From NCBI RefSeq assembly GCF_008710285.1, contig NZ_VYQF01000001.1:1-64000 (forward strand): a stretch of 64,000 nt of DNA, in the 5' to 3' direction. This DNA comes from Ginsengibacter hankyongi. Lineage in GTDB: Bacteria; Bacteroidota; Bacteroidia; Chitinophagales; Chitinophagaceae. Each line of letters begins with the position of its first letter. The stretch's first letter is position 1. The position numbers and the translations under genes were made by a program. Below are positions 1-64,000 of this stretch, piece by piece. The notes beneath the pieces were generated by a model, which saw only the letters and a program-made list of their open reading frames with translations, searched no databases and was not told the DNA's origin.

Positions 1-67
1 AAAAAGTCCGTCTTACAAACTCATTTGAATTATACATTTTACACTTAATTTGTGTAAACCTATTTTA

Positions 68-104
68 GGACAAGACATTCCGGCTAAAAATATTGCCGGT
101 GTCC
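68..104. repeat. Interrupted hairpin of unknown role
   Basis: GGACA (68-72) pairs with TGTCC (100-104) and CCGGC (80-84) with GCCGG (95-99); a 7-base bulge lies on the left arm and the loop is 10 bases. There is no U-run immediately after it on the + strand, so a terminator role for a gene left of the window is possible but unproven. Confidence 0.3.
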
Positions 105-182
105 CACTGAACCTTATTAGGTAACGGTTTTTTTTTGGTTATCTGTCATCCCCCATTTATCCTTCAATTAACGCTGTATTTT

Positions 183-212
183 TTTGTCATGGTTTTTTTG
201 TAATTACCTTCG
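183..212 (+). promoter_or_regulatory. Candidate Bacteroidota promoter of the ClC gene
   Basis: TTTG at 183-186 is followed after 18 bases by TACCTTCG at 205-212, one mismatch from TAnnTTTG. It lies 36 bases before the start codon of the chloride channel gene. The call rests on consensus matching only. Confidence 0.35.
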
Positions 213-248
213 CGAAAATTTAATTAGAAAAACATCACTACGGCCAAA

Positions 249-2039
249 ATGTACGAAAAAATTTTAAGGTATATTGAAAGAATTAATCAATGGCGTAAAT
301 TAAGGATTTCCAATTCAAATTTTTTAATAATAGTCGCGGCTGTAGTTGGTATTATGGGCGGCATCACCTCTTCCGTATTAAAAGAACTTACACATTCTGT
401 GGCCAATTTTTTGCAAAACGATCTGCATTGGGAATACAAATATTATCTCTATTTTTTCTTTCCGCTCATTGGTATTTTCCTAACAGTCGCTTATATACGA
501 ACTTTCATCCGTCGTAGTAAGTTTCAACATGGGATTGCCCCCATCCTGTTCAATATTTCACATAATTCCAGCAAGCTTGAGTTTCATAATATCTATAGCC
601 AGGTTATTTCAAGTGCGCTTACTGTTGGGCTAGGCGGATCAGCGGGATTGGAAGCACCTGCTGTTTATAGCGGCGCAGCAATAGGTTCCAATATGGGCCG
701 TTTTTTTGGATTAAACTATCGCGAAACTTCCCTGCTTTTAGCATGTGGAGCCGCCGCGGGTATTTCAGGAGCGTTCAATAGCCCGGTCGCAGGAATGATC
801 TTTGCAATTGAAGTAATAATGCCGGAATTTTCTATTCCTGCTGTAATACCTTTATTAATAGCGTCAGCATTTTCTTCTGTTGTTTCACAACTCATTTATA
901 AAGAGCCCCTGTTTGTTTTGGTCACGAGAGATTGGGTCTTACATGCTTTTTGGTACTATATTGTTCTCGGTATATTAGTGGGTATTTATTCCGTTTATTT
1001 TAGCCGGTTAACCAAATTTGTGTCAGGAACTTTCAGAAAAATTAAAAATAAGTATAACAGAATCTGGATTGGCGGTATCACTCTGGGAGTAATGATTGCA
1101 CTGCTTCCAACTCTTTATGGTGAAGGTTATATTACTATTCAAAAATTATTGGATGGCAATTATCAATCAATACTTGCAAATAGCTTCTTTTCAAAATACC
1201 AACTTATTCCGTGGGTACTTTTGCTATTTGCGGCGTTATCACTGGTAGGAAAAACATTTGCCTCCACAATTACCATGGCAAGCGGAGGGAATGGCGGAAT
1301 GTTTGGTCCGAGTGTAGTGGTAGGTGGATTACTAGGGTTCGTTTTTGCTTTTGGCCTTAACCAAACAGGCACGGTTCAACTTAATGTTACTAATTTCATT
1401 ATTGCGGGAATGGCTGCTTCTTTGAGTGGTGTAATGCATGCGCCGCTCACAGGTGTGTTTCTCGCTGCTGAAATTACCGGTGGATATGCAATGATGGTAC
1501 CTTTAATGGTGGTATCTGCCATATCGTATTTCATTAATAAAGGAATTCTGAAATATTCCATATATACCGCAGAACTGGCCGAGCAAGGTAATTTAGTATC
1601 GAAGGAAAATAAGGATCACAATATTCTGCGAAGAATAAAATTGAAATATCTTATAGAGAAGGATTTTGTGATATTAAGGCCGGATGATACGCCGCGTAGA
1701 CGTAGCTATGATATTGTACATACTGTAAGAAATATTTTTCCTGTCGTAACCGAAGAAGGTGAATTGACAGGCGTTATCTATAGCGATCAATTGCTTGAGC
1801 TTTTGGTAAGTAATAAGATCGAAGATCAAAATCGACTTATAAAAGAAATAGCGCATCCTCCTGATAAAGTTATTAATGTAAATACTTCAATGTCGGAAGT
1901 AATGCAAATTATGGATAGCCTGGACACGCGTATTTTACCGGTTATAGGCCCAAATAACAAATATCTTGGATTTGTGACTAAAAACGGAATCTTTAATAAA
2001 TACAGACACATGTTAAAAAGACAGGGGAATGAATTTTAA
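249..2039 (+). CDS. ClC-family chloride channel/transporter with C-terminal CBS domains
   Basis: An integral inner-membrane protein of 596 residues that moves chloride (as channel or Cl-/H+ antiporter). Residues about 20-430 are a run of hydrophobic helices with the ClC selectivity-filter blocks: GGSAGLEAP at 129-137, where Glu135 sits at the position of the gating glutamate, GGNGGMFGPS near 350, and a late LSGVMHAPLTG block. The usual G(K/R)EGP reads GLEAP here. The last 150 residues hold a pair of CBS modules, expected to bind adenine nucleotides and tune gating; the first of them looks shortened. It is a single gene with its own candidate promoter. The family is certain; whether it is a channel or an exchanger cannot be told from sequence, although a retained gating Glu favours exchange. 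Confidence 0.9.
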   Translation: MYEKILRYIERINQWRKLRISNSNFLIIVAAVVGIMGGITSSVLKELTHSVANFLQNDLHWEYKYYLYFFFPLIGIFLTVAYIRTFIRRSKFQHGIAPILFNISHNSSKLEFHNIYSQVISSALTVGLGGSAGLEAPAVYSGAAIGSNMGRFFGLNYRETSLLLACGAAAGISGAFNSPVAGMIFAIEVIMPEFSIPAVIPLLIASAFSSVVSQLIYKEPLFVLVTRDWVLHAFWYYIVLGILVGIYSVYFSRLTKFVSGTFRKIKNKYNRIWIGGITLGVMIALLPTLYGEGYITIQKLLDGNYQSILANSFFSKYQLIPWVLLLFAALSLVGKTFASTITMASGGNGGMFGPSVVVGGLLGFVFAFGLNQTGTVQLNVTNFIIAGMAASLSGVMHAPLTGVFLAAEITGGYAMMVPLMVVSAISYFINKGILKYSIYTAELAEQGNLVSKENKDHNILRRIKLKYLIEKDFVILRPDDTPRRRSYDIVHTVRNIFPVVTEEGELTGVIYSDQLLELLVSNKIEDQNRLIKEIAHPPDKVINVNTSMSEVMQIMDSLDTRILPVIGPNNKYLGFVTKNGIFNKYRHMLKRQGNEF

Positions 2040-2132
2040 CGGTGTACTTTTCAATATCCTATGTAGTGCTCAAATTCTCCGAATATCTAATTCATAATTA
2101 TCTTTCTTGGTAAAAGATTTCTAAACATTTTT

Positions 2133-3248
2133 ATGCCTGGCAAAACTAATTTTTTCAGAAGCATTTTAATTCTAATAAATATCGGAGTTATCATTGCTTA
2201 TTTTATTACATGCCTTTCGCCTTATGTAAACACAGGCGAAGACTGGTATTTGGCATTTCCAGGGCTTATATTTCCTTTAATATTTTTTGCACTCGTTTTG
2301 TTTATCATTATATGGATTTTTCTAAAATCAAAATGGTGGTGGATATCTTCACTAGTTTTATTACTGGGCTTTCAACAAATTATTGCTGCATTTGCATTTC
2401 ACATTCCCAGGGAATTTTCTTATGTTAAAGCTCCCAATGCGCTGCGTGTATTACAGTGGAACGTATCCGGATGGGGTACCCAAAACAGCGAAAGCCATAA
2501 CGATAAAACTTATAAAGCCATAATGATGCAAATTGTACAGGAGCAAAATGCGGATGTACTTTGTTTCGAAGAATTCACGGATAACCTTGATAAAAATAAT
2601 TTTGAGCCTAATAACATTTCAACAATCGAAAACGCAGGATATCCTTATCATTATTTTGTAGCTACCGAATATTATAAAAAAGATCATGCTACAGGAATAG
2701 CGATTTTTTCAAAATATCCTATTATAGATTCTGCGAGCTTTAGTTTTAATGAAGGTAGCACATCAGAGCATCTACTTTTTACCGATATAAAAGTATCGGA
2801 TAAAACTTTCAGAGTATTTACTACACACTTACAATCTGTACATTTTGAAGGCAAAGATTATAGAAGTTTAAATAATTTAAAACATGCGCATGAAAGTGGT
2901 TTGCGTGACTCTCGCACTATTGTTTCAAAATTAAAAAAAGGGTATGTATCCCGGTACAAACAAGCTGAGCTGGTAAGTAAAAAAATAAGGGAAAGTCCTT
3001 ACACGGCATTTATTTGCGGCGATTTTAATGATGTTCCCAATTCAAGCACTTACTTTAAAATAAAAGGAAATTTTCAGGATGCTTTTTTACAAAAAGGCTC
3101 TTTTATCGGGCGAACCTTTCGCTTTATTTCACCAACGTTAAGGATTGATTATATTCTTGCGGATAAAAGATTTAAGGTAACTCAATACCAAAGGATAAAA
3201 GTTCCTTATTCGGATCATTACCCTGTAGAAGCCGATCTACAGTATTAA
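2133..3248 (+). CDS. Membrane-anchored endonuclease/exonuclease/phosphatase family protein
   Basis: 371 residues. Three hydrophobic segments (about 12-28, 42-65 and 70-90) precede an EEP (DNase I-like) metallohydrolase domain from residue 104 to the end. The expected metal and catalytic blocks are visible: QWN at 108-110, FEEF (the metal-binding Glu), CGDFND, RIDYIL and the terminal SDHYP. Such three-helix-plus-EEP proteins are common in Bacteroidota; the substrate is not known and could be a nucleic acid, a phospholipid or a phosphodiester-containing metabolite outside the membrane. It starts 93 bases after the ClC gene, so they might be cotranscribed. The ATG start gives a complete first helix. 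Confidence 0.85.
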   Translation: MPGKTNFFRSILILINIGVIIAYFITCLSPYVNTGEDWYLAFPGLIFPLIFFALVLFIIIWIFLKSKWWWISSLVLLLGFQQIIAAFAFHIPREFSYVKAPNALRVLQWNVSGWGTQNSESHNDKTYKAIMMQIVQEQNADVLCFEEFTDNLDKNNFEPNNISTIENAGYPYHYFVATEYYKKDHATGIAIFSKYPIIDSASFSFNEGSTSEHLLFTDIKVSDKTFRVFTTHLQSVHFEGKDYRSLNNLKHAHESGLRDSRTIVSKLKKGYVSRYKQAELVSKKIRESPYTAFICGDFNDVPNSSTYFKIKGNFQDAFLQKGSFIGRTFRFISPTLRIDYILADKRFKVTQYQRIKVPYSDHYPVEADLQY

Positions 3249-3391
3249 AAATTTCGTTTACCCTCGCAATATTTTCAAGATAAAAGACAATCTTATTGAA
3301 GTCTTTTAGCAACAACTTTATACCATTCATCACAAACTGTATAGCTCAATTTTTTCTTTTTTTTATTTTCAGCATCTAAACTAATTTTTTT

Positions 3392-4498
3392 ATGAAATTT
3401 AAAATTTACCTGGCAGCAATCTTCCTGCTGTTTACTATTTGCGCAATTTCACAATCCCTTACTGTTCCTCCTAACGGTGGAAATAAAAAAGCATCTGTAA
3501 GTGAGCGTATAGGCGTTACCGATGTAACTATTCATTACGACAGACCCGGTGTAAAAGGAAGGGAAGGAAAAATATGGAATGGCCTTGTCCATACAGGTTT
3601 TACTGATCTTGGCTTTGGCACAAGTAAAGCTGCTCCATGGCGTGGTGGTGCGAATGAAAACACAACCATTACTTTTAGTACCGATGTTACAGTTGAAGGA
3701 AAACCACTGGCAGCAGGGACTTATGGCTTTTTTATTGCCATGGGCAATGGAGATGCCACTTTAATATTCAGCAACAACTCAACCTCGTGGGGATCTTTTT
3801 TTTATGATGAAAAAGAGGATGCACTAAGAGTAACCGTAAAAACTGAACCCCTAAACGAAAGTGTTGAATGGCTTAAATACGAATTCATGAATGAAACGGA
3901 AAACAGCGCTGTAATAGCTTTGATGTGGGAAAAACTAAAAATACCTTTTAAAGTAGAAGTTGACTATCCCAAAACTCAATTGGCATTGTTTAAAAAAGAA
4001 TTAAGATCGGATAAAGGTTTTACCGCTGATGCATGGGTTCAGGCTGCACAATTTGCGGCAGCTAATAACGATATGGAAGACGCTGAGCAATGGAGCGATT
4101 ATTCTATCAATGGAAGATTTGTGGGAGAAAGAAACTTCAAAACTTTAACTACAAAAGCAATGATTTTGGAGAAGGAAAGTAAAACTGCTGAAGCAGATGC
4201 ACAGATGAAGGAAGCGCTACCATTGGGTACTATGCAGGAACTGCATAACTATGGAAAGCAATTAATAATAGAAAGGAAACCAAAAGAAGCCCTGGAAGTT
4301 TTTAAACTGAATGCACAAAAGAATCCGGGCCAGTTCACAACAGATATGGGATTGGTAAGAGGCTATTCCGCAAATGGTGATTACAAAAATGCTTTGAAAT
4401 ATGCAAAGCTTGCACAACCATTGGCTCCAAATAAACTTAATAAAGATGCAGTTGATAAAATGATTGAGGACTTAAGTGCTGGAAAAGATATTAATTGA
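3392..4498 (+). CDS. Secreted DUF2911 protein with TPR-like C-terminus
   Basis: 368 residues with a signal peptide (about 1-20, cleavage after AIS). Residues 24-190 match DUF2911, a beta-rich domain of unknown function widespread in Bacteroidota, recognisable from the IHYDRPGVKGR, APWRGGANE and PLAAGTYGFF blocks. The remaining C-terminal half is helical and ends in TPR-like repeats (about 280-345), suggesting protein-protein contacts in the periplasm. A strong hairpin terminator follows 21 bases after the stop, so the gene ends its transcription unit. Function is unknown. Confidence 0.8.
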   Translation: MKFKIYLAAIFLLFTICAISQSLTVPPNGGNKKASVSERIGVTDVTIHYDRPGVKGREGKIWNGLVHTGFTDLGFGTSKAAPWRGGANENTTITFSTDVTVEGKPLAAGTYGFFIAMGNGDATLIFSNNSTSWGSFFYDEKEDALRVTVKTEPLNESVEWLKYEFMNETENSAVIALMWEKLKIPFKVEVDYPKTQLALFKKELRSDKGFTADAWVQAAQFAAANNDMEDAEQWSDYSINGRFVGERNFKTLTTKAMILEKESKTAEADAQMKEALPLGTMQELHNYGKQLIIERKPKEALEVFKLNAQKNPGQFTTDMGLVRGYSANGDYKNALKYAKLAQPLAPNKLNKDAVDKMIEDLSAGKDIN

Positions 4499-4519
4499 TT
4501 TTACCTAATAATCTATACA

Positions 4520-4549
4520 AAAAGAGACCGCTTCAGGGCAGTCTCTTTT
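4520..4549. terminator. Bidirectional intrinsic terminator
   Basis: AAAAGAGAC (4520-4528) pairs perfectly with GTCTCTTTT (4541-4549), and the arms supply A- and T-runs on both strands. It lies between the convergent DUF2911 (+) and esterase (-) genes and can serve both. Confidence 0.8.
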
Positions 4550-4627
4550 AATTTCTCTTAAACTCTTAAAAAAATTACTCTCTAACGGTAAGGCATAGAT
4601 GAAAAATGGGATTACCTCCCGATCGGT

Positions 4628-5548
4628 TTATTTTCCAATCAAATTCATACTCTGCATCCAATTTTTACAACGCTCCATCCATTCATCTTTTGTTGTTCGA
4701 TTATGCATGCCAAAGCCATGTCCGCCACCATTGTAGATGTGCATTTCTGCAGGTATTTTATATTTTAAAAGTGCTTCATAAAATGAAATGCTGTTCATAA
4801 CAGGTACTACGTTATCGTCAGTAGCCTGCACGAGAAATGTAGTTGGCGTTTCTGCTGTCACCTGGAGTTCATTCGAAAAAGAATCTATTAATTCCTTTGA
4901 AGGATTTTTGCCAATAAGCTGGTCTCTTGAACCAATATGGCCAATATTATCCTGGAAACTGATTACCGGGTAAATCAACATTGCGAAATCCGGACGCAGG
5001 TTTATATTGTTTGTATTATTTATATAGCTGTGCTGAAAATGAGTAGCTGCGGTGGAAGCCAGATGGCCACCGGCTGAAAAGCCCATAATGCCAACTTTAT
5101 TTACATCGATATTCCATTCATTTGCGTGTAGGCGTACCAGTTGTATAGCACGCTGCGCATCCTGCAGGGGGCCAATTTTTTTATCAACCATTGAAGAGTC
5201 ATTCGGAATCCTGTAATTCAACACAAAAGCTGCAATGCCCCATTCATTAAATTTTCTTGCAACCGCAAATCCCTCTTTTACTATTGAAGTTATCCAGTAG
5301 CCTCCACCGGGGCAAATGACAACTGCAGTTCCATTTGCTTTGGATTTTTCAGGTAGAAAAATGGTTAAGGTTGGCTGCGAAATATAATGCACGATAGTAT
5401 CTCCATTACTCTGCGGTTGCCACCATTCTTTTATAGCATAAGGCTTGCTGTTAGGAATTTTACCTTCATACAAAGGAATCGTTTGTTGCGCATTTACATA
5501 TTGCATAAAGCAAATTAAAAATAAAGAGGTAATCGTTGTTTTTTTCAT
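4628..5548 (-). CDS. Secreted alpha/beta hydrolase, acetyl-xylan-esterase-like (BD-FAE/axeA-type)
   Basis: 306 residues with a signal peptide (1-20). The alpha/beta hydrolase core has the HGG-type oxyanion block CPGGG at 79-83, the nucleophile elbow GFSAGG with Ser158, an acid near Asp244/Asp245 (QATDD) and the catalytic His277 in GGGHGFG. Relatives are carbohydrate esterases that remove acetyl or feruloyl groups from plant polysaccharides, often mis-annotated as endo-xylanases. No glycoside hydrolase stands beside it, so the substrate is open. It converges on the DUF2911 gene and follows the GMC oxidoreductase gene after 85 bases, with which it could be cotranscribed. Confidence 0.85.
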   Translation of the reverse strand: MKKTTITSLFLICFMQYVNAQQTIPLYEGKIPNSKPYAIKEWWQPQSNGDTIVHYISQPTLTIFLPEKSKANGTAVVICPGGGYWITSIVKEGFAVARKFNEWGIAAFVLNYRIPNDSSMVDKKIGPLQDAQRAIQLVRLHANEWNIDVNKVGIMGFSAGGHLASTAATHFQHSYINNTNNINLRPDFAMLIYPVISFQDNIGHIGSRDQLIGKNPSKELIDSFSNELQVTAETPTTFLVQATDDNVVPVMNSISFYEALLKYKIPAEMHIYNGGGHGFGMHNRTTKDEWMERCKNWMQSMNLIGK

Positions 5549-5633
5549 GTAATAGATTTTTTGAAGATTATTATTTTCGATTCTAACGATACTGTCAAAT
5601 AGCTAAAATTATCGTGGCCCGCTGCGGCGTAAC

Positions 5634-7349
5634 CTATATATTTCCTTTCTTTAATTCTTCCACTGCATAGTTAGCGGCTCTTGCTGTTAAAGCCATAAAA
5701 GTAAGCGAAGGATTTTGTGTGCTTGTCGACGTCATGCAGGCTCCATCAGTTACAAACACATTGCTGCAATTATGAAAAGCATTCCATTTATTCAGTAGCG
5801 ATGTTTTAGGATCATTACCCATTCTGCAACCTCCCATTTCATGAATATCAAGGCCGGGCGCCTGCTTACTATCATACTGTCGAATATTTTTACAACCTGC
5901 TCTGTCAAACATTTCTGAAGCAACCTTAAAAAAATCGTTCATGCTTTTTACATCATTATCATCATAATCAACTGATGTTATCAATTGGGGAATACCCCAT
6001 GCATCTTTCTTATCGGGGCTTAATCTTACATGGTTGGTCTCTTTAGGAATCGTTTCTCCTTGCATCATTACACTTACATACCAATTTCCCGCTTCTGATA
6101 ATGCATCTTTATATGATCCGCCTAGTCCATCTTCATATCCATAACCCCGGCCTGCGCCAAAAAATACCATGTAGCCACGAAGAAAATCAGTTTCCTGTTT
6201 ATGAACGTTTCTGAAATTGGGCATCATGGGTTGTGTGGGTCTTCTTCCATAATAATACTTATCCGGCGGACCGCCATAATCTGCGTTTACGGTACCCCGG
6301 TAGTTTTGAAAGGCAATATACTTACCCAGCAATCCATTATCGTTTCCAAAGCCTTTGGGGAACCGGCGAGACGTGGAATTAAGTAAAAGCAAATTTGTGT
6401 TAAGGCAGGCGGCGTTTACAAAAATGATCCTTGCAAAAAATTGTGTGGACTTTTTTGTTTTAGCATCTATAACATGCACACCAACTGCTTTGCCTTTCGC
6501 ATCATCATATATCAGCGAATACACAACAGATTCCGGCCTTATGGTTAAGTTACCTGTTTTTAAAGCCCAGGGAATAGTGGATGAATTGGAACTGAAGTAC
6601 CCGCCAAATGGGCAGCCTCTGTCGCACTTATTCCTGGCCTGGCATTGATTGCGGTTCTGCTGAAGATGAATTTCTTTTGGCTGCGTTAAGTGGGCGCAAC
6701 GACCCTGCACTACAAAACGATCTTTGTAGTTGGCCATTATTTTGCTACTGATTTCCTTCTCTACACAATTCATTTCCCAGGGCGGCAGAAATTCACCGTC
6801 AGGTAAAGTATCTATCCCATCCATGTTACCACTTATACCGACAAACTTTTCAACATGGGAATACCAGGGAGCCAGATCATCATAACGGATAGGCCAGTTT
6901 GTTGCAAATCCATCACGTGCCGGCCCTTCAAAATCATATTTGCTCCAGCGTTGCGTTTGCCTTGCCCATAACAAACTCTTACCACCGACCTGGTAACCAC
7001 GTATCCAGTCAAAAGGTTTTTCCTGTATGTAGGGGTGCTCTTTATCTTTTACAAAAAAGTGCTGAGTGGCTTCACTAAACGCATAACACCTGCTTACTAC
7101 CGGATTTTCCTCTGTAATGCTTAAAGGCATTTTTAGCCTGTGCGTAAATTCCCATGGCCCTTTGGTTGCTGTTGGGTAATCTTTTAAGTGAACCACATTT
7201 CGTCCGCGCTCAAGCAGCAACGTTTTTAAACCTTGCTCGCATAACTCTTTTGCTGCCCATCCGCCACTGATGCCACTACCAATAACAATTGCATCGTAAG
7301 TGTTTTGACTTTTCCCTTTTGAATTGATATTAAGCGTATCGGGTGGCAT
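5634..7349 (-). CDS. GMC-family FAD-dependent oxidoreductase
   Basis: 571 residues of the glucose-methanol-choline oxidoreductase family. The N-terminal Rossmann motif GSGISGG is at 24-30, the conserved CPFGGY cysteine block lies mid-protein, and HEMGG (near 503) with the terminal TSTSTQNPSLT block forms the active-site and FAD-binding C-terminus. Close relatives oxidise sugars or sugar acids (for example 2-keto-gluconate or glucoside-3-dehydrogenase-like enzymes) and are usually paired with a small gluconate-dehydrogenase subunit 3 protein; no such gene is adjacent here. No clear Sec or Tat signal is visible at the N-terminus, so export, if any, would need a partner. The substrate is unknown. 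Confidence 0.85.
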   Translation of the reverse strand: MPPDTLNINSKGKSQNTYDAIVIGSGISGGWAAKELCEQGLKTLLLERGRNVVHLKDYPTATKGPWEFTHRLKMPLSITEENPVVSRCYAFSEATQHFFVKDKEHPYIQEKPFDWIRGYQVGGKSLLWARQTQRWSKYDFEGPARDGFATNWPIRYDDLAPWYSHVEKFVGISGNMDGIDTLPDGEFLPPWEMNCVEKEISSKIMANYKDRFVVQGRCAHLTQPKEIHLQQNRNQCQARNKCDRGCPFGGYFSSNSSTIPWALKTGNLTIRPESVVYSLIYDDAKGKAVGVHVIDAKTKKSTQFFARIIFVNAACLNTNLLLLNSTSRRFPKGFGNDNGLLGKYIAFQNYRGTVNADYGGPPDKYYYGRRPTQPMMPNFRNVHKQETDFLRGYMVFFGAGRGYGYEDGLGGSYKDALSEAGNWYVSVMMQGETIPKETNHVRLSPDKKDAWGIPQLITSVDYDDNDVKSMNDFFKVASEMFDRAGCKNIRQYDSKQAPGLDIHEMGGCRMGNDPKTSLLNKWNAFHNCSNVFVTDGACMTSTSTQNPSLTFMALTARAANYAVEELKKGNI

Positions 7350-7732
7350 ATGTGTTACTGTCTTATTTCGTTAAGAAAGGGGCAATTTTCTGCTAATATA
7401 CAAACGGGAAACCTTCAATAAACATTTAGCATATAATTTACCCAAATTAATATACCCAAATAAAGTCCTGTGAATCATCCATCAATTTCTGATTTGCCAG
7501 TAAAAATTTATGGTTCAATCACCGCAATTAATTAATGAAATTATGCCGATTGGCTGCAGGATGGACGCGGAAAGCCTTCAGCGAAACTAAGACTTGCAGC
7601 GAGCAACCCGAGCTAATGAGGATTATGGAATAAACTGATAACACAGCCCCAAATAAAAATCCCCTTGCATTGCTGCAAAGGGATTGTATGATTTACATCG
7701 TACATCAAACATTGTATGCGTACATGGAAATA
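7350..7732. other. Intergenic region, no gene seen apart from the groEL terminator
   Basis: 383 bases between the GMC gene (start side) and the groEL stop. Apart from the terminator at 7659-7684 there is no ORF with family character; stretch 7540-7625 is more G+C-rich than its surroundings but shows only a 15-codon reading frame with no support. Confidence 0.5.
7659..7684 (-). terminator. groEL intrinsic terminator
   Basis: On the minus strand ATCCCTTTGC pairs with GCAAGGGGAT (one G-U pair) around a 6-base loop and is followed by TTTTTATTT. It lies 48 bases after the groEL stop. Confidence 0.75.
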
Positions 7733-9370
7733 TTAGTAGCCCATGTCACCCATTCCACCGCCGCCCATTGGAGGCATTGATGGTTTGTCTTTCTCAGGTT
7801 TGTCAGAAATTACACATTCGGTAGTTAATAACATGCCTGCGATAGAAGCTGCATTTTCCAATGCAATACGGGTAACTTTTGTAGGATCAATAACACCTGC
7901 TGCCAGCAATTTTTCATAAACTTCGGTACGTGCATTGAATCCAAAATCACCTTTACCTTCTTTGATTTTTTGTACAACAATGCTTCCTTCAATACCGCTG
8001 TTTACAACGATCTGACGAAGTGGTTCTTCAACAGCACGTTTAACTATCTGTATACCGGTTGTTTCATCTTCATTAGCGCCTTTAAGCTTGTCAAGACTTT
8101 CGATTGCACGAATGTAAGCAACACCACCGCCTGGTACAATACCTTCTTCCACAGCAGCCCTTGTTGCATGCAATGCGTCGTCAACACGGTCTTTCTTTTC
8201 TTTCATTTCAACTTCGGTAGCAGCACCAACATATAATACAGCAACACCACCGCTTAATTTAGCAAGACGCTCCTGTAATTTTTCTTTATCATAGTCAGAT
8301 GTTGTTGTTTCAATCTGTGCTTTTATCTGGTTAACACGTGCAGTAATATCTTTCTTTGCACCTTTACCGCCAACGATAGTTGTATTGTCTTTATCAATAG
8401 TAACTGAAGTTGCTTCACCGAGATAAGTAAGATCAGCATTCTCTAATTTGTAACCTTGTTCTTCGCTTATTACAATACCCTTTGTAAGAACTGCCAAATC
8501 CTGCAGCATTTCTTTTCTGCGATCGCCAAAACCGGGAGCTTTTACTGCAGCCACTTTCAAAGTACCGCGTAATTTATTTACAACTAATGTTGCTAAAGCT
8601 TCACCTTCCAAATCTTCAGAAATTATTAAAAGCGGGCGGCCAGCCTGTGCCACTTTTTCAAGGATATGAAGAATATCTTTCATGGTAGACACCTTCTTAT
8701 CGTATATTAAAATGTAAGGATTTTGTAACTCAGCTTCCATTTTTTCACTGTTAGTTACAAAATAAGGAGAAACATATCCCCTGTCGAATTGCATACCTTC
8801 AACCACATCTACAGTAGTATCAGTTCCTTTTGCTTCTTCAACGGTAATAACACCTTCTTTACCAACTTTGGTCATAGCCTGTGCAATTAAAGCGCCGATT
8901 GACTCATCGTTATTTGCAGAAATAGATGCCACCTGCTGAATTTTGCTATTATTATCGCCAACAGCAACTGATTGCTTTTTTAAATGCTCAACAACTGCTA
9001 TAACAGCTTTGTCGATACCGCGTTTCAAATCCATTGGATTAGCGCCGGCGGCGACATTCTTTAAACCTTCGCTGATGATTGATTGAGCAAGAACAGTAGC
9101 AGTAGTAGTACCATCGCCTGCAATATCAGCAGTTTTGGAAGCTACTTCTTTTACCATCTGGGCACCCATATTTTCAATGGGATCTTCCAGTTCAATTTCT
9201 TTAGCAACCGTCACACCATCTTTTGTTACGCTTGGTGCGCCGAATTTCTTTTCAATAACAACATTACGGCCTTTTGGCCCAAGGGTTACTTTTACGGCAT
9301 TTGCCAAAGTATCCACGCCCTTTTTCATCTTGTTGCGGGCTTCAATTTCAAAAAATATTTGTTTTGACAT
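7733..9370 (-). CDS. groEL: 60-kDa chaperonin GroEL
   Basis: 545 residues, the standard length. The ATP-binding [11 protein letters not shown] block and the full apical and equatorial sequence are present and the protein ends in the usual Gly-Met-rich tail ([10 protein letters not shown]). It forms the double heptameric ring that folds proteins in the cytosol together with GroES. It follows groES after a 31-base gap on the same strand and ends at an intrinsic terminator, so the pair is a closed operon. No CIRCE operator is visible upstream. Confidence 0.98.
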
Positions 9371-9401
9371 TTTATTAATGATTAAAGTTTTAAAATAAGG
9401 T

Positions 9402-9701
9402 TTACTTCACTTTCATTAAAATATCAGAAGCTCTCATAATTAAATAGTCAGCTCCGTCAATCGTAATTTCTGTACCGCCATATTTACCATACATAACGGT
9501 ATCTCCGGCTTTAATGTGCAATGGAATTAACTGGCCTGTTTGCTCAGCATACTTTCCTTTTCCTACAGCAACTACAGTACCTTTTTGAGGTTTTTCCTTT
9601 GCTGTATCAGGAATTATAATACCACCTGCAGTTTTTGTTTCGGCTGCGTTGGGTTTAACAAGAACTCTGTCATCGAAGAGCTCAAAATTGTCTTTTGCCA
9701 T
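9402..9701 (-). CDS. groES: 10-kDa co-chaperonin GroES
   Basis: 99 residues when begun at the ATG at 9701, which gives [15 protein letters not shown], the family's usual N-terminus. The frame stays open upstream to 9830, but those 43 residues have no GroES character and would run across the candidate promoter, so the internal start is chosen. The protein contains [14 protein letters not shown], where the mobile loop that docks on GroEL is expected, and the KYGGTEI dome strand. First gene of the groESL operon. Confidence 0.97.
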
Positions 9702-9734
9702 AATTATAAATTTTTTGATTTTGTAATTGGGTTG

Positions 9735-9742
9735 CAAATGTA
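9735..9742 (-). promoter_or_regulatory. Candidate -7 element of the groESL operon
   Basis: On the minus strand TACATTTG matches TAnnTTTG exactly and lies 33 bases before the groES ATG. A TTTG 15 bases further upstream is closer than the ideal spacing of about 19, so the -33 element is uncertain. Confidence 0.4.
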
Positions 9743-9883
9743 CACGAATAATTGTACCAAAGACTTTAATCAGTTTTGTTGTCATATTCGTAACAAAGCA
9801 TGGCAGAATCCTGAGCAAGGAATCAGCCAAAATTTCATAGCGAATACAAAATTTTCAAAACTGGTAAAAGACGTTCTTGTGAG

Positions 9884-10465
9884 TTATTTGATTCCCCAGG
9901 CGGTACTGATTGCTTCAGCCTGGCTTTGGGGCATGCGTGAATCCAGGTAATGGCCCTTTGCATTCTTCTGCCTGAATGCCTCGTATAAAGTAACCGCACA
10001 GGCAACAGAAATATTAAGAGACTTGATAATGCCTACCTGTGGGATAATAAAATCTCCATCAGAAAAACGACGGATGTCGTCGCTCACTCCAAAAGTTTCA
10101 TTACCAAAAACGAGCGCTACGGATTGAGTAAGATCCAAACTATATAAATCAACGGCTTCATCGCTTAAATGAGTGGTATACACTTTTTCATATCTTTTTC
10201 GTATTTCCTCAAAACAATTTTTTGCATCCGTAAACTGGTGAATGGTGAGCCAATTTGCAGCGGTGGATGAACTTCTATATCCCCATTTTTTATGCGGAGG
10301 AATCCTGTTATTTAAAATATAAACATCCTGTATACCCACAGCATCACAGGTACGCATAACCGCAGAAACATTATGAGGGTCAAATACATTCTCCAGCACA
10401 ACCGTAAGATCAGGCTGGCGATTATTAAGAACAGTAGTAAGACGTTTGTATCGTTCGGGTGTCAT
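9884..10465 (-). CDS. trmH: TrmH-like tRNA 2'-O-ribose methyltransferase (SpoU family)
   Basis: 193 residues of the SPOUT class. The three SpoU motifs are visible: ENVFDPHNVSAVMRTCDA near residue 25-42, VFGNETFGVSD near 120, and the knot-forming IPQVGIIKSLNISVACAV near 140-157. The short, E. coli TrmH-like architecture suggests methylation of the tRNA D-loop G18, using SAM; rRNA targets are possible in this superfamily. It begins 28 bases after hisIE on the same strand, so it may be carried on the tail of the his transcript. Confidence 0.85.
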   Translation of the reverse strand: MTPERYKRLTTVLNNRQPDLTVVLENVFDPHNVSAVMRTCDAVGIQDVYILNNRIPPHKKWGYRSSSTAANWLTIHQFTDAKNCFEEIRKRYEKVYTTHLSDEAVDLYSLDLTQSVALVFGNETFGVSDDIRRFSDGDFIIPQVGIIKSLNISVACAVTLYEAFRQKNAKGHYLDSRMPQSQAEAISTAWGIK

Positions 10466-10493
10466 AATTATAAAACCACAAATATGTTGATTT

Positions 10494-11117
10494 TCATTTT
10501 AAATGTCTTTCTTTCAAAATATCTAAAACCTCATCAAGCTCAACATTTTTCTCACGCAATAAAACCATTGTGTGAAAGATTAAATCGGCGGCCTCATTTA
10601 AGAAAAGCTTTTTGTGATTGTCCTTAGCTTCAATTACCAATTCCACTGCTTCTTCGCCCACTTTTTGTGCAATAGAATTTAATCCTTTCTTAAATAAAGT
10701 AGATGTATATGATCCTGAAACCGGATATTTTTTTCTTCCCAGAATAATTTTTTCAAGCGTTTTTAAAAAATCATCAGACACATTGTCTTCATTAAAACAG
10801 GTCTCAGCGCCAGTATGACAAACGGGTCCATCAGGCTTTGCCTTTATAAGCAAAGCATCGAAATCGCAATCGGTCTTCATATCAACAAAATGTAAAAAAT
10901 TTTTACTTGTCTCACCCTTTACCCATAAGCGCTGTTTGCTGCGGCTATAAAAAGTTACTAATTCCGATTCTATAGTTTCAAGCAATGCTTCCTGGTTCAT
11001 ATAGCCCAGCATTAAAACAACATTCGTTGAAGCGTCCTGCACAACTACCGGTATAATCCCTTTTTCATATTTGGAAAAATCAAGCCGTTTTACCATGTCT
11101 GCATAATTTCTGGTCAT
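10494..11117 (-). CDS. hisIE: Bifunctional phosphoribosyl-AMP cyclohydrolase / phosphoribosyl-ATP pyrophosphatase
   Basis: 207 residues covering the second and third steps of histidine synthesis. The N-terminal HisI domain (1-105) shows the metal-binding [11 protein letters not shown] and CHTGAETCF blocks; the C-terminal HisE domain (about 110-205) has the [12 protein letters not shown] metal/nucleotide site. The fusion is typical for Bacteroidota. It is the last biosynthetic gene in the his operon, with its start overlapping the hisF stop by 4 bases (ATGA-type overlap). Confidence 0.97.
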
Positions 11118-11872
11118 AATCTTACATTAACTTTTTTATCAGATAAAAATTGTTTCAAAACAGGTATCTCAATTTCTTTATAATGAAATACGGTGGCAGC
11201 AAGGGCTGCATCCGCATTGGCATTTTGAAATATATCAGCAAAATGTTGCATATTGCCGGCACCTCCTGAAGCAATAATGGGAACTGAAATTTCTTTAGAG
11301 ATTAATGAAGTGATTTTTTCAGCAAACCCATCTTTTGTTCCATCATTATTCATAGAGGTTAAAAGAATTTCACCCGCCCCCGACGCTACTGCTTGTTTCG
11401 CCCAATCAAGTGCTGTCATTTCAGTCTTAACTCGTCCGCCGTTTAAATATACATACCATTTCCCATCGGCTTCTTTTTTAGTATCAATTGCAAGGACCAC
11501 ACACTGACTTCCAAATTCATCAGCCATTTCTTTAATCAATGCCGGATTTTTAAAGGCTGCTGAATTAATTGAAATTTTATCAGCCCCATTTTGCAATAGT
11601 TCAAATGCATTTTCAACAGATGCAATTCCACCACCAACAGTAAAGGGAATATTGATTTGAGCTGCTACTTTTTTTACAAGTTCTACTAATGTTTTTCTTT
11701 TTTCAACTGTTGCAGTAATATCCAAAAAAACTAATTCGTCGGCACCTTCCCGTGAGTAATACATCGCAAGTTCCACCGGATCGCCCGCATCGCGGATGTT
11801 TACAAAGTTAACCCCCTTAACCGTTCGTCCATTATTGATATCAAGACATGGTATGATTCGTTTTGCAAGCAT
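11114..11872 (-). CDS. hisF: Imidazole glycerol phosphate synthase subunit HisF
   Basis: 252 residues, a complete TIM barrel. The catalytic Asp of [13 protein letters not shown] near residue 11 and the second Asp of LAIDTKK near 130 are present, as is the FTVGGGI phosphate loop. It is the cyclase half of IGP synthase: ammonia from HisH converts PRFAR to IGP and AICAR. Start and the hisA stop share one base (TAATG), showing translational coupling within the operon. Confidence 0.97.
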
Positions 11873-12597
11873 TAATTATTTTTTATAAAATCGGTAATTT
11901 GTTGTGTTGTAATTTTTCCCTCATAAAATGCTTTACCTATTATAGCGCCTTTGCAGCCTGCTTCCTGTAAAGTAAACAAATCATCATAACAGGAAATCCC
12001 TCCGCTGGCAATGAGATAAAGTGAAGGGAATTTTTTTAATATTTCTTTATACAATTCTACAGAAGGCCCCTGCATCATTCCATCTTTTGAAATATCCGTA
12101 CAAAATATTTTATTAATATTTAATTGAAGAAGATCTTCTGTAAAATTAAATATATCAGTACCTGTGCTTTCCTTCCAACCGTGTATCTTAATTTTTTTAT
12201 CAAGCACATCTGCACCAGGCAAAAATTTATCCGGACCATATTCGCTGATCCATTCTGAAAACAAAGCTGGCGACTTAATTATCACACTTCCCAAACTTAT
12301 CATGGTTGCCCCTGCATTGAAAACACTTTTTATAGACTGATTAGTTTTTATTCCACCACCAAAGTCGATTATCAAAGATGTGTTTGCTGAAATATTTTCA
12401 AGTACACGAAGATTTTTCAACGCTTCTCCATTTGCTCCGTCCAAATCGACAATATGTAAACTTGTTACGCCAGCCTCTTGGAAGCCTTTGGCAATCTCCA
12501 AAGGATTATTACTGTAAACGGTTTTTTTATTAAAATCACCTTTCGATAGCCGCACGCATTTACCATCCATTACATCTATTGCAGGTATTAATTCCAT
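11872..12597 (-). CDS. hisA: Phosphoribosylformimino-AICAR-phosphate ribotide isomerase
   Basis: 241 residues, a TIM barrel related to His[13 protein letters not shown] holds the N-terminal catalytic Asp and FGGGI and ASGGI form the phosphate loops. It isomerises ProFAR to PRFAR. Its start abuts the hisH stop directly and it overlaps hisF by one base. Confidence 0.96.
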
Positions 12598-13206
12598 CTA
12601 CGCCAGTTTTAAAAAGTTTGAAATAATCTGAATTCCTGTATCAGCTGATTTTTCCGTATGGAATTGTACGCCATAAAAATTATCCCTGTGTATCGCTGCA
12701 CTAAATGGAACTATATAATCAGTAGTTGCAATAGTTTCAGGAGACTGCTCTGCATAATAACTATGCACAAAATATACAAATGAATTTTCCTTTACACCAC
12801 CAAACAATGGAGATTTAAGGCCATAAATATTATTCCATCCCATGTGCGGAATCTTAAAATGAGCCCTCTTATTCTTTAAAATAGAGTTATCAAATTTTTT
12901 AACATTTACATTAAAAATACCCAGGCATTTCGTGTTTCCTTCTTCACTCCAATTGCACATAAGCTGAAGACCAAGGCAAATCCCCAACACGGGTTGCTTT
13001 AAAGAAATAATTAATTTATCAAGATGGTGTTTTTGTAAATATTCCATGGCAGAACCGGCATGGCCAACCCCGGGGAAAATAACTTTGTCTGCCTTCAAGA
13101 TCTCTTCTGCGTCACCAGTTACAACTGCGTCTATACCCAGTCGTTGTAAAGCATACAAAACGCTTTGTACATTGCCTGCGTTATATTTTACAATAGCAAT
13201 TTTCAT
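12598..13206 (-). CDS. hisH: Imidazole glycerol phosphate synthase glutaminase subunit HisH
   Basis: 202 residues, class I glutamine amidotransferase. The nucleophile lies in GICLGLQL and the His-Glu pair in VQFHTEKS; together they complete the catalytic triad that supplies ammonia to HisF. hisH and hisF are separated by hisA, as is usual in this phylum. The start overlaps the hisB stop by 4 bases. Confidence 0.97.
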
Positions 13207-14345
13207 AAAACACCTTTTGTTGTAGGCAAAGAATTATTTTGGATATCTCTTTTTATTGCCATCTTAATTGACTTCGCAAATGCTTTAAAAATAGATTCTA
13301 TTTTGTGATGTTCATTGGTACCTTCTGCTTTAATATTCAGATTGCATTTGGATGCATCGCTAAACGATTTAAAAAAGTGATAAAACATTTCTGTTGGCAT
13401 CTCTCCTATTTTTTCTCTTTTAAAATCTGCTTCCCAAACCAACCAGTTTCTGCCACCAAAATCAATCGCTACCTGCGCCAAACAATCATCCATTGGCAGC
13501 AAGAATCCGTATCTTTCTATTCCCTTTTTATTACCCAAGGCCAATAAGAATGCTTCGCCCAGTGCAATGCCCACATCTTCAATAGTATGATGTTCATCAA
13601 TATGAAGATCGCCTTTACACGTTACCGTTAGGTCTATTCCTGAATGCCTGGCAAGCTGATCTAACATGTGATTAAAAAACCCTAAGCCTGTTTCAATTTT
13701 TGAAACCCCTGTTCCATCAAGATTAAGTTCTATTTCAATTTTAGTTTCGTTGGTATTTCTTACATGATTAATATTTCGCGGCGGAATTTTTAAATACTCA
13801 TAAATATCTTTCCAGTGTTGAGTTTCCAATGCAATAACGTTATTAAGCTCATTGGCAGTTATGTCAAGCTCGCCTGCGCCAAGGTTATCGTGGTTATTCA
13901 GCCAAAAAGCGCGGCTACCCAGGTTCTCTGCGAGCTTCACATCGGTAAGCCTGTCGCCGATTACAAAAGAGTTTTTTAAGTCATATTTATCGGCATCGAA
14001 ATATTTAGTGAGCATTCCTATACCAGGCTTTCGTGTAGGCTTATTCTCATAGGTGAAAGTCCGGTCGATGCATATTTCAGAAAAAATAATTCCCTCATTT
14101 TCCAACGCCTTTAAAACAAAATTTTGAATGGGCCAGAAAGCATCCTCAGGAAAAGATGGTGTACCCAAGCCATCCTGGTTGGTTACCATCACCAGTTCAT
14201 AATCCAGATCGTTTACAATTTTAGTAAGGTATTCAAACATATACGGGTAAAATTCCAGTTTGGCAAAAGCATCCAACTGGTAAGTAGGTGGCGCCTCTTT
14301 AATAAGTGTACCATCACGATCTATAAATAAAATTCTTTTAGTCAT
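13203..14345 (-). CDS. hisB: Bifunctional histidinol-phosphatase / imidazoleglycerol-phosphate dehydratase
   Basis: 380 residues from the ATG at 14345; the frame extends 8 codons further upstream to 14369, but [14 protein letters not shown] is the usual N-terminus and overlaps hisC by only 8 bases. The N-terminal HAD phosphatase (about 1-165) has the nucleophile in [11 protein letters not shown] and the metal-binding histidinol-phosphatase loop; the C-terminal IGPD domain (from about 180) shows [15 protein letters not shown] and the second His-rich NEHHKIES block. It catalyses two non-consecutive steps, either side of HisC. Confidence 0.96.
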
Positions 14346-15396
14346 TCCTGTATTTTTTAAGTGCATCAATTAATGATTCATTTTCTTCCGGCGTTCCAAC
14401 TGTAATTCTTATACAATTTCCACACAATGGTTCCTTACTCCTGTTACGAACAATAATTTTTTTACCAGATAAATATTTATAAAGTTTATCAGCATCATCC
14501 GTTTTTATTAAAAGGAAATTTGCATCAGAAGGATAAATCTTTTGCATAAAATTAAATTGCGATAATTCTTTTTGTAAAAAAGTTCTTTGCTCAACTGTAT
14601 TTTTAATATTAGCATTTACTTCGTCAATTCCGGACAATGCTTTTATGCCTAATTGTTGTGACGAGAGATTTATATTATAAGGTGGCTTTACTTTATTAAA
14701 TAGTTCAATAATTTTTCCTGAAGCAAAAGCAAGCCCTAGCCTTAATGCGGCGAGCCCCCATGCTTTTGAAAGTGTTTGCATTACAATCAGATTTTCATAC
14801 TCAGTAAGTTCCTGCAAAAAAGTTTTTTGTTTAGAATAGTTAATATATGCTTCATCAATAATTACGATGCCGGGGAAATTATTGATGAGTAATTCAATAT
14901 CCATCCGGTTCATATTATTTCCGGTTGGGTTATTAGGCGAGCATATAAAAAGTAACCGGGTATTGGAATCAATGGCTCCTAAAATTCTTTCAACATCAAG
15001 CTGAAAATCTTCAGTAAGATTTATTTCCTTAACACGAACATCATTAATATTGGCACAAACTTTATACATGCCATAAGTGGGCGGACAGGTTATAATATTA
15101 CTTTTACCAGGCTCACAAAAAATACGGAATGCAAGATCAATCACTTCATCGCTACCATTACCGATAAAAATATTTTGCGGAGGAATTCCCTTTATTTTGG
15201 AAAGGTCCTGTTTTAATTCCCATTGCAATGGATCAGGATAACGGTTATAGTTTTCATCTAACGGTGAACCATAACTGTTTTCGTTGGCGTCTAAAAAAAT
15301 GGACGCTTTTCCCGAATATTCAGTTCGAGCAGAAGAATATGGTTGCAGGCTCTTTATATTATCTCTTACGAGATCATCGAGATTAAAATTTTTCAT
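14338..15396 (-). CDS. hisC: Histidinol-phosphate aminotransferase
   Basis: 352 residues, fold-type I PLP aminotransferase. The PLP lysine lies in [14 protein letters not shown], with CSPNNPTGN and the IIDEAY Asp as cofactor contacts. It converts imidazole acetol phosphate to histidinol phosphate using glutamate. The start overlaps hisD by 14 bases and the end overlaps hisB by 8 bases. Confidence 0.96.
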
Positions 15397-16681
15397 TTAC
15401 TGATTTTTTTAAACGAATACTCACGGCATTTTTATGTGCTTCCAATCCTTCCGCTTCAGCCATTTTCTCTATTGCATTGCCAATATTTTTTATTCCCTTT
15501 TTATTTATTTTTTGAAAAGTGATTTTCTTTACAAAACTATCAACCGAAACACCAGCCTGCACCCTGGCTGTTCCATTTGTCGGCAGCGAATGGTTGGTTC
15601 CTGACGCATAATCACCGGCACTTTCAGGAGAAAGGTTACCAAGAAAAACACTCCCTGCATTTTTTACATAATCTGCAAGTTGTTCAGCTTTTTTTGAAGC
15701 AATTATTAAATGTTCCGGCGCATAGTCATTTAAAAAGTTAAAGGCTTCTTCCTCTTTTTCGATCACGATAAACCGCCTGTTTAAAAAACTCTGTTCAATA
15801 ATATCTTTTCTTGAAAGCGATGGTAACTGCTGATGAATTTTATCAATTATATTTTCAATAATCTTTTTGTTAGTTGTCACAAGTATTACCTGGCTATCAG
15901 GGCCATGTTCGGCCTGGCTTAACAAATCAGCAGCCACAAATTCAGGCACACAGGTATCATCAGCGTACACTGCGAGTTCGCTGGGCCCGGCTAACATATC
16001 AATAGCAATTCCATCAGCACTCACTAATTTTTTTGCACAGGTTACATATTGATTTCCCGGGCCAAAGATCTTATCAACTTTTTTAATAGTTAATGTTCCG
16101 TAAGCCAACGCAGCAATTGCCTGTGCGCCGCCACCTTTATAAATCTTATCGAGGCCAAGAATATTAGCAACATATAAAATTGCGTCATTTACATTTCCAT
16201 CATTTTGTGCGGGTGTGGTAACAATAATATTTTTACAACCCGCAATTTTTGCGGGAATCGAAAGCATTAAAAGTGTAGAAAACAAAGGAGCGCTTCCTCC
16301 CGGAATATATAAGCCCACGTTTTCAATGGGTATACTTTTTCGCCAGCATGTAACGCCGGAAACAGTTGTAATCTTCTTTACTTTTTCAATTTGATGTTGG
16401 TGAAATTTTTCAATATTGTCTTTTGCGAGATGGATGGCTTTTTTTAAATCTTTATTTATAGACTTCGATGCATCTTTAATTTCATCTTTGCTAACCCATA
16501 AATTATCTGGAGCAAATCCGTGAAATTGTAAAGAATAATTTTTTACAGCTTCGTCTCCATTTTGCTTTACAGTATTGATAATTCCTGCAACTGTTTCTTC
16601 TAAATTTTCAGCATTAATAACAGGCCTTTTAATTAAATCAGCCCATTGTGACGGGGAAGGATTTATGATTAAAGTATTCAT
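15383..16681 (-). CDS. hisD: Histidinol dehydrogenase
   Basis: 432 residues, full length. Characteristic blocks are VGLYIPGGSAPLFST, FGPGNQYVT, AGPSELAV, the zinc/catalytic region with QAEHGPDSQV and YAPEHL, and GNLSPESAGDYASGTNH. It oxidises histidinol to histidine in two NAD-dependent steps. The start is 9 bases after the hisG stop. Confidence 0.97.
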   Translation of the reverse strand: MNTLIINPSPSQWADLIKRPVINAENLEETVAGIINTVKQNGDEAVKNYSLQFHGFAPDNLWVSKDEIKDASKSINKDLKKAIHLAKDNIEKFHQHQIEKVKKITTVSGVTCWRKSIPIENVGLYIPGGSAPLFSTLLMLSIPAKIAGCKNIIVTTPAQNDGNVNDAILYVANILGLDKIYKGGGAQAIAALAYGTLTIKKVDKIFGPGNQYVTCAKKLVSADGIAIDMLAGPSELAVYADDTCVPEFVAADLLSQAEHGPDSQVILVTTNKKIIENIIDKIHQQLPSLSRKDIIEQSFLNRRFIVIEKEEEAFNFLNDYAPEHLIIASKKAEQLADYVKNAGSVFLGNLSPESAGDYASGTNHSLPTNGTARVQAGVSVDSFVKKITFQKINKKGIKNIGNAIEKMAEAEGLEAHKNAVSIRLKKSVNEKF

Positions 16682-16690
16682 CTCTTATTT

Positions 16691-17545
16691 TTAAAGTATC
16701 ATTTTTTCAATAGGCACTACCAAAATTCCCTGTGCACCAAATGATTTTAATTTTTCAATAATATCCCAGAAATCACTTTCGTTAACTACACTTTGCACAC
16801 TGCTCCACCCGCTTTCAGCTAGTGGAACAATGGTAGGGCTTTTCATACCGGGCAAAACAGATGCTATATTTTTTAACTGGTCGTTAGGTGCATTCAACAT
16901 AATATATTTATTGTTTCTTGCAGCTTTTACTGCGCTGATACGCATCAATAATTTATCAAGAACGGCATTATTTTCTGCTGTTAAATTTTTGTTGGCAACC
17001 AATACAGCTTCTGATTGGAGAACTACTTCAACCTCCTTCAAACCATTTGTCACCAACGTGCTGCCGCTGCTAACCAAATCGCAAATAGCATCTGCAAGTC
17101 CGATACCCGGCGCAATTTCAACAGATCCGCTTATTTCATGAATTTCACCATTCACCTTATTATCATTCAAAAAATTTTGCAAAAGCTTCGTATAAGATGT
17201 TGCAATTTTTAAATTTTCAAGACTGGCTACGCTTATATAGTTCATGTTTTTTGGAACAGCGATACTTAACCTGCAACGGCCAAAACCTAATTTGCTCACG
17301 ACATTAATATCCTTGTTTTTTTCATACACTACATTTTCGCCAACAAATCCTACATCTGCCACTCCATCAAAAACATATTGAGGAATATCATCATCACGAA
17401 GGAAATAAACTTCCACCGGAAAATTGAAAGCAACTGCTTTCAATTGCCTGTTACCATTGTTAATTTCAATGCCGCATTCTTTAAGAAGTTGCAAAGAGTG
17501 TTCATAAAGCCGTCCCGATTTTTGTATCGCTATTTTTAGCATCAT
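16691..17545 (-). CDS. hisG: ATP phosphoribosyltransferase, long form
   Basis: 284 residues, the hexameric HisG long form: catalytic domains occupy about 1-205 (IAIQKSGRL at the N-terminus, PRPP loop in DLVSSGSTLVTNGL) and the C-terminal ACT-like domain of about 75 residues is the site for allosteric inhibition by histidine. It does not need HisZ, and none is present. It commits ATP and PRPP to histidine and is the first structural gene behind the leader peptide and attenuator, so it is controlled both by feedback and by attenuation. The first two codons are both ATG; either may start. Confidence 0.97.
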   Translation of the reverse strand: MMLKIAIQKSGRLYEHSLQLLKECGIEINNGNRQLKAVAFNFPVEVYFLRDDDIPQYVFDGVADVGFVGENVVYEKNKDINVVSKLGFGRCRLSIAVPKNMNYISVASLENLKIATSYTKLLQNFLNDNKVNGEIHEISGSVEIAPGIGLADAICDLVSSGSTLVTNGLKEVEVVLQSEAVLVANKNLTAENNAVLDKLLMRISAVKAARNNKYIMLNAPNDQLKNIASVLPGMKSPTIVPLAESGWSSVQSVVNESDFWDIIEKLKSFGAQGILVVPIEKMIL

Positions 17546-17560
17546 TCTATTTTTAAAATT

Positions 17561-17592
17561 AAAAAAGGCTCACTTTTCAGTAAGCCTTTTTT
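17561..17592 (-). terminator. his operon attenuator (intrinsic terminator)
   Basis: A 14-bp perfect stem (one G-U pair) with a GAAA tetraloop: on the minus strand AAAAAAGGCTTACT pairs with AGTGAGCCTTTTTT, ending in six U. It lies between the leader peptide and hisG, 15 bases before the hisG start, so it must be bypassed for the operon to be expressed. Its 5' arm can instead pair with 17626-17632 (GGTAAGC with GCTTACT at 17579-17585), which would be the antiterminator. Confidence 0.9.
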
Positions 17593-17597
17593 GAAAA

Positions 17598-17613
17598 TAT
17601 GTTTCATAACATA
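17598..17613 (-). promoter_or_regulatory. Small leader hairpin between leader peptide and attenuator
   Basis: TATGTT (17598-17603) pairs with AACATA (17608-17613) around a 4-base loop. It sits between the leader stop codon and the terminator and lies in the loop of the proposed antiterminator. Confidence 0.45.
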
Positions 17614-17617
17614 CGGA

Positions 17618-17674
17618 TCAACATAGCTTACCTTTCGATAAAAAATGATGATGTATGTGAATTGTTTTTGTCAT
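17618..17674 (-). CDS. his leader peptide (attenuator-controlling)
   Basis: An 18-codon reading frame with ATG at 17672-17674 reads MTKTIHIHHHFLSKGKLC and stops at TGA 17618-17620. Four of the five codons 6-10 are His. After the His run the frame crosses GGTAAGC (17626-17632), which is complementary to the 5' arm of the hisG terminator. A ribosome stalled on the His codons leaves that segment free to form an antiterminator; one that reaches the stop codon covers it and lets the terminator form. This is the classical attenuation layout; the mechanism is inferred from sequence. Confidence 0.85.
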   Translation of the reverse strand: MTKTIHIHHHFLSKGKLC

Positions 17675-17682
17675 TGAGGGCA

Positions 17683-17714
17683 CAAAGTAAAGGATGAAAA
17701 TTTATTATAACAAA
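17683..17714 (-). promoter_or_regulatory. Candidate his operon promoter
   Basis: On the minus strand TTTG (17711-17714) is followed after 20 bases by TTACTTTG (17683-17690), one mismatch from TAnnTTTG. Transcription would begin about 2-5 bases before the leader peptide ATG, so the leader message would be almost leaderless. Confidence 0.45.
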
Positions 17715-17731
17715 AAAAATTTTGATAAAAT

Positions 17732-18748
17732 TTAAAATGGCTCTACAGAAACACCTATTCCACTGAGATTATTATAAATAATTTTCCCAAAATCAAAAAT
17801 TACTCCATCAGCCACATCTTCTGCAAGTAATAACGGCCCATCCATATCTACGTAATCGATGAGCGGCAGAAGTTGAGCAATGGCTGCAGTACCTACAGAA
17901 CTTTCATTCATACTGCCTACCATCACTTTCATGTTAAGTTCACGTGCTTTTGAAATCATCCGAAGTGCCGGTGTAATGCCACTGCATTTAGTGAGTTTAA
18001 TATTTATTCCATGGAAATAACCATGGCACTTTTCAACATCATTTTCCGAAACACAACTTTCATCTGCGATTAGTGGTAACGGTGAGTGTTCAAATAAAAA
18101 TTTCATTCCTTCCCAATCATCCTTTGCAAGCGGCTGTTCAATAAATTCAACATTCAAATCTTTAAATACGTTTATTTTTTTTAATGCCTCATCCTGCATC
18201 CAAGCCGCATTTGCATCAATTCTAAAAACTGATGATGTATGTTTTCTTAATTCCGTAATAATTTCTACGTCATTCTCCGTACCCAATTTTATTTTATAAA
18301 TGGGCCAGGATTTTTCAGCCATTTTAGCTACCATATTTTCGATAGTGCCAATGCCTATGGTATAATCTGTTAATGGATTTTTCGAAATATCAAGATTCCA
18401 TAAAACGTGTAATTGCTTTTTATTCATTTTTCCATAAACATCCCATGCGGCCATATCAAGCGCACAAACTAAAAACGGATTTTGAGGAAAGAGGTGATGT
18501 AAATAATGCCAATATCGTTCAGGATGGGTAAGCGCAAATTTTTCAATGAGATTTCTTTTTGTTTCAATATCTTCAATCATCTTCTCTACCGGGATATTGT
18601 AATAATTAATTGCCGGTGCTTCTCCATATCCTTTTATTCCAAAGTATTCAAGTTCTACCAATAAAGATGGCTGATGTGTTTTTGTGGCTTTTGAAATTGT
18701 AAATGGGTAACGGAAAGGAAGATTTATGGACCTATATTTTAAAATCAT
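17732..18748 (-). CDS. Dipeptide epimerase (L-Ala-D/L-Glu epimerase type, enolase superfamily)
   Basis: 338 residues from the ATG at 18748 (MILKYRSINLPFRYPFTIS, the typical start); the frame stays open to 18790 but the 14 extra residues are not family-like. The N-terminal capping domain is followed by a barrel with the KxK catalytic pair in YKIKLG, metal ligands in FRIDANAAW, EQPL and ADESC, and the opposite-face Lys in INIKLTKCSG. DMDGPLLLAED near the C-terminus is typical of the Ala-Glu epimerase group, which epimerises dipeptides from murein recycling; exact dipeptide specificity is uncertain. It lies downstream of the glucanotransferase on the same strand. Confidence 0.85.
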   Translation of the reverse strand: MILKYRSINLPFRYPFTISKATKTHQPSLLVELEYFGIKGYGEAPAINYYNIPVEKMIEDIETKRNLIEKFALTHPERYWHYLHHLFPQNPFLVCALDMAAWDVYGKMNKKQLHVLWNLDISKNPLTDYTIGIGTIENMVAKMAEKSWPIYKIKLGTENDVEIITELRKHTSSVFRIDANAAWMQDEALKKINVFKDLNVEFIEQPLAKDDWEGMKFLFEHSPLPLIADESCVSENDVEKCHGYFHGINIKLTKCSGITPALRMISKARELNMKVMVGSMNESSVGTAAIAQLLPLIDYVDMDGPLLLAEDVADGVIFDFGKIIYNNLSGIGVSVEPF

Positions 18749-18796
18749 CTGATAACTACTTATATAACGATATGGGTTAAACGAAGACAAGTGGTT

Positions 18797-21484
18797 TTAT
18801 CTCCCACTTTCTTTCACATACTTTTTTATTTCATCATTAAATTCCTGCTCTTTTAATAAATCTTCAAGATTGATATGCATCCTGTATCCCCAGTAATGAT
18901 TGGGATCGGAAGGAATATTAATTCTTTCATCATGTGGATTTTCTCTTCTTATTTTTCCATTGATTCCCATTAAATCCTGCAAAAGAAAAATACTCCACAT
19001 TGCAGGGGAATATAAATTTTGTAATACTATTTCTTTATTAATCCACGGCTCACAAAAGAAAGGTGCTTCGCCATAATGGCCGAGCATATAATTATAAAAT
19101 CGTTGCGTTTTACTCCTGTCTTCCTCCCACCAGCCTCGGATGGTGCTCATATCATGTGTTGATGGTGTTACCACTGCCATGTAAGGCGAATCATCTGGAT
19201 GAAAGAAATCTTTGTTCGAATCCTTAGGCATTCGCTCTATTTCAAGACTCAAAATTCCAAGGTCTTTCATCACCTCCGGAACACAATGCGGCACCATACC
19301 AAGATCTTCGCCGCAAATAAGCATATTTGTACTGCGCTTTAATTGCGGCAACTTTTTCATAGCTTCTTTTCTCCAAAAATCATCCTGGCGGTGATAGAAG
19401 TAATTAATGTATAAATCATGTAAGCGCTCTCTTGTATTATATTCTAAATGCTGAAATGACGTTGTGTTAGCTATTCCAAACCTGAAATGAAATTTTTGTC
19501 CGCCTGAATCTTCTTCTTCTATAAGAACGATATTACTTATCAGATCAAACAATCCCTGTTTAATTCTATCACCTTCTTCAATTTTATTTTTGGAGAAATA
19601 TTTTTCAACTTTTTGTTGAGTATTGAATTCTTCTTTTAAACTATAATGACCATAAGAACCATTTACCAGGAAATTTTCTTTTACAAAATCAGTCTTTTCA
19701 TTAAATGTCCATCCAAGAATTTCGTCTGTTATGAATGGCTTGCAATACCTGTCATGATCGAACCAGATATTGTTGTTATAAAATTCTGAAATGTCAACAG
19801 GAATTGCAGGGACAAACCTTCCCATAATGCCTTCAACAGCATGCAAGGGAATACTCCATATTCTAAAAAAACCAAGTATGTGATCAATGCGAAAAGAATC
19901 AAAATAATTGCTCATCTCATCGAATCGGCATCGCCACCATTGAAATCCATCTTCTTTCATTTTTTCCCAGTTGTAAGTTGGGAAGCCCCAGTTCTGGCCT
20001 TTTATAGCAAAGTCATCGGGCGGCGCACCAGACTGTTCGTGCATGTTATACAACGAAGGGTTTGTCCAGGCATCGCAACCATAACGATGAATGCCAATTG
20101 GAATATCGCCCTTTAAAACAATTTTATTTTTATGTGCATAATCTACGGCCGCCTTCAATTGTAAATGTAGATGATATTGAATAAAATAAAAAAGAGCAAT
20201 ATCGTCGTAATGAGGTTTGGATGGCGATACTAATTTTTGAATCTCAGATTCATTATATGTTGTATGCTTTTTCCATTTATTAAAATCTGAAGTTTTGTAT
20301 TTATCACGCAGGTAAGAAAATGCTGCATAAGGAACCAGCCAATGGCGATTCAATTCAAAAAATTCAAAATAGTTAAGATCGTTTTTAAAGACATCTTTCG
20401 AAGCCTCGTATAATTCTTTTAATGCCGACCATTTAAATTGCATTACTTTTTCATAATCGAAAACCGGCAGCTCATTTAACTGCTTTTGTTTTTTCTTAAG
20501 TGGCTTTATTATGTGAGCATATTCTTTTCCTGCAACTTTTTCAATATTTATATACAATGGATGCAACGCAAATGCTGAAATAGCTCCGTATGGATAGGAG
20601 TCGTTTGAAGTATGGGTTGACGTTGTATCATTTATTGGCAACAACTGAATTAATTTTAAACCAGCTTGCGTAGCCCAATCAACCAGCAAGGGAATATCAG
20701 TAAACTCTCCAACACCAAAACTTTTCTTTGATCTTAAACTAAAAACCGGCATAGCCACGCCAGCACCTCTCCAGAAAGTAACCGGGCAATTAACAAAGCC
20801 ATCGTGGATTATAACCTTTTCAACCTGCGATTCATTTTTTTGAATAATGCGGTTCTCACCATCTTCAAGCCGCAGTATTTTTTCTTGCTCAATATTGTAG
20901 ATACCATATTTATATGTTGCGGGCCATTCATTTTCGTTTAATAAAACCTGTGCAACAAACCATTCGTTTTTTGGAGCAAGCAAAATAGGGTCTGATGAAC
21001 TCCAGTTTTTTAAACTTTGCGTAGAACCGCACATACAAATGATTTCACCGGGTTGCAGCAACGGCGCTTTTACCCTAAACTCATGAGTATATTTTTTTAA
21101 GGAAGCAGTTTTTATTTTAGGAACGTTCGTGAGTAACACTTTTGAAAATGCCCGGGTAAAGAAAACGTTTCCCAAATTATTTGCTCCATTCCACATGTCG
21201 TATACCGAAATGGTTTTAGCATTAATTAACGATAAGTCTATTGCCCGGTTTTCTTCACCATCAAAAATCTCTGAGCCATCTTTATCTTTTAGAAAATATT
21301 TATAGATAACGGTGTCGTCAAAATCTGCGGGGAATTCAATTTTTACATGCCAGTAATCATCATTGTAATATGACAAGTTTACCGCATTAGCCGGGTCGTT
21401 GTTTCCTAAAAAATCATTGTTACCGGAGATACACAGCACTTGTCCAAATTCTGTATGGTACCTTAAATAGAAATGAATCGTCAT
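18797..21484 (-). CDS. malQ: 4-alpha-glucanotransferase (GH77, amylomaltase) with two N-terminal CBM20 domains
   Basis: 895 residues, much longer than a plain MalQ because two starch-binding CBM20 modules (about 1-105 and 128-235) precede the GH77 barrel (about 250-880). This is the plant DPE2-like architecture common in Bacteroidota. The catalytic triad is visible in FRIDHILGFFRIW (nucleophile Asp), ICGEDLGM (acid/base Glu) and PSTHDMSTIRGWW (Asp). The enzyme moves glucan segments between maltodextrins or onto glycogen-like acceptors in the cytosol. No other starch gene is adjacent; the epimerase gene follows on the same strand. Confidence 0.92.
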   Translation of the reverse strand: MTIHFYLRYHTEFGQVLCISGNNDFLGNNDPANAVNLSYYNDDYWHVKIEFPADFDDTVIYKYFLKDKDGSEIFDGEENRAIDLSLINAKTISVYDMWNGANNLGNVFFTRAFSKVLLTNVPKIKTASLKKYTHEFRVKAPLLQPGEIICMCGSTQSLKNWSSSDPILLAPKNEWFVAQVLLNENEWPATYKYGIYNIEQEKILRLEDGENRIIQKNESQVEKVIIHDGFVNCPVTFWRGAGVAMPVFSLRSKKSFGVGEFTDIPLLVDWATQAGLKLIQLLPINDTTSTHTSNDSYPYGAISAFALHPLYINIEKVAGKEYAHIIKPLKKKQKQLNELPVFDYEKVMQFKWSALKELYEASKDVFKNDLNYFEFFELNRHWLVPYAAFSYLRDKYKTSDFNKWKKHTTYNESEIQKLVSPSKPHYDDIALFYFIQYHLHLQLKAAVDYAHKNKIVLKGDIPIGIHRYGCDAWTNPSLYNMHEQSGAPPDDFAIKGQNWGFPTYNWEKMKEDGFQWWRCRFDEMSNYFDSFRIDHILGFFRIWSIPLHAVEGIMGRFVPAIPVDISEFYNNNIWFDHDRYCKPFITDEILGWTFNEKTDFVKENFLVNGSYGHYSLKEEFNTQQKVEKYFSKNKIEEGDRIKQGLFDLISNIVLIEEEDSGGQKFHFRFGIANTTSFQHLEYNTRERLHDLYINYFYHRQDDFWRKEAMKKLPQLKRSTNMLICGEDLGMVPHCVPEVMKDLGILSLEIERMPKDSNKDFFHPDDSPYMAVVTPSTHDMSTIRGWWEEDRSKTQRFYNYMLGHYGEAPFFCEPWINKEIVLQNLYSPAMWSIFLLQDLMGINGKIRRENPHDERINIPSDPNHYWGYRMHINLEDLLKEQEFNDEIKKYVKESGR

Positions 21485-21738
21485 TAAATATCAGTGTTAA
21501 AAAAGCAATAATCAGTTAACAATGTAAAAAATACACAATACTTACCTGAAATAAAAACTTACTAAAAATTATTTTGAAATTATACCTCAAAAGCCAATCA
21601 AATACAACCAAATAAAAAACCAAATTGTAAATCCGGGACGCAAAGCAAATCTTAATGAAATGCATTACTGCCATGTTACATCCATTTTTTATTGTTTATA
21701 AAACTGTGCAAATGTAAATGTTAATTAATGCAAATAAA
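21485..21738. other. AT-rich intergenic region upstream of the glucanotransferase gene
   Basis: About 250 bases between the glucanotransferase start and the dnaK terminator (311 bases to the dnaK stop). It should carry the minus-strand promoter for malQ, but no clear TAnnTTTG/TTTG pair could be settled. No gene is seen. Confidence 0.4.
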
Positions 21739-21769
21739 AAAAGAGGTTGCAAAAAATGCAACCTCTTTT
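21739..21769 (-). terminator. dnaK intrinsic terminator
   Basis: AAAAGAGGTTGC (21739-21750) pairs perfectly over 12 bp with GCAACCTCTTTT (21758-21769) around a 7-base loop; on the minus strand the stem is followed by further U residues. It lies 26 bases after the dnaK stop. Confidence 0.9.
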
Positions 21770-21795
21770 CAACCTAAACAAATCAGTTATATTTT

Positions 21796-23721
21796 TTATT
21801 TTACTTCTTCAAATTCTGCATCGGTAACATTATCGCCGGCACCGGCATTTGCATGCTCTTCTGCGCCGCCGCCAGGTTGTTGCGCACCCGATTGCCCGTT
21901 TCCATCAGCACCAGCCTGCTGTGTAGCCTTATACATTTCTTCGCTAGCGGCAGTCCATGCTGTATTCATCTCGGTTACGGCAGTATCAATTGCATTTACA
22001 TCCTGAGATTTATGTGCCTCTTTTAGTTTTGCCAACGCTGCTTCAATTGGCGCTTTTTTATCAGCAGGAATTTTATCGCCGTATTCTTTAATCTGCTTTT
22101 CTGTCTGGAATATTAAGCTATCAGCCTGGTTTATTTTGTCTACCTTTTCCCTGGCTGCTTTATCAGTTGCTTCATTGGCCTTAGCTTCATTCTTCATCTT
22201 TTCAATTTCTTCTTTGCTTAATCCACTACCTGCTTCAATCCTAATGTTATGAGATTTACCGGTTCCCTTATCTTTTGCAGAAACGTTTAAAATACCGTTA
22301 GCATCAATATCGAATGTTACTTCAATTTGGGGAACGCCTCTTGGTGCAGGTGGAATGCCATCTAAGTTAAATGTACCAAGGCTTTTATTTTGATTAGCCA
22401 TTGGCCTTTCACCTTGCAATACATGAATCTGTACTCCAGGTTGATTATCACTTGCTGTAGAGAAGGTTTCCATTTTTTTGGTTGGAATGGTAGTATTACT
22501 TTCAATTAATCTTGTCATAACGCCGCCCATAGTTTCAATACCTAAAGAAAGCGGAGTGACATCCAGTAACAGAACGTCTTTTACTTCACCCGTTAGAACG
22601 CCACCTTGTATAGCAGCACCAATTGCAACTACTTCGTCAGGATTCACTCCTTTATTGGGTTTCCTTCCAAAGAATTTTTCAACAATTTCCTGAACCTTTG
22701 GAATGCGGGTAGAACCTCCCACCAAAATAACTTCATTGATGTCTGACACGCTAAGTCCGGCATCTTTGATGGCAGCTTCACAAGGTTTTAAACATCTTGC
22801 AAAAAGGTCATCAGCAAGTTTTTCAAATTGAGCACGGGTAAGTTTTTTTACCAAATGCTTTGGAACGCCATCAACCGCTGTTATATAAGGCAGATTAATC
22901 TCTGTTTCGCTTGAAGATGATAATTCAATCTTCGCTTTTTCGGCAGCTTCTTTCAAACGCTGCCAGCTCATTGGGTCTTTATGCAAATCAATTGCTTCAT
23001 CTTTTTTAAATTCTGCAGCAAGCCAATCCATTATAATTTTATCAAAGTCATCACCACCCAGGTGTGTATCACCGTTAGTTGATTTCACTTCAAAAACACC
23101 ATCACCCAATTCAAGAATTGAAATATCGAATGTACCACCGCCTAAATCGAAAACTGCAATCTTCTGATCGATGCTTTTTTTATCAAGCCCATAGGCAAGT
23201 GCTGCTGCTGTAGGTTCATTGATGATACGACGAACATTTAACCCGGCAATTTCACCGGCTTCCTTAGTTGCCTGTCTTTGTGCATCATTAAAATATGCCG
23301 GAACTGTAATTACTGCTTCGTTCACTTCCTGGCCTAAATAATCCTCAGCGGTTTTTTTCATCTTCTGAAGAATCATTGCAGAAATTTCCTGTGGTGTATA
23401 ATTTCTGCCATCTATATCAATACGAACTGTATTATTATCACCTTTTACAACTTTATAACTCCAATGCCCCGCTTCAGTTGTTACTTCGTCCCATTTATGT
23501 CCCATGAAACGCTTAACGCTCATGATAGTGTTATGAGGATTAGTAATAGCTTGTCTCTTCGCAGGATCACCTACCTTACGTTCTCCGTTTTTTAAAAACG
23601 CAACTACGCTCGGCGTTGTGCGACGGCCTTCATCGTTAGCAATTACAACGGGCTCGTTACCCTCCATAACTGCCACACAACTATTAGTCGTTCCTAAATC
23701 TATACCTATAATTTTTGCCAT
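21796..23721 (-). CDS. dnaK: Molecular chaperone DnaK (Hsp70)
   Basis: 641 residues, standard length. The ATPase domain shows [13 protein letters not shown] at the start, [10 protein letters not shown] near 195 and [10 protein letters not shown] near 340; the substrate domain begins near [17 protein letters not shown] and the protein ends in a disordered Gly/Ala/Gln tail and [10 protein letters not shown]. It works with DnaJ and GrpE in protein folding; neither is adjacent, which is normal in this phylum. It is transcribed alone up to a strong terminator; the GtrA gene lies 74 bases upstream on the same strand. Confidence 0.98.
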
Positions 23722-23795
23722 GATCTTATTTTTTTATTAATAAGACATTGACAATGTTTATGCCAATGGAAAGAATGTGCAAAAATGGCAGGGAA

Positions 23796-24311
23796 TTATA
23801 TAAGTTCCTGGCTTGGAATTTTCTGATCCGGCAGAACTTGATTATTTACTCTAAACGTGAAGTTCTTTTGAGTAATATAACTAACAACTATTACAATAAA
23901 AGTTGCAATTAATTGGGAAAGAAAAGCCTCCACATGAAAGTAAACAACGAGAATATTTAATACGAAATAATTGATGATGAGGCTAAGTATAAAAGATAGA
24001 AAATAACGGAATAACTGGATTCGACCTTTTAAATAAGAATCAGCAAAAACTAAAAATTTATTTAATAAAAAACCAAAAATAAAAGAAAAACATCCGGATA
24101 AAAAGAGTGAAGCATTATGCGGCTTAAATACAATAACACGGGCATCAAAATTTTCTTTGTCGAATATATAATGAAAACCGATATAATAAAGGACGAGGCC
24201 TAATAATGTATTGGCACCACCACAAGCCGCATAGCGGAAAGTTTGCAATGGCATAATCCTCTTAAAGGGAGGATAAAAGAAATCAATAAAGGAAATGATT
24301 TTTTTTCTCAT
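23796..24311 (-). CDS. GtrA-family membrane protein
   Basis: 171 residues with four predicted membrane helices (about 22-42, 66-88, 98-120, 125-150), the GtrA/DPMS1 fold. The N-terminal FRYAACGGANTLLGLVLYYIG block is the family's hallmark. Family members flip or help transfer polyprenyl-linked sugars in cell-surface polysaccharide synthesis; no glycosyltransferase lies beside it, so its partner is elsewhere. The neighbouring genes dnaK and the barrel protein give no functional clue. Confidence 0.85.
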   Translation of the reverse strand: MRKKIISFIDFFYPPFKRIMPLQTFRYAACGGANTLLGLVLYYIGFHYIFDKENFDARVIVFKPHNASLFLSGCFSFIFGFLLNKFLVFADSYLKGRIQLFRYFLSFILSLIINYFVLNILVVYFHVEAFLSQLIATFIVIVVSYITQKNFTFRVNNQVLPDQKIPSQELI

Positions 24312-24337
24312 TAAAAGACTCAGTAAATGATTAAAAC

Positions 24338-24370
24338 AAAATTCCCAATCAATTACTGACCGGGAATTTT
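24338..24370 (-). terminator. Terminator after the small barrel-protein gene
   Basis: AAAATTCCC (24338-24346) pairs with GGGAATTTT (24362-24370) around a 15-base loop, with T-rich sequence on both sides. It lies 20 bases after the barrel-protein stop. Confidence 0.65.
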
Positions 24371-24389
24371 ATTTTATCAATTGTGATAA

Positions 24390-24851
24390 TTATTTAATAA
24401 CGTATCGTAATCCAATTCCTAAAGCAAGATTAGAACTTGTAGAAGGTGTTAGATAAAAGAACGGATCGAAGCCAAGGCTTACATCAATTGGGGCATCTGC
24501 AAATTTGTAATCCACTCCGCCGGTAAGCCGAAGAGCAAATGCAGTACTGTTATCTCCCCTGCCTGTACCAAAAGCGAGTAATCCACCACCGCCAACAAAA
24601 TATTGCAACCCCTCTGCTCCGGCAATAGGTGCCTGGTATTGATACAAGCCCTCAAGCCCTATAGAGCCACTCGCAAAAAGTAATGATCCTTCGAGAGCAG
24701 TGTGTTCGGATGTAGAGTGTCTTATATTAAGACCACCGTAAGTTCCGTCGCCGGCATAAAATTTAGCTCCAACTGCAGTTGAATATGTTTGCGCACTTAC
24801 GCTTGCTGCAGCCATAAAAATAATGGCAAAAAATAGGGTTGTTTTTTTCAT
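24390..24851 (-). CDS. Small outer-membrane beta-barrel protein of unknown function
   Basis: 153 residues with a signal peptide (1-20, ending SVSAQ). The rest alternates short amphipathic strands separated by Gly-rich turns, and the last residues GLGIGLRYVIK look like a final barrel strand. Length and pattern fit an 8-stranded OmpX/OmpW-like barrel often found as a porin-family or hypothetical protein in Bacteroidota. It is bounded downstream by its own terminator. Function is unknown. Confidence 0.7.
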   Translation of the reverse strand: MKKTTLFFAIIFMAAASVSAQTYSTAVGAKFYAGDGTYGGLNIRHSTSEHTALEGSLLFASGSIGLEGLYQYQAPIAGAEGLQYFVGGGGLLAFGTGRGDNSTAFALRLTGGVDYKFADAPIDVSLGFDPFFYLTPSTSSNLALGIGLRYVIK

Positions 24852-24987
24852 ACTGTTGATTTAAGATGCTGTTGATTTTGATTTTAATATGCGACAAAAG
24901 TATTTAAATATGCGATTGGTATTACAAATTCTGTTCCACTGAATTGATTTTAACTTTTATAAAACTGAAGTGGCTTGCGATTACTTA

Positions 24988-26649
<1,662 letters not shown>

Positions 26650-26823
26650 TTAATTTTTTGGAAAAAGATTATAATGAAGAGATGTTACTCATTTAGGCGT
26701 TAGCCAACACTTGGAAGGATTATCTTAAAAAGCTTTTCAAATTAAAGTAAGATTACTTGTTGCCAGTAAATACTTGTGTGCAAGAGAACAATTGGACGAT
26801 TAATTCCTGCAACTAATAAACCC

Positions 26824-26844
26824 TGGGTGATACCAAGTCACCCA
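26824..26844. repeat. Perfect 7-bp inverted repeat, possible operator
   Basis: TGGGTGA (26824-26830) and TCACCCA (26838-26844) are separated by TACCAAG. There is no U-run after either arm, so an operator-like site is more likely than a terminator. It lies about 120 bases before the kinase start. Confidence 0.4.
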
Positions 26845-26877
26845 TAAGATCTGCATTAATTTTTTAATTCACGGCAA

Positions 26878-26905
26878 CGCAAATTCATAGCAAAATAAAT
26901 TTGCG
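26878..26905 (+). promoter_or_regulatory. Candidate kinase promoter inside an inverted repeat
   Basis: CGCAAATT (26878-26885) and AATTTGCG (26898-26905) form an 8-bp inverted repeat with a 12-base spacer. The right arm contains TAAATTTG (26896-26903), a perfect TAnnTTTG, 59 bases before the ATG. No TTTG lies at the expected distance upstream. Confidence 0.4.
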
Positions 26906-26962
26906 GAATTTTAATAAAAAACACCAGGAAGGCCTTACATTTATTATAAACCTAATTTTCAT

Positions 26963-29900
26963 ATGCCGCCATATTTAAAGATACTGGTACTGGAAAATAA
27001 CGAAGCAGATGTAACACGCACTCGTAGCGTCTTACAGCAAGCGAAAATTAATTTTGAAGTAAAGGCGGTGGATAGTAAAGCTACTTTTATAGCGGCGTTG
27101 GATAATTTCCACCCGGATGTAATTCTCGCAAACCACTGTGTAAAACATTTTGATGCCATACAAGCTTTGGAATTAAAAAATGAAAAAAAATATAATGTTC
27201 CCTTTATTTTGGTAACCGATAGCGTAAGTGAAATATTCGCTGCTAAAATAATAAAGTTCGGGGCAGACGATTACCTTTTGAAAAAAGACCTCTCATTTCT
27301 TCCCGGCGCCATCGAAAGTGCATTGCAGCAGGAAAAGTACATTTCACCGAAGGTAAAAGAAAGCGAATTGCTGCAAAAAAGCCTGTCGCGAAATACCTCA
27401 TTTTTAAATGCTATACCGGACCTGATTTTTGTGATGGACCGCCATGGCGTATTTACAGATTTTCAACCTTCCAGGGATATAGAAGCTTATACACGTCCAG
27501 AACATTTCCTCGGGAAAAAATGTACAGAAATATTACCGGCCCAACTGGCGGCAGACACTTTACAAAATATTGCAACAGTGTTACAGGGAGGCACCTTACC
27601 TATACATGAATATCAAATGGTTTATCCTGATGGTATCCACGAATTTGAGGCACGCTATGCAGCCATTAGTGAAAGTGAAGTGCTTACCATTGTAAGAGAT
27701 ATAACCCTGCAAAAGAAGTTTGCCCAAAAGATTATAAAAGAAAAAGCAGTTTCTGAATCTATCATCAACAGTTTGCCGGGCATATTCTACATGTTTAGTG
27801 AGGACGGAAAATTTCTAAGATGGAATAAAAATTTTGAGAAGGTAACTGAGTATACCGGAGAAGAAATAAACAATATGCAACCATTGAGCCTGATTGATAC
27901 AAATGAAAAACCAAAAATGGAAAGAACGCTGGCAAGGGTTTTTGAAATGGGCGAAGACACCGTAGAAGCAAATATTTTATCAAAGTCTGGTAAGAAGACA
28001 TTTTTCTTTTTTACGGGTCAGAAAATTGAATATGAGGGCCAGCAATGTATTGCGGGCGTTGGTATTGATCTTTCTGAGCGTAAAATGGCCGAGGAAGCCT
28101 TGGCCCGAAACGAGGAAAAGTTTCGAACTCTAGTAGAACAGGCAACGGATGGCATTACCATTGCGGATCAAAATTACCGTTTTACGGAAATAAATGGCCA
28201 ATTCTGTAAGATTACAGGCTATTCCAGGGAGGAATTGCTGCATATGAAAATGACAGATTTGCCTCTGGTTAGGCCGGAAAATTTGGATGTAAAATATAAA
28301 GCACTGAAAGAAGGAGAATCTGTAATTACAGAACGCCTTTTAAAAAGAAAAAATGGTAACACAGTTCTGGTTGAGATCAACGCCACTTTGCTACCAAACG
28401 GTTATTACCTGAGCTTTGTTAGAAATATAAAAGAGCGAAAAAAAAACAAGGATCTTCTTGAAGGAGAAAAGGAAGTAATGGAAATGATAGCAATAGGTAA
28501 GCCGCTAAAAGAAATTCTGCATACCATTGCTTTGAATTATGAATCGATTTGTGAAAATACTATTTGCTCCATTTTACTAATTAATAAAGAAGGTTCACAA
28601 TTACTACACGGTGCTGGCCCGAGTTTGCCGCCAAACTATAATAATAGCATTGATGGCACATTCATCGGAGCCGAAGCAGGTTCCTGCGGAACAGCGGCAT
28701 TTAAAAAACAACGAATAATTGTACCGAATATCGCCAGCGATCCCCTTTGGGCAAACTACCGCCATTTGGCCCTTCAACATGGATTGAAATCATGTTGGTC
28801 GAGCCCGATATTTGACAAAGGCAATAAAGTTTTGGCAACCTTTGCTATATACAGCCGGGAGGCACGCAATCCCGGTAAGGAGGAACTGAAACTGATAGAC
28901 CGTGCCACCAACATGGTAAGAATTGCACTCGAGCGTTATACTAATGAGATTGAATTAAAAGAACGGGAAGAAAAATTTCGTATACTGGTAGAGCGTGTTT
29001 CAGATGCGTTTGTGGCGCTTGATACTAATTGGAATTATATCTATGTAAACAAAAAAGCCGGGGAATTATTAGGCAGGGATCCGGAATACCTCGTTGGTAA
29101 AAATATCTGGAAAGAATTTCCTCAATCTATCGGAAAGCCTTTTCACCTTGCTTACACCAGGGCGATGAAAGAACAGCGACAAATTACCTTGTCCGAATAT
29201 TTTCCGACGTTTGATAAATGGTTTGAAAACAATCTTTATCCTTCTCCCGAGGGGCTTTCTGTTTATTTCAAAGATATTACTCAACAAAAAGTTACGGAAC
29301 AAAAGATTGTAAAAAGCAACAGGCTATACTATTTTCTAAGCCAGTTTAACCAGATGATTGTTTATGCCGGGAATGAAAAGACATTATTTAAAGAAGCCTG
29401 CAAAATCGCAGTAAACATTGGTAAGTTTAGAATGGCCTGGGTGGGTATTATTAATGAAAAAACCCTTGACCTGGAACCTTTCGTTTATGATGGGATGGAA
29501 CGCGGCTACCTTTCTGAAATTACAGTTAAAGCTGATCATTCGCGACCGGAAGGACAGGGGCCTTCAGGAACGTCAATAGCTAAAGGAAAAACCGTAACCT
29601 GTAATGATATAGAAACGGACCCTAAAATGGCGCTTTGGAAAAGCGCCGCACTCAAAAGAAATTATCATTCCAATATCGGGCTCCCTATAAAGAAATTTGG
29701 GAAAGTAATTGGCGTGTTTACGTTATATGCTGATGCGAAAAACTTTTTCGATGAAGAAGAAATAGCATTACTGGAAGGAGCCACACGGAATATATCTTTT
29801 GCATTGGAGGTTTTTGAAAAAGAAGCAATGCAAAAATTGGCTGAGGAAGAAATCATTAAATCAAATAAACAATTTCAAAATCTTGTAGAAAATATTTCAG

Positions 29901-31657
29901 GCGTTTATTGGGTGAATAACCTTGACACCCATGAAACACTTTATATCAGCCCGTCGTATGAAACAATCTGGGGAAGAAAATGTGAAGATATTTACAGTAA
30001 CCCAGATGACTTTATCGATGCAGTGCACCCTGATGATAAGGAACAGGTACTTGATACCTACCAAACCATTTGCAAAACGCCTACAATAAATATCACCTAT
30101 AGAATTATAAGGCCGGATGGTAATATAAGGTGGATAGCCGCAAAAATAAAGATAGTGGTGGATAGTGGCGGTAACAAACTGGAGTACGGTTATGCTGAAG
30201 ATATTACTGAAAAGAAAATTGTGGAGAGCGAACTGGCCGAGAGTGAAAACCGATTAAAAACTATTTTGCAAAATGAACCGGAATGCGTGAAATTGCTGGA
30301 TGAAAAAGGTAATTTATTGGACATGAATCCTGCAGGGCTTGCCATGATTGAGGCCGATAATCTCGAAATGGTTAAAGGGAAGAAAATGACTAATATAATC
30401 AACAAGCCCTATATAGCCACTTTTGCTGAACTAATAGAAAATGTTTTTAAAGGAAGCCAGGGTAAAATGGAATTTGAAATAACCGGATTGAAAGGCACGC
30501 ACAGGTGGTTGGAAACCCATGCAGTGCCTTTAAAAAATGCGGCCGGAGAAATTATTTCTTTACTTGGAGTAACCCGTGATATTACCGACCGTAAAGTTGC
30601 CGAAGAAAACGAAAAAGAACTGACGCAAAAAGTACTTAAAGGTGCCGAAATTGCTCATTTTGGATTTATCGATTGGAACCTGGTGACCAATGAAATGAAC
30701 CTTTCGCAACAGGCCAATGAAATATATGGTATATCAGAAGAGCATTTGGATTATGCTGCGTTTATTGACAAAATAGTGCACCCGGAGGATGTAATGTCAG
30801 TACATGCAAATGTTGAATTAGCATTACAAAGCGTGAAGGATTATAATATTGATCATCGAATCGTTTGCCCTGATGGTTCTATAAAATGGGTCAATGCCCG
30901 GGGCGAATTGTATAGAGATGAAGCAGGTAAACCTATGCGTATGTTTGGGACAATTCTGGACATAACCGACAATAAAAATGCAGAGCTACAAATTAAAATC
31001 TACAACGATCAACTCAGGCTTTTAACGAATCACCTTCAAAATATAAGAGAAGAAGAACGTAATAGAATAGGACGCGAAATACATGATGAACTCGGACAGC
31101 AACTTACCGCAATAAAAATGGATGTTTCCTGGATACATAAAAATACTACGGATAAAAAGGAAGCTATTAACATCAAACTCAAAAATATAATTGCATTATT
31201 AGACGGTAGCAATCAATCTGTAAGAAAGATCTTAAGCGAGCTCAGGCCTGGAATTCTAGATAACAATGGCTTATCCGAAGCGATGGAATGGCACGCTAAA
31301 CAATTTACTGCCACCACCAATATACCGGTAGTAATAACCAATTCTGAAAAGGATTTAAAATTTCACGAAGACATTGCCACCTGTATTTTCAGGATATTCC
31401 AGGAATCTCTTACGAACATTATGCGCTATGCACACGCCAAAAATGTTTTAATTTCATTAAACGTTATAAATAAAGAAATAATTATGGATATACAAGACAA
31501 TGGGATAGGATTTGACGCCAGTTCAGTGCAAGGCAGGAAAACGTTTGGAATTTTAGGAATGAGAGAAAGAGTACGCTCTCTTGATGGAGAATTTGAGTTG
31601 ACTTCGGCTCGGGGAAAGGGTACAAAAATTTCTATCAGGTTACCTTACATGCCCTGA
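26963..31657 (+). CDS. Cytosolic multi-PAS/GAF sensor histidine kinase with degenerate N-terminal receiver
   Basis: 1564 residues with no membrane segment. Order: receiver-like domain (4-118), PAS (about 133-255), PAS (265-375), PAS (383-500), GAF (505-660), PAS (672-780), GAF (790-955), PAS (968-1088), PAS (1092-1212), PAS (1220-1342), HisKA_3 dimerisation domain with the phosphorylatable His1374 in GREIHDELGQQL, and a HATPase_c domain with FQESLTNIMRYA (N box), DIQDNGIGFD and GILGMRERV. The kinase core is the NarX/DesK type, which pairs with LuxR-type regulators. In the receiver the phospho-acceptor position reads Asn57 (ILANHCV) and the acidic pair is Glu-Asn, so phosphorylation there is unlikely. 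The LuxR-type regulator starts 26 bases downstream, almost certainly its partner. Ligands are unknown. Confidence 0.9.
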   Translation: MPPYLKILVLENNEADVTRTRSVLQQAKINFEVKAVDSKATFIAALDNFHPDVILANHCVKHFDAIQALELKNEKKYNVPFILVTDSVSEIFAAKIIKFGADDYLLKKDLSFLPGAIESALQQEKYISPKVKESELLQKSLSRNTSFLNAIPDLIFVMDRHGVFTDFQPSRDIEAYTRPEHFLGKKCTEILPAQLAADTLQNIATVLQGGTLPIHEYQMVYPDGIHEFEARYAAISESEVLTIVRDITLQKKFAQKIIKEKAVSESIINSLPGIFYMFSEDGKFLRWNKNFEKVTEYTGEEINNMQPLSLIDTNEKPKMERTLARVFEMGEDTVEANILSKSGKKTFFFFTGQKIEYEGQQCIAGVGIDLSERKMAEEALARNEEKFRTLVEQATDGITIADQNYRFTEINGQFCKITGYSREELLHMKMTDLPLVRPENLDVKYKALKEGESVITERLLKRKNGNTVLVEINATLLPNGYYLSFVRNIKERKKNKDLLEGEKEVMEMIAIGKPLKEILHTIALNYESICENTICSILLINKEGSQLLHGAGPSLPPNYNNSIDGTFIGAEAGSCGTAAFKKQRIIVPNIASDPLWANYRHLALQHGLKSCWSSPIFDKGNKVLATFAIYSREARNPGKEELKLIDRATNMVRIALERYTNEIELKEREEKFRILVERVSDAFVALDTNWNYIYVNKKAGELLGRDPEYLVGKNIWKEFPQSIGKPFHLAYTRAMKEQRQITLSEYFPTFDKWFENNLYPSPEGLSVYFKDITQQKVTEQKIVKSNRLYYFLSQFNQMIVYAGNEKTLFKEACKIAVNIGKFRMAWVGIINEKTLDLEPFVYDGMERGYLSEITVKADHSRPEGQGPSGTSIAKGKTVTCNDIETDPKMALWKSAALKRNYHSNIGLPIKKFGKVIGVFTLYADAKNFFDEEEIALLEGATRNISFALEVFEKEAMQKLAEEEIIKSNKQFQNLVENISGVYWVNNLDTHETLYISPSYETIWGRKCEDIYSNPDDFIDAVHPDDKEQVLDTYQTICKTPTINITYRIIRPDGNIRWIAAKIKIVVDSGGNKLEYGYAEDITEKKIVESELAESENRLKTILQNEPECVKLLDEKGNLLDMNPAGLAMIEADNLEMVKGKKMTNIINKPYIATFAELIENVFKGSQGKMEFEITGLKGTHRWLETHAVPLKNAAGEIISLLGVTRDITDRKVAEENEKELTQKVLKGAEIAHFGFIDWNLVTNEMNLSQQANEIYGISEEHLDYAAFIDKIVHPEDVMSVHANVELALQSVKDYNIDHRIVCPDGSIKWVNARGELYRDEAGKPMRMFGTILDITDNKNAELQIKIYNDQLRLLTNHLQNIREEERNRIGREIHDELGQQLTAIKMDVSWIHKNTTDKKEAINIKLKNIIALLDGSNQSVRKILSELRPGILDNNGLSEAMEWHAKQFTATTNIPVVITNSEKDLKFHEDIATCIFRIFQESLTNIMRYAHAKNVLISLNVINKEIIMDIQDNGIGFDASSVQGRKTFGILGMRERVRSLDGEFELTSARGKGTKISIRLPYMP

Positions 31658-31683
31658 TATATAACCAGGAAAAACAACCAGAA

Positions 31684-32319
31684 ATGAAACGAGTAATTCT
31701 TGCTGATGACCATAGTTTTGTGCGGTTGGGACTTATTCAGATTTTAAAGGATGAATATCCTTTAGCTGAAATAACACAAGTAGGCGACGGTGAATCCCTC
31801 GTGCGTGAGGTGACTTTACACGATTGGGATATAGTTATATCAGACCTCGACATGCCCGGCAGAAGCGGACTTGAGGCCTTGCAACAAATTAAATTAATTA
31901 AGCCCGATCTCCCGGTATTGATTCTAAGTATTTATACCGAAGACTTATATGCAGTTCGGGTTCTCAAAGCAGGGGCATCCGGTTATATGAATAAAAATGC
32001 AGCGCCGGAAGAACTCATAACCGCTGTGCAACGCATTCTCACTGGCAGAAAATACATAACCCCCGAAATTGCAGAAAAACTTTTGCTACAATCTGAAATT
32101 AATAAGCCATCTCATGAAGAACTTTCCAACAGGGAATTTGAAATTTTTAAATTGTTGGCAGCTGGTAAAACAACCACCCAAATTGCAGATGAGCTTTTTC
32201 TTGCTTTAACAACAGTAAGCACCCACCGCCACAGGATAATGGAAAAACTTGGCTTGAATACCAATTCAGAACTTACGCGGTATGCTATTGCCAATCACAT
32301 CCTCTCTGATATTTCGTAA
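31684..32319 (+). CDS. NarL/LuxR-family response regulator
   Basis: 211 residues. The receiver domain (1-120) has the acidic pair Asp8-Asp9, phospho-acceptor Asp54 (ISDLDMPG) and the conserved Lys of GYMNKNA. A LuxR-type helix-turn-helix occupies about 143-205 (LSNREFEIFKLLAAGKTTTQIADEL). It should be phosphorylated by the kinase encoded 26 bases upstream and bind DNA as a dimer; target genes are not evident in the window. Confidence 0.93.
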   Translation: MKRVILADDHSFVRLGLIQILKDEYPLAEITQVGDGESLVREVTLHDWDIVISDLDMPGRSGLEALQQIKLIKPDLPVLILSIYTEDLYAVRVLKAGASGYMNKNAAPEELITAVQRILTGRKYITPEIAEKLLLQSEINKPSHEELSNREFEIFKLLAAGKTTTQIADELFLALTTVSTHRHRIMEKLGLNTNSELTRYAIANHILSDIS

Positions 32320-32415
32320 CAAAACGGAAGTTTAAGTAGAACTAATTCTACACGATTATGGCTTCAACTTCTATTCTGCCGTCCATCTATTTACATTTAC
32401 TTTACTATCAGAAAA

Positions 32416-32787
32416 ATGAAAAAGAGGCTATTGATAATAGACACTTCAACTGCCGTAATTCAAAGATTGAAAGAACTGGTTTCGGAATCTCTTAATATTG
32501 AAGACATAGAACTTTCAGCCAGTTTTTCGGCTGCATCAAAAAATATAAAGAATAATTTACCGGATATTGTATTGCTTGATTTAACGTTGCCAGTAAACGA
32601 ATCGATTGAGTTCTTAAAAAAAATTAAAAAGGAAAATCCAGGAATGTCAGTAATCGTATTATCAGACGCCGTCGATGAAAGGACAGAGGAGCAATGTAAA
32701 TTAGCCGGTGCAGATTATTTTTTTGACAGATATAATGAATTTGAAAAAATTCCGGGAGCTATTGAAGAGATTCGCGCCTGGAAATAA
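32416..32787 (+). CDS. Stand-alone response-regulator receiver domain
   Basis: 123 residues, one receiver domain without output domain. Asp55 (VLLDLTLP) is the phospho-acceptor, the Ser/Thr switch is in VIVLSDA and the expected Lys position near 107 reads Asp-Arg (FFDRYNE). The N-terminal acidic pair is reduced to IIDTS (one Asp). It lies 96 bases after the LuxR-type regulator, so it may belong to the same signalling unit, perhaps as a phosphate sink or protein-interaction switch. The reduced active site makes phosphorylation uncertain. Confidence 0.8.
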   Translation: MKKRLLIIDTSTAVIQRLKELVSESLNIEDIELSASFSAASKNIKNNLPDIVLLDLTLPVNESIEFLKKIKKENPGMSVIVLSDAVDERTEEQCKLAGADYFFDRYNEFEKIPGAIEEIRAWK

Positions 32788-32868
32788 ATAACCGCTTTAA
32801 AACCAAATATCGAAGAACCTGTCAATTGAAACCATCCAATAAAAAGCACAAAAAGTACTTACCGATTT

Positions 32869-32889
32869 ATGACCATTAGAAGAACTTAA
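32869..32889 (+). other. Possible Arg-codon leader peptide before argS
   Basis: A six-codon frame ATG ACC ATT AGA AGA ACT TAA (MTIRRT) carries tandem Arg codons and ends 18 bases before a large hairpin, with argS downstream. Such a short frame can arise by chance, so this is a hypothesis based on position and codon content. Confidence 0.25.
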
Positions 32890-32907
32890 CTTTTTGCGCT
32901 TACTCTA

Positions 32908-32966
32908 AAATCCTTTTTACCGGCAATTATCCTTTCCCTGATTAGGGTAATTGCCGGAAAGGATTT
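32908..32966 (+). promoter_or_regulatory. Large interrupted hairpin in the argS leader
   Basis: AAATCCTTT (32908-32916) pairs with AAAGGATTT (32958-32966), CCGGCAATTA (32920-32929) with TAATTGCCGG (32948-32957), and CCCT with AGGG at the tip (32936-32947). It is followed by GTTT but not a long U-run. It may end transcription of the preceding receiver gene or regulate argS. Confidence 0.6.
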
Positions 32967-33078
32967 GTTTCCCAAAACACTCTTTCAGACTCGCCTGTTT
33001 ATTGTGGTCTTGTCTTCGCTTTATTATGGTCCTGCCAAAAAGAAAAAGAAGACTAATTTTGCCAATCATTTTTATATT

Positions 33079-34866
33079 ATGGCGTTTACACATTTAATAC
33101 AGGCTGCAGTAGTTAAAAGTTTGAAGGAGTTGTACGGGCAGGAATTTTCTGAAAAAGATTTTCAAATAAATGAAACCAAACCTGAGTTTGAAGGCGATTA
33201 TTCAATTGTTCTTTTTGCACTCGTAAAAAAACTAAAATCAGCTCCGGAGGTTCTGGCAAAAAACCTGGGAGAAAATCTTATAAAAAATAATCCCGATTTT
33301 TTTTCGGACTATAACGTTATAAAAGCCTTTTTAAATCTGAACATTTCTGAACAGGCGCTTCAGCTTTTCCTCACAAAGAACTACCACGATACATCTTTTG
33401 GTAGAAAACCATTGAATCACAAAAAAGTTATGGTGGAATACTCTTCACCTAATACCAATAAACCTTTACACCTTGGGCATTTAAGAAATAATTTTTTGGG
33501 ATGGAGCGTTGCAGAAATTCTAAAGGCGAATGGAAACGAAGTTTATAAATCCAGCATTGTTAACGACCGCGGTATTCATATTTGTAAGAGCATGATTGCC
33601 TGGCAGGAATTTGCCAATGGCGCTACACCGGAAACAGTTCATGAAAAGGGGGATCATTTTGTTGGAGATTATTACGTAAAATTTAATAATGAATACAAGA
33701 GGGAAGTAAAGGAACTAACGGATAGAGGTTTAGACGAAAAAGCAGCAGAAAAAGAAGCACCAATCATGAAGAAAACGCAACAGATGCTGCTGGATTGGGA
33801 GCAGGGAAAGCCGGACGTCATCGACCTTTGGAACAAAATGAATGGCTGGGTTTATAAGGGTTTTGATGAAACCTATAAAAGAATTGGCAGCGATTTTGAC
33901 CAGACATTTTATGAAAGCCAGACCTATATTCTTGGGAAAGAATTTGTACAAAAGGGTTTGGAAGATGGGTCATTTTATAAAAAAGAAGATGGCAGTGTAT
34001 GGATCGATCTATCAGATGTAGGGCTTGACGAAAAACTTTTATTGAGAGGCGATGGCACTTCTGTTTATATAACGCAGGATATTGGTTTGGTAAAACAAAA
34101 ATTTGAAGAATATAAACTTGATGAAAGCATTTATGTGATTGGTGATGAGCAGATCTATCATATGAAAGTGTTGAAGGAAATTTGCAGAAAGTTAGGAATG
34201 CCTTTCGCAAACAATATTCTGCATTTGAGTTATGGAATGGTAGAACTTACAACCGGCAAAATGAAAAGCCGTGAAGGAACAGTGGTAGACGCAGATGATC
34301 TTATAGATGAAATGATTGCAACTTCAAAACTTCATACGGAAGAATTGGGTAAAGTAAAAGACTTCACCGAAGATGAGCTAAATCACTTATACGAAACGCT
34401 TGGCATGGGCGCTATGAAATTTTATTTATTGCGTGTTGATCCAAAGAAAAGAATGATTTTTAATCCTGAGGAAAGTATCGATTTTCATGGCTTTACCGGC
34501 CCGTTTATTCAATATACCTATGCAAGAATTCAGTCTATAATAAGGAAGATTGGGGAACCAATTGTCAATGAAGAATTGAAAATTAATAATGAAAAGCTCT
34601 TTCTGCTGGAAAGACAATTAATAATTTTTCTGGAAAAATATTCTAACGTTTTGGAACAGGCAGCAGATGAATTGAATCCTTCTTTAATAGCTAATTATGC
34701 TTTCCATTTAGCTAAAACATTTAATTCATTTTATGTAGAGCATTCAGTTGCCAATGCGGAAAGTGAAGAAAAGAAAAATCTTCGTTTACGTATTTCCGTA
34801 ATGACAGCAATCGTTATAAAAAGCGCTTTGCAATTACTCGGGATTAAAGTTCCGGAGAGAATGTGA
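33079..34866 (+). CDS. argS: Arginyl-tRNA synthetase
   Basis: 595 residues from the ATG at 33079 (MAFTHLIQAAVVKSL). The frame continues upstream to 32965, but those 38 residues would start inside the hairpin and lack family character. The N-terminal Add-1 domain (1-90) is followed by the class I core with the HIGH motif as HLGH in NKPLHLGHLRNN, the KMSK-like loop MKSREGTV, and the anticodon-binding DALR domain to the terminal PERM. It charges tRNA-Arg in the cytosol. A 200-base leader with hairpin precedes it. Confidence 0.95.
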   Translation: MAFTHLIQAAVVKSLKELYGQEFSEKDFQINETKPEFEGDYSIVLFALVKKLKSAPEVLAKNLGENLIKNNPDFFSDYNVIKAFLNLNISEQALQLFLTKNYHDTSFGRKPLNHKKVMVEYSSPNTNKPLHLGHLRNNFLGWSVAEILKANGNEVYKSSIVNDRGIHICKSMIAWQEFANGATPETVHEKGDHFVGDYYVKFNNEYKREVKELTDRGLDEKAAEKEAPIMKKTQQMLLDWEQGKPDVIDLWNKMNGWVYKGFDETYKRIGSDFDQTFYESQTYILGKEFVQKGLEDGSFYKKEDGSVWIDLSDVGLDEKLLLRGDGTSVYITQDIGLVKQKFEEYKLDESIYVIGDEQIYHMKVLKEICRKLGMPFANNILHLSYGMVELTTGKMKSREGTVVDADDLIDEMIATSKLHTEELGKVKDFTEDELNHLYETLGMGAMKFYLLRVDPKKRMIFNPEESIDFHGFTGPFIQYTYARIQSIIRKIGEPIVNEELKINNEKLFLLERQLIIFLEKYSNVLEQAADELNPSLIANYAFHLAKTFNSFYVEHSVANAESEEKKNLRLRISVMTAIVIKSALQLLGIKVPERM

Positions 34867-34941
34867 GCGGAGGATGCCGGGTACAGGATGCTGGATAACC
34901 TCACTAACACAACAACTTCCCAAAAACTACGTTTATAGCTT

Positions 34942-34967
34942 AATTAGATGTATATTTGCATCTAATT
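34942..34967 (+). promoter_or_regulatory. Candidate helicase promoter with palindromic operator
   Basis: AATTAGATG (34942-34950) and CATCTAATT (34959-34967) are a perfect 9-bp inverted repeat whose 8-base spacer is TATATTTG, an exact TAnnTTTG. A -33 TTTG at about 19 bases is not evident. A regulator bound to the repeat would cover the promoter. It lies about 140 bases before the helicase start. Confidence 0.45.
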
Positions 34968-35108
34968 ATATACTCTACTTAGCAGACTGGATAATCTTCC
35001 TCAAGGTAAAAGCTCATCAAGTCATAGGTTTTGAGCATATGCGTTATCAGACTTTCATGAATCAATTTAGGTTAAGGGAAGTTATCATTTACATTAAAAT
35101 ATTAAAAT

Positions 35109-36350
35109 TTGAATTTTAAAGAATTGCATTTAATTGAGCCCATATTAAAGGCGCTCGAATCAGAGGGCTACACGAGCCCCACCCCAATCCAGGAACAAGC
35201 AATACCCGATGTATTAAAAGGCAAAGACTTATTGGGATGTGCCCAAACAGGCACAGGAAAAACAGCCGCATTTGCTATACCTATTCTGCAAAACTTGTTT
35301 TTGCAAAGAAATCACGAAGTAGAAAATAACAACATCAAAGCGCTCATACTTACACCAACCCGTGAGCTTGCAATCCAAATAGATGAAAGTTTTGCCGCTT
35401 ACGGAAAACATACGGGCATTAGGCATGCTGTTATTTTTGGTGGCGTTTCGCAATTTCATCAAACCAATCAATTGAGACAAGGCATTGATGTATTGATTGC
35501 AACACCCGGCAGGCTGCTTGATTTAATTTCGCAGCGTTTTATTAGCCTTCAGTATATAAAAATGTTTGTGCTTGACGAAGCAGACCGAATGCTGGATATG
35601 GGTTTTATTAATGACGTTAAAAAAATCATAGCCAGACTGCCTGTAAAAAGACAAACGTTGTTTTTTTCAGCAACTATGCCGCCGGAAATATCTAAGCTTT
35701 CTTCTTCAATTTTAACTAATCCTGTAAGGGTTGAAGTAACTCCTGTTTCTTCAACGGTAGAAAAAATTGACCAATCAGTTTATTTGGTTGAAAAAAACGA
35801 TAAGCGCCAGTTGTTGATTCATCTTTTAAAAGATAATAAAATTCAAAGCGCACTGGTATTTACAAGAACCAAACACGGTGCTGATAAAATCGCAAAAGAA
35901 CTACATCGTGCAAGAATAAGTTCCGGGGCAATTCATGGAAATAAGACACAATCAGCGAGGCAGAATGCTTTAAACAATTTTAAAGATGGAAAAATTCGCG
36001 TGCTGGTAGCTACTGATATTGCAGCCCGCGGAATTGATGTAGACGATTTAAGCCATGTCATTAATTTTGATCTTCCTAATATTCCTGAAACATATGTTCA
36101 TCGTATAGGCCGTACCGGTAGAGCCGGCGCTTCAGGCACAGCATTATCTTTTTGTGATATGGAAGAAAGGGAATTTTTGCGTGATATTCATAAATTAATA
36201 AAACTGGAAATCCCGGTGATTATTGACCATCCTTATGCAAGTAACATGCAGTTTGTTCAAACACCGGTCATTCAACAAAATCCCTTATCGCGAAAACCTG
36301 TTTCTCACCAAGGTTTTAGAAGAACAAGGAGTTGGTCCCAGGGAAGGTAG
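35109..36350 (+). CDS. rhlE: DEAD-box ATP-dependent RNA helicase, RhlE-like
   Basis: 413 residues. A TTG at 35109 is the only usable start: an in-frame stop lies at 35103-35105 and the text from there, NFKELHLIEPILKAL, is the usual N-terminus. Motifs in order are TPIQEQAIP (Q), AQTGTGKTA (I), PTRELA (Ia), TPGRL (Ib), DEAD (II), SAT (III), ATDIAARGIDV (V) and HRIGRTGR (VI). The C-terminal tail is short and basic (KPVSHQGFRRTRSWSQGR), suited to RNA binding. Members help ribosome assembly and RNA turnover, often in the cold. A strong terminator follows. Confidence 0.92.
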   Translation: MNFKELHLIEPILKALESEGYTSPTPIQEQAIPDVLKGKDLLGCAQTGTGKTAAFAIPILQNLFLQRNHEVENNNIKALILTPTRELAIQIDESFAAYGKHTGIRHAVIFGGVSQFHQTNQLRQGIDVLIATPGRLLDLISQRFISLQYIKMFVLDEADRMLDMGFINDVKKIIARLPVKRQTLFFSATMPPEISKLSSSILTNPVRVEVTPVSSTVEKIDQSVYLVEKNDKRQLLIHLLKDNKIQSALVFTRTKHGADKIAKELHRARISSGAIHGNKTQSARQNALNNFKDGKIRVLVATDIAARGIDVDDLSHVINFDLPNIPETYVHRIGRTGRAGASGTALSFCDMEEREFLRDIHKLIKLEIPVIIDHPYASNMQFVQTPVIQQNPLSRKPVSHQGFRRTRSWSQGR

Positions 36351-36413
36351 GAGTTTCAATAAAAATACTTTTCGAAAATTCTTGCATTGAACAAAAAGAT
36401 AGCTGTTGAATAT

Positions 36414-36453
36414 AACAAAAAACGCTTTATAGAAATATAGAGCGTTTTTTGTT
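36414..36453. terminator. Bidirectional terminator between helicase and propeller-protein genes
   Basis: AACAAAAAACGCTTTATA (36414-36431) pairs with TATAGAGCGTTTTTTGTT (36436-36453) around a 4-base loop. The arms provide U-runs on both strands for the two convergent genes. Confidence 0.88.
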
Positions 36454-36496
36454 AACAGAACAGTATTCAAAATTTATAAAGTCAGTAAATCATTTT

Positions 36497-39031
36497 CTAT
36501 TTTACAGCATCTTTATAGATTTTTTGCACTTCATTCAGCGATGCGATATAAATGCTTCTTCCATGCGTACCAATCACAATATCATTAGCAGCTTTTTGTA
36601 CCGCAATATCGTGTACCGGAACTGGAGGAAGATCATTTCCAAAGGCCATAAAAGTTTTTCCTTTATCGAACGATGCATATAATCCATTGTCGCTGCCAAC
36701 GTATAAGATATTTTCAAATTTTGGATCCTCTCTTATAACATTCAATGGCCCTGAAGGAAGGTTGTTTCCCAATCGACTCCATGTTTGCCCATAATCTTCA
36801 CTTACATACAACCAGGGTGTAAAATTATCATCCCTATAGCCATTAAGGGTTGCATATACTCTTCCCTCTTTAAATGCTGATGCGACAACACGACTTACAT
36901 ATAAGTTCTTGGGCAATTTACTGCTTACTAACGTCCAGGTATAGCCGCCATCTTTAGTAACCTGGATGTTTCCATCATCTGTTCCAATATAAATAAGCCC
37001 AAACTTTAATGGAGATTCGTTAATGGTGACAATCGTCCCGTAGGGCACGTCGCCAGTTTTTGTTCCTTTCGAAAGGTCTTTACTTAAAGGAGCTATTTTA
37101 TCTCCTTTATTCATGCTCCGGTAAAAAATATCAGAACCCATGTATAAAATGTCCTGGTTAAAGCTGCTCAATAAAATAGGAGTTTGCCAGTTATAACGAA
37201 GTTTTTCAGCCTCAATATCTGGTAGCGGATGAATGCGTTTGCTAATATGGCCGCCAATTGCTTTCCGTTCGTATTCTCCAAATTGAGAACCAAAATAAAC
37301 AGTTTTATTATCTCTCGTATCAACCTGCACCTGCATGCCATCTCCACCACCCAGGTTTTTCCATTCATTATCAGGTTCAGATTCTTCATCATCCTCTCGC
37401 ACTTCTTTATCATTCAATTTTGACGAACCATACCATACGCCATTGTCCTGTATGCCGCCATACACATTATATGGTTTGGCATTATCAACCGCAATTGCAT
37501 AAAATTGTGCCACAGAAGGCGTATTAGCTTTAAACCAATGTTTCCCGTTATCATAGGTAATATTACAGCCGCCATCATTACCCGCAACCCAGTTGCTATC
37601 CCGCAGGGGGTTTATCCAGGTTCCGTGCCAATCAGGATGTGTGTTAAATTTATCTACGGCCGTAAACGATCTGCCTCCATCATTACTTTCCATTAAATTG
37701 AATCCATTAATAATTATTTTATTTTCATTAACAGGCGAAACCGAGATTTTACCGAAATAATATCCATATGTGTTGTACAAGTCGAGCCCATTTGCGTTTA
37801 CTTTTTTCCAGCTAAGCCCGCTGTCATCACTCCTGTAAACTTCGCATCCTATTACAGGCGTGTTAAACATTTCAGTGTTTGCATCATTTAAATAATCGTA
37901 TATGGTTGTAGGTTTTATTTTACCGGTGCGAACCATTTCTTTTACAGTTGAATCATTATATTTTTTATCAAAATCATTTTCAATAAAAAAGGTGTCCAGT
38001 TTTTTATCATTGAGCGATAAAAATTTTTCTTTAGTGATATTTTTGAAATCACTGAGCACGTATTTCGAGGTATCTCTTTTTTTTGTTGCTGTATCTGGCC
38101 TGTGATTTTGGTTGTCAAGGGTAGCATAAATTATTTGCGGGTTAGCTGCATACATAGCAATTCCTATCCGGCCCGTTCCATCATCTTGCGGAAAGCCGGT
38201 ATTGTTTCCCGTAATTTTTTTCCAGGTATCTCCCCCATCAACGCTTTTATAGATAGCAGACGTGTTTCCACTCTCTACAAAATTCCAGGCCCGTCTCTCA
38301 CGGTACCACATACACGCAAATAATTCATCCGGATTTTTTGGATTGATATCCATATCAATTGCCCCCGTATTGTCGTCTACATATAGAGTTTGTTTCCAGG
38401 TTCTGCCTCCATCCGTTGTTTTATAAACACCTCTTTCTTTATTGGCGGAATACAAATGTCCAATAACTGCAACCCATGCAATATTTTTATCCAGAGGATC
38501 TAAAATTATTTTTCCAATATGCTGGCTTTCAGGTAAGCCAAGGTATTGCCATGTTCTTCCGGTATCAATACTTTTATAAACTCCTATTCCCGAATAGGAG
38601 GACCTGCTGCTGTTGGCTTCGCCTGTTCCCACCCAAATTTCACCATCGTGCCAGTTAACAGCAATATCGCCAATGCCAATAACAGCTTCATGATCAAAAA
38701 CCGGCACGAAGCTTTGGCCGTTATTTGTTGTATGCCATAAGCCACCAGTTGCATAAGCCACGTAAAATTCTGTTGGATCATTTGGGTTCACGTCTACATC
38801 TACAACCCGCCCACTCATTACCGACGGGCCAATATTTCTAAACTTTATATTCTTCAATAAAGATTGGCTTCGCAATAATTTTCTTTGAGATAAACCGTTC
38901 AATCTATCCATAGCCTTTGTTGGCTCAACCTGTGAATAAGTATTTAAAAAGGTTAAAATTGAGACAAACAAAAAGCCTGCATACTTATAAGCACATCTTA
39001 ATTTGGTAATTTTGAAATTGAAAAACATCAT
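36497..39031 (-). CDS. Secreted Asp-box (BNR/sortilin-like) beta-propeller protein
   Basis: 844 residues with an N-terminal hydrophobic export segment (about 14-34). From residue 60 it shows repeated Asp-box turns of the S-x-D-x-G-x-T-W type (SIDTGRTW, TTDGGRTW, SVDGGDTW, SDDSGLSW, SNDGGRSF, TKDGGYTW, SEDYGQTW and others), making one or two beta-propellers like those of Vps10/sortilin and GH74 proteins. Bacteroidota homologues are annotated as glycosyl hydrolases or WD40-like proteins without proven activity; no sialidase RIP motif is visible. Many homologues carry a further C-terminal region of about 150 residues not present here. Its start lies 17 bases from the divergent neighbour's start. 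Confidence 0.8.
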   Translation of the reverse strand: MMFFNFKITKLRCAYKYAGFLFVSILTFLNTYSQVEPTKAMDRLNGLSQRKLLRSQSLLKNIKFRNIGPSVMSGRVVDVDVNPNDPTEFYVAYATGGLWHTTNNGQSFVPVFDHEAVIGIGDIAVNWHDGEIWVGTGEANSSRSSYSGIGVYKSIDTGRTWQYLGLPESQHIGKIILDPLDKNIAWVAVIGHLYSANKERGVYKTTDGGRTWKQTLYVDDNTGAIDMDINPKNPDELFACMWYRERRAWNFVESGNTSAIYKSVDGGDTWKKITGNNTGFPQDDGTGRIGIAMYAANPQIIYATLDNQNHRPDTATKKRDTSKYVLSDFKNITKEKFLSLNDKKLDTFFIENDFDKKYNDSTVKEMVRTGKIKPTTIYDYLNDANTEMFNTPVIGCEVYRSDDSGLSWKKVNANGLDLYNTYGYYFGKISVSPVNENKIIINGFNLMESNDGGRSFTAVDKFNTHPDWHGTWINPLRDSNWVAGNDGGCNITYDNGKHWFKANTPSVAQFYAIAVDNAKPYNVYGGIQDNGVWYGSSKLNDKEVREDDEESEPDNEWKNLGGGDGMQVQVDTRDNKTVYFGSQFGEYERKAIGGHISKRIHPLPDIEAEKLRYNWQTPILLSSFNQDILYMGSDIFYRSMNKGDKIAPLSKDLSKGTKTGDVPYGTIVTINESPLKFGLIYIGTDDGNIQVTKDGGYTWTLVSSKLPKNLYVSRVVASAFKEGRVYATLNGYRDDNFTPWLYVSEDYGQTWSRLGNNLPSGPLNVIREDPKFENILYVGSDNGLYASFDKGKTFMAFGNDLPPVPVHDIAVQKAANDIVIGTHGRSIYIASLNEVQKIYKDAVK

Positions 39032-39048
39032 TTAAATTATTGAATAGT

Positions 39049-39717
39049 ATGATTTTAAAAGCTCATAAATTTATATTGTTATTTATTGGCGTACTGTTTT
39101 GCTATACGGCCGGGGCGCAATATAAAACTTATAAAATATCTGTACATGGAGACACATTAAATGCGATAGATAATAATGGATTAAAACAAGGCAAATGGGT
39201 AGTACATGTAGATGCTTTACGCGGAGAACCCGGCTATGAAGAAGAAGGAATTTTTGTAAATGGCAAAAAAGAAGGTGTGTGGAGAAAGTACACTTTACAA
39301 AGCGATCTGATAGCAGTTGAGAATTATAAGTACGGCGGAAAAGATGGGCTCTGCCAGTATTATACACCGTTAGGCGAGTTAATAAGAGAAGAAAACTGGA
39401 GAGCTTATAATCCCGATCAACCTTATGATACAATACCCGTGTATGGAACAGGCAGCAACGAAATTATTAGCTATAAAATCGTCAGGGCCGAGCAGTATAG
39501 TGTTAAAAATGGAGACTGGTCTTATTACGATCCATCTACCGGGAGAATTATAAAAGTAGAAAAATACGATCGCGGACATTTGCTCCAACAACCCAAAACA
39601 GAATTAGTTACTGAAGAACCAAAAAAAGTAGCGAAACCTGCCGAAGTGCTCGAATATGAAAAAAAGAATAGTGGCAAAAAGAAAGTAAGAGTGAGAGATG
39701 GCCAAACAGGAAATTAG
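39049..39717 (+). CDS. Secreted MORN-like repeat protein of unknown function
   Basis: 222 residues from ATG 39049 (MILKAHKFILLFIG); a TTG three codons upstream (39040) is less likely. A signal peptide ends near GAQ. The body has MORN/YwqK-like phrases with alternating aromatic and glycine residues (GLKQGKWVVH, GKKEGVWRKY, GGKDGLCQYY, KNGDWSYY), a repeat type that forms beta-hairpins. The last 40 residues are Lys-rich and probably disordered. Such proteins in Bacteroidota are often automatically named YwqK-family antitoxins without evidence. Function is unknown. Confidence 0.65.
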   Translation: MILKAHKFILLFIGVLFCYTAGAQYKTYKISVHGDTLNAIDNNGLKQGKWVVHVDALRGEPGYEEEGIFVNGKKEGVWRKYTLQSDLIAVENYKYGGKDGLCQYYTPLGELIREENWRAYNPDQPYDTIPVYGTGSNEIISYKIVRAEQYSVKNGDWSYYDPSTGRIIKVEKYDRGHLLQQPKTELVTEEPKKVAKPAEVLEYEKKNSGKKKVRVRDGQTGN

Positions 39718-40155
39718 AAACTTTTCAAGCGAGTGATGGACGTTTCCATTTACAGCAAAAAATTACGGCTTACATTTCCAATTTTAAATTTTACATCTCC
39801 CATAAAAGAATAAGGGCAGCATATTAAAAAATAAGCTGCCCTCATTAAATCAGGTTTTTCAAAACAATAGTGTAAAATAAAGTGGGAGTCTTAACAGGTT
39901 ATTAGGATTTTATAACTTTTCAAGGAATATTGGGCTACATAATGCAAAAATATTGCCAGAAACTTAAAACGGCATAAAACGCTTATTTATAATACCTTAT
40001 AAAAATTCATTTTTTATCATTTAATAAAAAATTTATTAAAAGGCATCCTTAATTTAGTAAATGGCTCAAGAGAAACAGACTTGGATAAGCCTTATGGAAT
40101 GTGCCTCGTTAGACTATTTATCAACAAAAACCTCCTGAAATCTTCATCAGATGCA
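39718..40155. other. AT-rich intergenic region with one hairpin
   Basis: 438 bases between the convergent MORN-like (+) and phosphohexomutase (-) genes. The only structure seen is the hairpin at 39813-39842. No ORF with family character is present. Confidence 0.5.
39813..39842. terminator. Hairpin, probable terminator
   Basis: AGGGCAGC (39813-39820) pairs with GCTGCCCT (39835-39842); the 14-base loop can pair further (TATT with AATA) across one A-A mismatch. The minus-strand side is followed by TTATTCTTTT. It could terminate either flanking convergent gene, though the distance to the phosphohexomutase stop is over 300 bases. Confidence 0.5.
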
Positions 40156-41877
40156 TTAATTGAGTTGCATGGAAGCAATGATTTGCTTGATTTTTGCTTC
40201 CAGTTTTTGATTAGCTTCCTCAAACTGTTCCTTATTTTTTAAAGGCATATTTACACTGAAATAGAATTTTATTTTAGGCTCCGTTCCACTGGGCCTTGCA
40301 GAAATTTTACTTCCATCTTCGGTTATGAATTGCAATACATTACTTTTTGGAAGTTCAATTTTTTTAGTTTCCCCTGTTTTTAAATTTTTCATTAACTGTT
40401 GATCATAATCATACAATTCCATAACAGGACTTCCTGCAATTTCTGAGGGAGGATTGTTACGATAGCCCTCCATCATCTCAGCAATTTCCTTAGAGCCATT
40501 CATTCCTTTTTTTGTAATAGAGATAAGGGCTTCTTTGTAAAATCCATACTTCACATAGAGGTCAACTAATTTATTGTACAAGGTTTGCCCTTTACTTTTT
40601 TCAACTGCAGCTATCTCACTTATCATTGCAACTGCGCTTACGGCATCTTTATCACGCACCTGGTCGCCTATCATTAATCCAAAACTTTCTTCACCTCCAA
40701 CAACATAATTTTCTTTGCCTTCTTTTTCTTTAATCATTGCGGCAATCCATTTAAAGCCCGTTAGTACATTATAGCAGGTAATGTTATTTTGTTTTGCTAT
40801 CTCATCAATCATATCGGTGGTAACTATTGTTTTTATCACCATATCATTTGGCTTCGCAACTCCTTTATTTTTTCTCGCTTCAATTATATAATTAAAAACG
40901 AGCAAAGCGGTTTGGTTCCCGTTTAATAAAACCCATTCGCCATTTTCATTTTTAACGCCGGCGCCTACACGATCTGCATCAGGATCGGTGCCTAACAAAA
41001 TATCCGCATCGAGTTCTTTTGCTTTGTTCAACCCGATACTCATCGTTGCTTTTTCTTCAGGATTCGGATATCCAACTGTTGGAAAATTTCCGTCTGGCTT
41101 TTCCTGCTCTTCAACAATGTGAACGTTATCAAACCCGAATGCTTTTAATGCTTGTGGTACCAACATAATACCAGAACCATGAATGGGAGTGTAAACAATT
41201 TTAAGATCATGCTGCGCTTTACACGCTGCCGGATTTACACTGAGGCTCTTCACCATTTCAATGTATTTATCATCCATATCTTTTCCTATAATGGTAATGT
41301 TTTCTTCATTGCCTTTCCATTTTACATCGCCAAGGCTTTTAATTTTTTCAACTTCAGTAATTACATTTTCGTCATGAGGAGAAACCATTTGAGCGCCATC
41401 ATCCCAATAAGCTTTGTAACCGTTATATTCTTTTGGGTTGTGCGATGCAGTACAAACAACACCGCCTTGACAGCCTAACGTGCGTATCGCAAAACTCAAC
41501 TCCGGCGTGGGTCGCAGCGATTCAAATAAAAATACTTTTATGCCGTTTGCTGCAAATATATTAGCAGTAATTTCTGCAAACTTGCGGCTGTTATTCCTGC
41601 TATCATGCGCAATAGCAACTTTTACGTCATCGAAACATTGCCTCAAATAATTCGCATATCCTTGTGTTGCCATTCCAACTGTATAAGTATTCATCCTGTT
41701 GGTGCCAACACCCATAATACCTCTCAGTCCACCCGTGCCAAATTCAAGATCTTTATAAAAAGCATCTTCAAGTTGTGATGGATCCTCTTTTTGTAAATGA
41801 ATAATTTCATTTTTTGTGGCTTCATCATAGTCCCCGGTTAACCACTCTTTAATTTTATTTTCTGTTTTTGCTTCCAT
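40156..41877 (-). CDS. Phosphoglucomutase/phosphomannomutase family phosphohexomutase
   Basis: 573 residues, the large PGM2/PgcA-like form of the alpha-D-phosphohexomutase family. The phosphoserine loop is TASHNPKEYNGYK, the metal loop GTDPDADRVG, the sugar-binding loop GGEESFG and the phosphate-binding loop RPSGTEPKIKFY. It interconverts sugar 1- and 6-phosphates (glucose most likely) in the cytosol, linking glycolysis to polysaccharide precursors. It is transcribed alone, divergent from the DUF2279 gene. Confidence 0.93.
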   Translation of the reverse strand: MEAKTENKIKEWLTGDYDEATKNEIIHLQKEDPSQLEDAFYKDLEFGTGGLRGIMGVGTNRMNTYTVGMATQGYANYLRQCFDDVKVAIAHDSRNNSRKFAEITANIFAANGIKVFLFESLRPTPELSFAIRTLGCQGGVVCTASHNPKEYNGYKAYWDDGAQMVSPHDENVITEVEKIKSLGDVKWKGNEENITIIGKDMDDKYIEMVKSLSVNPAACKAQHDLKIVYTPIHGSGIMLVPQALKAFGFDNVHIVEEQEKPDGNFPTVGYPNPEEKATMSIGLNKAKELDADILLGTDPDADRVGAGVKNENGEWVLLNGNQTALLVFNYIIEARKNKGVAKPNDMVIKTIVTTDMIDEIAKQNNITCYNVLTGFKWIAAMIKEKEGKENYVVGGEESFGLMIGDQVRDKDAVSAVAMISEIAAVEKSKGQTLYNKLVDLYVKYGFYKEALISITKKGMNGSKEIAEMMEGYRNNPPSEIAGSPVMELYDYDQQLMKNLKTGETKKIELPKSNVLQFITEDGSKISARPSGTEPKIKFYFSVNMPLKNKEQFEEANQKLEAKIKQIIASMQLN

Positions 41878-41953
41878 TTCTTTTTTTTTACAATTTGAAG
41901 ATATTCATTTTTGATTATTTGAAACCATCAATATGCAATAAACGTATTTTTGT

Positions 41954-42970
41954 ATGATGTATATTTTGCAAAACTACAGGAAACACTGGCTTTTTTTATG
42001 CTTGTTTATTGCCTCCTTTGCCCCGTTCAATTCTGTTTATTCGCAGTATAACTTTAAGCCTGATATTAGTTTAGATAAGCTGCAGACTTTTAATGATAGT
42101 TTTCAGGAACATACGAATTATCCGTATAACAAAAAAAGAATACGCTTTGTTACAGCTGCAAATATTATTGGTTATGGCGCATTGCTCATAGCGCTTAACG
42201 CAGAATGGTATGCGAAATATCCAAGATCAGGATTTCATTTTTTTAATGATGATGCAGAATGGCTCCAAATTGATAAAGTAGGCCATGTATATAGCGCATA
42301 TACTGAAAGCCGTGCAAGCATGGAAGCATGGCGATGGGCAGGTTTACCAAGAAAAGAAAGAATATGGTTGGGAGGATTAAGCGGCGTGGCCTATCAATCT
42401 ATTATTGAAGTTCTTGATGGCTTTTCTTCCCAATACGGATTTAGCCCTGGTGATTTTACTGCAAACATTGTTGGTTCAGGAATGTTTATAGCCCAGGAAT
42501 TTGCATGGGATGATCAAAGAATAAAACTCAAATTTTCCTTTCACAGGAAAAATTATGGCGAAGCTGACCTTGACAAAAGAGCCGATGCTATTTATGGCAA
42601 AACAGAAATTGAAAGATTTATAAAAGATTACAATGGGCAGAGCTACTGGCTAAGTGCAAATATTAAATCATTTTTTCCGGATACAAAACTTCCACGATGG
42701 TTATCCTTTTCAATTGGATATGGGGCTGAAGGAATGTTTGGAGCAAGAAGTAATATAGCTCACGATGCAAATGGAAATATAACTTTTGACCGCAGTGATA
42801 TTAAACGTTACAGGCAGTGGTATCTATCACCTGATGTTGATTTTTCAAAAATCAGGACTAATAAAAAAGGACTTAAGATTTTGTTTGCTGTACTGGATGC
42901 TTTTAAGTTTCCGGCGCCAACGTTAGAATATTCTAATGGAAGTTTTAAAGGACATTGGATTGTATTTTAA
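41954..42970 (+). CDS. DUF2279 (YfiM-like) putative outer-membrane/periplasmic protein
   Basis: 338 residues with a signal peptide (about 1-30, ending SVYSQ). The DUF2279 domain is recognised from YGALLIALNAEWYAKYPRSGFHFFNDDAEWLQIDKVGH and the later SPGDFTANIVGSG block (segments quoted here are separate pieces of about 70 and 170). The C-terminal half has barrel-like strands. E. coli YfiM is a related lipoprotein of unknown role. The gene is monocistronic, divergent from the phosphohexomutase gene and convergent with the phosphoribosyltransferase gene. Confidence 0.75.
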   Translation: MMYILQNYRKHWLFLCLFIASFAPFNSVYSQYNFKPDISLDKLQTFNDSFQEHTNYPYNKKRIRFVTAANIIGYGALLIALNAEWYAKYPRSGFHFFNDDAEWLQIDKVGHVYSAYTESRASMEAWRWAGLPRKERIWLGGLSGVAYQSIIEVLDGFSSQYGFSPGDFTANIVGSGMFIAQEFAWDDQRIKLKFSFHRKNYGEADLDKRADAIYGKTEIERFIKDYNGQSYWLSANIKSFFPDTKLPRWLSFSIGYGAEGMFGARSNIAHDANGNITFDRSDIKRYRQWYLSPDVDFSKIRTNKKGLKILFAVLDAFKFPAPTLEYSNGSFKGHWIVF

Positions 42971-43031
42971 AAACTAGTTTTAGCCAGCGATTACCTGAAT
43001 TTTCACATATTAAATCAGTTTTAAAATTGTT

Positions 43032-43535
43032 CTATACCAATTTTGCTCCTAATATTTCAGTACCGTTTGTTTCGACAATAATTTTTTCATCAGTTGCAGT
43101 GGCAACCGACATACCAACATAATCGGGCGCCACAGGAAACTCCTTATGGCTCCTTTCAACTAATACCAATACCTGTATTTTTTTGGGATAAAACTCCATA
43201 AACGGTTTCAGTGCATATAGCAAAGTCCTGCCGGAGTTGGCAACATCATCGGTAACGATAACAACTACGTCATCAAAGTTTTTTGAGCCCGAAAGTGATA
43301 TTTTTTTTGGATCTTTTTTATCAATATCAATTTCGATGACTGAAATTTTTCCCTTGAAAACGTCCTGCAAAAATGCTTTGATAATATTTGCGATAATAAG
43401 ACCGCTGTCTTTTATACCAGCAAGAATTATTTCGTTTTCCCCTATATTGTTTTCAATGATTTCAAATGCCATTCGTTGCAATTTTTTCCGGGCAATTTCT
43501 GCCGTTAAAATCAAATTATCAGAAGCCATAATCAA
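43032..43535 (-). CDS. PyrR-like phosphoribosyltransferase
   Basis: 167 residues, type I phosphoribosyltransferase fold. The PRPP-binding loop is VVIVTDDVANSGRTLLYAL near residue 90-108, with the flanking hood regions of the PyrR/uracil PRTase kind. Relatives either salvage uracil or bind pyr mRNA; the usual pyrB neighbour of a regulatory PyrR is absent, so a salvage or unknown base substrate is equally possible. It is a single gene, divergent from the Fe-S protein gene. Confidence 0.75.
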   Translation of the reverse strand: MIMASDNLILTAEIARKKLQRMAFEIIENNIGENEIILAGIKDSGLIIANIIKAFLQDVFKGKISVIEIDIDKKDPKKISLSGSKNFDDVVVIVTDDVANSGRTLLYALKPFMEFYPKKIQVLVLVERSHKEFPVAPDYVGMSVATATDEKIIVETNGTEILGAKLV

Positions 43536-43616
43536 TATTTTTTATGAAAATAAATACTCCGCAGCATTTGAACAATAAAACAATTCAAACCGTTAACTTA
43601 GCATCATATCTTATTT

Positions 43617-44930
43617 ATGGAAATGATACAGCAAATTCTTTTTATACTGTTAACGGCTGTCGCTATTGTATTGTTTGCTAAAAAGGCTAAGGAAATATAC
43701 AGCAATATTAATTTAGGGCATGATGAAGATTTATCAGGTGATTCCGGCAAACAATGGAGAAATGTATTGCTGTTGGCTTTAGGGCAAAAAAAAATGTTTC
43801 GCTATCCTCTTGTTGGCATGATGCATTTTGTAATCTACGCCGGATTTATCATTATTAATATTGAAGTATTGGAAATTGTACTCGATGGCGTTTTTGGAAC
43901 ACATCGGATGTTTGCAAATCCGTTGGGCGGCTTTTACACTTTTGTTATTGATTTTTTTGAAATACTTGCAATAGGTGTTTTATTAGCCTGTGTTGTTTTT
44001 TTAATAAGGAGAAATGTTTTGAAATTAAAACGTTTCATGAAGCATGAATTGGATGGATGGCCACGAACAGATGCTAATTTAATTTTAATTACTGAGATCA
44101 TTCTAATGAGTTTATTCTTAACCATGAACTCAGCAGACAGGGCTTTACAGTTACAGGGAAATCCCCATTATCTTGATCACGGCAATTTTATTTTATCCGG
44201 TTTGCTTGCGCCTTCTCTGCAAAATCTTTCTTCTTTATCATTAACTGGAATTGAGCGTACTTGCTGGTGGCTGCATATTACAGGCATCTTTGCGTTTCTG
44301 AATTATTTGCCTTACAGCAAACATTTTCACATTTTACTTGCCTTCCCAAATGCCTATTATAAATCATTGGAGCCAAAAGGTAAAATGGAAAATATGGAAA
44401 GCGTGGAGAAGGAAGTTCAATATATGTTTAAACCCGAACTGGCGCCTGCTAACGGAGAGGCGCAAACGCCAAAGTTCGGCGCTAAAGATATTTTCGATTT
44501 AAGCTGGAAAAATTTATTGGATGCCTATACCTGTACTGAATGTGGAAGATGCACGGCCGCCTGTCCGGCCAACATCACCGGTAAATTATTGAATCCAAGA
44601 AAAATTATGATGGATACCAGAGATAGAATGGAAGAAGTGAGAAAGAATATTAAAATCAATGGATCTTTTAAAGATGATAGCAAAACCCTTCTACATAATT
44701 ACATTACCACCGAAGAACTACGAGCCTGCACTTCTTGTAATGCCTGTGTGGAAGAATGTCCCGTTAGTATCAGTCCACTCGATATTATTTTTGAATTGCG
44801 CCGTTCATTAGTAATGGAAGAAAGCAACGCTCCGGCGGAATGGAATACCATGTTCAGCAACATTGAAAATAATTTTGCTCCCTGGAAATTCAGCCCGGAT
44901 GAAAGAGATAAGTGGACAAGTGAGTTGTAA
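43617..44930 (+). CDS. Membrane-bound HdrC-like iron-sulfur protein
   Basis: 437 residues. The N-terminal half has five or six membrane helices resembling the nitrate-reductase gamma/cytochrome b fold (first helix at 5-20, others near 65-85, 105-130, 155-175, 215-245). The C-terminal part carries two 4Fe-4S motifs, CTECGRCTAACP and CTSCNACVEECP. Family members pass electrons between the quinone pool and a cytosolic heterodisulfide-reductase-like subunit with CCG domains; in many Bacteroidota that subunit gene follows directly, but here the next gene is an unrelated secreted protein. The electron donor and acceptor are therefore unknown. Confidence 0.85.
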   Translation: MEMIQQILFILLTAVAIVLFAKKAKEIYSNINLGHDEDLSGDSGKQWRNVLLLALGQKKMFRYPLVGMMHFVIYAGFIIINIEVLEIVLDGVFGTHRMFANPLGGFYTFVIDFFEILAIGVLLACVVFLIRRNVLKLKRFMKHELDGWPRTDANLILITEIILMSLFLTMNSADRALQLQGNPHYLDHGNFILSGLLAPSLQNLSSLSLTGIERTCWWLHITGIFAFLNYLPYSKHFHILLAFPNAYYKSLEPKGKMENMESVEKEVQYMFKPELAPANGEAQTPKFGAKDIFDLSWKNLLDAYTCTECGRCTAACPANITGKLLNPRKIMMDTRDRMEEVRKNIKINGSFKDDSKTLLHNYITTEELRACTSCNACVEECPVSISPLDIIFELRRSLVMEESNAPAEWNTMFSNIENNFAPWKFSPDERDKWTSEL

Positions 44931-45046
44931 ATATTTAATCTCTTCTTATTTCCGGAATTTGTAAATTTAGTAAGTGTTAATCACGTGAGTCAAAGCTAAG
45001 TGTTCTAAACTTTCGGCCAAGAAATGTTTAGCCTAAAAACTTCCTC

Positions 45047-45820
45047 ATGAATAATAAATTTTTTAAACAATATTTTAATGCAGTTTTTGTTGCAATATGT
45101 ATTTTATTTTCAGAAACAGGTAGTGCACAACTGAGCTTAAAATTAATGGGAGATGACGGTATTCCTCATAATCTTGAATTTCATGATGCAAGTGGAACGT
45201 CAATACCTATAGGAGATCGGGGCGATATTGGTGGTTCCCCACTATTTAAAGATCAATGGGGATTTGCAATACTACATTTAAAAAACGGCCTAACCTTTTC
45301 TGACTCTACTGTGGGTTTTTCATTATATAACGGCAGGTTATTTTTTAAAAAAGAAGATAAAATTTACTCCGTTGATTATCCGGTTAAAGCCTTTTTATTT
45401 GAATTCGCAGAAGATTCAGATAAAGAGAAAATCTTTAGGTTTCAAAACGGTTTTCCAATTATAAACGAAAACGACAGTCTCACATTCTACGAAATATTGT
45501 TTGGAGGAACATCCTTCAAATTATTAAAATTATTAAATAAAAAAGTTCATGAGACGTATGACTACGGTGTTGCCACCCGACGCGTATATTACCTTTATCA
45601 GCAGTACTTCATTTTTTTACCCAACAAAAATATAATGATCGATCTTGGGATAAATCCTACTGTAAAAAACTTAAGGAAAAAACTTCCGAAGTTTTCTGAT
45701 CAGATTAAGTCTTACGGCTCTACGCATAAACTAGATTCAAAAAATGATGATAACTTAATTCAACTTTTTTCATTTTTGGATTGGGAAGCGTTGAATAAAT
45801 CTTATGCTTATCAATTTTAA
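45047..45820 (+). CDS. Secreted protein of unknown function
   Basis: 257 residues with a signal peptide (about 1-27, ending TGSAQ). No known domain is recognised. The mature part contains short beta-like stretches (GDIGGSPLFKDQWGFAI, VDYPVKAFLFEF) and a Lys-rich C-terminus, and ends without a membrane anchor. Its stop interlocks with the stop of the convergent E2 gene in one TTAA. No neighbour suggests a role. Confidence 0.6.
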   Translation: MNNKFFKQYFNAVFVAICILFSETGSAQLSLKLMGDDGIPHNLEFHDASGTSIPIGDRGDIGGSPLFKDQWGFAILHLKNGLTFSDSTVGFSLYNGRLFFKKEDKIYSVDYPVKAFLFEFAEDSDKEKIFRFQNGFPIINENDSLTFYEILFGGTSFKLLKLLNKKVHETYDYGVATRRVYYLYQQYFIFLPNKNIMIDLGINPTVKNLRKKLPKFSDQIKSYGSTHKLDSKNDDNLIQLFSFLDWEALNKSYAYQF

Positions 45821-47151
45821 ATGCTTCTTTTTGAATCAAAATTTTCAAATTCCTTCGCAACCGCGTTCAAGAAAGTAGAGCCTAACGATCCATCAATAAT
45901 GCGGTGATCGTAGCTTAAAGAAATATACATCATGTGGCGGATGGCAATGCTATCACCTTGCTCGGTTTCAATTACAACAGGACGCTTTTTAATAGCTCCT
46001 ACAGCCATAATAGCTACCTGGGGCTGATTAATAATTGGTGTACCCATTATACTCCCAAAGGTTCCCACGTTAGTAAGCGTGAATGTTCCTCCGGCAGTAT
46101 CATCTGGTTTTAATTTACCGGTACGTGCAGCATTGGCAAGCCCATTAACCTGTTTGGTAAGGCCGGTTAAATTTAATTGATCAGCATTTTTTATTACAGG
46201 TACAATCAAGTTTCCATTAGGCATTGCTGTTGCCATCCCAATATTAATATCTTTTTTTACAATGATTCTATCTACATCGACACTGCTATTAAGCAACGGA
46301 TACCTTTTAATACACTTAATCAGAGCTTCGATAAATAACGGCGTGAAGGTTATTTTTTCACCTTCTCTTTTTTCAAATTCTTTCTTCACTTTTTCGCGCC
46401 ATAAAACAAGATTAGTAACATCGCATTCCGCAAAGCTGGTAACATGAGCGCTTGTATGTTTGCTATCCACCATATGCTTTGCAATCATCTTACGCATGCG
46501 GTCCATTTCAATAATTTCCACATTGCCCGTAAATGTAACGGGCGTTGCATATTCCTGTTTTGCGGAAGTGGCCGGAATCTCGTGAACAGCAGCCACAGGC
46601 CTTTCAGTTTGCTTTTGTTGAGGTTGGGATTTTCGGTTCTCCAGATAAGTCATAATATCTTTTTTACTCACTCTACCATCCTGCCCGGTTCCTTCAATAT
46701 GCTCCAGCTCACTCATAGAAATACCTTCGCCGGCAGCAATGTTTAATACTAACGGTGAGTAAAAACGGATAGACGAATTTGTATTAGCCGGCGCTGCATT
46801 TTCTGTAGGCTGGTAAGGAATATGCTCTACAATGCTTGCCTCTTCATAGTCTTCCCTTATCTTTTTGGCCGGCTCTTCATGCGCTGAAGAAAAATTATTA
46901 ACTGCGTCCCCATCTGTATTTATCTTGGCAATAACGGTCCCGATAGGCACCACATCATTTTCGTTATAAAGCAATTCGGCAATAACTCCATCCGTTGTAG
47001 AAGGCACTTCACTATCAACTTTATCGGTAGCAATTTCAAGAATTGTTTCATCCTGCTCCACTTTGTCTCCCGGCTGTTTGAGCCATTTCAAAATGGTCGC
47101 TTCCATGATGCTTTCTCCTAACTTGGGCATTACTAAATCTACCAGGCTCAT
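45817..47151 (-). CDS. 2-oxo-acid dehydrogenase E2 (dihydrolipoamide acyltransferase)
   Basis: 444 residues. An N-terminal lipoyl domain (1-80) has Lys44 in EIATDKVDSEV for lipoylation; a flexible linker leads to the E3/E1-binding domain (about 128-168, with GTGQDGRVSKKDI) and the catalytic acyltransferase core (about 210-444) ending in SLSYDHRIIDG, which bears the active-site His and Asp. Acyl specificity (branched-chain, pyruvate or 2-oxoglutarate) is not decided by the motifs, though the wording of this group often belongs to branched-chain complexes. No E1 or E3 gene is adjacent; cinA is upstream on the same strand. Confidence 0.9.
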   Translation of the reverse strand: MSLVDLVMPKLGESIMEATILKWLKQPGDKVEQDETILEIATDKVDSEVPSTTDGVIAELLYNENDVVPIGTVIAKINTDGDAVNNFSSAHEEPAKKIREDYEEASIVEHIPYQPTENAAPANTNSSIRFYSPLVLNIAAGEGISMSELEHIEGTGQDGRVSKKDIMTYLENRKSQPQQKQTERPVAAVHEIPATSAKQEYATPVTFTGNVEIIEMDRMRKMIAKHMVDSKHTSAHVTSFAECDVTNLVLWREKVKKEFEKREGEKITFTPLFIEALIKCIKRYPLLNSSVDVDRIIVKKDINIGMATAMPNGNLIVPVIKNADQLNLTGLTKQVNGLANAARTGKLKPDDTAGGTFTLTNVGTFGSIMGTPIINQPQVAIMAVGAIKKRPVVIETEQGDSIAIRHMMYISLSYDHRIIDGSLGSTFLNAVAKEFENFDSKRSI

Positions 47152-47281
47152 ATAAGTTTTTTAAATGATCAATTGTTGACTGTCAAAATTAAGTAAAAAG
47201 GATAAGTTTAAAACGAAAGTGGCTTATCGTTATTTTTTCGTAAATAATGGTCCAATAAAAATTTTCAACTGTTGAAATTAT

Positions 47282-48535
47282 TTAATTAGCCAAAATAAAT
47301 TTTCTTAAAAAATTCAATGCCATCATCCCTGTAACTTCTATATTTCTTTCCCGGCTAAAACGCAGATTTATTTTTTGTGTTTGATAATCTTCTTTATTAC
47401 CCACAGCCATCCATACAGTTCCCACCGGCTTATCTTCGGTTCCTCCGTCCGGTCCCATGATTCCTGAAATAGCAACGCCATAATCTGTATTTAATTTTCC
47501 GAGCAGGCCTTTCAACATTTCAACAACTGTTTGTTCACTTACAGCACCCAATGTATTTAAAGTATCTCCGTGTACGCCTAACACAGATTCTTTTACATTA
47601 TAAGAATAACTAACGATGCTGCCTTCGTAATATTTAGACGAACCTGCAACAGATGTGATAAGATGGGCCACATATCCTCCTGTACAGCTTTCCGCCGTAG
47701 AAACGGTTTTATTTTTTTCTTTCAATAATTTACCCACGACCACTTGCATCGGCTCATCCAAATCTGTAACCAAATAATCTTTTGCCAATAGTTTTAAATC
47801 ATTAAAATATTTATCAATATTTTCTTCAACAGCATTTTTATCAAAGCCGCTTGTTGATAAACGCAATCTCACCATGCCATAAGTTGGCAGATAAGCCAGT
47901 TTTATTTCAGCAGGTAATTCATCTTCAAAATCTTTAATAATTTCTGCAAGTGCAGATTCTCCAATGCCTGCAGTAAGCATTGTACGATGGACTATAACTG
48001 GTAATTTAAATTTTTCTTTTAACAATGGAATTACCGCCTCTTCCATAATACCTTTCATTTCATAGGGAACGCCTGGCATGCTTATATAAATAACTCTTCC
48101 TTTATTAAATATCATTCCTGGCGCGGAACCTCGTTTATTCTGAATTACTTCGCATACATCCGGAACTTCAGCCTGCCTTAGGTTTACCTCTGAAATTGGT
48201 CTTTTAAAAACCTGCTCGAATAAATATTTTACATTTTTAAGAGCACCTTCATTTACCACCATTTTCCCTCCAAAATAATTACAAAGCACGTTCTTGGTAA
48301 TATCATCGGAAGTAGGTCCAAGGCCGCCTGTCATTAAAATTATATCGGAATATTTGCTCTCTTCATCCAATATATCTACAATGTCAACAGCACTATCCCC
48401 AACGGCTATACGCCGTTTTACAGCCACTCCTATTTTATTAAGTTGTTGGGCAATCCATGCGCTATTAGTATCAATTACCTGGCCTATCAGTAGTTCGTCA
48501 CCAATCGTTATAATACTTGCATTCACATTTTTCAT
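47282..48535 (-). CDS. cinA: CinA-family nicotinamide-nucleotide amidohydrolase / competence-damage protein
   Basis: 417 residues with both CinA domains: the N-terminal MoaB/MogA-like domain (about 4-170, containing TGGLGPTSDDIT and MPGVPYEM, the ADP-ribose pyrophosphatase part in the family) and the C-terminal NMN deamidase domain (about 255-417, with STAESCTGGYVAHLIT and SGIMGPDGGTEDKPVGTV). The expected role is NAD-derivative recycling. It is divergent from the carboxypeptidase gene 47 bases away. Confidence 0.92.
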   Translation of the reverse strand: MKNVNASIITIGDELLIGQVIDTNSAWIAQQLNKIGVAVKRRIAVGDSAVDIVDILDEESKYSDIILMTGGLGPTSDDITKNVLCNYFGGKMVVNEGALKNVKYLFEQVFKRPISEVNLRQAEVPDVCEVIQNKRGSAPGMIFNKGRVIYISMPGVPYEMKGIMEEAVIPLLKEKFKLPVIVHRTMLTAGIGESALAEIIKDFEDELPAEIKLAYLPTYGMVRLRLSTSGFDKNAVEENIDKYFNDLKLLAKDYLVTDLDEPMQVVVGKLLKEKNKTVSTAESCTGGYVAHLITSVAGSSKYYEGSIVSYSYNVKESVLGVHGDTLNTLGAVSEQTVVEMLKGLLGKLNTDYGVAISGIMGPDGGTEDKPVGTVWMAVGNKEDYQTQKINLRFSRERNIEVTGMMALNFLRKFILAN

Positions 48536-48582
48536 GAGGCAAAATTAAGCCACCAAATTAAGATTACCATTTTGCCTTAGTT

Positions 48583-49998
48583 TTGAATAAAAATATTTAT
48601 AGTTTGAAAAATTTATTTCTTTTATTCATCTCATTTTATTCAACACAGTTGTTTGCACAGGATGTAACCAATACTTTCAACAATGCATACAAGAAGTTCG
48701 CGGCAGACAAAGCTTTTAAACATGCGACAATAAGTTTATTGGTAATTAATAATACAACCGGCAAAACAGTTACAAGCGTAAATACTGAAACAGGCCTTGC
48801 ACCTGCAAGTTGCCAGAAAGTGATAACTGCCTGCACCTCGTTTGAACTGCTTGGACATAACTTTATCTATAAAACCATTTTGGGTTATACTGGTAAAATT
48901 GTGAATGGTGTATTAGATGGCGATATCATCATCAAAGGAAGCGGGGACCCCACGTTAGGCAGTTGGAGGTATCCTGAAACTGCCGAAGAAAGTATTATAT
49001 CAGAATTTAAACAAGCGATATCACGGGAAGGAATAACCGAAATCACAGGACACGTATATGCGGATGAAAGCGCGTGGAAAGGCGAAGTGATACCGGATGG
49101 CTGGATATGGGAAGATATCGGGAACTATTATGGAGCCGGTGCAAGGGCATTAAACTGGCGGGAAAATCAATACGATCTTTTTTTAAAATCAGGTAACAAA
49201 ATTGGCGATACGTTACAATATGTTAATAATACGCCCCCATTTATTGATGGACTCAACTTCAAAATAATGGCGACATCTGCAGCAAAAGGAAGCGGCGATA
49301 ATTCCTACATCTATATTCCGGAAAATAATAAGGAGACTTATGTAAGAGGTACTATTCCCATTGATGAAAACCATTTTAGTATTTCGGGCTCTATGCCACA
49401 TCCTCAGACGCAACTGGCGATAACACTGGAAGCCGCTTTAAAGAAAATGCCTGTTGAAAGTATTGCAATGAATCATCCCGCATTTCAACACAATACCAAT
49501 GGTTTAAACAATTTCTATTCGCACCAATCTCCTAACCTGGATAGTATAATATATTGGTTTTTACAGCGGAGTATTAACCTTTACGGAGAATCATTAATAA
49601 AAACACTTGCCTACCACTTTACGAATGTTGGAGCTACCGATAGCGGCGTAAATATTATAAAGAATTTCTGGAGCAAAAAAGGCATTGAGCCTTCCGCAAT
49701 AAATATCATCGACGGAAGCGGCCTTTCGCCGGCCAACCGTGTTACCACAAAAACTCTGGTAAGTGTTATGCAGTATGCGAGAAAGCGGGATTGGTTTCCA
49801 TCTTTTTATAATGCATTGCCTGACATTAATGGTATTAAAATGAAAAGCGGGTCAATCAGCGATGTGTTATCTTACACCGGTTTTATCAAAAGCAAAAAAA
49901 ATATCGACTATACTTTTTCTTTTATCATAAATAACTACGATGGCAATGCTAATGATGTGAGAAAAAAAATGTGGGCTTTGCTTGACCTGTTAAAATAA
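48583..49998 (+). CDS. dacB: D-alanyl-D-alanine carboxypeptidase/endopeptidase (PBP4/DacB type, peptidase S13)
   Basis: 471 residues if begun at the TTG at 48583, 464 if at the TTG at 48604 (MKNLFLLFISF, a clean signal peptide); no ATG is available, so a TTG start is certain. The signal ends near LFAQ. Active-site motifs are SCQK (SxxK) near residue 77, the GSGLSPANR block, and KSG (in MKSGSISD) in place of KTG near the C-terminus. The enzyme trims or cleaves peptidoglycan cross-links in the periplasm. A 144-residue membrane protein gene follows after 33 bases. Confidence 0.9.
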   Translation: MNKNIYSLKNLFLLFISFYSTQLFAQDVTNTFNNAYKKFAADKAFKHATISLLVINNTTGKTVTSVNTETGLAPASCQKVITACTSFELLGHNFIYKTILGYTGKIVNGVLDGDIIIKGSGDPTLGSWRYPETAEESIISEFKQAISREGITEITGHVYADESAWKGEVIPDGWIWEDIGNYYGAGARALNWRENQYDLFLKSGNKIGDTLQYVNNTPPFIDGLNFKIMATSAAKGSGDNSYIYIPENNKETYVRGTIPIDENHFSISGSMPHPQTQLAITLEAALKKMPVESIAMNHPAFQHNTNGLNNFYSHQSPNLDSIIYWFLQRSINLYGESLIKTLAYHFTNVGATDSGVNIIKNFWSKKGIEPSAINIIDGSGLSPANRVTTKTLVSVMQYARKRDWFPSFYNALPDINGIKMKSGSISDVLSYTGFIKSKKNIDYTFSFIINNYDGNANDVRKKMWALLDLLK

Positions 49999-50031
49999 TT
50001 AATTCAATTTCTATAACCTTAAATAAATAAT

Positions 50032-50466
50032 ATGAAAGCTCAAAGTTACAAACATCATTCACGCTACGTCCCCTTGTATCATTTTATTGTTTCAACTATA
50101 TTGATTTTATGCCTGGCCGGTTCTGCCTGGAACTTAGTCAAAGCCTATCAACATCATTCTGGTAGATTAGTTGCAGCCATCATATTCGGGTTAAGTTATT
50201 CCAGCATTATAACGTTATGGTATGCACGCAGCTTTGCACTTCTGGCGCAGGACAGGGCGATTCGTGCAGAAGAAAATCTTCGCCATTTTGCCTTGACGGG
50301 TAAATTATTAGATAAGCGTTTACGCAAATCACAGATAATTGCATTGCGGTTTGCAGATGATACGGAATTTGTTATTCTTGCAGAAAAAGCTGCGACCGAA
50401 AACATGAAAGCCGATGATATTAAAAAAGCAATTGTAAACTGGAAACCAGATCATCACAGGATTTAA
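50032..50466 (+). CDS. DUF6526-like small membrane protein
   Basis: 144 residues. Two membrane helices (about 16-35 and 45-67) form a hairpin, followed by a cytosolic, charged C-terminal part (LRHFALTGKLLDKRLRKSQ). The KxQxYKHH start and the RHFALTGK block are typical of DUF6526, a Bacteroidota-specific family without known function. It follows the carboxypeptidase gene closely and its stop interlocks with that of the convergent PAP2 gene on one TTAA. Confidence 0.75.
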   Translation: MKAQSYKHHSRYVPLYHFIVSTILILCLAGSAWNLVKAYQHHSGRLVAAIIFGLSYSSIITLWYARSFALLAQDRAIRAEENLRHFALTGKLLDKRLRKSQIIALRFADDTEFVILAEKAATENMKADDIKKAIVNWKPDHHRI

Positions 50467-51185
50467 GCAGGAACCTTACTGTTTCTTTTTTTTTCACCAA
50501 CCATTCCCCTGTCTGTCTTATGCAAAATCCATATTGAAATCATCAGCCAAACGACGCTCAGGCAAAAGCCTGCCAGTACATCGCTGGGATAGTGTACCCG
50601 AAGATAAACTCTGCTGAAGGCAATAGTTGCTGCAAAAAAAATCAGGAAAAATGCAATAAGCATTTTCCAGCGCTTTCGAATATTTGCATGCCAAATGATA
50701 TAAATAAGAATACCGAAAAAAGTAAAAGACGAAAATGAATGTCCGCTTGGATAACTAAATCCCGTAACGTTATTAATAAGCGGATCAAGTGGACGATGTC
50801 GCCTAAAGATATCCTTAAATAAAAAAAGAATACCTGTGCTGCTTAGTCCTATCATAGTGATATCGAGTGCCAGCCTGCCTTTTTTTCTAATAATATAATA
50901 TATAATCAACACCACATAAGCCGGGAATAAAAACATTTCTGAGCCAAAGTACGTAAAGGATTTCATTAAAGAGGTTGTAACGGGCGATACTAATGTGGCG
51001 ATAGCTCCTGAAATAGCCTGGTCAAATCCCCCCTCCTTTTCCAAAACAATTTCATCGGTGATGGACACAAAAACAAATAAAGTTGCGAGGAATAAAACAA
51101 GTGCAATAATGAACCTTAAGGTTATCCAGGATACTTTCCTCGCTTTAGGAATTCGATCTAATTTGGGTTCAGAAATTTTTTCCAT
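50463..51185 (-). CDS. PAP2-family membrane phosphatase
   Basis: 240 residues with about six membrane helices. The three phosphatase motifs face the periplasm: KDIFRRHRP (KX6RP) near 125, PSGH near 147 and SRVYLRVHYPSD (SRX5HX3D) near 195-205, all catalytic residues intact. Likely substrates are undecaprenyl diphosphate or phospholipid phosphates. No export signal beyond the first helix. Monocistronic and convergent with the DUF6526 gene. Confidence 0.88.
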   Translation of the reverse strand: MEKISEPKLDRIPKARKVSWITLRFIIALVLFLATLFVFVSITDEIVLEKEGGFDQAISGAIATLVSPVTTSLMKSFTYFGSEMFLFPAYVVLIIYYIIRKKGRLALDITMIGLSSTGILFLFKDIFRRHRPLDPLINNVTGFSYPSGHSFSSFTFFGILIYIIWHANIRKRWKMLIAFFLIFFAATIAFSRVYLRVHYPSDVLAGFCLSVVWLMISIWILHKTDRGMVGEKKRNSKVPA

Positions 51186-51358
51186 CTATTCTTGCCAGAT
51201 TTATTTATAAGTTGAAACTACTATTCAAATTTATGTTCAATAACACAAAACAAAATCTTACAACAATCGTACTATAAATTCCGCGATAAAATCCCCGATG
51301 ATAAAAACAATTTTAAACAAATTTTGGAAGAACTGTTTCGCAACCTTATTTTTGCGCC

Positions 51359-51443
51359 GGAGGGATGTCAGAGCGGTTTAACGAGGCGGTCTTGAAAACC
51401 GTTGACTGTTACAGGTCCGGGGGTTCGAATCCCTCTCCCTCCG
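51359..51443 (+). tRNA. tRNA-Ser (anticodon UGA)
   Basis: 85 nt. The acceptor GGAGGGA (51359-51365) pairs with TCCCTCC (51436-51442), discriminator G at 51443; the T arm is GGGGGTTCGAATCCCTC-like, the anticodon loop reads CTTGAAAA with TGA, and there is a long variable arm, as expected for serine. The CCA end is not encoded. An intrinsic terminator follows. Confidence 0.95.
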
Positions 51444-51482
51444 CTGAAATCAGTTATTTAAAATAACTATAAGTAAAGAACG

Positions 51483-51512
51483 CCTGTAGAATCTAGCTTT
51501 TACAGGATTTTT
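51483..51512 (+). terminator. Terminator after tRNA-Ser
   Basis: CCTGTAGAA (51483-51491) pairs with TTTTACAGG (51498-51506), one G-U, around TCTAGC, followed by ATTTTTTATTTT. It ends 40 to 70 bases past the tRNA. Confidence 0.85.
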
Positions 51513-52291
51513 TATTTTCTGGCTTACCGGTATTTACTCCATTTTATTGCTTTTTCCAGTGAGTGATTCGTGGAGTCTTATTTCACTTTAAAAAGATCAC
51601 TCAATTTCACACAAGTATTTCATTATTAATATTTTATAAAACGCCTGTATATATTTCATTATGATTTAACTGTAATTTCATAACCCTAAAAATGATTAAT
51701 TATGAAAAGAGTTTTGGATTATTATTTTATCTCAAAAATCTAAAGTTAGTAGAGCGATGGCGTTCCTATCGAAACTGTTTCTAAAATGCTCGGTTGTAGA
51801 AATATTAAAACCAAGCAACGTTTTGCCAAGATATTAGATAGAAAGATTAGTGACGATATGAAAGGTTTGCGACGCAAGTTTTATTTTAATAATTGATCGA
51901 AGTATTTAGAAGTTGGTGTATGTAAAATTTATCATTGAACAATTTTTAAACATTTTTGGGGTTAATTATGCTGTTATTTTATTTCTTATCCGATCGCCTT
52001 TTTCCGTCAGGATATTTAGGACTTACTGCATTTCTGTTTGCTTTTACTTAAAGATTAGTCAAACGTTTCTCAATAATAGAGATAAAAACTCTCACAATAA
52101 GCGTAAATGAAAAGCCGGATTTATTTTCTTTTGACAGCAACACTTTGAAAATAGCACTGCTGCAATAGTCGGATTAAACGATGCATATTGGATATATCCA
52201 AACTCATTTATAGATTACCTTTGATCATTTAAGAAATAATAACCTGAATTAATAATTACCTGCTAGGTATCAGGAATAACATATTGCCATT
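51507..52291. other. Gene-poor gap between tRNA-Ser and the sialic-acid operon
   Basis: About 785 bases of AT-rich sequence. It contains the integrase relic (51702-51896). The rest shows no ORF with family character, no copy of the tRNA 3' end, and no clear terminator for the operon ending at 52292. Confidence 0.55.
51702..51896 (+). pseudogene. Relic of a tyrosine recombinase (phage-type integrase)
   Basis: The frame 51756-51896 encodes 46 residues beginning DGVPIETVSKMLGCRNIKTK and ending at a TGA; this is the C-terminal part of a Bacteroidota tyrosine integrase, up to and beyond the region before the catalytic Tyr (here Phe in KQRFAKIL, normally TQIYAKIL). It is preceded in frame by TAG. 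Upstream, 51702-51753 reads, across frameshifts, MKRVL, then LFYLK, then SKVSR, resembling the N-terminus of the same family. The gene therefore seems to have lost its centre and its active-site Tyr codon. The first part is a weaker identification. Confidence 0.75.
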
Positions 52292-54874
52292 TTAATAACT
52301 GCAAACCGGCACAAAAGTAAACTCCCATTTTACCGGGTTTTGCCAGTCCTTGCCTTTAAAACTTACAATTGGCGATTTTATTAAAACTATATTCCATCCT
52401 TTATGAAGTAATATTTTGGTTGGTTCCCTGTATTCGTAACCTTCATCAACTAAAGGTATTTCTGAGTTTCCTTTTTGGCCTGGACGCTTCCAATCAGGCG
52501 CAGGTATTTCATTCCCATTCACCCATATTTCGCTTTGTAAATTATTCCAGGTTCCTGAGTCCGGTGAATCTGTTGCCGGCGAACGGGATAAATTATTAAA
52601 GCCGATCCAGAACTCCCGTAACCTTTCTTCATCACTCCATATTTTCGTGTATGCATACCAGGTAGTATTCTCTTTCGGATGATTTAGAACGCCTTTAATA
52701 AGCGGCGCCCACCAATGTCTTAATATTATAGTTCCGCCAGTAACAATTTGTGAAGAAACCAATTGTGATTCATTTAATTTTTCTATTTCCGGTTCAAATT
52801 GTCTTGAAAGCTCACCGTTATTTTCATAAGGGCCATAAAGTCTCCAAACCATCTGACTTTGCTTTACATAAGGAAATGGAAGCTCTGTAAAATATAATTT
52901 TTTGTGATCTAACAAACGGTTTTCAAATTCAGTAAATTCATTGGCCTCGGGGGAGCCCGGGGTGCCAATAGTTGCCGTCCATCCTTTGCATCCTCCGCCG
53001 CGCCAGCATCTTTCTGCAAAGGCCAGGATACCGGGATAAACAGGATTCATTTTTAAGATATCAGTTTCATTTTCTACTTTCCTGTCGGGCCATAAGCAAA
53101 GCGTACCACCATTTATATTATCATCTTCGCGTGTGGTATCGCCTATTTGCCGGTTAAAAATAGTAACTACCGCTTCCAAAGGATCCATGTGGTTAATGTA
53201 TAAATGTCTTGAATCAATAAATTTCAATGTTGAAATATTTCTTTTCCCATTATCACTCATCCAAAGCTGGCGGATAGTTTTATTATCAAGCGAAGCACCG
53301 GGGCTCCAGGCAACAGTTTTCTTTCCAAAGCTTTCCACGTATCTCAATATTTCAGGCATAAAATTTTTATTGGAAATATGCACCTCATCGCCTCCAACAT
53401 GAAAATAAGGAAGGTCTTTAAACGTGGTAAAAAACTCTTTTAAAATATTTTTCAGAATTACTATGCCTGAGTCTGATTGCATATCAACACCCATCGCCCG
53501 CTTAAACGCTGCGCTGTGGCCAGGCATATCAATCTCAGAAACAAGAGTAATGTATCTCTCCTTGCAATAAGCAATCAATTCCTTTAGTTCGTCTACGGTA
53601 TAATACATGCCTTTGTTTCGAAGCATATTTTCCGGGGCTGTAAGTTGTGGATACATTTTACTTTGCAAACGCCAGGCGATATCTTCTGTAAAATGAAAAT
53701 GAAAAATATTGAGCTTGTATTTACTCATTACAGCAATCTGTTGTTTCAACAATTGCATTGATTGAAAATTTCTGCCAACATCCACCATATAGCCACGCCA
53801 TGAAAATGCCGGCCAGTCAGTTATTTCGCAGGTAGTAACCAGCGATCCATCACGCGTTAATTGCAACAATGTTTGTATACCATTAAAAATTCCATGTGCA
53901 GTATTGGCCCTAATGAGAATTCTATTTTGTGTAACACTTAAACGATAAGCTTCTTCTTCCAACATCGGGGTTTCCACTTTACCAATTTCTAATTCGATAA
54001 CAGGTTCATCTGTACCAGATGGTTTATTTACATCCATTATTATACCTTTTTCCCAAAGCTGTTGTTTCAAATTTTCGGCTTCATTTAATAACACGGAATT
54101 TTCAGTAACAATTTTTTTACAGTCAAAAAGGGGGAAGTAATTAGTTGTAAAACTTACTTGCTGCGGTAATGGAATAAGGGAAGGATTTCTTTCCAGGTCA
54201 TATATATAAGGATATAAAATGTGCTTCCAGATAAGGTAAGCTTTGCCCTTTAAATGCAAACCGTCATTGGTAAGGTTAGCCTTTAGCTTTCCATTTTCAT
54301 CAGCAAATGAAGAATATAAATCAATATACGTATAAGCGTGGCTGTTAGTACTAGCTTTTAATTTCGCATTTATAATTTTTATTTGTTCCCCTTTATCGGT
54401 GTGTGTATTGAATTTGCCATACACATTATTTACGGGCAATATACTTTGTACGTATAATTTTGTTGATGGCGATTGCTGGCGAACATAATCTGCTATTATC
54501 AAAATATTTTTTACAATGCTGTCGGAAGGAATATTTCTTGCAACGTCATTTACACCTATTAATAAAAAAACCTTAACCGGTTTCCTGTTGGTTATTTCAT
54601 CCAGCCTATGCATTACTCCGGCAGTTATATCTCCGCTGATGCCACGATTTTTAACATGAATATCATTGAATAATTCAGTCCATTCTGCACCATCAGTAAT
54701 GCTGTTGCCCAGAAATATTATATCACCGGTCGTTTGAGGTAATGTTTGAAAATGTGAATCCCGCTGCTGATAGTAAGTTGAAAATATAGAATCAGGATAA
54801 GAAGGCAGAACAACCTGTGAAAAGATCGAATGTTGTAATAAAAAACAAATTATAGTGAGTAAAGCTTTTTTCAT
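52292..54874 (-). CDS. Secreted SGNH esterase fused to GH20 beta-N-acetylhexosaminidase
   Basis: 860 residues with a signal peptide (1-19). Residues about 50-225 are an SGNH/GDSL esterase: GNSITDG (Ser58), GVND (107-110) and the catalytic Asp204/His207 in NDGLHLKG. Residues 235-350 form the GH20b domain and 355-660 the GH20 barrel, with the catalytic Asp496-Glu497 in FHVGGDEVHI; a beta-rich C-terminal region follows. The GH20 part releases terminal GlcNAc or GalNAc from glycans by substrate assistance; the SGNH part probably removes O-acetyl groups. It is the last gene of the sialic-acid operon, 15 bases after the O-acetylesterase gene. Confidence 0.9.
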   Translation of the reverse strand: MKKALLTIICFLLQHSIFSQVVLPSYPDSIFSTYYQQRDSHFQTLPQTTGDIIFLGNSITDGAEWTELFNDIHVKNRGISGDITAGVMHRLDEITNRKPVKVFLLIGVNDVARNIPSDSIVKNILIIADYVRQQSPSTKLYVQSILPVNNVYGKFNTHTDKGEQIKIINAKLKASTNSHAYTYIDLYSSFADENGKLKANLTNDGLHLKGKAYLIWKHILYPYIYDLERNPSLIPLPQQVSFTTNYFPLFDCKKIVTENSVLLNEAENLKQQLWEKGIIMDVNKPSGTDEPVIELEIGKVETPMLEEEAYRLSVTQNRILIRANTAHGIFNGIQTLLQLTRDGSLVTTCEITDWPAFSWRGYMVDVGRNFQSMQLLKQQIAVMSKYKLNIFHFHFTEDIAWRLQSKMYPQLTAPENMLRNKGMYYTVDELKELIAYCKERYITLVSEIDMPGHSAAFKRAMGVDMQSDSGIVILKNILKEFFTTFKDLPYFHVGGDEVHISNKNFMPEILRYVESFGKKTVAWSPGASLDNKTIRQLWMSDNGKRNISTLKFIDSRHLYINHMDPLEAVVTIFNRQIGDTTREDDNINGGTLCLWPDRKVENETDILKMNPVYPGILAFAERCWRGGGCKGWTATIGTPGSPEANEFTEFENRLLDHKKLYFTELPFPYVKQSQMVWRLYGPYENNGELSRQFEPEIEKLNESQLVSSQIVTGGTIILRHWWAPLIKGVLNHPKENTTWYAYTKIWSDEERLREFWIGFNNLSRSPATDSPDSGTWNNLQSEIWVNGNEIPAPDWKRPGQKGNSEIPLVDEGYEYREPTKILLHKGWNIVLIKSPIVSFKGKDWQNPVKWEFTFVPVCSY

Positions 54875-54889
54875 TTTTTCAAAAGTCTT

Positions 54890-56386
54890 TTAGTCAACTT
54901 TTATTTTAAATGTAGATGCCGGTAAGTTTTCACTGTTTACAAGATTTGCGTCAGTAAATGGCTTCCATGCATAATAAACGTAACGCGGCTTTTGTTTTGA
55001 CATGATGTAAACTTCATTTTCTTTAATGATGGCGTTCGCATCGGTTTCTCTATCAATAGAAAATCCTCTCAATGTTTTTCCGCCTGATATTCTTAAGCCA
55101 TCGCCTGCATATTGAAACGAGATAATCGCTTTTCCATTTTTATATTTCGCATCGACCGGTAGTGGCCCCGATGGAATAATGTTTTCACCATAGGTTTTAT
55201 TTAAAGCCCATCTTGCCAGTCTATCGCCAACAGTTTTCTTGTTCGTAGGATGCACACTGTTTTTAAAACCTATATCACTGCAAACAGCCATACCCCCATA
55301 TTTCACCATAGTTAAAAGCTTCCTTTGTTCATCTCTAAACTGTGGCCAGAGCTGCGACTTATATTGTGCTGTACCTATTGATGATAGCTGTACCCAGTAA
55401 AAAGGTAATTGCGGTTGATGCCATTCAGCACGATAATCTTCTATCATTAATTTTTGTAATTCAGCATATTCATTTACTCTTTCAATTTCCTGAGCATTGC
55501 TTTCTCCATGGTACCAGATAACACCTTTTATCGGTAAATCGATTATTGGCTTTATCCCGGTTTTAAAAGCAAAACCCGGTTTGTACCCATGGTTGGGACC
55601 AGATGTATCCGCATATTTAATATCGCCGGCATTTTGCTTTCCCCTTTCCCTTATCCAAACAGGTAAAGCATCATTTGTTAACCAGTTGCCATTTACTTTA
55701 GCAGCAAATTGTTTGCTACGTTTTAAAACATCTTTGCTGATAAATGTTTCAATGGGACAGCCGCCTATGGCCAAATGAATTAAACCAATTGGGATATGTT
55801 CATGTTGCAAAATTTCCATTCCGAAATAATAACCTACTGCAGACATTTCTTTTATTGAATTGCTATCGCAGAGCTGCCAGTTTGTGTCGCTATAAAAATT
55901 GCCGGCGGCCAATCGAGTATTCATTGAATCAGTAAATGCAGTTCCAAAAATATTTTTACCAATGAATGAAGGATTATATAAACGAATCAGTGGTTGATTG
56001 CTTCGTTTAATTTCATCGGCAAAGTGCATTTCATTTTTCATCGAAAATTCCATGTTTGACTGGCCAATGCACAGCCAGATATCGCCTATCAATATATTTT
56101 TGAACGCTATCCTTTCATTGCCGCTGCTGATGATTAATGATTCTGGGTGAAGAGTTGCTTTGCGCCTGCCGAAAAAAATATTCCATGAAGAATCAGGTTG
56201 AACAATTGTCGTTTTGTTTTCTTTTGAAAAAGATACATTTACCACTTTACCAGGAATTCCGTTTCCCCAGATATGCACAGGTTGCTCCCGTTGCAATATC
56301 ATATTATCGGAGAATATTTTTGCTACCCGCACCTGGGCAAATGTTGCATAAGGCAAAAGAAATATTAAGAAAAAAAATTTTTTCAT
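54890..56386 (-). CDS. Sialate O-acetylesterase (SASA family)
   Basis: 498 residues from the ATG at 56386, giving the signal peptide MKKFFFLIFLLPYATFAQ; the frame stays open to 56590 but those residues overlap the preceding epimerase gene and lack a signal. The SGNH-like SASA domain has the nucleophile in CIGQSNMEFS, the oxyanion Gly in AIGGCPIE, WYHGESN and a late Asp/His block SVHPTNKKTVGDRLA. It removes O-acetyl esters from sialic acids, which otherwise block sialidase and lyase. It lies 7 bases after the N-acylglucosamine 2-epimerase gene. Confidence 0.9.
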   Translation of the reverse strand: MKKFFFLIFLLPYATFAQVRVAKIFSDNMILQREQPVHIWGNGIPGKVVNVSFSKENKTTIVQPDSSWNIFFGRRKATLHPESLIISSGNERIAFKNILIGDIWLCIGQSNMEFSMKNEMHFADEIKRSNQPLIRLYNPSFIGKNIFGTAFTDSMNTRLAAGNFYSDTNWQLCDSNSIKEMSAVGYYFGMEILQHEHIPIGLIHLAIGGCPIETFISKDVLKRSKQFAAKVNGNWLTNDALPVWIRERGKQNAGDIKYADTSGPNHGYKPGFAFKTGIKPIIDLPIKGVIWYHGESNAQEIERVNEYAELQKLMIEDYRAEWHQPQLPFYWVQLSSIGTAQYKSQLWPQFRDEQRKLLTMVKYGGMAVCSDIGFKNSVHPTNKKTVGDRLARWALNKTYGENIIPSGPLPVDAKYKNGKAIISFQYAGDGLRISGGKTLRGFSIDRETDANAIIKENEVYIMSKQKPRYVYYAWKPFTDANLVNSENLPASTFKIKVD

Positions 56387-56393
56387 TCCTATG

Positions 56394-57575
56394 CTATTTG
56401 AGAAAATCATACAATAATTGCATGCAGTACCATTCCTGTCTAGGCAAATGAAATGGGCCTTTGAATAAATTTCCTTTTGCCGCTTGCGCAATACTTCCAT
56501 CACGATGGAGGTAACCAAACCACTCGCCATTAATTTTATCATGAAAATGTTTATAGGAATAATCATGAACGAGCTTGTGCCATTGAGCATACTTTTCGTT
56601 ACCTGTTAGTGTATACGCTAATAATGTGGCAATAATCGTTTCGTTTTGCGGCCACCAGAATTTCATATCCTGCCAGTATTCCTGCACAGGTTTGTTATAA
56701 ACATCACGGAAATACAGCATGCCACCATATTCTTTATCCCATCCGCGTTCCCACATGTAATCAAGCATGCGGCATCCCAAATCAATCAGGTGTTTATCAT
56801 TGTTGCGACACTTTGCTTCATGTAAAATAAACCAGGCGCCTTCAATGGCATGGCCGGGCGTGAGCGTCCTCCCATCAATGTGATCTATGATACTCCCATC
56901 AGGCACTACCTCTTCCATCACGCATTTAATATCATCTTTTACAAAATAATTTTCTATTTCGTTTATCCATGTCATTATCAATTCATCGCATCTGCCATCA
57001 CCAATAGTTTCCCGTAATTGCTGCGCAGTGTTTATCATAATCATCGGCACACCAATTCCTTTCGATGGCCTTGTATTGAAAAATTTAGGATTCAGTTTTT
57101 TTTCGCCTCTTGAATAGGCAATACAATCACCAAATATTTTCCTTGCATTTATGGCAGCTTCTTCATCACTGCTTGCTTTTGCATAAGCTGCAGCAGCAAT
57201 TACATAAAATGTTTCAGAGAAAAAATATCTTCTTTTACGAATTGGCTTTCCATCACGTGTTACATGAAAAAACATTTGCCCATCTGTATCAAAGCAATAT
57301 TTATTTAAAAATTCATAACCCAGTTTAGCGCCTTCCAACCATTCCGGTTTTTTTTCAACTGTATTGTACAAAGTTGCTAAAAGCCATGTCGCTCTCCCTT
57401 GTATCCAGACTGCTTTATCATCATCAAGCAAACTTCCATCTCTATCCCGCATCAACAGGAAACCGCTATATTCTTTATCATATGAGCGTGGAAACCAAAA
57501 TGGAATGGTATCGCTTAATAACTGATTATTATAAAAATCTTTTAACCCAAGTAAATCTTGCTTTGAATAGGTCAC
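56394..57575 (-). CDS. N-acylglucosamine 2-epimerase (AGE; ManNAc to GlcNAc)
   Basis: 393 residues, (alpha/alpha)6 barrel of the AGE family, full length. WIQGRATWLLATLYN, PGHAIEGAWF and the C-terminal MQLLYDFLK helix are characteristic, with His residues in GHAIEG and the WWPQNETI block at the active site. It interconverts N-acetylmannosamine and N-acetylglucosamine in the cytosol. In the Bacteroides-type sialic-acid route this replaces NanK plus NanE: the lyase product ManNAc is epimerised first and phosphorylated afterwards. No ATP cofactor site can be assigned from sequence. Confidence 0.92.
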   Translation of the reverse strand: MTYSKQDLLGLKDFYNNQLLSDTIPFWFPRSYDKEYSGFLLMRDRDGSLLDDDKAVWIQGRATWLLATLYNTVEKKPEWLEGAKLGYEFLNKYCFDTDGQMFFHVTRDGKPIRKRRYFFSETFYVIAAAAYAKASSDEEAAINARKIFGDCIAYSRGEKKLNPKFFNTRPSKGIGVPMIMINTAQQLRETIGDGRCDELIMTWINEIENYFVKDDIKCVMEEVVPDGSIIDHIDGRTLTPGHAIEGAWFILHEAKCRNNDKHLIDLGCRMLDYMWERGWDKEYGGMLYFRDVYNKPVQEYWQDMKFWWPQNETIIATLLAYTLTGNEKYAQWHKLVHDYSYKHFHDKINGEWFGYLHRDGSIAQAAKGNLFKGPFHLPRQEWYCMQLLYDFLK

Positions 57576-57599
57576 TGTTAAATAATTAAATTGTTTACA

Positions 57600-58763
57600 T
57601 CACTTCCAGGTTACTGCGGTAAATACTATTTCTTTATAATTATCCTTTTCATACAATAAACCTATTTTATTCTTACCTAATTTTACCAAATCAGAATAGG
57701 CTGTATAATCTTTTTTTGAATCAGTATCATTGCCATCAATTTTGTAACTTCTTTTCCAGGTTCTTCCATCATCGTAACTAATGCGTAAAGTAAGATGGTT
57801 CCTGCTTTTCACATCTGCTGCATTACAAAATGCAATAATATTTTTTCCATGGGTAGAACCGAGAGTTAATATACTTCCCTGGTTCACAGGATCAATCAAG
57901 GTTTTATCAAAATAAGTGGTATCCCACGTGGCACCGCCGTCGCTGCTTATTGAAACTATCCTTGCACGAATATCCCCACGCTGATTGCGGCTGTTCATCA
58001 TTAATCTGTCATTACTCAATTCTGCAGCCATAGATTCATTACTGCCGGCGATACTGACGTTATCGGATATACGAAATGTTTTGCCATGATCATCAGTATA
58101 ATATCCATTGGCCACATAATCAGTAAAATCTTTTTTAGGAGCATCTTGCGAATGATTGGCCGAAATAAATATTCTTCCTTTATACTTTCCCTTTTGAAAT
58201 TGCATCGCATGGCCGGGAGTATTGGCAAAACTTCTCCAGTCTTCCGAAAAATTGTATACCTGGTTAATTTGTGGTTGCCTTGGTCGATGAACTTCTGCTG
58301 TTATATTAACACCTTTACTCCAACTTCGTCCGTCATCAATGGATGTTTTATACCACACTTGCCGTATCCCATTTCCTTTTCTTACCTGCCCTTCATTATT
58401 ATTTCCAGTGTTATAAAAAAGGAAAATTCTTCCCTGCGGATAGGCCTGATCGTTAGTATCTACTACCGGCGCGCAATTTCCAGCCTGCAAAGAATCTGCA
58501 TCAACAATAATTTGGAGCGCACTCCATGTTTTACCATTATCCGCGCTTTTCTTCATGACTATATCAACATTTCCAAAATCAGACGCTCCGTTAACTCTTC
58601 CCTCGCAAAAAGCCAATAAAACTTTATTTGGTAAACGAATAATTGCAGGGATGCGGAAACTTTTATATCCTTCAGTTCCGGAAACAAAAACCGGGATTTT
58701 ATCCTGGCAAAATGAATGGAGAAAAAATGACAGGATAAGCAATGTCGCTATAAACTTTTTCAT
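57600..58763 (-). CDS. Secreted sialidase (exo-alpha-neuraminidase, GH33)
   Basis: 387 residues with a signal peptide (1-19). The sialic-acid carboxylate-binding Arg37 is in the FRIP motif (36-39). Asp boxes (SADNGKTW, SIDDGRSW, TDDHGKTF, SSDGGATW, SYDDGRTW) mark a six-bladed propeller; the acid/base Asp is in NVDIVMKKS-like text near 65 and the Tyr/Glu nucleophile pair in NESMAAEL and the late YTAYSDL block. The short form has no extra carbohydrate-binding module. It frees Neu5Ac from glycoconjugates outside the cell. The start overlaps the transporter stop by 4 bases (ATGA). Confidence 0.92.
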   Translation of the reverse strand: MKKFIATLLILSFFLHSFCQDKIPVFVSGTEGYKSFRIPAIIRLPNKVLLAFCEGRVNGASDFGNVDIVMKKSADNGKTWSALQIIVDADSLQAGNCAPVVDTNDQAYPQGRIFLFYNTGNNNEGQVRKGNGIRQVWYKTSIDDGRSWSKGVNITAEVHRPRQPQINQVYNFSEDWRSFANTPGHAMQFQKGKYKGRIFISANHSQDAPKKDFTDYVANGYYTDDHGKTFRISDNVSIAGSNESMAAELSNDRLMMNSRNQRGDIRARIVSISSDGGATWDTTYFDKTLIDPVNQGSILTLGSTHGKNIIAFCNAADVKSRNHLTLRISYDDGRTWKRSYKIDGNDTDSKKDYTAYSDLVKLGKNKIGLLYEKDNYKEIVFTAVTWK

Positions 58764-60016
58764 TTCATATTTAATTTTATATCTGAAAAGCCCTTAAACT
58801 TTGGCCGAAGGAATATAAGCTGAATGATTACTGCCACTAACACTACTGCACCAAGCATTGCAAAACTCTTCCCGAGGTTACCGGCATCAGAAGAACTTCC
58901 CAATAAATCAGTGATAAATGCACCTAAGAAAACCCCGGTCATATTCATAATTCCGTAAGCAGTTGCCCTGTTTTTGGCCGAAACGAACTGGCAAAGTATA
59001 GGCATGTTATTGGCATCGAACATTCCATAGCCAACACCGAAACAAAGTGCGGCTCCAATAACATTGAAAAGTGAATGCCCGAACCCAAGCAGAAGCAAAG
59101 AAGGAATAGTGAGTGATAAACCAATTGCACTTGTATATATTCTTCCGCGTATATTTTGTTGAACCCATTTATCCGATAATATGCCACCAAAGATCACTCC
59201 CAGAAAAGAAGATGCCGCGATGGTTATCGTGGAAAGCGGCCCAGCCTGCGACATAGGTATATCTAAGTTTTGAGCAAACAAGGTTGGAAGCCAGTTTTTA
59301 GTGGCCCATCCCGGCAAACTGGGAATGGCGAAATAGAATAGAATAATCCAGAATGAAACATTTGTAAATAGCATTGCTAGTCCTTTAAAGACAGGAATCC
59401 TTCCCGTATTTAAAGTGCTATCAACCGAGGTCTCTTCACTTTTATTTTTTTTCTCTCTTAAAAAAAGAACTAAAACCAATGAATAAACGATGCCCGTTAT
59501 CCCAAACCAGTGAAAAGTTACGTGCCATGAAAATGCAGCCGCTATCGTAGCGCCAAATCCTCCCAAAGCCTGTCCAACATAAAGCCCTGTCATGTGAATG
59601 CCGATGGCAAGCGACCTTGTTTTTTCACTATGAAAATCTGCAATCAGGGACAAACCGGCGGGGATGTATAAGGCCTCGCTGATTCCCATAATTGCTCTCA
59701 ACCAGTATATTTCATGAAAATTTTTCGCATATCCCATACCGTAAGTAACACCGCTCCATACAAATAAGCTTATTACTATCAGCCATTTCCTGTTCACTTT
59801 ATCTGCAATAATGCCGGATACCGGGCTCATGAAACCGTATACCCAAAGAAAAATGCCCATGAGATAACCAAAATTAGTGGCTGACTGCAATTCGTGTATA
59901 TCAACCTGCATGGAAGGACGCATAGTAGAAAGCATTTGCCTGTCCATGTAATTTAGCAGGGCAACTACCCAAAGCAACGCAACTACTATCCATTTATAAT
60001 TTTTGCTTTCCTTCAT
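58760..60016 (-). CDS. nanT: MFS sialic-acid transporter
   Basis: 418 residues with twelve membrane helices; the N-terminal NYMDRQMLSTMRPSM and the GISEALYIPAGLSLIADFH block are of the anion:cation symporter (ACS) branch of the major facilitator superfamily. Its position between sialidase and mutarotase, with translational overlap to the former, indicates Neu5Ac import across the inner membrane; this is the Bacteroides-type counterpart of E. coli NanT, but the assignment rests on family and context rather than specificity residues. Confidence 0.87.
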   Translation of the reverse strand: MKESKNYKWIVVALLWVVALLNYMDRQMLSTMRPSMQVDIHELQSATNFGYLMGIFLWVYGFMSPVSGIIADKVNRKWLIVISLFVWSGVTYGMGYAKNFHEIYWLRAIMGISEALYIPAGLSLIADFHSEKTRSLAIGIHMTGLYVGQALGGFGATIAAAFSWHVTFHWFGITGIVYSLVLVLFLREKKNKSEETSVDSTLNTGRIPVFKGLAMLFTNVSFWIILFYFAIPSLPGWATKNWLPTLFAQNLDIPMSQAGPLSTITIAASSFLGVIFGGILSDKWVQQNIRGRIYTSAIGLSLTIPSLLLLGFGHSLFNVIGAALCFGVGYGMFDANNMPILCQFVSAKNRATAYGIMNMTGVFLGAFITDLLGSSSDAGNLGKSFAMLGAVVLVAVIIQLIFLRPKFKGFSDIKLNMK

Positions 60017-60112
60017 GATGTATATTTTCCATTGAAAAACTAAATCGCAGGAACAAATCCATTTGTGTTGCCCCTATCTTCCCGGGCAATGATATAAAAT
60101 TAGTAACAACCG

Positions 60113-61279
60113 TTATCGGCCTATTTTTCCAATCATTATATTTGGAGTTCTCACACCGGGTCTTATTTCTCCATTTGAAATTACAATATCATTCCTCCAC
60201 ATTATTGCCGTGGTAGTCACTTGTACCGGGAAGGGCAAATCCCCAATTTTCGTCCATTCGTTAATGTTAGTATTATATAATAAAATACTTTTATCAAATC
60301 CTTTATGGTGAATGCTTAATTCGTTCTTTTGTTCAGTTAGCTTTTCTTTTTCTTCCGGACTTGTTGCCTTTTTTATTTGGGCAATATAATTTTCAATCTG
60401 GTGGAACACCTTTCCATTGTCGCCTCCGATAATCATAATTTCATCATTACCTAAAGCCACGCCGCAAGCGGCAGATAGGTTCGTAATATATTTACCGTTA
60501 GATATATCAGCACACTCGCTCCACTTTTGTGTGTCAATATTAAAAGCATAAACAGTATGATGTAAATCGCTGACGCCGGACAGGGATTTTGATCTTCCTC
60601 CAATGACAAAAATTTCTTTTTCATTTTTTACATATTGGGACACTGCAGTTGCATTTGCCAATGCAATCGGAAGATGGGGAAGCTTCTGCCATTGAGGCTC
60701 TGCATCATCAAGATTGAGGCTATAAAAACTATTAGAAGAAATTTTTTCTTCATCGCCGCCAACAGCATATAAAGTATTCCCTATATGGGTAAGCGCTATG
60801 TTTGTTAAGGCTATTGGCAGATTGGGCAACGCCTCTATATCCACTGTATCTTTTTGGTTATTCCATCTTAATAAATGGCATCTGTTTGAGATACCGTTTT
60901 CATTTTCGCCACCAACATATGCAATTCCTCTATCCGTTGAAGTACTGCCGCAATAGGCAATTGGCTCCGGCAATTTGTTTATTACCTTTTTATTCCAAAG
61001 AAAGTTTACCCCATCTTTTTGTAATACATGGATCTCATCGGAGTAATATTTCTTTCCCCCTTCCCAAGGCAATCCATGAGGAAAATTAGCGCCGCCTGCC
61101 ACAATCAAAACATTGTTGCTAACGCCATTAATAACACCGGCAAAACCTAATGACTTTGACTGTCCTCTTGATGGCGGTAATGCAGCACCAAATTTCCATT
61201 TGACGGAAGGGCTTATGTTTTGGGCGGAGGCAGCCAATGTAGATAACATAATTATTAAAAAAGTTATTCGCCTTATCAT
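60113..61279 (-). CDS. nanM: N-acetylneuraminate mutarotase (kelch, cyclically permuted)
   Basis: 388 residues with a signal peptide (about 1-19, ending AASAQ). Kelch repeats (phrases such as YAVGGDEEKI, FVIGGRSKSL, MIIGGDNGKV) form a six-bladed propeller like E. coli NanM, which speeds the alpha to beta anomer conversion of freed Neu5Ac. In Bacteroidota the blades are circularly permuted, as the repeat phase suggests here. It lies 6 bases after the lyase gene; a 96-base gap with a 6-bp hairpin (TTGCCC/GGGCAA, 60068-60089) follows it. Confidence 0.9.
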   Translation of the reverse strand: MIRRITFLIIMLSTLAASAQNISPSVKWKFGAALPPSRGQSKSLGFAGVINGVSNNVLIVAGGANFPHGLPWEGGKKYYSDEIHVLQKDGVNFLWNKKVINKLPEPIAYCGSTSTDRGIAYVGGENENGISNRCHLLRWNNQKDTVDIEALPNLPIALTNIALTHIGNTLYAVGGDEEKISSNSFYSLNLDDAEPQWQKLPHLPIALANATAVSQYVKNEKEIFVIGGRSKSLSGVSDLHHTVYAFNIDTQKWSECADISNGKYITNLSAACGVALGNDEIMIIGGDNGKVFHQIENYIAQIKKATSPEEKEKLTEQKNELSIHHKGFDKSILLYNTNINEWTKIGDLPFPVQVTTTAIMWRNDIVISNGEIRPGVRTPNIMIGKIGR

Positions 61280-61285
61280 TATACT

Positions 61286-62227
61286 TTAAGCTTTTACACC
61301 GGGTGATTTTTGAGAGCAAAAGCTATTAAAATTAATTTGTTCCACATCTTTTTTAAATAGTTCAAATTGCTGGTCATTCATATTTTTTACAGGGAGGCGA
61401 AATTCGCCGCAGTCCATCCCTATCATTTTCATGTAGGCTTTACCGGTAGCAATACCACCATATTTTCCGAGCAGCGATATCATATCAATAGACTGCTGCT
61501 GCAATGCCTGCGCATTATCAAAATCGCTATTATTAAATGCATCTATCAGGCTGTAGTACAAAGGCGCAGCATAGTTGAATGTGCTCCCTACGGCTCCTTT
61601 AGCGCCAACAGCTAATGCAGAAAGCATGCTTTCATCCCGCCCCCAAAGTAAATCATACTTTGCTTTTTGAAAATGCAGGCAGGACAGAAAATCCATAAAA
61701 TCCTCGTGAGTATATTTAATGCCGGCAAAGTTTGGAATCTTTCCTTCAATGCTTTTTAAAAGTTGTATCATTGGAAAATCAACGCCGTTTAAAACAGGAA
61801 TGTGATAATAATAAAAGGGCATGCCCGGAACTTCATCTGCGATAGCTTTACAACATGCCGCAAGCGTTTCCACATCTGCAGGCTTAAAATAGAACGGGGC
61901 GGTAAATGAAACTGCGTATAAGCCTTCCTGTTGGGCATACTTTGATAATGCAATGCAGTCTGCTATGCAAGTGCCTCCTACAAGGACCATCACTTTAAAT
62001 TCAGGATCATCTTTTGTACAATCGGCCCAGGCTTTTATCATTTCCTTCTTTTCTTGCATATTGAGAGATACCCCTTCTCCTGTAGAGCCGCAAATAAATG
62101 CGCCGGAAACATTATTGGCTGCAAGCATTTCATAATATGAGGGTATCGCTGATGTGTTCAGTGTGCCATCATTTTTCATAGGAGTAAATGGTGCGGCAAT
62201 TAAGCCTTGTAAATGTTGAATATTCAT
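61286..62227 (-). CDS. nanA: N-acetylneuraminate lyase
   Basis: 313 residues, DHDPS/NAL TIM-barrel family. The pyruvate-binding GSTGEGVSLN, the catalytic Tyr in FYYYHIPVLNG and the Schiff-base Lys in GIKYTHEDF are present, and LLWGRDESML is of the neuraminate lyase subgroup. It cleaves Neu5Ac into ManNAc and pyruvate in the cytosol. The position directly after susD, preceded by a stem-loop, matches expression as part of the sialic-acid operon. The C-terminus ends CSQKSPGVKA. Confidence 0.93.
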   Translation of the reverse strand: MNIQHLQGLIAAPFTPMKNDGTLNTSAIPSYYEMLAANNVSGAFICGSTGEGVSLNMQEKKEMIKAWADCTKDDPEFKVMVLVGGTCIADCIALSKYAQQEGLYAVSFTAPFYFKPADVETLAACCKAIADEVPGMPFYYYHIPVLNGVDFPMIQLLKSIEGKIPNFAGIKYTHEDFMDFLSCLHFQKAKYDLLWGRDESMLSALAVGAKGAVGSTFNYAAPLYYSLIDAFNNSDFDNAQALQQQSIDMISLLGKYGGIATGKAYMKMIGMDCGEFRLPVKNMNDQQFELFKKDVEQINFNSFCSQKSPGVKA

Positions 62228-62255
62228 TTTAGAATAAAATATAGTTTAGTAAAAG

Positions 62256-62275
62256 CCGGGGATATGAGTATCCCC
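62256..62275 (-). promoter_or_regulatory. Intercistronic stem-loop between susD and nanA
   Basis: CGGGGATA (62256-62263) pairs perfectly with TATCCCCG (62268-62275) around TGAG. On the minus strand it is followed by GCTTTTAC, so termination would be partial. It lies 36 bases after the susD stop and 28 before the nanA start. Confidence 0.7.
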
Positions 62276-62311
62276 GACGCAATTTATGATTGCTTATGAG
62301 AATTTGCTTAA

Positions 62312-63862
62312 TTAATAACCTGGTGTCTGTTTATACAAGGGATCGAGATTTAACATCTGAACAGAAATGGGCAACTCAAGGGTGGGTCCTTTACCTGAGG
62401 TAACGGTTGCCTCTGACAGATAAGCCGGGTTCACGTAATTATATACCCATTGATCGCCGCATCGTCTTAATGCCCACCAACGTTTACCTTCGCCAATTTC
62501 TTCCCGTAATTGTTCTTCTAACGTCGCCCTGATATTATCATCAACACTGCCACTTACATAAGGCGTATATGTTGGGCCGTATGCTCTCGAACGTAGACTA
62601 TCAATTTCCGGTGAAGGGTCTTGTCCTAGTTTGGACTTAGCTTCTGCCATTAGCAACAAAACATCAGCATAACGATAAATTGGAAAATCATTTGTAAAAA
62701 CCTGGCTGGTGCCGGATGCAGTGCCAATCCATTTGTTCAGCAACACACCTCTTACGGCATAAGGAGCCGAAGTACTATACATCACTTTAAACGTACCGGC
62801 TATCCTTTGGTCCGGAGGTCCACTTGTTAATTTCGTAATCATATCCTGGTTCATTCCCACCCGGTTGGAACCGCCAACATAAGGATAAACATAAGACACT
62901 ACTTTAGTAGGATCACTTGATTTCTCAAAAGTTAGCGTATTTGCTTGTATGGAATTTACCGTAAACTCAGCGAATACAGTATTTTGCGCCTGGCTTAATT
63001 CATAGTTTAGTGCAAAAATAATTTCAGGATTGTTCGCTTTTTTTGTGGGATCAAAAATGTCGGAATATTTTGGATCCAATCTTAATGTGCCTCCCTGTAA
63101 ATCTTCTACCTGTTGCAGCGTAGATTGAGCTATCGTTAAATCAGCATTACCTCCTTTCAATAAAGTACCTGTCCAAAGATTTACATCTGCTTTTAAAACT
63201 AACGATGCCACAGCATTCCAATAAACACGTTTTCCTGCTGGGAAAGAATAGTTGCCATTAAATAAAGTAAGAGATTGCTCTATATCACTTTTTATTTGCA
63301 TAAAAACAGAGTCAACAGGCGTACGTGCCGCATAAGTTTGTGCGGTACTGTTGATCGTTGGTAAAGTTTTAGTAATTAAAGGAACGCTGCCCCATGTTTT
63401 AGCCATTGTGTAATAAATGTAGGCACGAATACCATACATCTCGGCTAAATATTGATTTTTAGTAGCGTCCGGTAAAACAGTAGTAGCGGTAAAATATTGA
63501 ATGGCATTGTTTATTTGGTATATCAGGCTGTAAAAATTTCCCCAGTTACTATAAGGTACATTTAAAGCACTTATATTTTGATCATAAAGCTGTTGATGCC
63601 CGCCGTCAACAGACTCTGTAAAAAGACCATCTGTCCAGATTTCTGAACGCATTTCTCCTAGCCCAAATAGAGTGCTGTTGTAATTTCTGAGTTGGGCGTA
63701 CACGCCGGTATATAATGTAACCAAAGCATTGGGGTTAGAAAGATCGGCAGCCGACAATACATCCTGGGGGACTGCCTCTGCTAATTGCTTTTTGCACGAG
63801 GTGATACTTATTATAAGTATCAAAACGGGCAGTAACTTAATAAATGATTTATATGTTTTCAT
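62312..63862 (-). CDS. SusD/RagB-family outer-membrane glycan-binding lipoprotein
   Basis: 516 residues. The signal peptide ends in the lipobox ITSC (Cys near 23), so it is a lipoprotein on the outer membrane. The SusD N- and C-terminal domains and helical TPR core are recognised from YFTATTVLPDATKNQYLAEMYGIRAYIYYTMAKTWGSVPLIT-type text (about 118-165, split into shorter blocks) and the terminal RRCGDQWVYNY. It forms the lid of the TonB-dependent transporter encoded just upstream and should capture sialic acid or sialylated oligosaccharides. First complete gene of the operon. Confidence 0.94.
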   Translation of the reverse strand: MKTYKSFIKLLPVLILIISITSCKKQLAEAVPQDVLSAADLSNPNALVTLYTGVYAQLRNYNSTLFGLGEMRSEIWTDGLFTESVDGGHQQLYDQNISALNVPYSNWGNFYSLIYQINNAIQYFTATTVLPDATKNQYLAEMYGIRAYIYYTMAKTWGSVPLITKTLPTINSTAQTYAARTPVDSVFMQIKSDIEQSLTLFNGNYSFPAGKRVYWNAVASLVLKADVNLWTGTLLKGGNADLTIAQSTLQQVEDLQGGTLRLDPKYSDIFDPTKKANNPEIIFALNYELSQAQNTVFAEFTVNSIQANTLTFEKSSDPTKVVSYVYPYVGGSNRVGMNQDMITKLTSGPPDQRIAGTFKVMYSTSAPYAVRGVLLNKWIGTASGTSQVFTNDFPIYRYADVLLLMAEAKSKLGQDPSPEIDSLRSRAYGPTYTPYVSGSVDDNIRATLEEQLREEIGEGKRWWALRRCGDQWVYNYVNPAYLSEATVTSGKGPTLELPISVQMLNLDPLYKQTPGY

Positions 63863-63902
63863 TCTAAATTATTTTATGTTTTATTTTTTTGATTTAGCGG
63901 AA

Positions 63903-64000
63903 TTACAGCGTAACATTAACGCCTAAGGTGAGACGTCGTGGCAGCGGGAATTTTCCATTATCAACTCCGCCAGTCTCAGGGAAATTGCCGCTGTATTTGG
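63903..64000 (-). CDS. SusC/RagA-family TonB-dependent receptor, C-terminal fragment
   Basis: Only the last 31 codons are inside the window. The minus-strand frame reads NGKFPLPRRLTLGVNVTL and stops with TAA at 63903-63905; PLPRR(F/L)TLG plus a terminal barrel strand is the usual SusC end. The partner SusD gene starts 41 bases downstream. The gene is cut by the window edge, not broken. Confidence 0.9.
   Translation of the reverse strand, partial: KYSGNFPETGGVDNGKFPLPRRLTLGVNVTL

Follow-up and report, generated by a model that had tools for sequence, protein, structure and literature searches.

The his locus and its leader region

The window, i.e. the whole stretch of 64,000 nucleotides that was analysed, covers the beginning of contig 1 in a genome of 5.5 Mb and carries a complete his operon on its minus strand. 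The named hisG relatives closest to that of the window are found in Ferruginibacter and other Chitinophagaceae. The gene located upstream of the his leader (17732-18790) is epimerase-like and scored below the NCBIfam cut-offs. A reading of the sequence alone had placed an attenuator before hisG, and this observation was confirmed. The features of the region are as follows, with the basis of each assignment given in brackets.

17711-17714, minus strand: -33 element TTTG of a Bacteroidota-type promoter (4/4 match, correct spacing)
17683-17690, minus strand: -7 box TTACTTTG (5/6 fixed positions of TAnnTTTG; 8 nt upstream of the leader ATG)
17618-17674, minus strand: leader ORF MTKTIHIHHHFLSKGKLC plus stop codon, 18 codons, ATG at 17674 and stop at 17618 (sequence; codon-position bias in relatives)
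17645-17659, minus strand: regulatory codons, four His in five, of which 17645-17658 doubles as strand A (sequence, folding)
17637-17642, minus strand: strand A' (UUUAUC), pairs with B (folding)
17626-17632, minus strand: strand B (GGUAAGC), pairs with A' or E (folding; B:E compensated between families)
17609-17624, minus strand: strand B', pairs with the His codons (A) or partly with C (folding; swap test)
17597-17603, minus strand: strand C, antiterminator inner helix (folding)
17579-17586, minus strand: strand E, pairs with B (antiterminator) or F (terminator) (folding; covariation)
17561-17592, minus strand: intrinsic terminator E:F, 14 bp, GAAA loop, -17.4 kcal/mol (folding; covariation)
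10494-17545, minus strand: regulated operon hisG, hisD, hisC, bifunctional hisB, hisH, hisA, hisF, hisIE (all above the NCBIfam cut-off for the named enzyme)

The candidate promoter that had been proposed at 17683-17714 matches the Bacteroidota type in both elements, with 20 nt between TTTG and TTACTTTG. The consensus TAnnTTTG with a box position of -12 to -5, as well as the absence of Shine-Dalgarno sequences in Bacteroidota, are given in the available text of PMC9723704. Matches to at least 5/6 positions of TAnnTTTG were detected within 30 nt of the leader ATG for 74 of 77 leaders (the window and the 76 relatives described below) vs 25% of 1540 control ATGs; if a TTTG match of at least 3/4 is added, the values are 92% and 8%. 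Setting the box at -12 to -5 predicts a 5' untranslated region of 4 nt for the window and of 0 nt for eight among the 77 loci (L053, L062, L092, L093, L094, L095, L096 and L101, of which L095 and L096 look identical there). In these eight loci the -7 box ends 4 nt ahead of the leader ATG and a fully leaderless RNA is thus predicted. At another locus (L112, 152-228, genome G197), the ATG of the His leader directly follows a tRNA-Phe gene (ARAGORN, 152-225), so that this attenuator may be co-transcribed with the tRNA. A generic sigma-70/terminator scan reported neither the his promoter nor the terminator of the window, probably because its promoter pattern is enterobacterial and because the A:U stem of the terminator leaves too few trailing T residues.

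As the terminator sits between two genes of the same direction, it could simply end transcription of the upstream gene or of a small RNA and leave the his operon unregulated. This explanation is extremely unlikely, since the promoter match and the leader fall between the upstream gene and the terminator, and since the competing strands and His codons are conserved.

The leader is present as proposed, with 18 codons and a run of five that includes four for His. These four His codons occupy positions 17657-17659, 17651-17653, 17648-17650 and 17645-17647 (minus strand) and represent the clustered cognate codons that characterize ribosome-mediated leader-peptide attenuators. The distance from the last His codon to GGTAAGC is 12 nt and not 13 bases, as had been counted earlier. 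A pattern search detected the GGTAAGC switch at hisG only, which argues against a second copy in the genome; contig 3 carries a weak DNA match (L002). At gathering score, Rfam matches the window only at a tRNA gene (51359-51443).

Competing strands and the proposed switch

GGTAAGC (17626-17632), the terminator (17561-17592) and GCTTACT in its 5' arm (17579-17585) were all verified at the places named by the sequence-only reading. The terminator has the 14 bp and the GAAA loop described, but its six U residues are paired with six A residues within the 14-bp stem. A small hairpin that had been noticed at 17598-17613 also exists; it corresponds to the antiterminator inner helix (17597-17603 with 17608-17614), whose formation excludes or competes with base-pairing by the His codons. 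The earlier set of hairpins was correct for B:E, E:F and the small hairpin but overlooked two helices, A':B and the His codons with B'. In the first of these, UUUAUC (17637-17642) pairs with GGUAAG (17627-17632) around a GAAA loop, and pairing between the His codons (17645-17658) and B' (17609-17624) lengthens this hairpin.

The alternative structures were folded, which had been suggested as a check. The RNA that precedes E folds at -15.0 kcal/mol (A':B plus A:B'), the RNA from which the first 40 nt of the leader were removed, mimicking a stalled ribosome, folds into B:E plus B':C at -16.4 kcal/mol, and the terminator folds at -17.4 kcal/mol. Anti-antiterminator (1:2), antiterminator and terminator are thus all present in the window, and the 118-nt fold reached a z score of -6.3, with none of 200 shuffles being as good. 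In a longer stalled RNA that includes F the terminator wins (-22.7 vs -16.4 kcal/mol), so antitermination must rely on timing, with the antiterminator forming first. This is how the antiterminator of classic attenuators is held to act.

The region is best explained, with a probability of roughly 93%, as a putative ribosome-mediated, trp/his-type transcription attenuator that would tune the his operon to charged His-tRNA. With ample histidine, the ribosome would reach the leader stop codon and cover B, whereupon E would pair with F and transcription would stop ahead of hisG. If His-tRNA is scarce, the ribosome would stall at the His codons and cover A and A' while B, 12 nt ahead, would be free; with F still to be transcribed, B and B' would pair with E and C, respectively, allowing RNA polymerase to read on. 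Without translation, A and A' would hold B' and B, and the terminator would form.

Conservation in relatives and spread across the phylum

Relatives were taken as the best 80 of 195 candidates, from which L050 and L066 were dropped (little or no upstream DNA), leaving 78. hisG was found in 17 of 20 genomes of the genus, and those 19 loci lie outside the relatives analysed. A strict search detected a His-rich ORF in 75 of the 78 relatives. The exceptions are L089, which has no leader, L069, for which 59 nt of upstream DNA are present and a terminator is visible, and L051. The latter (2856-2979) contains a leader with two His codons only (MKRIINIHQPHQIYSRGKLF) together with an intact switch strand and terminator, and its leader is perhaps a decaying sensor. 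A looser rule admits L051, so that 76 relatives plus the window, 77 sequences in total, were analysed. Leader and terminator are present in 76 of the 78 relatives, and the switch strand in 75 of these 76 and in the window. Strand B was parsed in 75 of the 77 sequences and added by motif for L063. The remaining sequence, L100 (2829-2971, Fulvivirga lutimaris), has a His leader and a terminator and is devoid of the GGTAAGC strand, so a different pairing would be needed there.

Folding of the relatives supported the mutual exclusion of antiterminator and terminator that had been proposed, as B:E uses strand E and was formed with at least 5 pairs in all 75 of 75 stalled folds. Before E is present, upstream pairing of B by four or more pairs was seen in 72 of 75; this is the 1:2 (pause/anti-antiterminator) hairpin, which was also found in the fold of the window. 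In the full RNA, E was paired with F in 77 of 77 sequences. A hairpin with a T run was likewise detected in 77 of 77; for L031 the script picked a wrong short one, yet E pairs with F.

The His codons are conserved. Among 32 leaders of the form M....HxHHHH, the HxHHHH codons showed 89, 164 and 929 pairwise differences at codon positions 1, 2 and 3. These differences fall mostly at third positions, which argues that the histidines are kept as amino acids and speaks for translation of the leader, even though the same bases are also constrained by RNA pairing and do not provide a pure test. The distance from the last His codon to strand B has a mean of 12.4 nt with a standard deviation of 1.3 (76 loci) and takes a value of 12 or 13 nt at 54 of 75 loci, while the standard deviations are 9.4 for the distance from B to the stop codon and 6.5 for that from B to E (76 loci). 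A nearly constant spacing between His codons and B combined with a wandering stop codon is what ribosome geometry would demand.

Covariation was counted separately for the competing helices, as these cannot co-occur in one fold, and the structures were taken from L033, as MAFFT sets the one missing His codon of the window awkwardly. For the terminator, 7 pairs changed on both sides and the score was 0.301 vs 0.219, which none of 500 shuffles reached; RNAalifold on the 77 sequences returned the terminator alone. The 1:2 structure in 77 rows gave a score of 0.181 vs 0.157 (0 of 500 shuffles), with 9 vs 8.6 changes on both sides, a number reached in 251 of 500 shuffles. Antiterminator covariation was counted on the 31 closest sequences only, and in these rows neither the 1:2 structure nor the antiterminator was clearly above shuffles (score reached by 72 and 62 of 500, respectively). 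A swap test was employed for 45 representatives (of 76) with less than 85% identity, in which the fit of a strand to its own partner was compared with the mean for partners of less than 70% identity. The own partner fitted better for A:B' in 39 of 45, for B':C in 37, for E:F in 34 and for A':B in 29 (p 0.04), with the relatedness among representatives making the p-values of this test optimistic. For B:E this was the case in 25 of 45 (p 0.15), and the native mean was slightly weaker than the swapped one. Conservation of His codons and compensatory changes upstream of hisG, which had been named as the evidence to look for, are both present in the relatives, with the qualification that covariation among the 31 closest sequences is not clearly above shuffles and that B:E does not covary among the close relatives. 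Non-conservation, one of the refuting outcomes that had been named, was not observed: the His codons are retained, and pairing is either retained or restored by compensatory changes.

A HisG search across 296 genomes of the phylum was positive in 252. The 80 upstream regions analysed cover 8/8 from the family, 5/5 from the order (the window's own excluded), 43/54 from the class and 24/184 from other classes; they were drawn from the better-scoring matches listed, and families with a distant HisG (such as f17, f12 and f13) lie outside the sample. His-rich short ORFs were defined by a strict rule (ATG, at most 30 amino acids, at least 3 His in 7) and were detected in 63 of the 80 regions, compared with 0 of 80 on the reverse strand and a shuffle mean of 1.0 of 80. 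Raising the rule to 4 His left 54 of 80, with 0 on the reverse strand and 0.0 in shuffles. By kinship, the ORF is found in 8/8 regions of the family, 5/5 of the order, 40/43 of the class (53/56 in the class overall) and 10/24 of other classes. A structured 5' region ahead of an amino-acid operon could also be a ligand-binding RNA (riboswitch or T-box) that overlaps a His-rich ORF by chance. The probability of this is practically negligible, given the strand-specific occurrence of the ORFs (63/80 vs 0/80), their third-position bias, the lack of any T-box or riboswitch match, and the small amount of sequence kept across families outside the His codons and strands.

The script found a terminator in 49 of the 63 regions with a His-rich ORF, and in 45 of these 49 the stretch after the His codons pairs with the 5' arm of the terminator at p <= 0.05 vs 200 shuffles (G137, G258, G104 and G286 failed at this level). 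The helices employed are GGUAAGC/GCUUACC in f1, AGGUAG/CUACCU in part of f2, GGCAGG/CUUGCC in part of f8, GCCGGGU/CCCCGGC in f16, and CUCAAGCGA/CCGUUUGAG in f5, a helix sequence other than that of the window. Such family-specific helices demonstrate the change in B:E that close relatives cannot show.

For 14 of the 63 regions the script found no terminator. Visual inspection revealed a terminator-like stem in two of these (G072 and G197), and the others include 6/6 sampled f3 and 4/7 sampled f8 regions. Loci with a His ORF and no terminator include L153-L158 (f3), L116, L119, L121 and L122 (f8) and L177 (f23). Several f8 leaders end in HHFHHSS, and the f3 regions have common sequence behind the leader. 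Together with the proximity of the terminator hairpin to the hisG start (it ends 15 nt ahead of hisG in the window), the 14 regions would fit a His leader that acts mainly on hisG translation, with stalling altering access to the start rather than termination. This is very unlikely for the window, as the hairpin ends in, or is trailed by, a T run in the window and its 76 leader-bearing relatives, and as hairpin and hisG are separated by anything between 9 and about 209 nt, a variation that a device masking the start would not tolerate. At a little under even odds, we propose that His-codon leaders ahead of hisG are ancient and general in the Bacteroidota class to which the window belongs, in which codons and spacing are kept and helices are rewritten per family, often on a near- or fully leaderless RNA, with the families that retain the leader but show no terminator in some or all sampled members (f3, f8) hinting at an additional read-out of this sensor that has so far gone unrecognised.

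Relation to known attenuators

No Rfam 15 model matched the region at gathering score, and the enterobacterial his leader (RF00514) was absent up to E = 10. Homology to the enteric his leader was thus rejected, in agreement with the earlier view that the sequence is unrelated to it. The Phe_leader (RF01859; 25.3 of 55 bits, E 0.031) and Thr_leader (RF00506; 21.4 of 55 bits, E 0.069) models stayed far below gathering score. Bacteroid-trp RNA (RF01692), which we take from its name to be linked to trp genes, had no match in the window. This RNA is listed as a likely cis-regulatory RNA of Bacteroidetes in the available part of PMC2864571. T-box and riboswitch models did not match the region at gathering score or up to E = 10.

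Among the papers listed in literature searches, no title or abstract describes a His leader in Chitinophagaceae; Lopatovskaya 2010 may treat Bacteroidetes. Indications of leader-peptide attenuation upstream of amino-acid operons in Flavobacterium psychrophilum are presented in PMC9723704 (2021), together with a hisG 5' element that is conserved in Flavobacteriaceae and has no Rfam hit. This element shares gene and phylum with the window; the available text gives no His-codon count, pairing or Chitinophagaceae member. In the parts available of the respective papers, Bacteroidetes leader genes are mentioned in general (PMC4833913) and leader-peptide-like sORFs are described in Bacteroides thetaiotaomicron (PMC7366714). 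The accessible portion of PMC8305728, on the his genes of this superphylum, contains no 'leader' and one 'attenuation', which concerns enterobacteria. Leader-peptide systems were said in 2010 to be shown only in Proteobacteria and Actinobacteria, to which that paper adds Firmicutes (PMC2965389), and a 2022 account of his regulation assigns T-boxes to Firmicutes and Actinobacteria and attenuators to Proteobacteria (PMC9413887); the word 'bacteroid' is absent from the main text of both.

A leader MKIKNTYNSWWQSIS with two adjacent Trp codons precedes trpE of the same genome (G000:C1:1069018-1069139, L189, ATG 1069018, minus strand). It is accompanied by a terminator GCCCCGGCACTAAGCCGGGGT, and GTGCCG pairs with CGGCAC of the terminator's 5' arm, which suggests a second candidate attenuator of the same design as the his one. 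The script found no terminator in the fetched regions before two PF00682 genes, thrA and hom, and the leuA-like region ends ~100 nt inside the domain match.

Taken alone, the window is ordinary in mechanism. The switch type is classic and recurs in many related Bacteroidota, a group for which few records of it exist; of greater interest is how widely it occurs within the class. The class-wide set could serve as a ready reporter of ribosome stalling and transcription-translation coupling in Bacteroidota, and class-wide His leaders with an unambiguous amino-acid sensor would merit Rfam families.

The enteric his leader contains seven His codons. The window has four, and not seven consecutive-type, His codons and differs further in a predicted 5' untranslated region of only 4 nt. 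It shares with the enterobacterial his attenuator (RF00514) a His-codon leader peptide, alternative hairpins and a terminator ahead of hisG, and the operon order hisGDC(NB)HAF(IE) is common to both, as far as the text of PMC8305728 extends. Candidate his attenuators of Firmicutes, from another phylum, combine a leader of three to five His codons with a terminator and an antiterminator (PMC9413887, in part). In the trpL attenuator of Sinorhizobium meliloti, also from another phylum and with Trp codons, the leader ORF starts at or beside the RNA 5' end, as predicted for the window; according to the available text of PMC7298713, the leaderless start is shown there, whereas it is predicted here.
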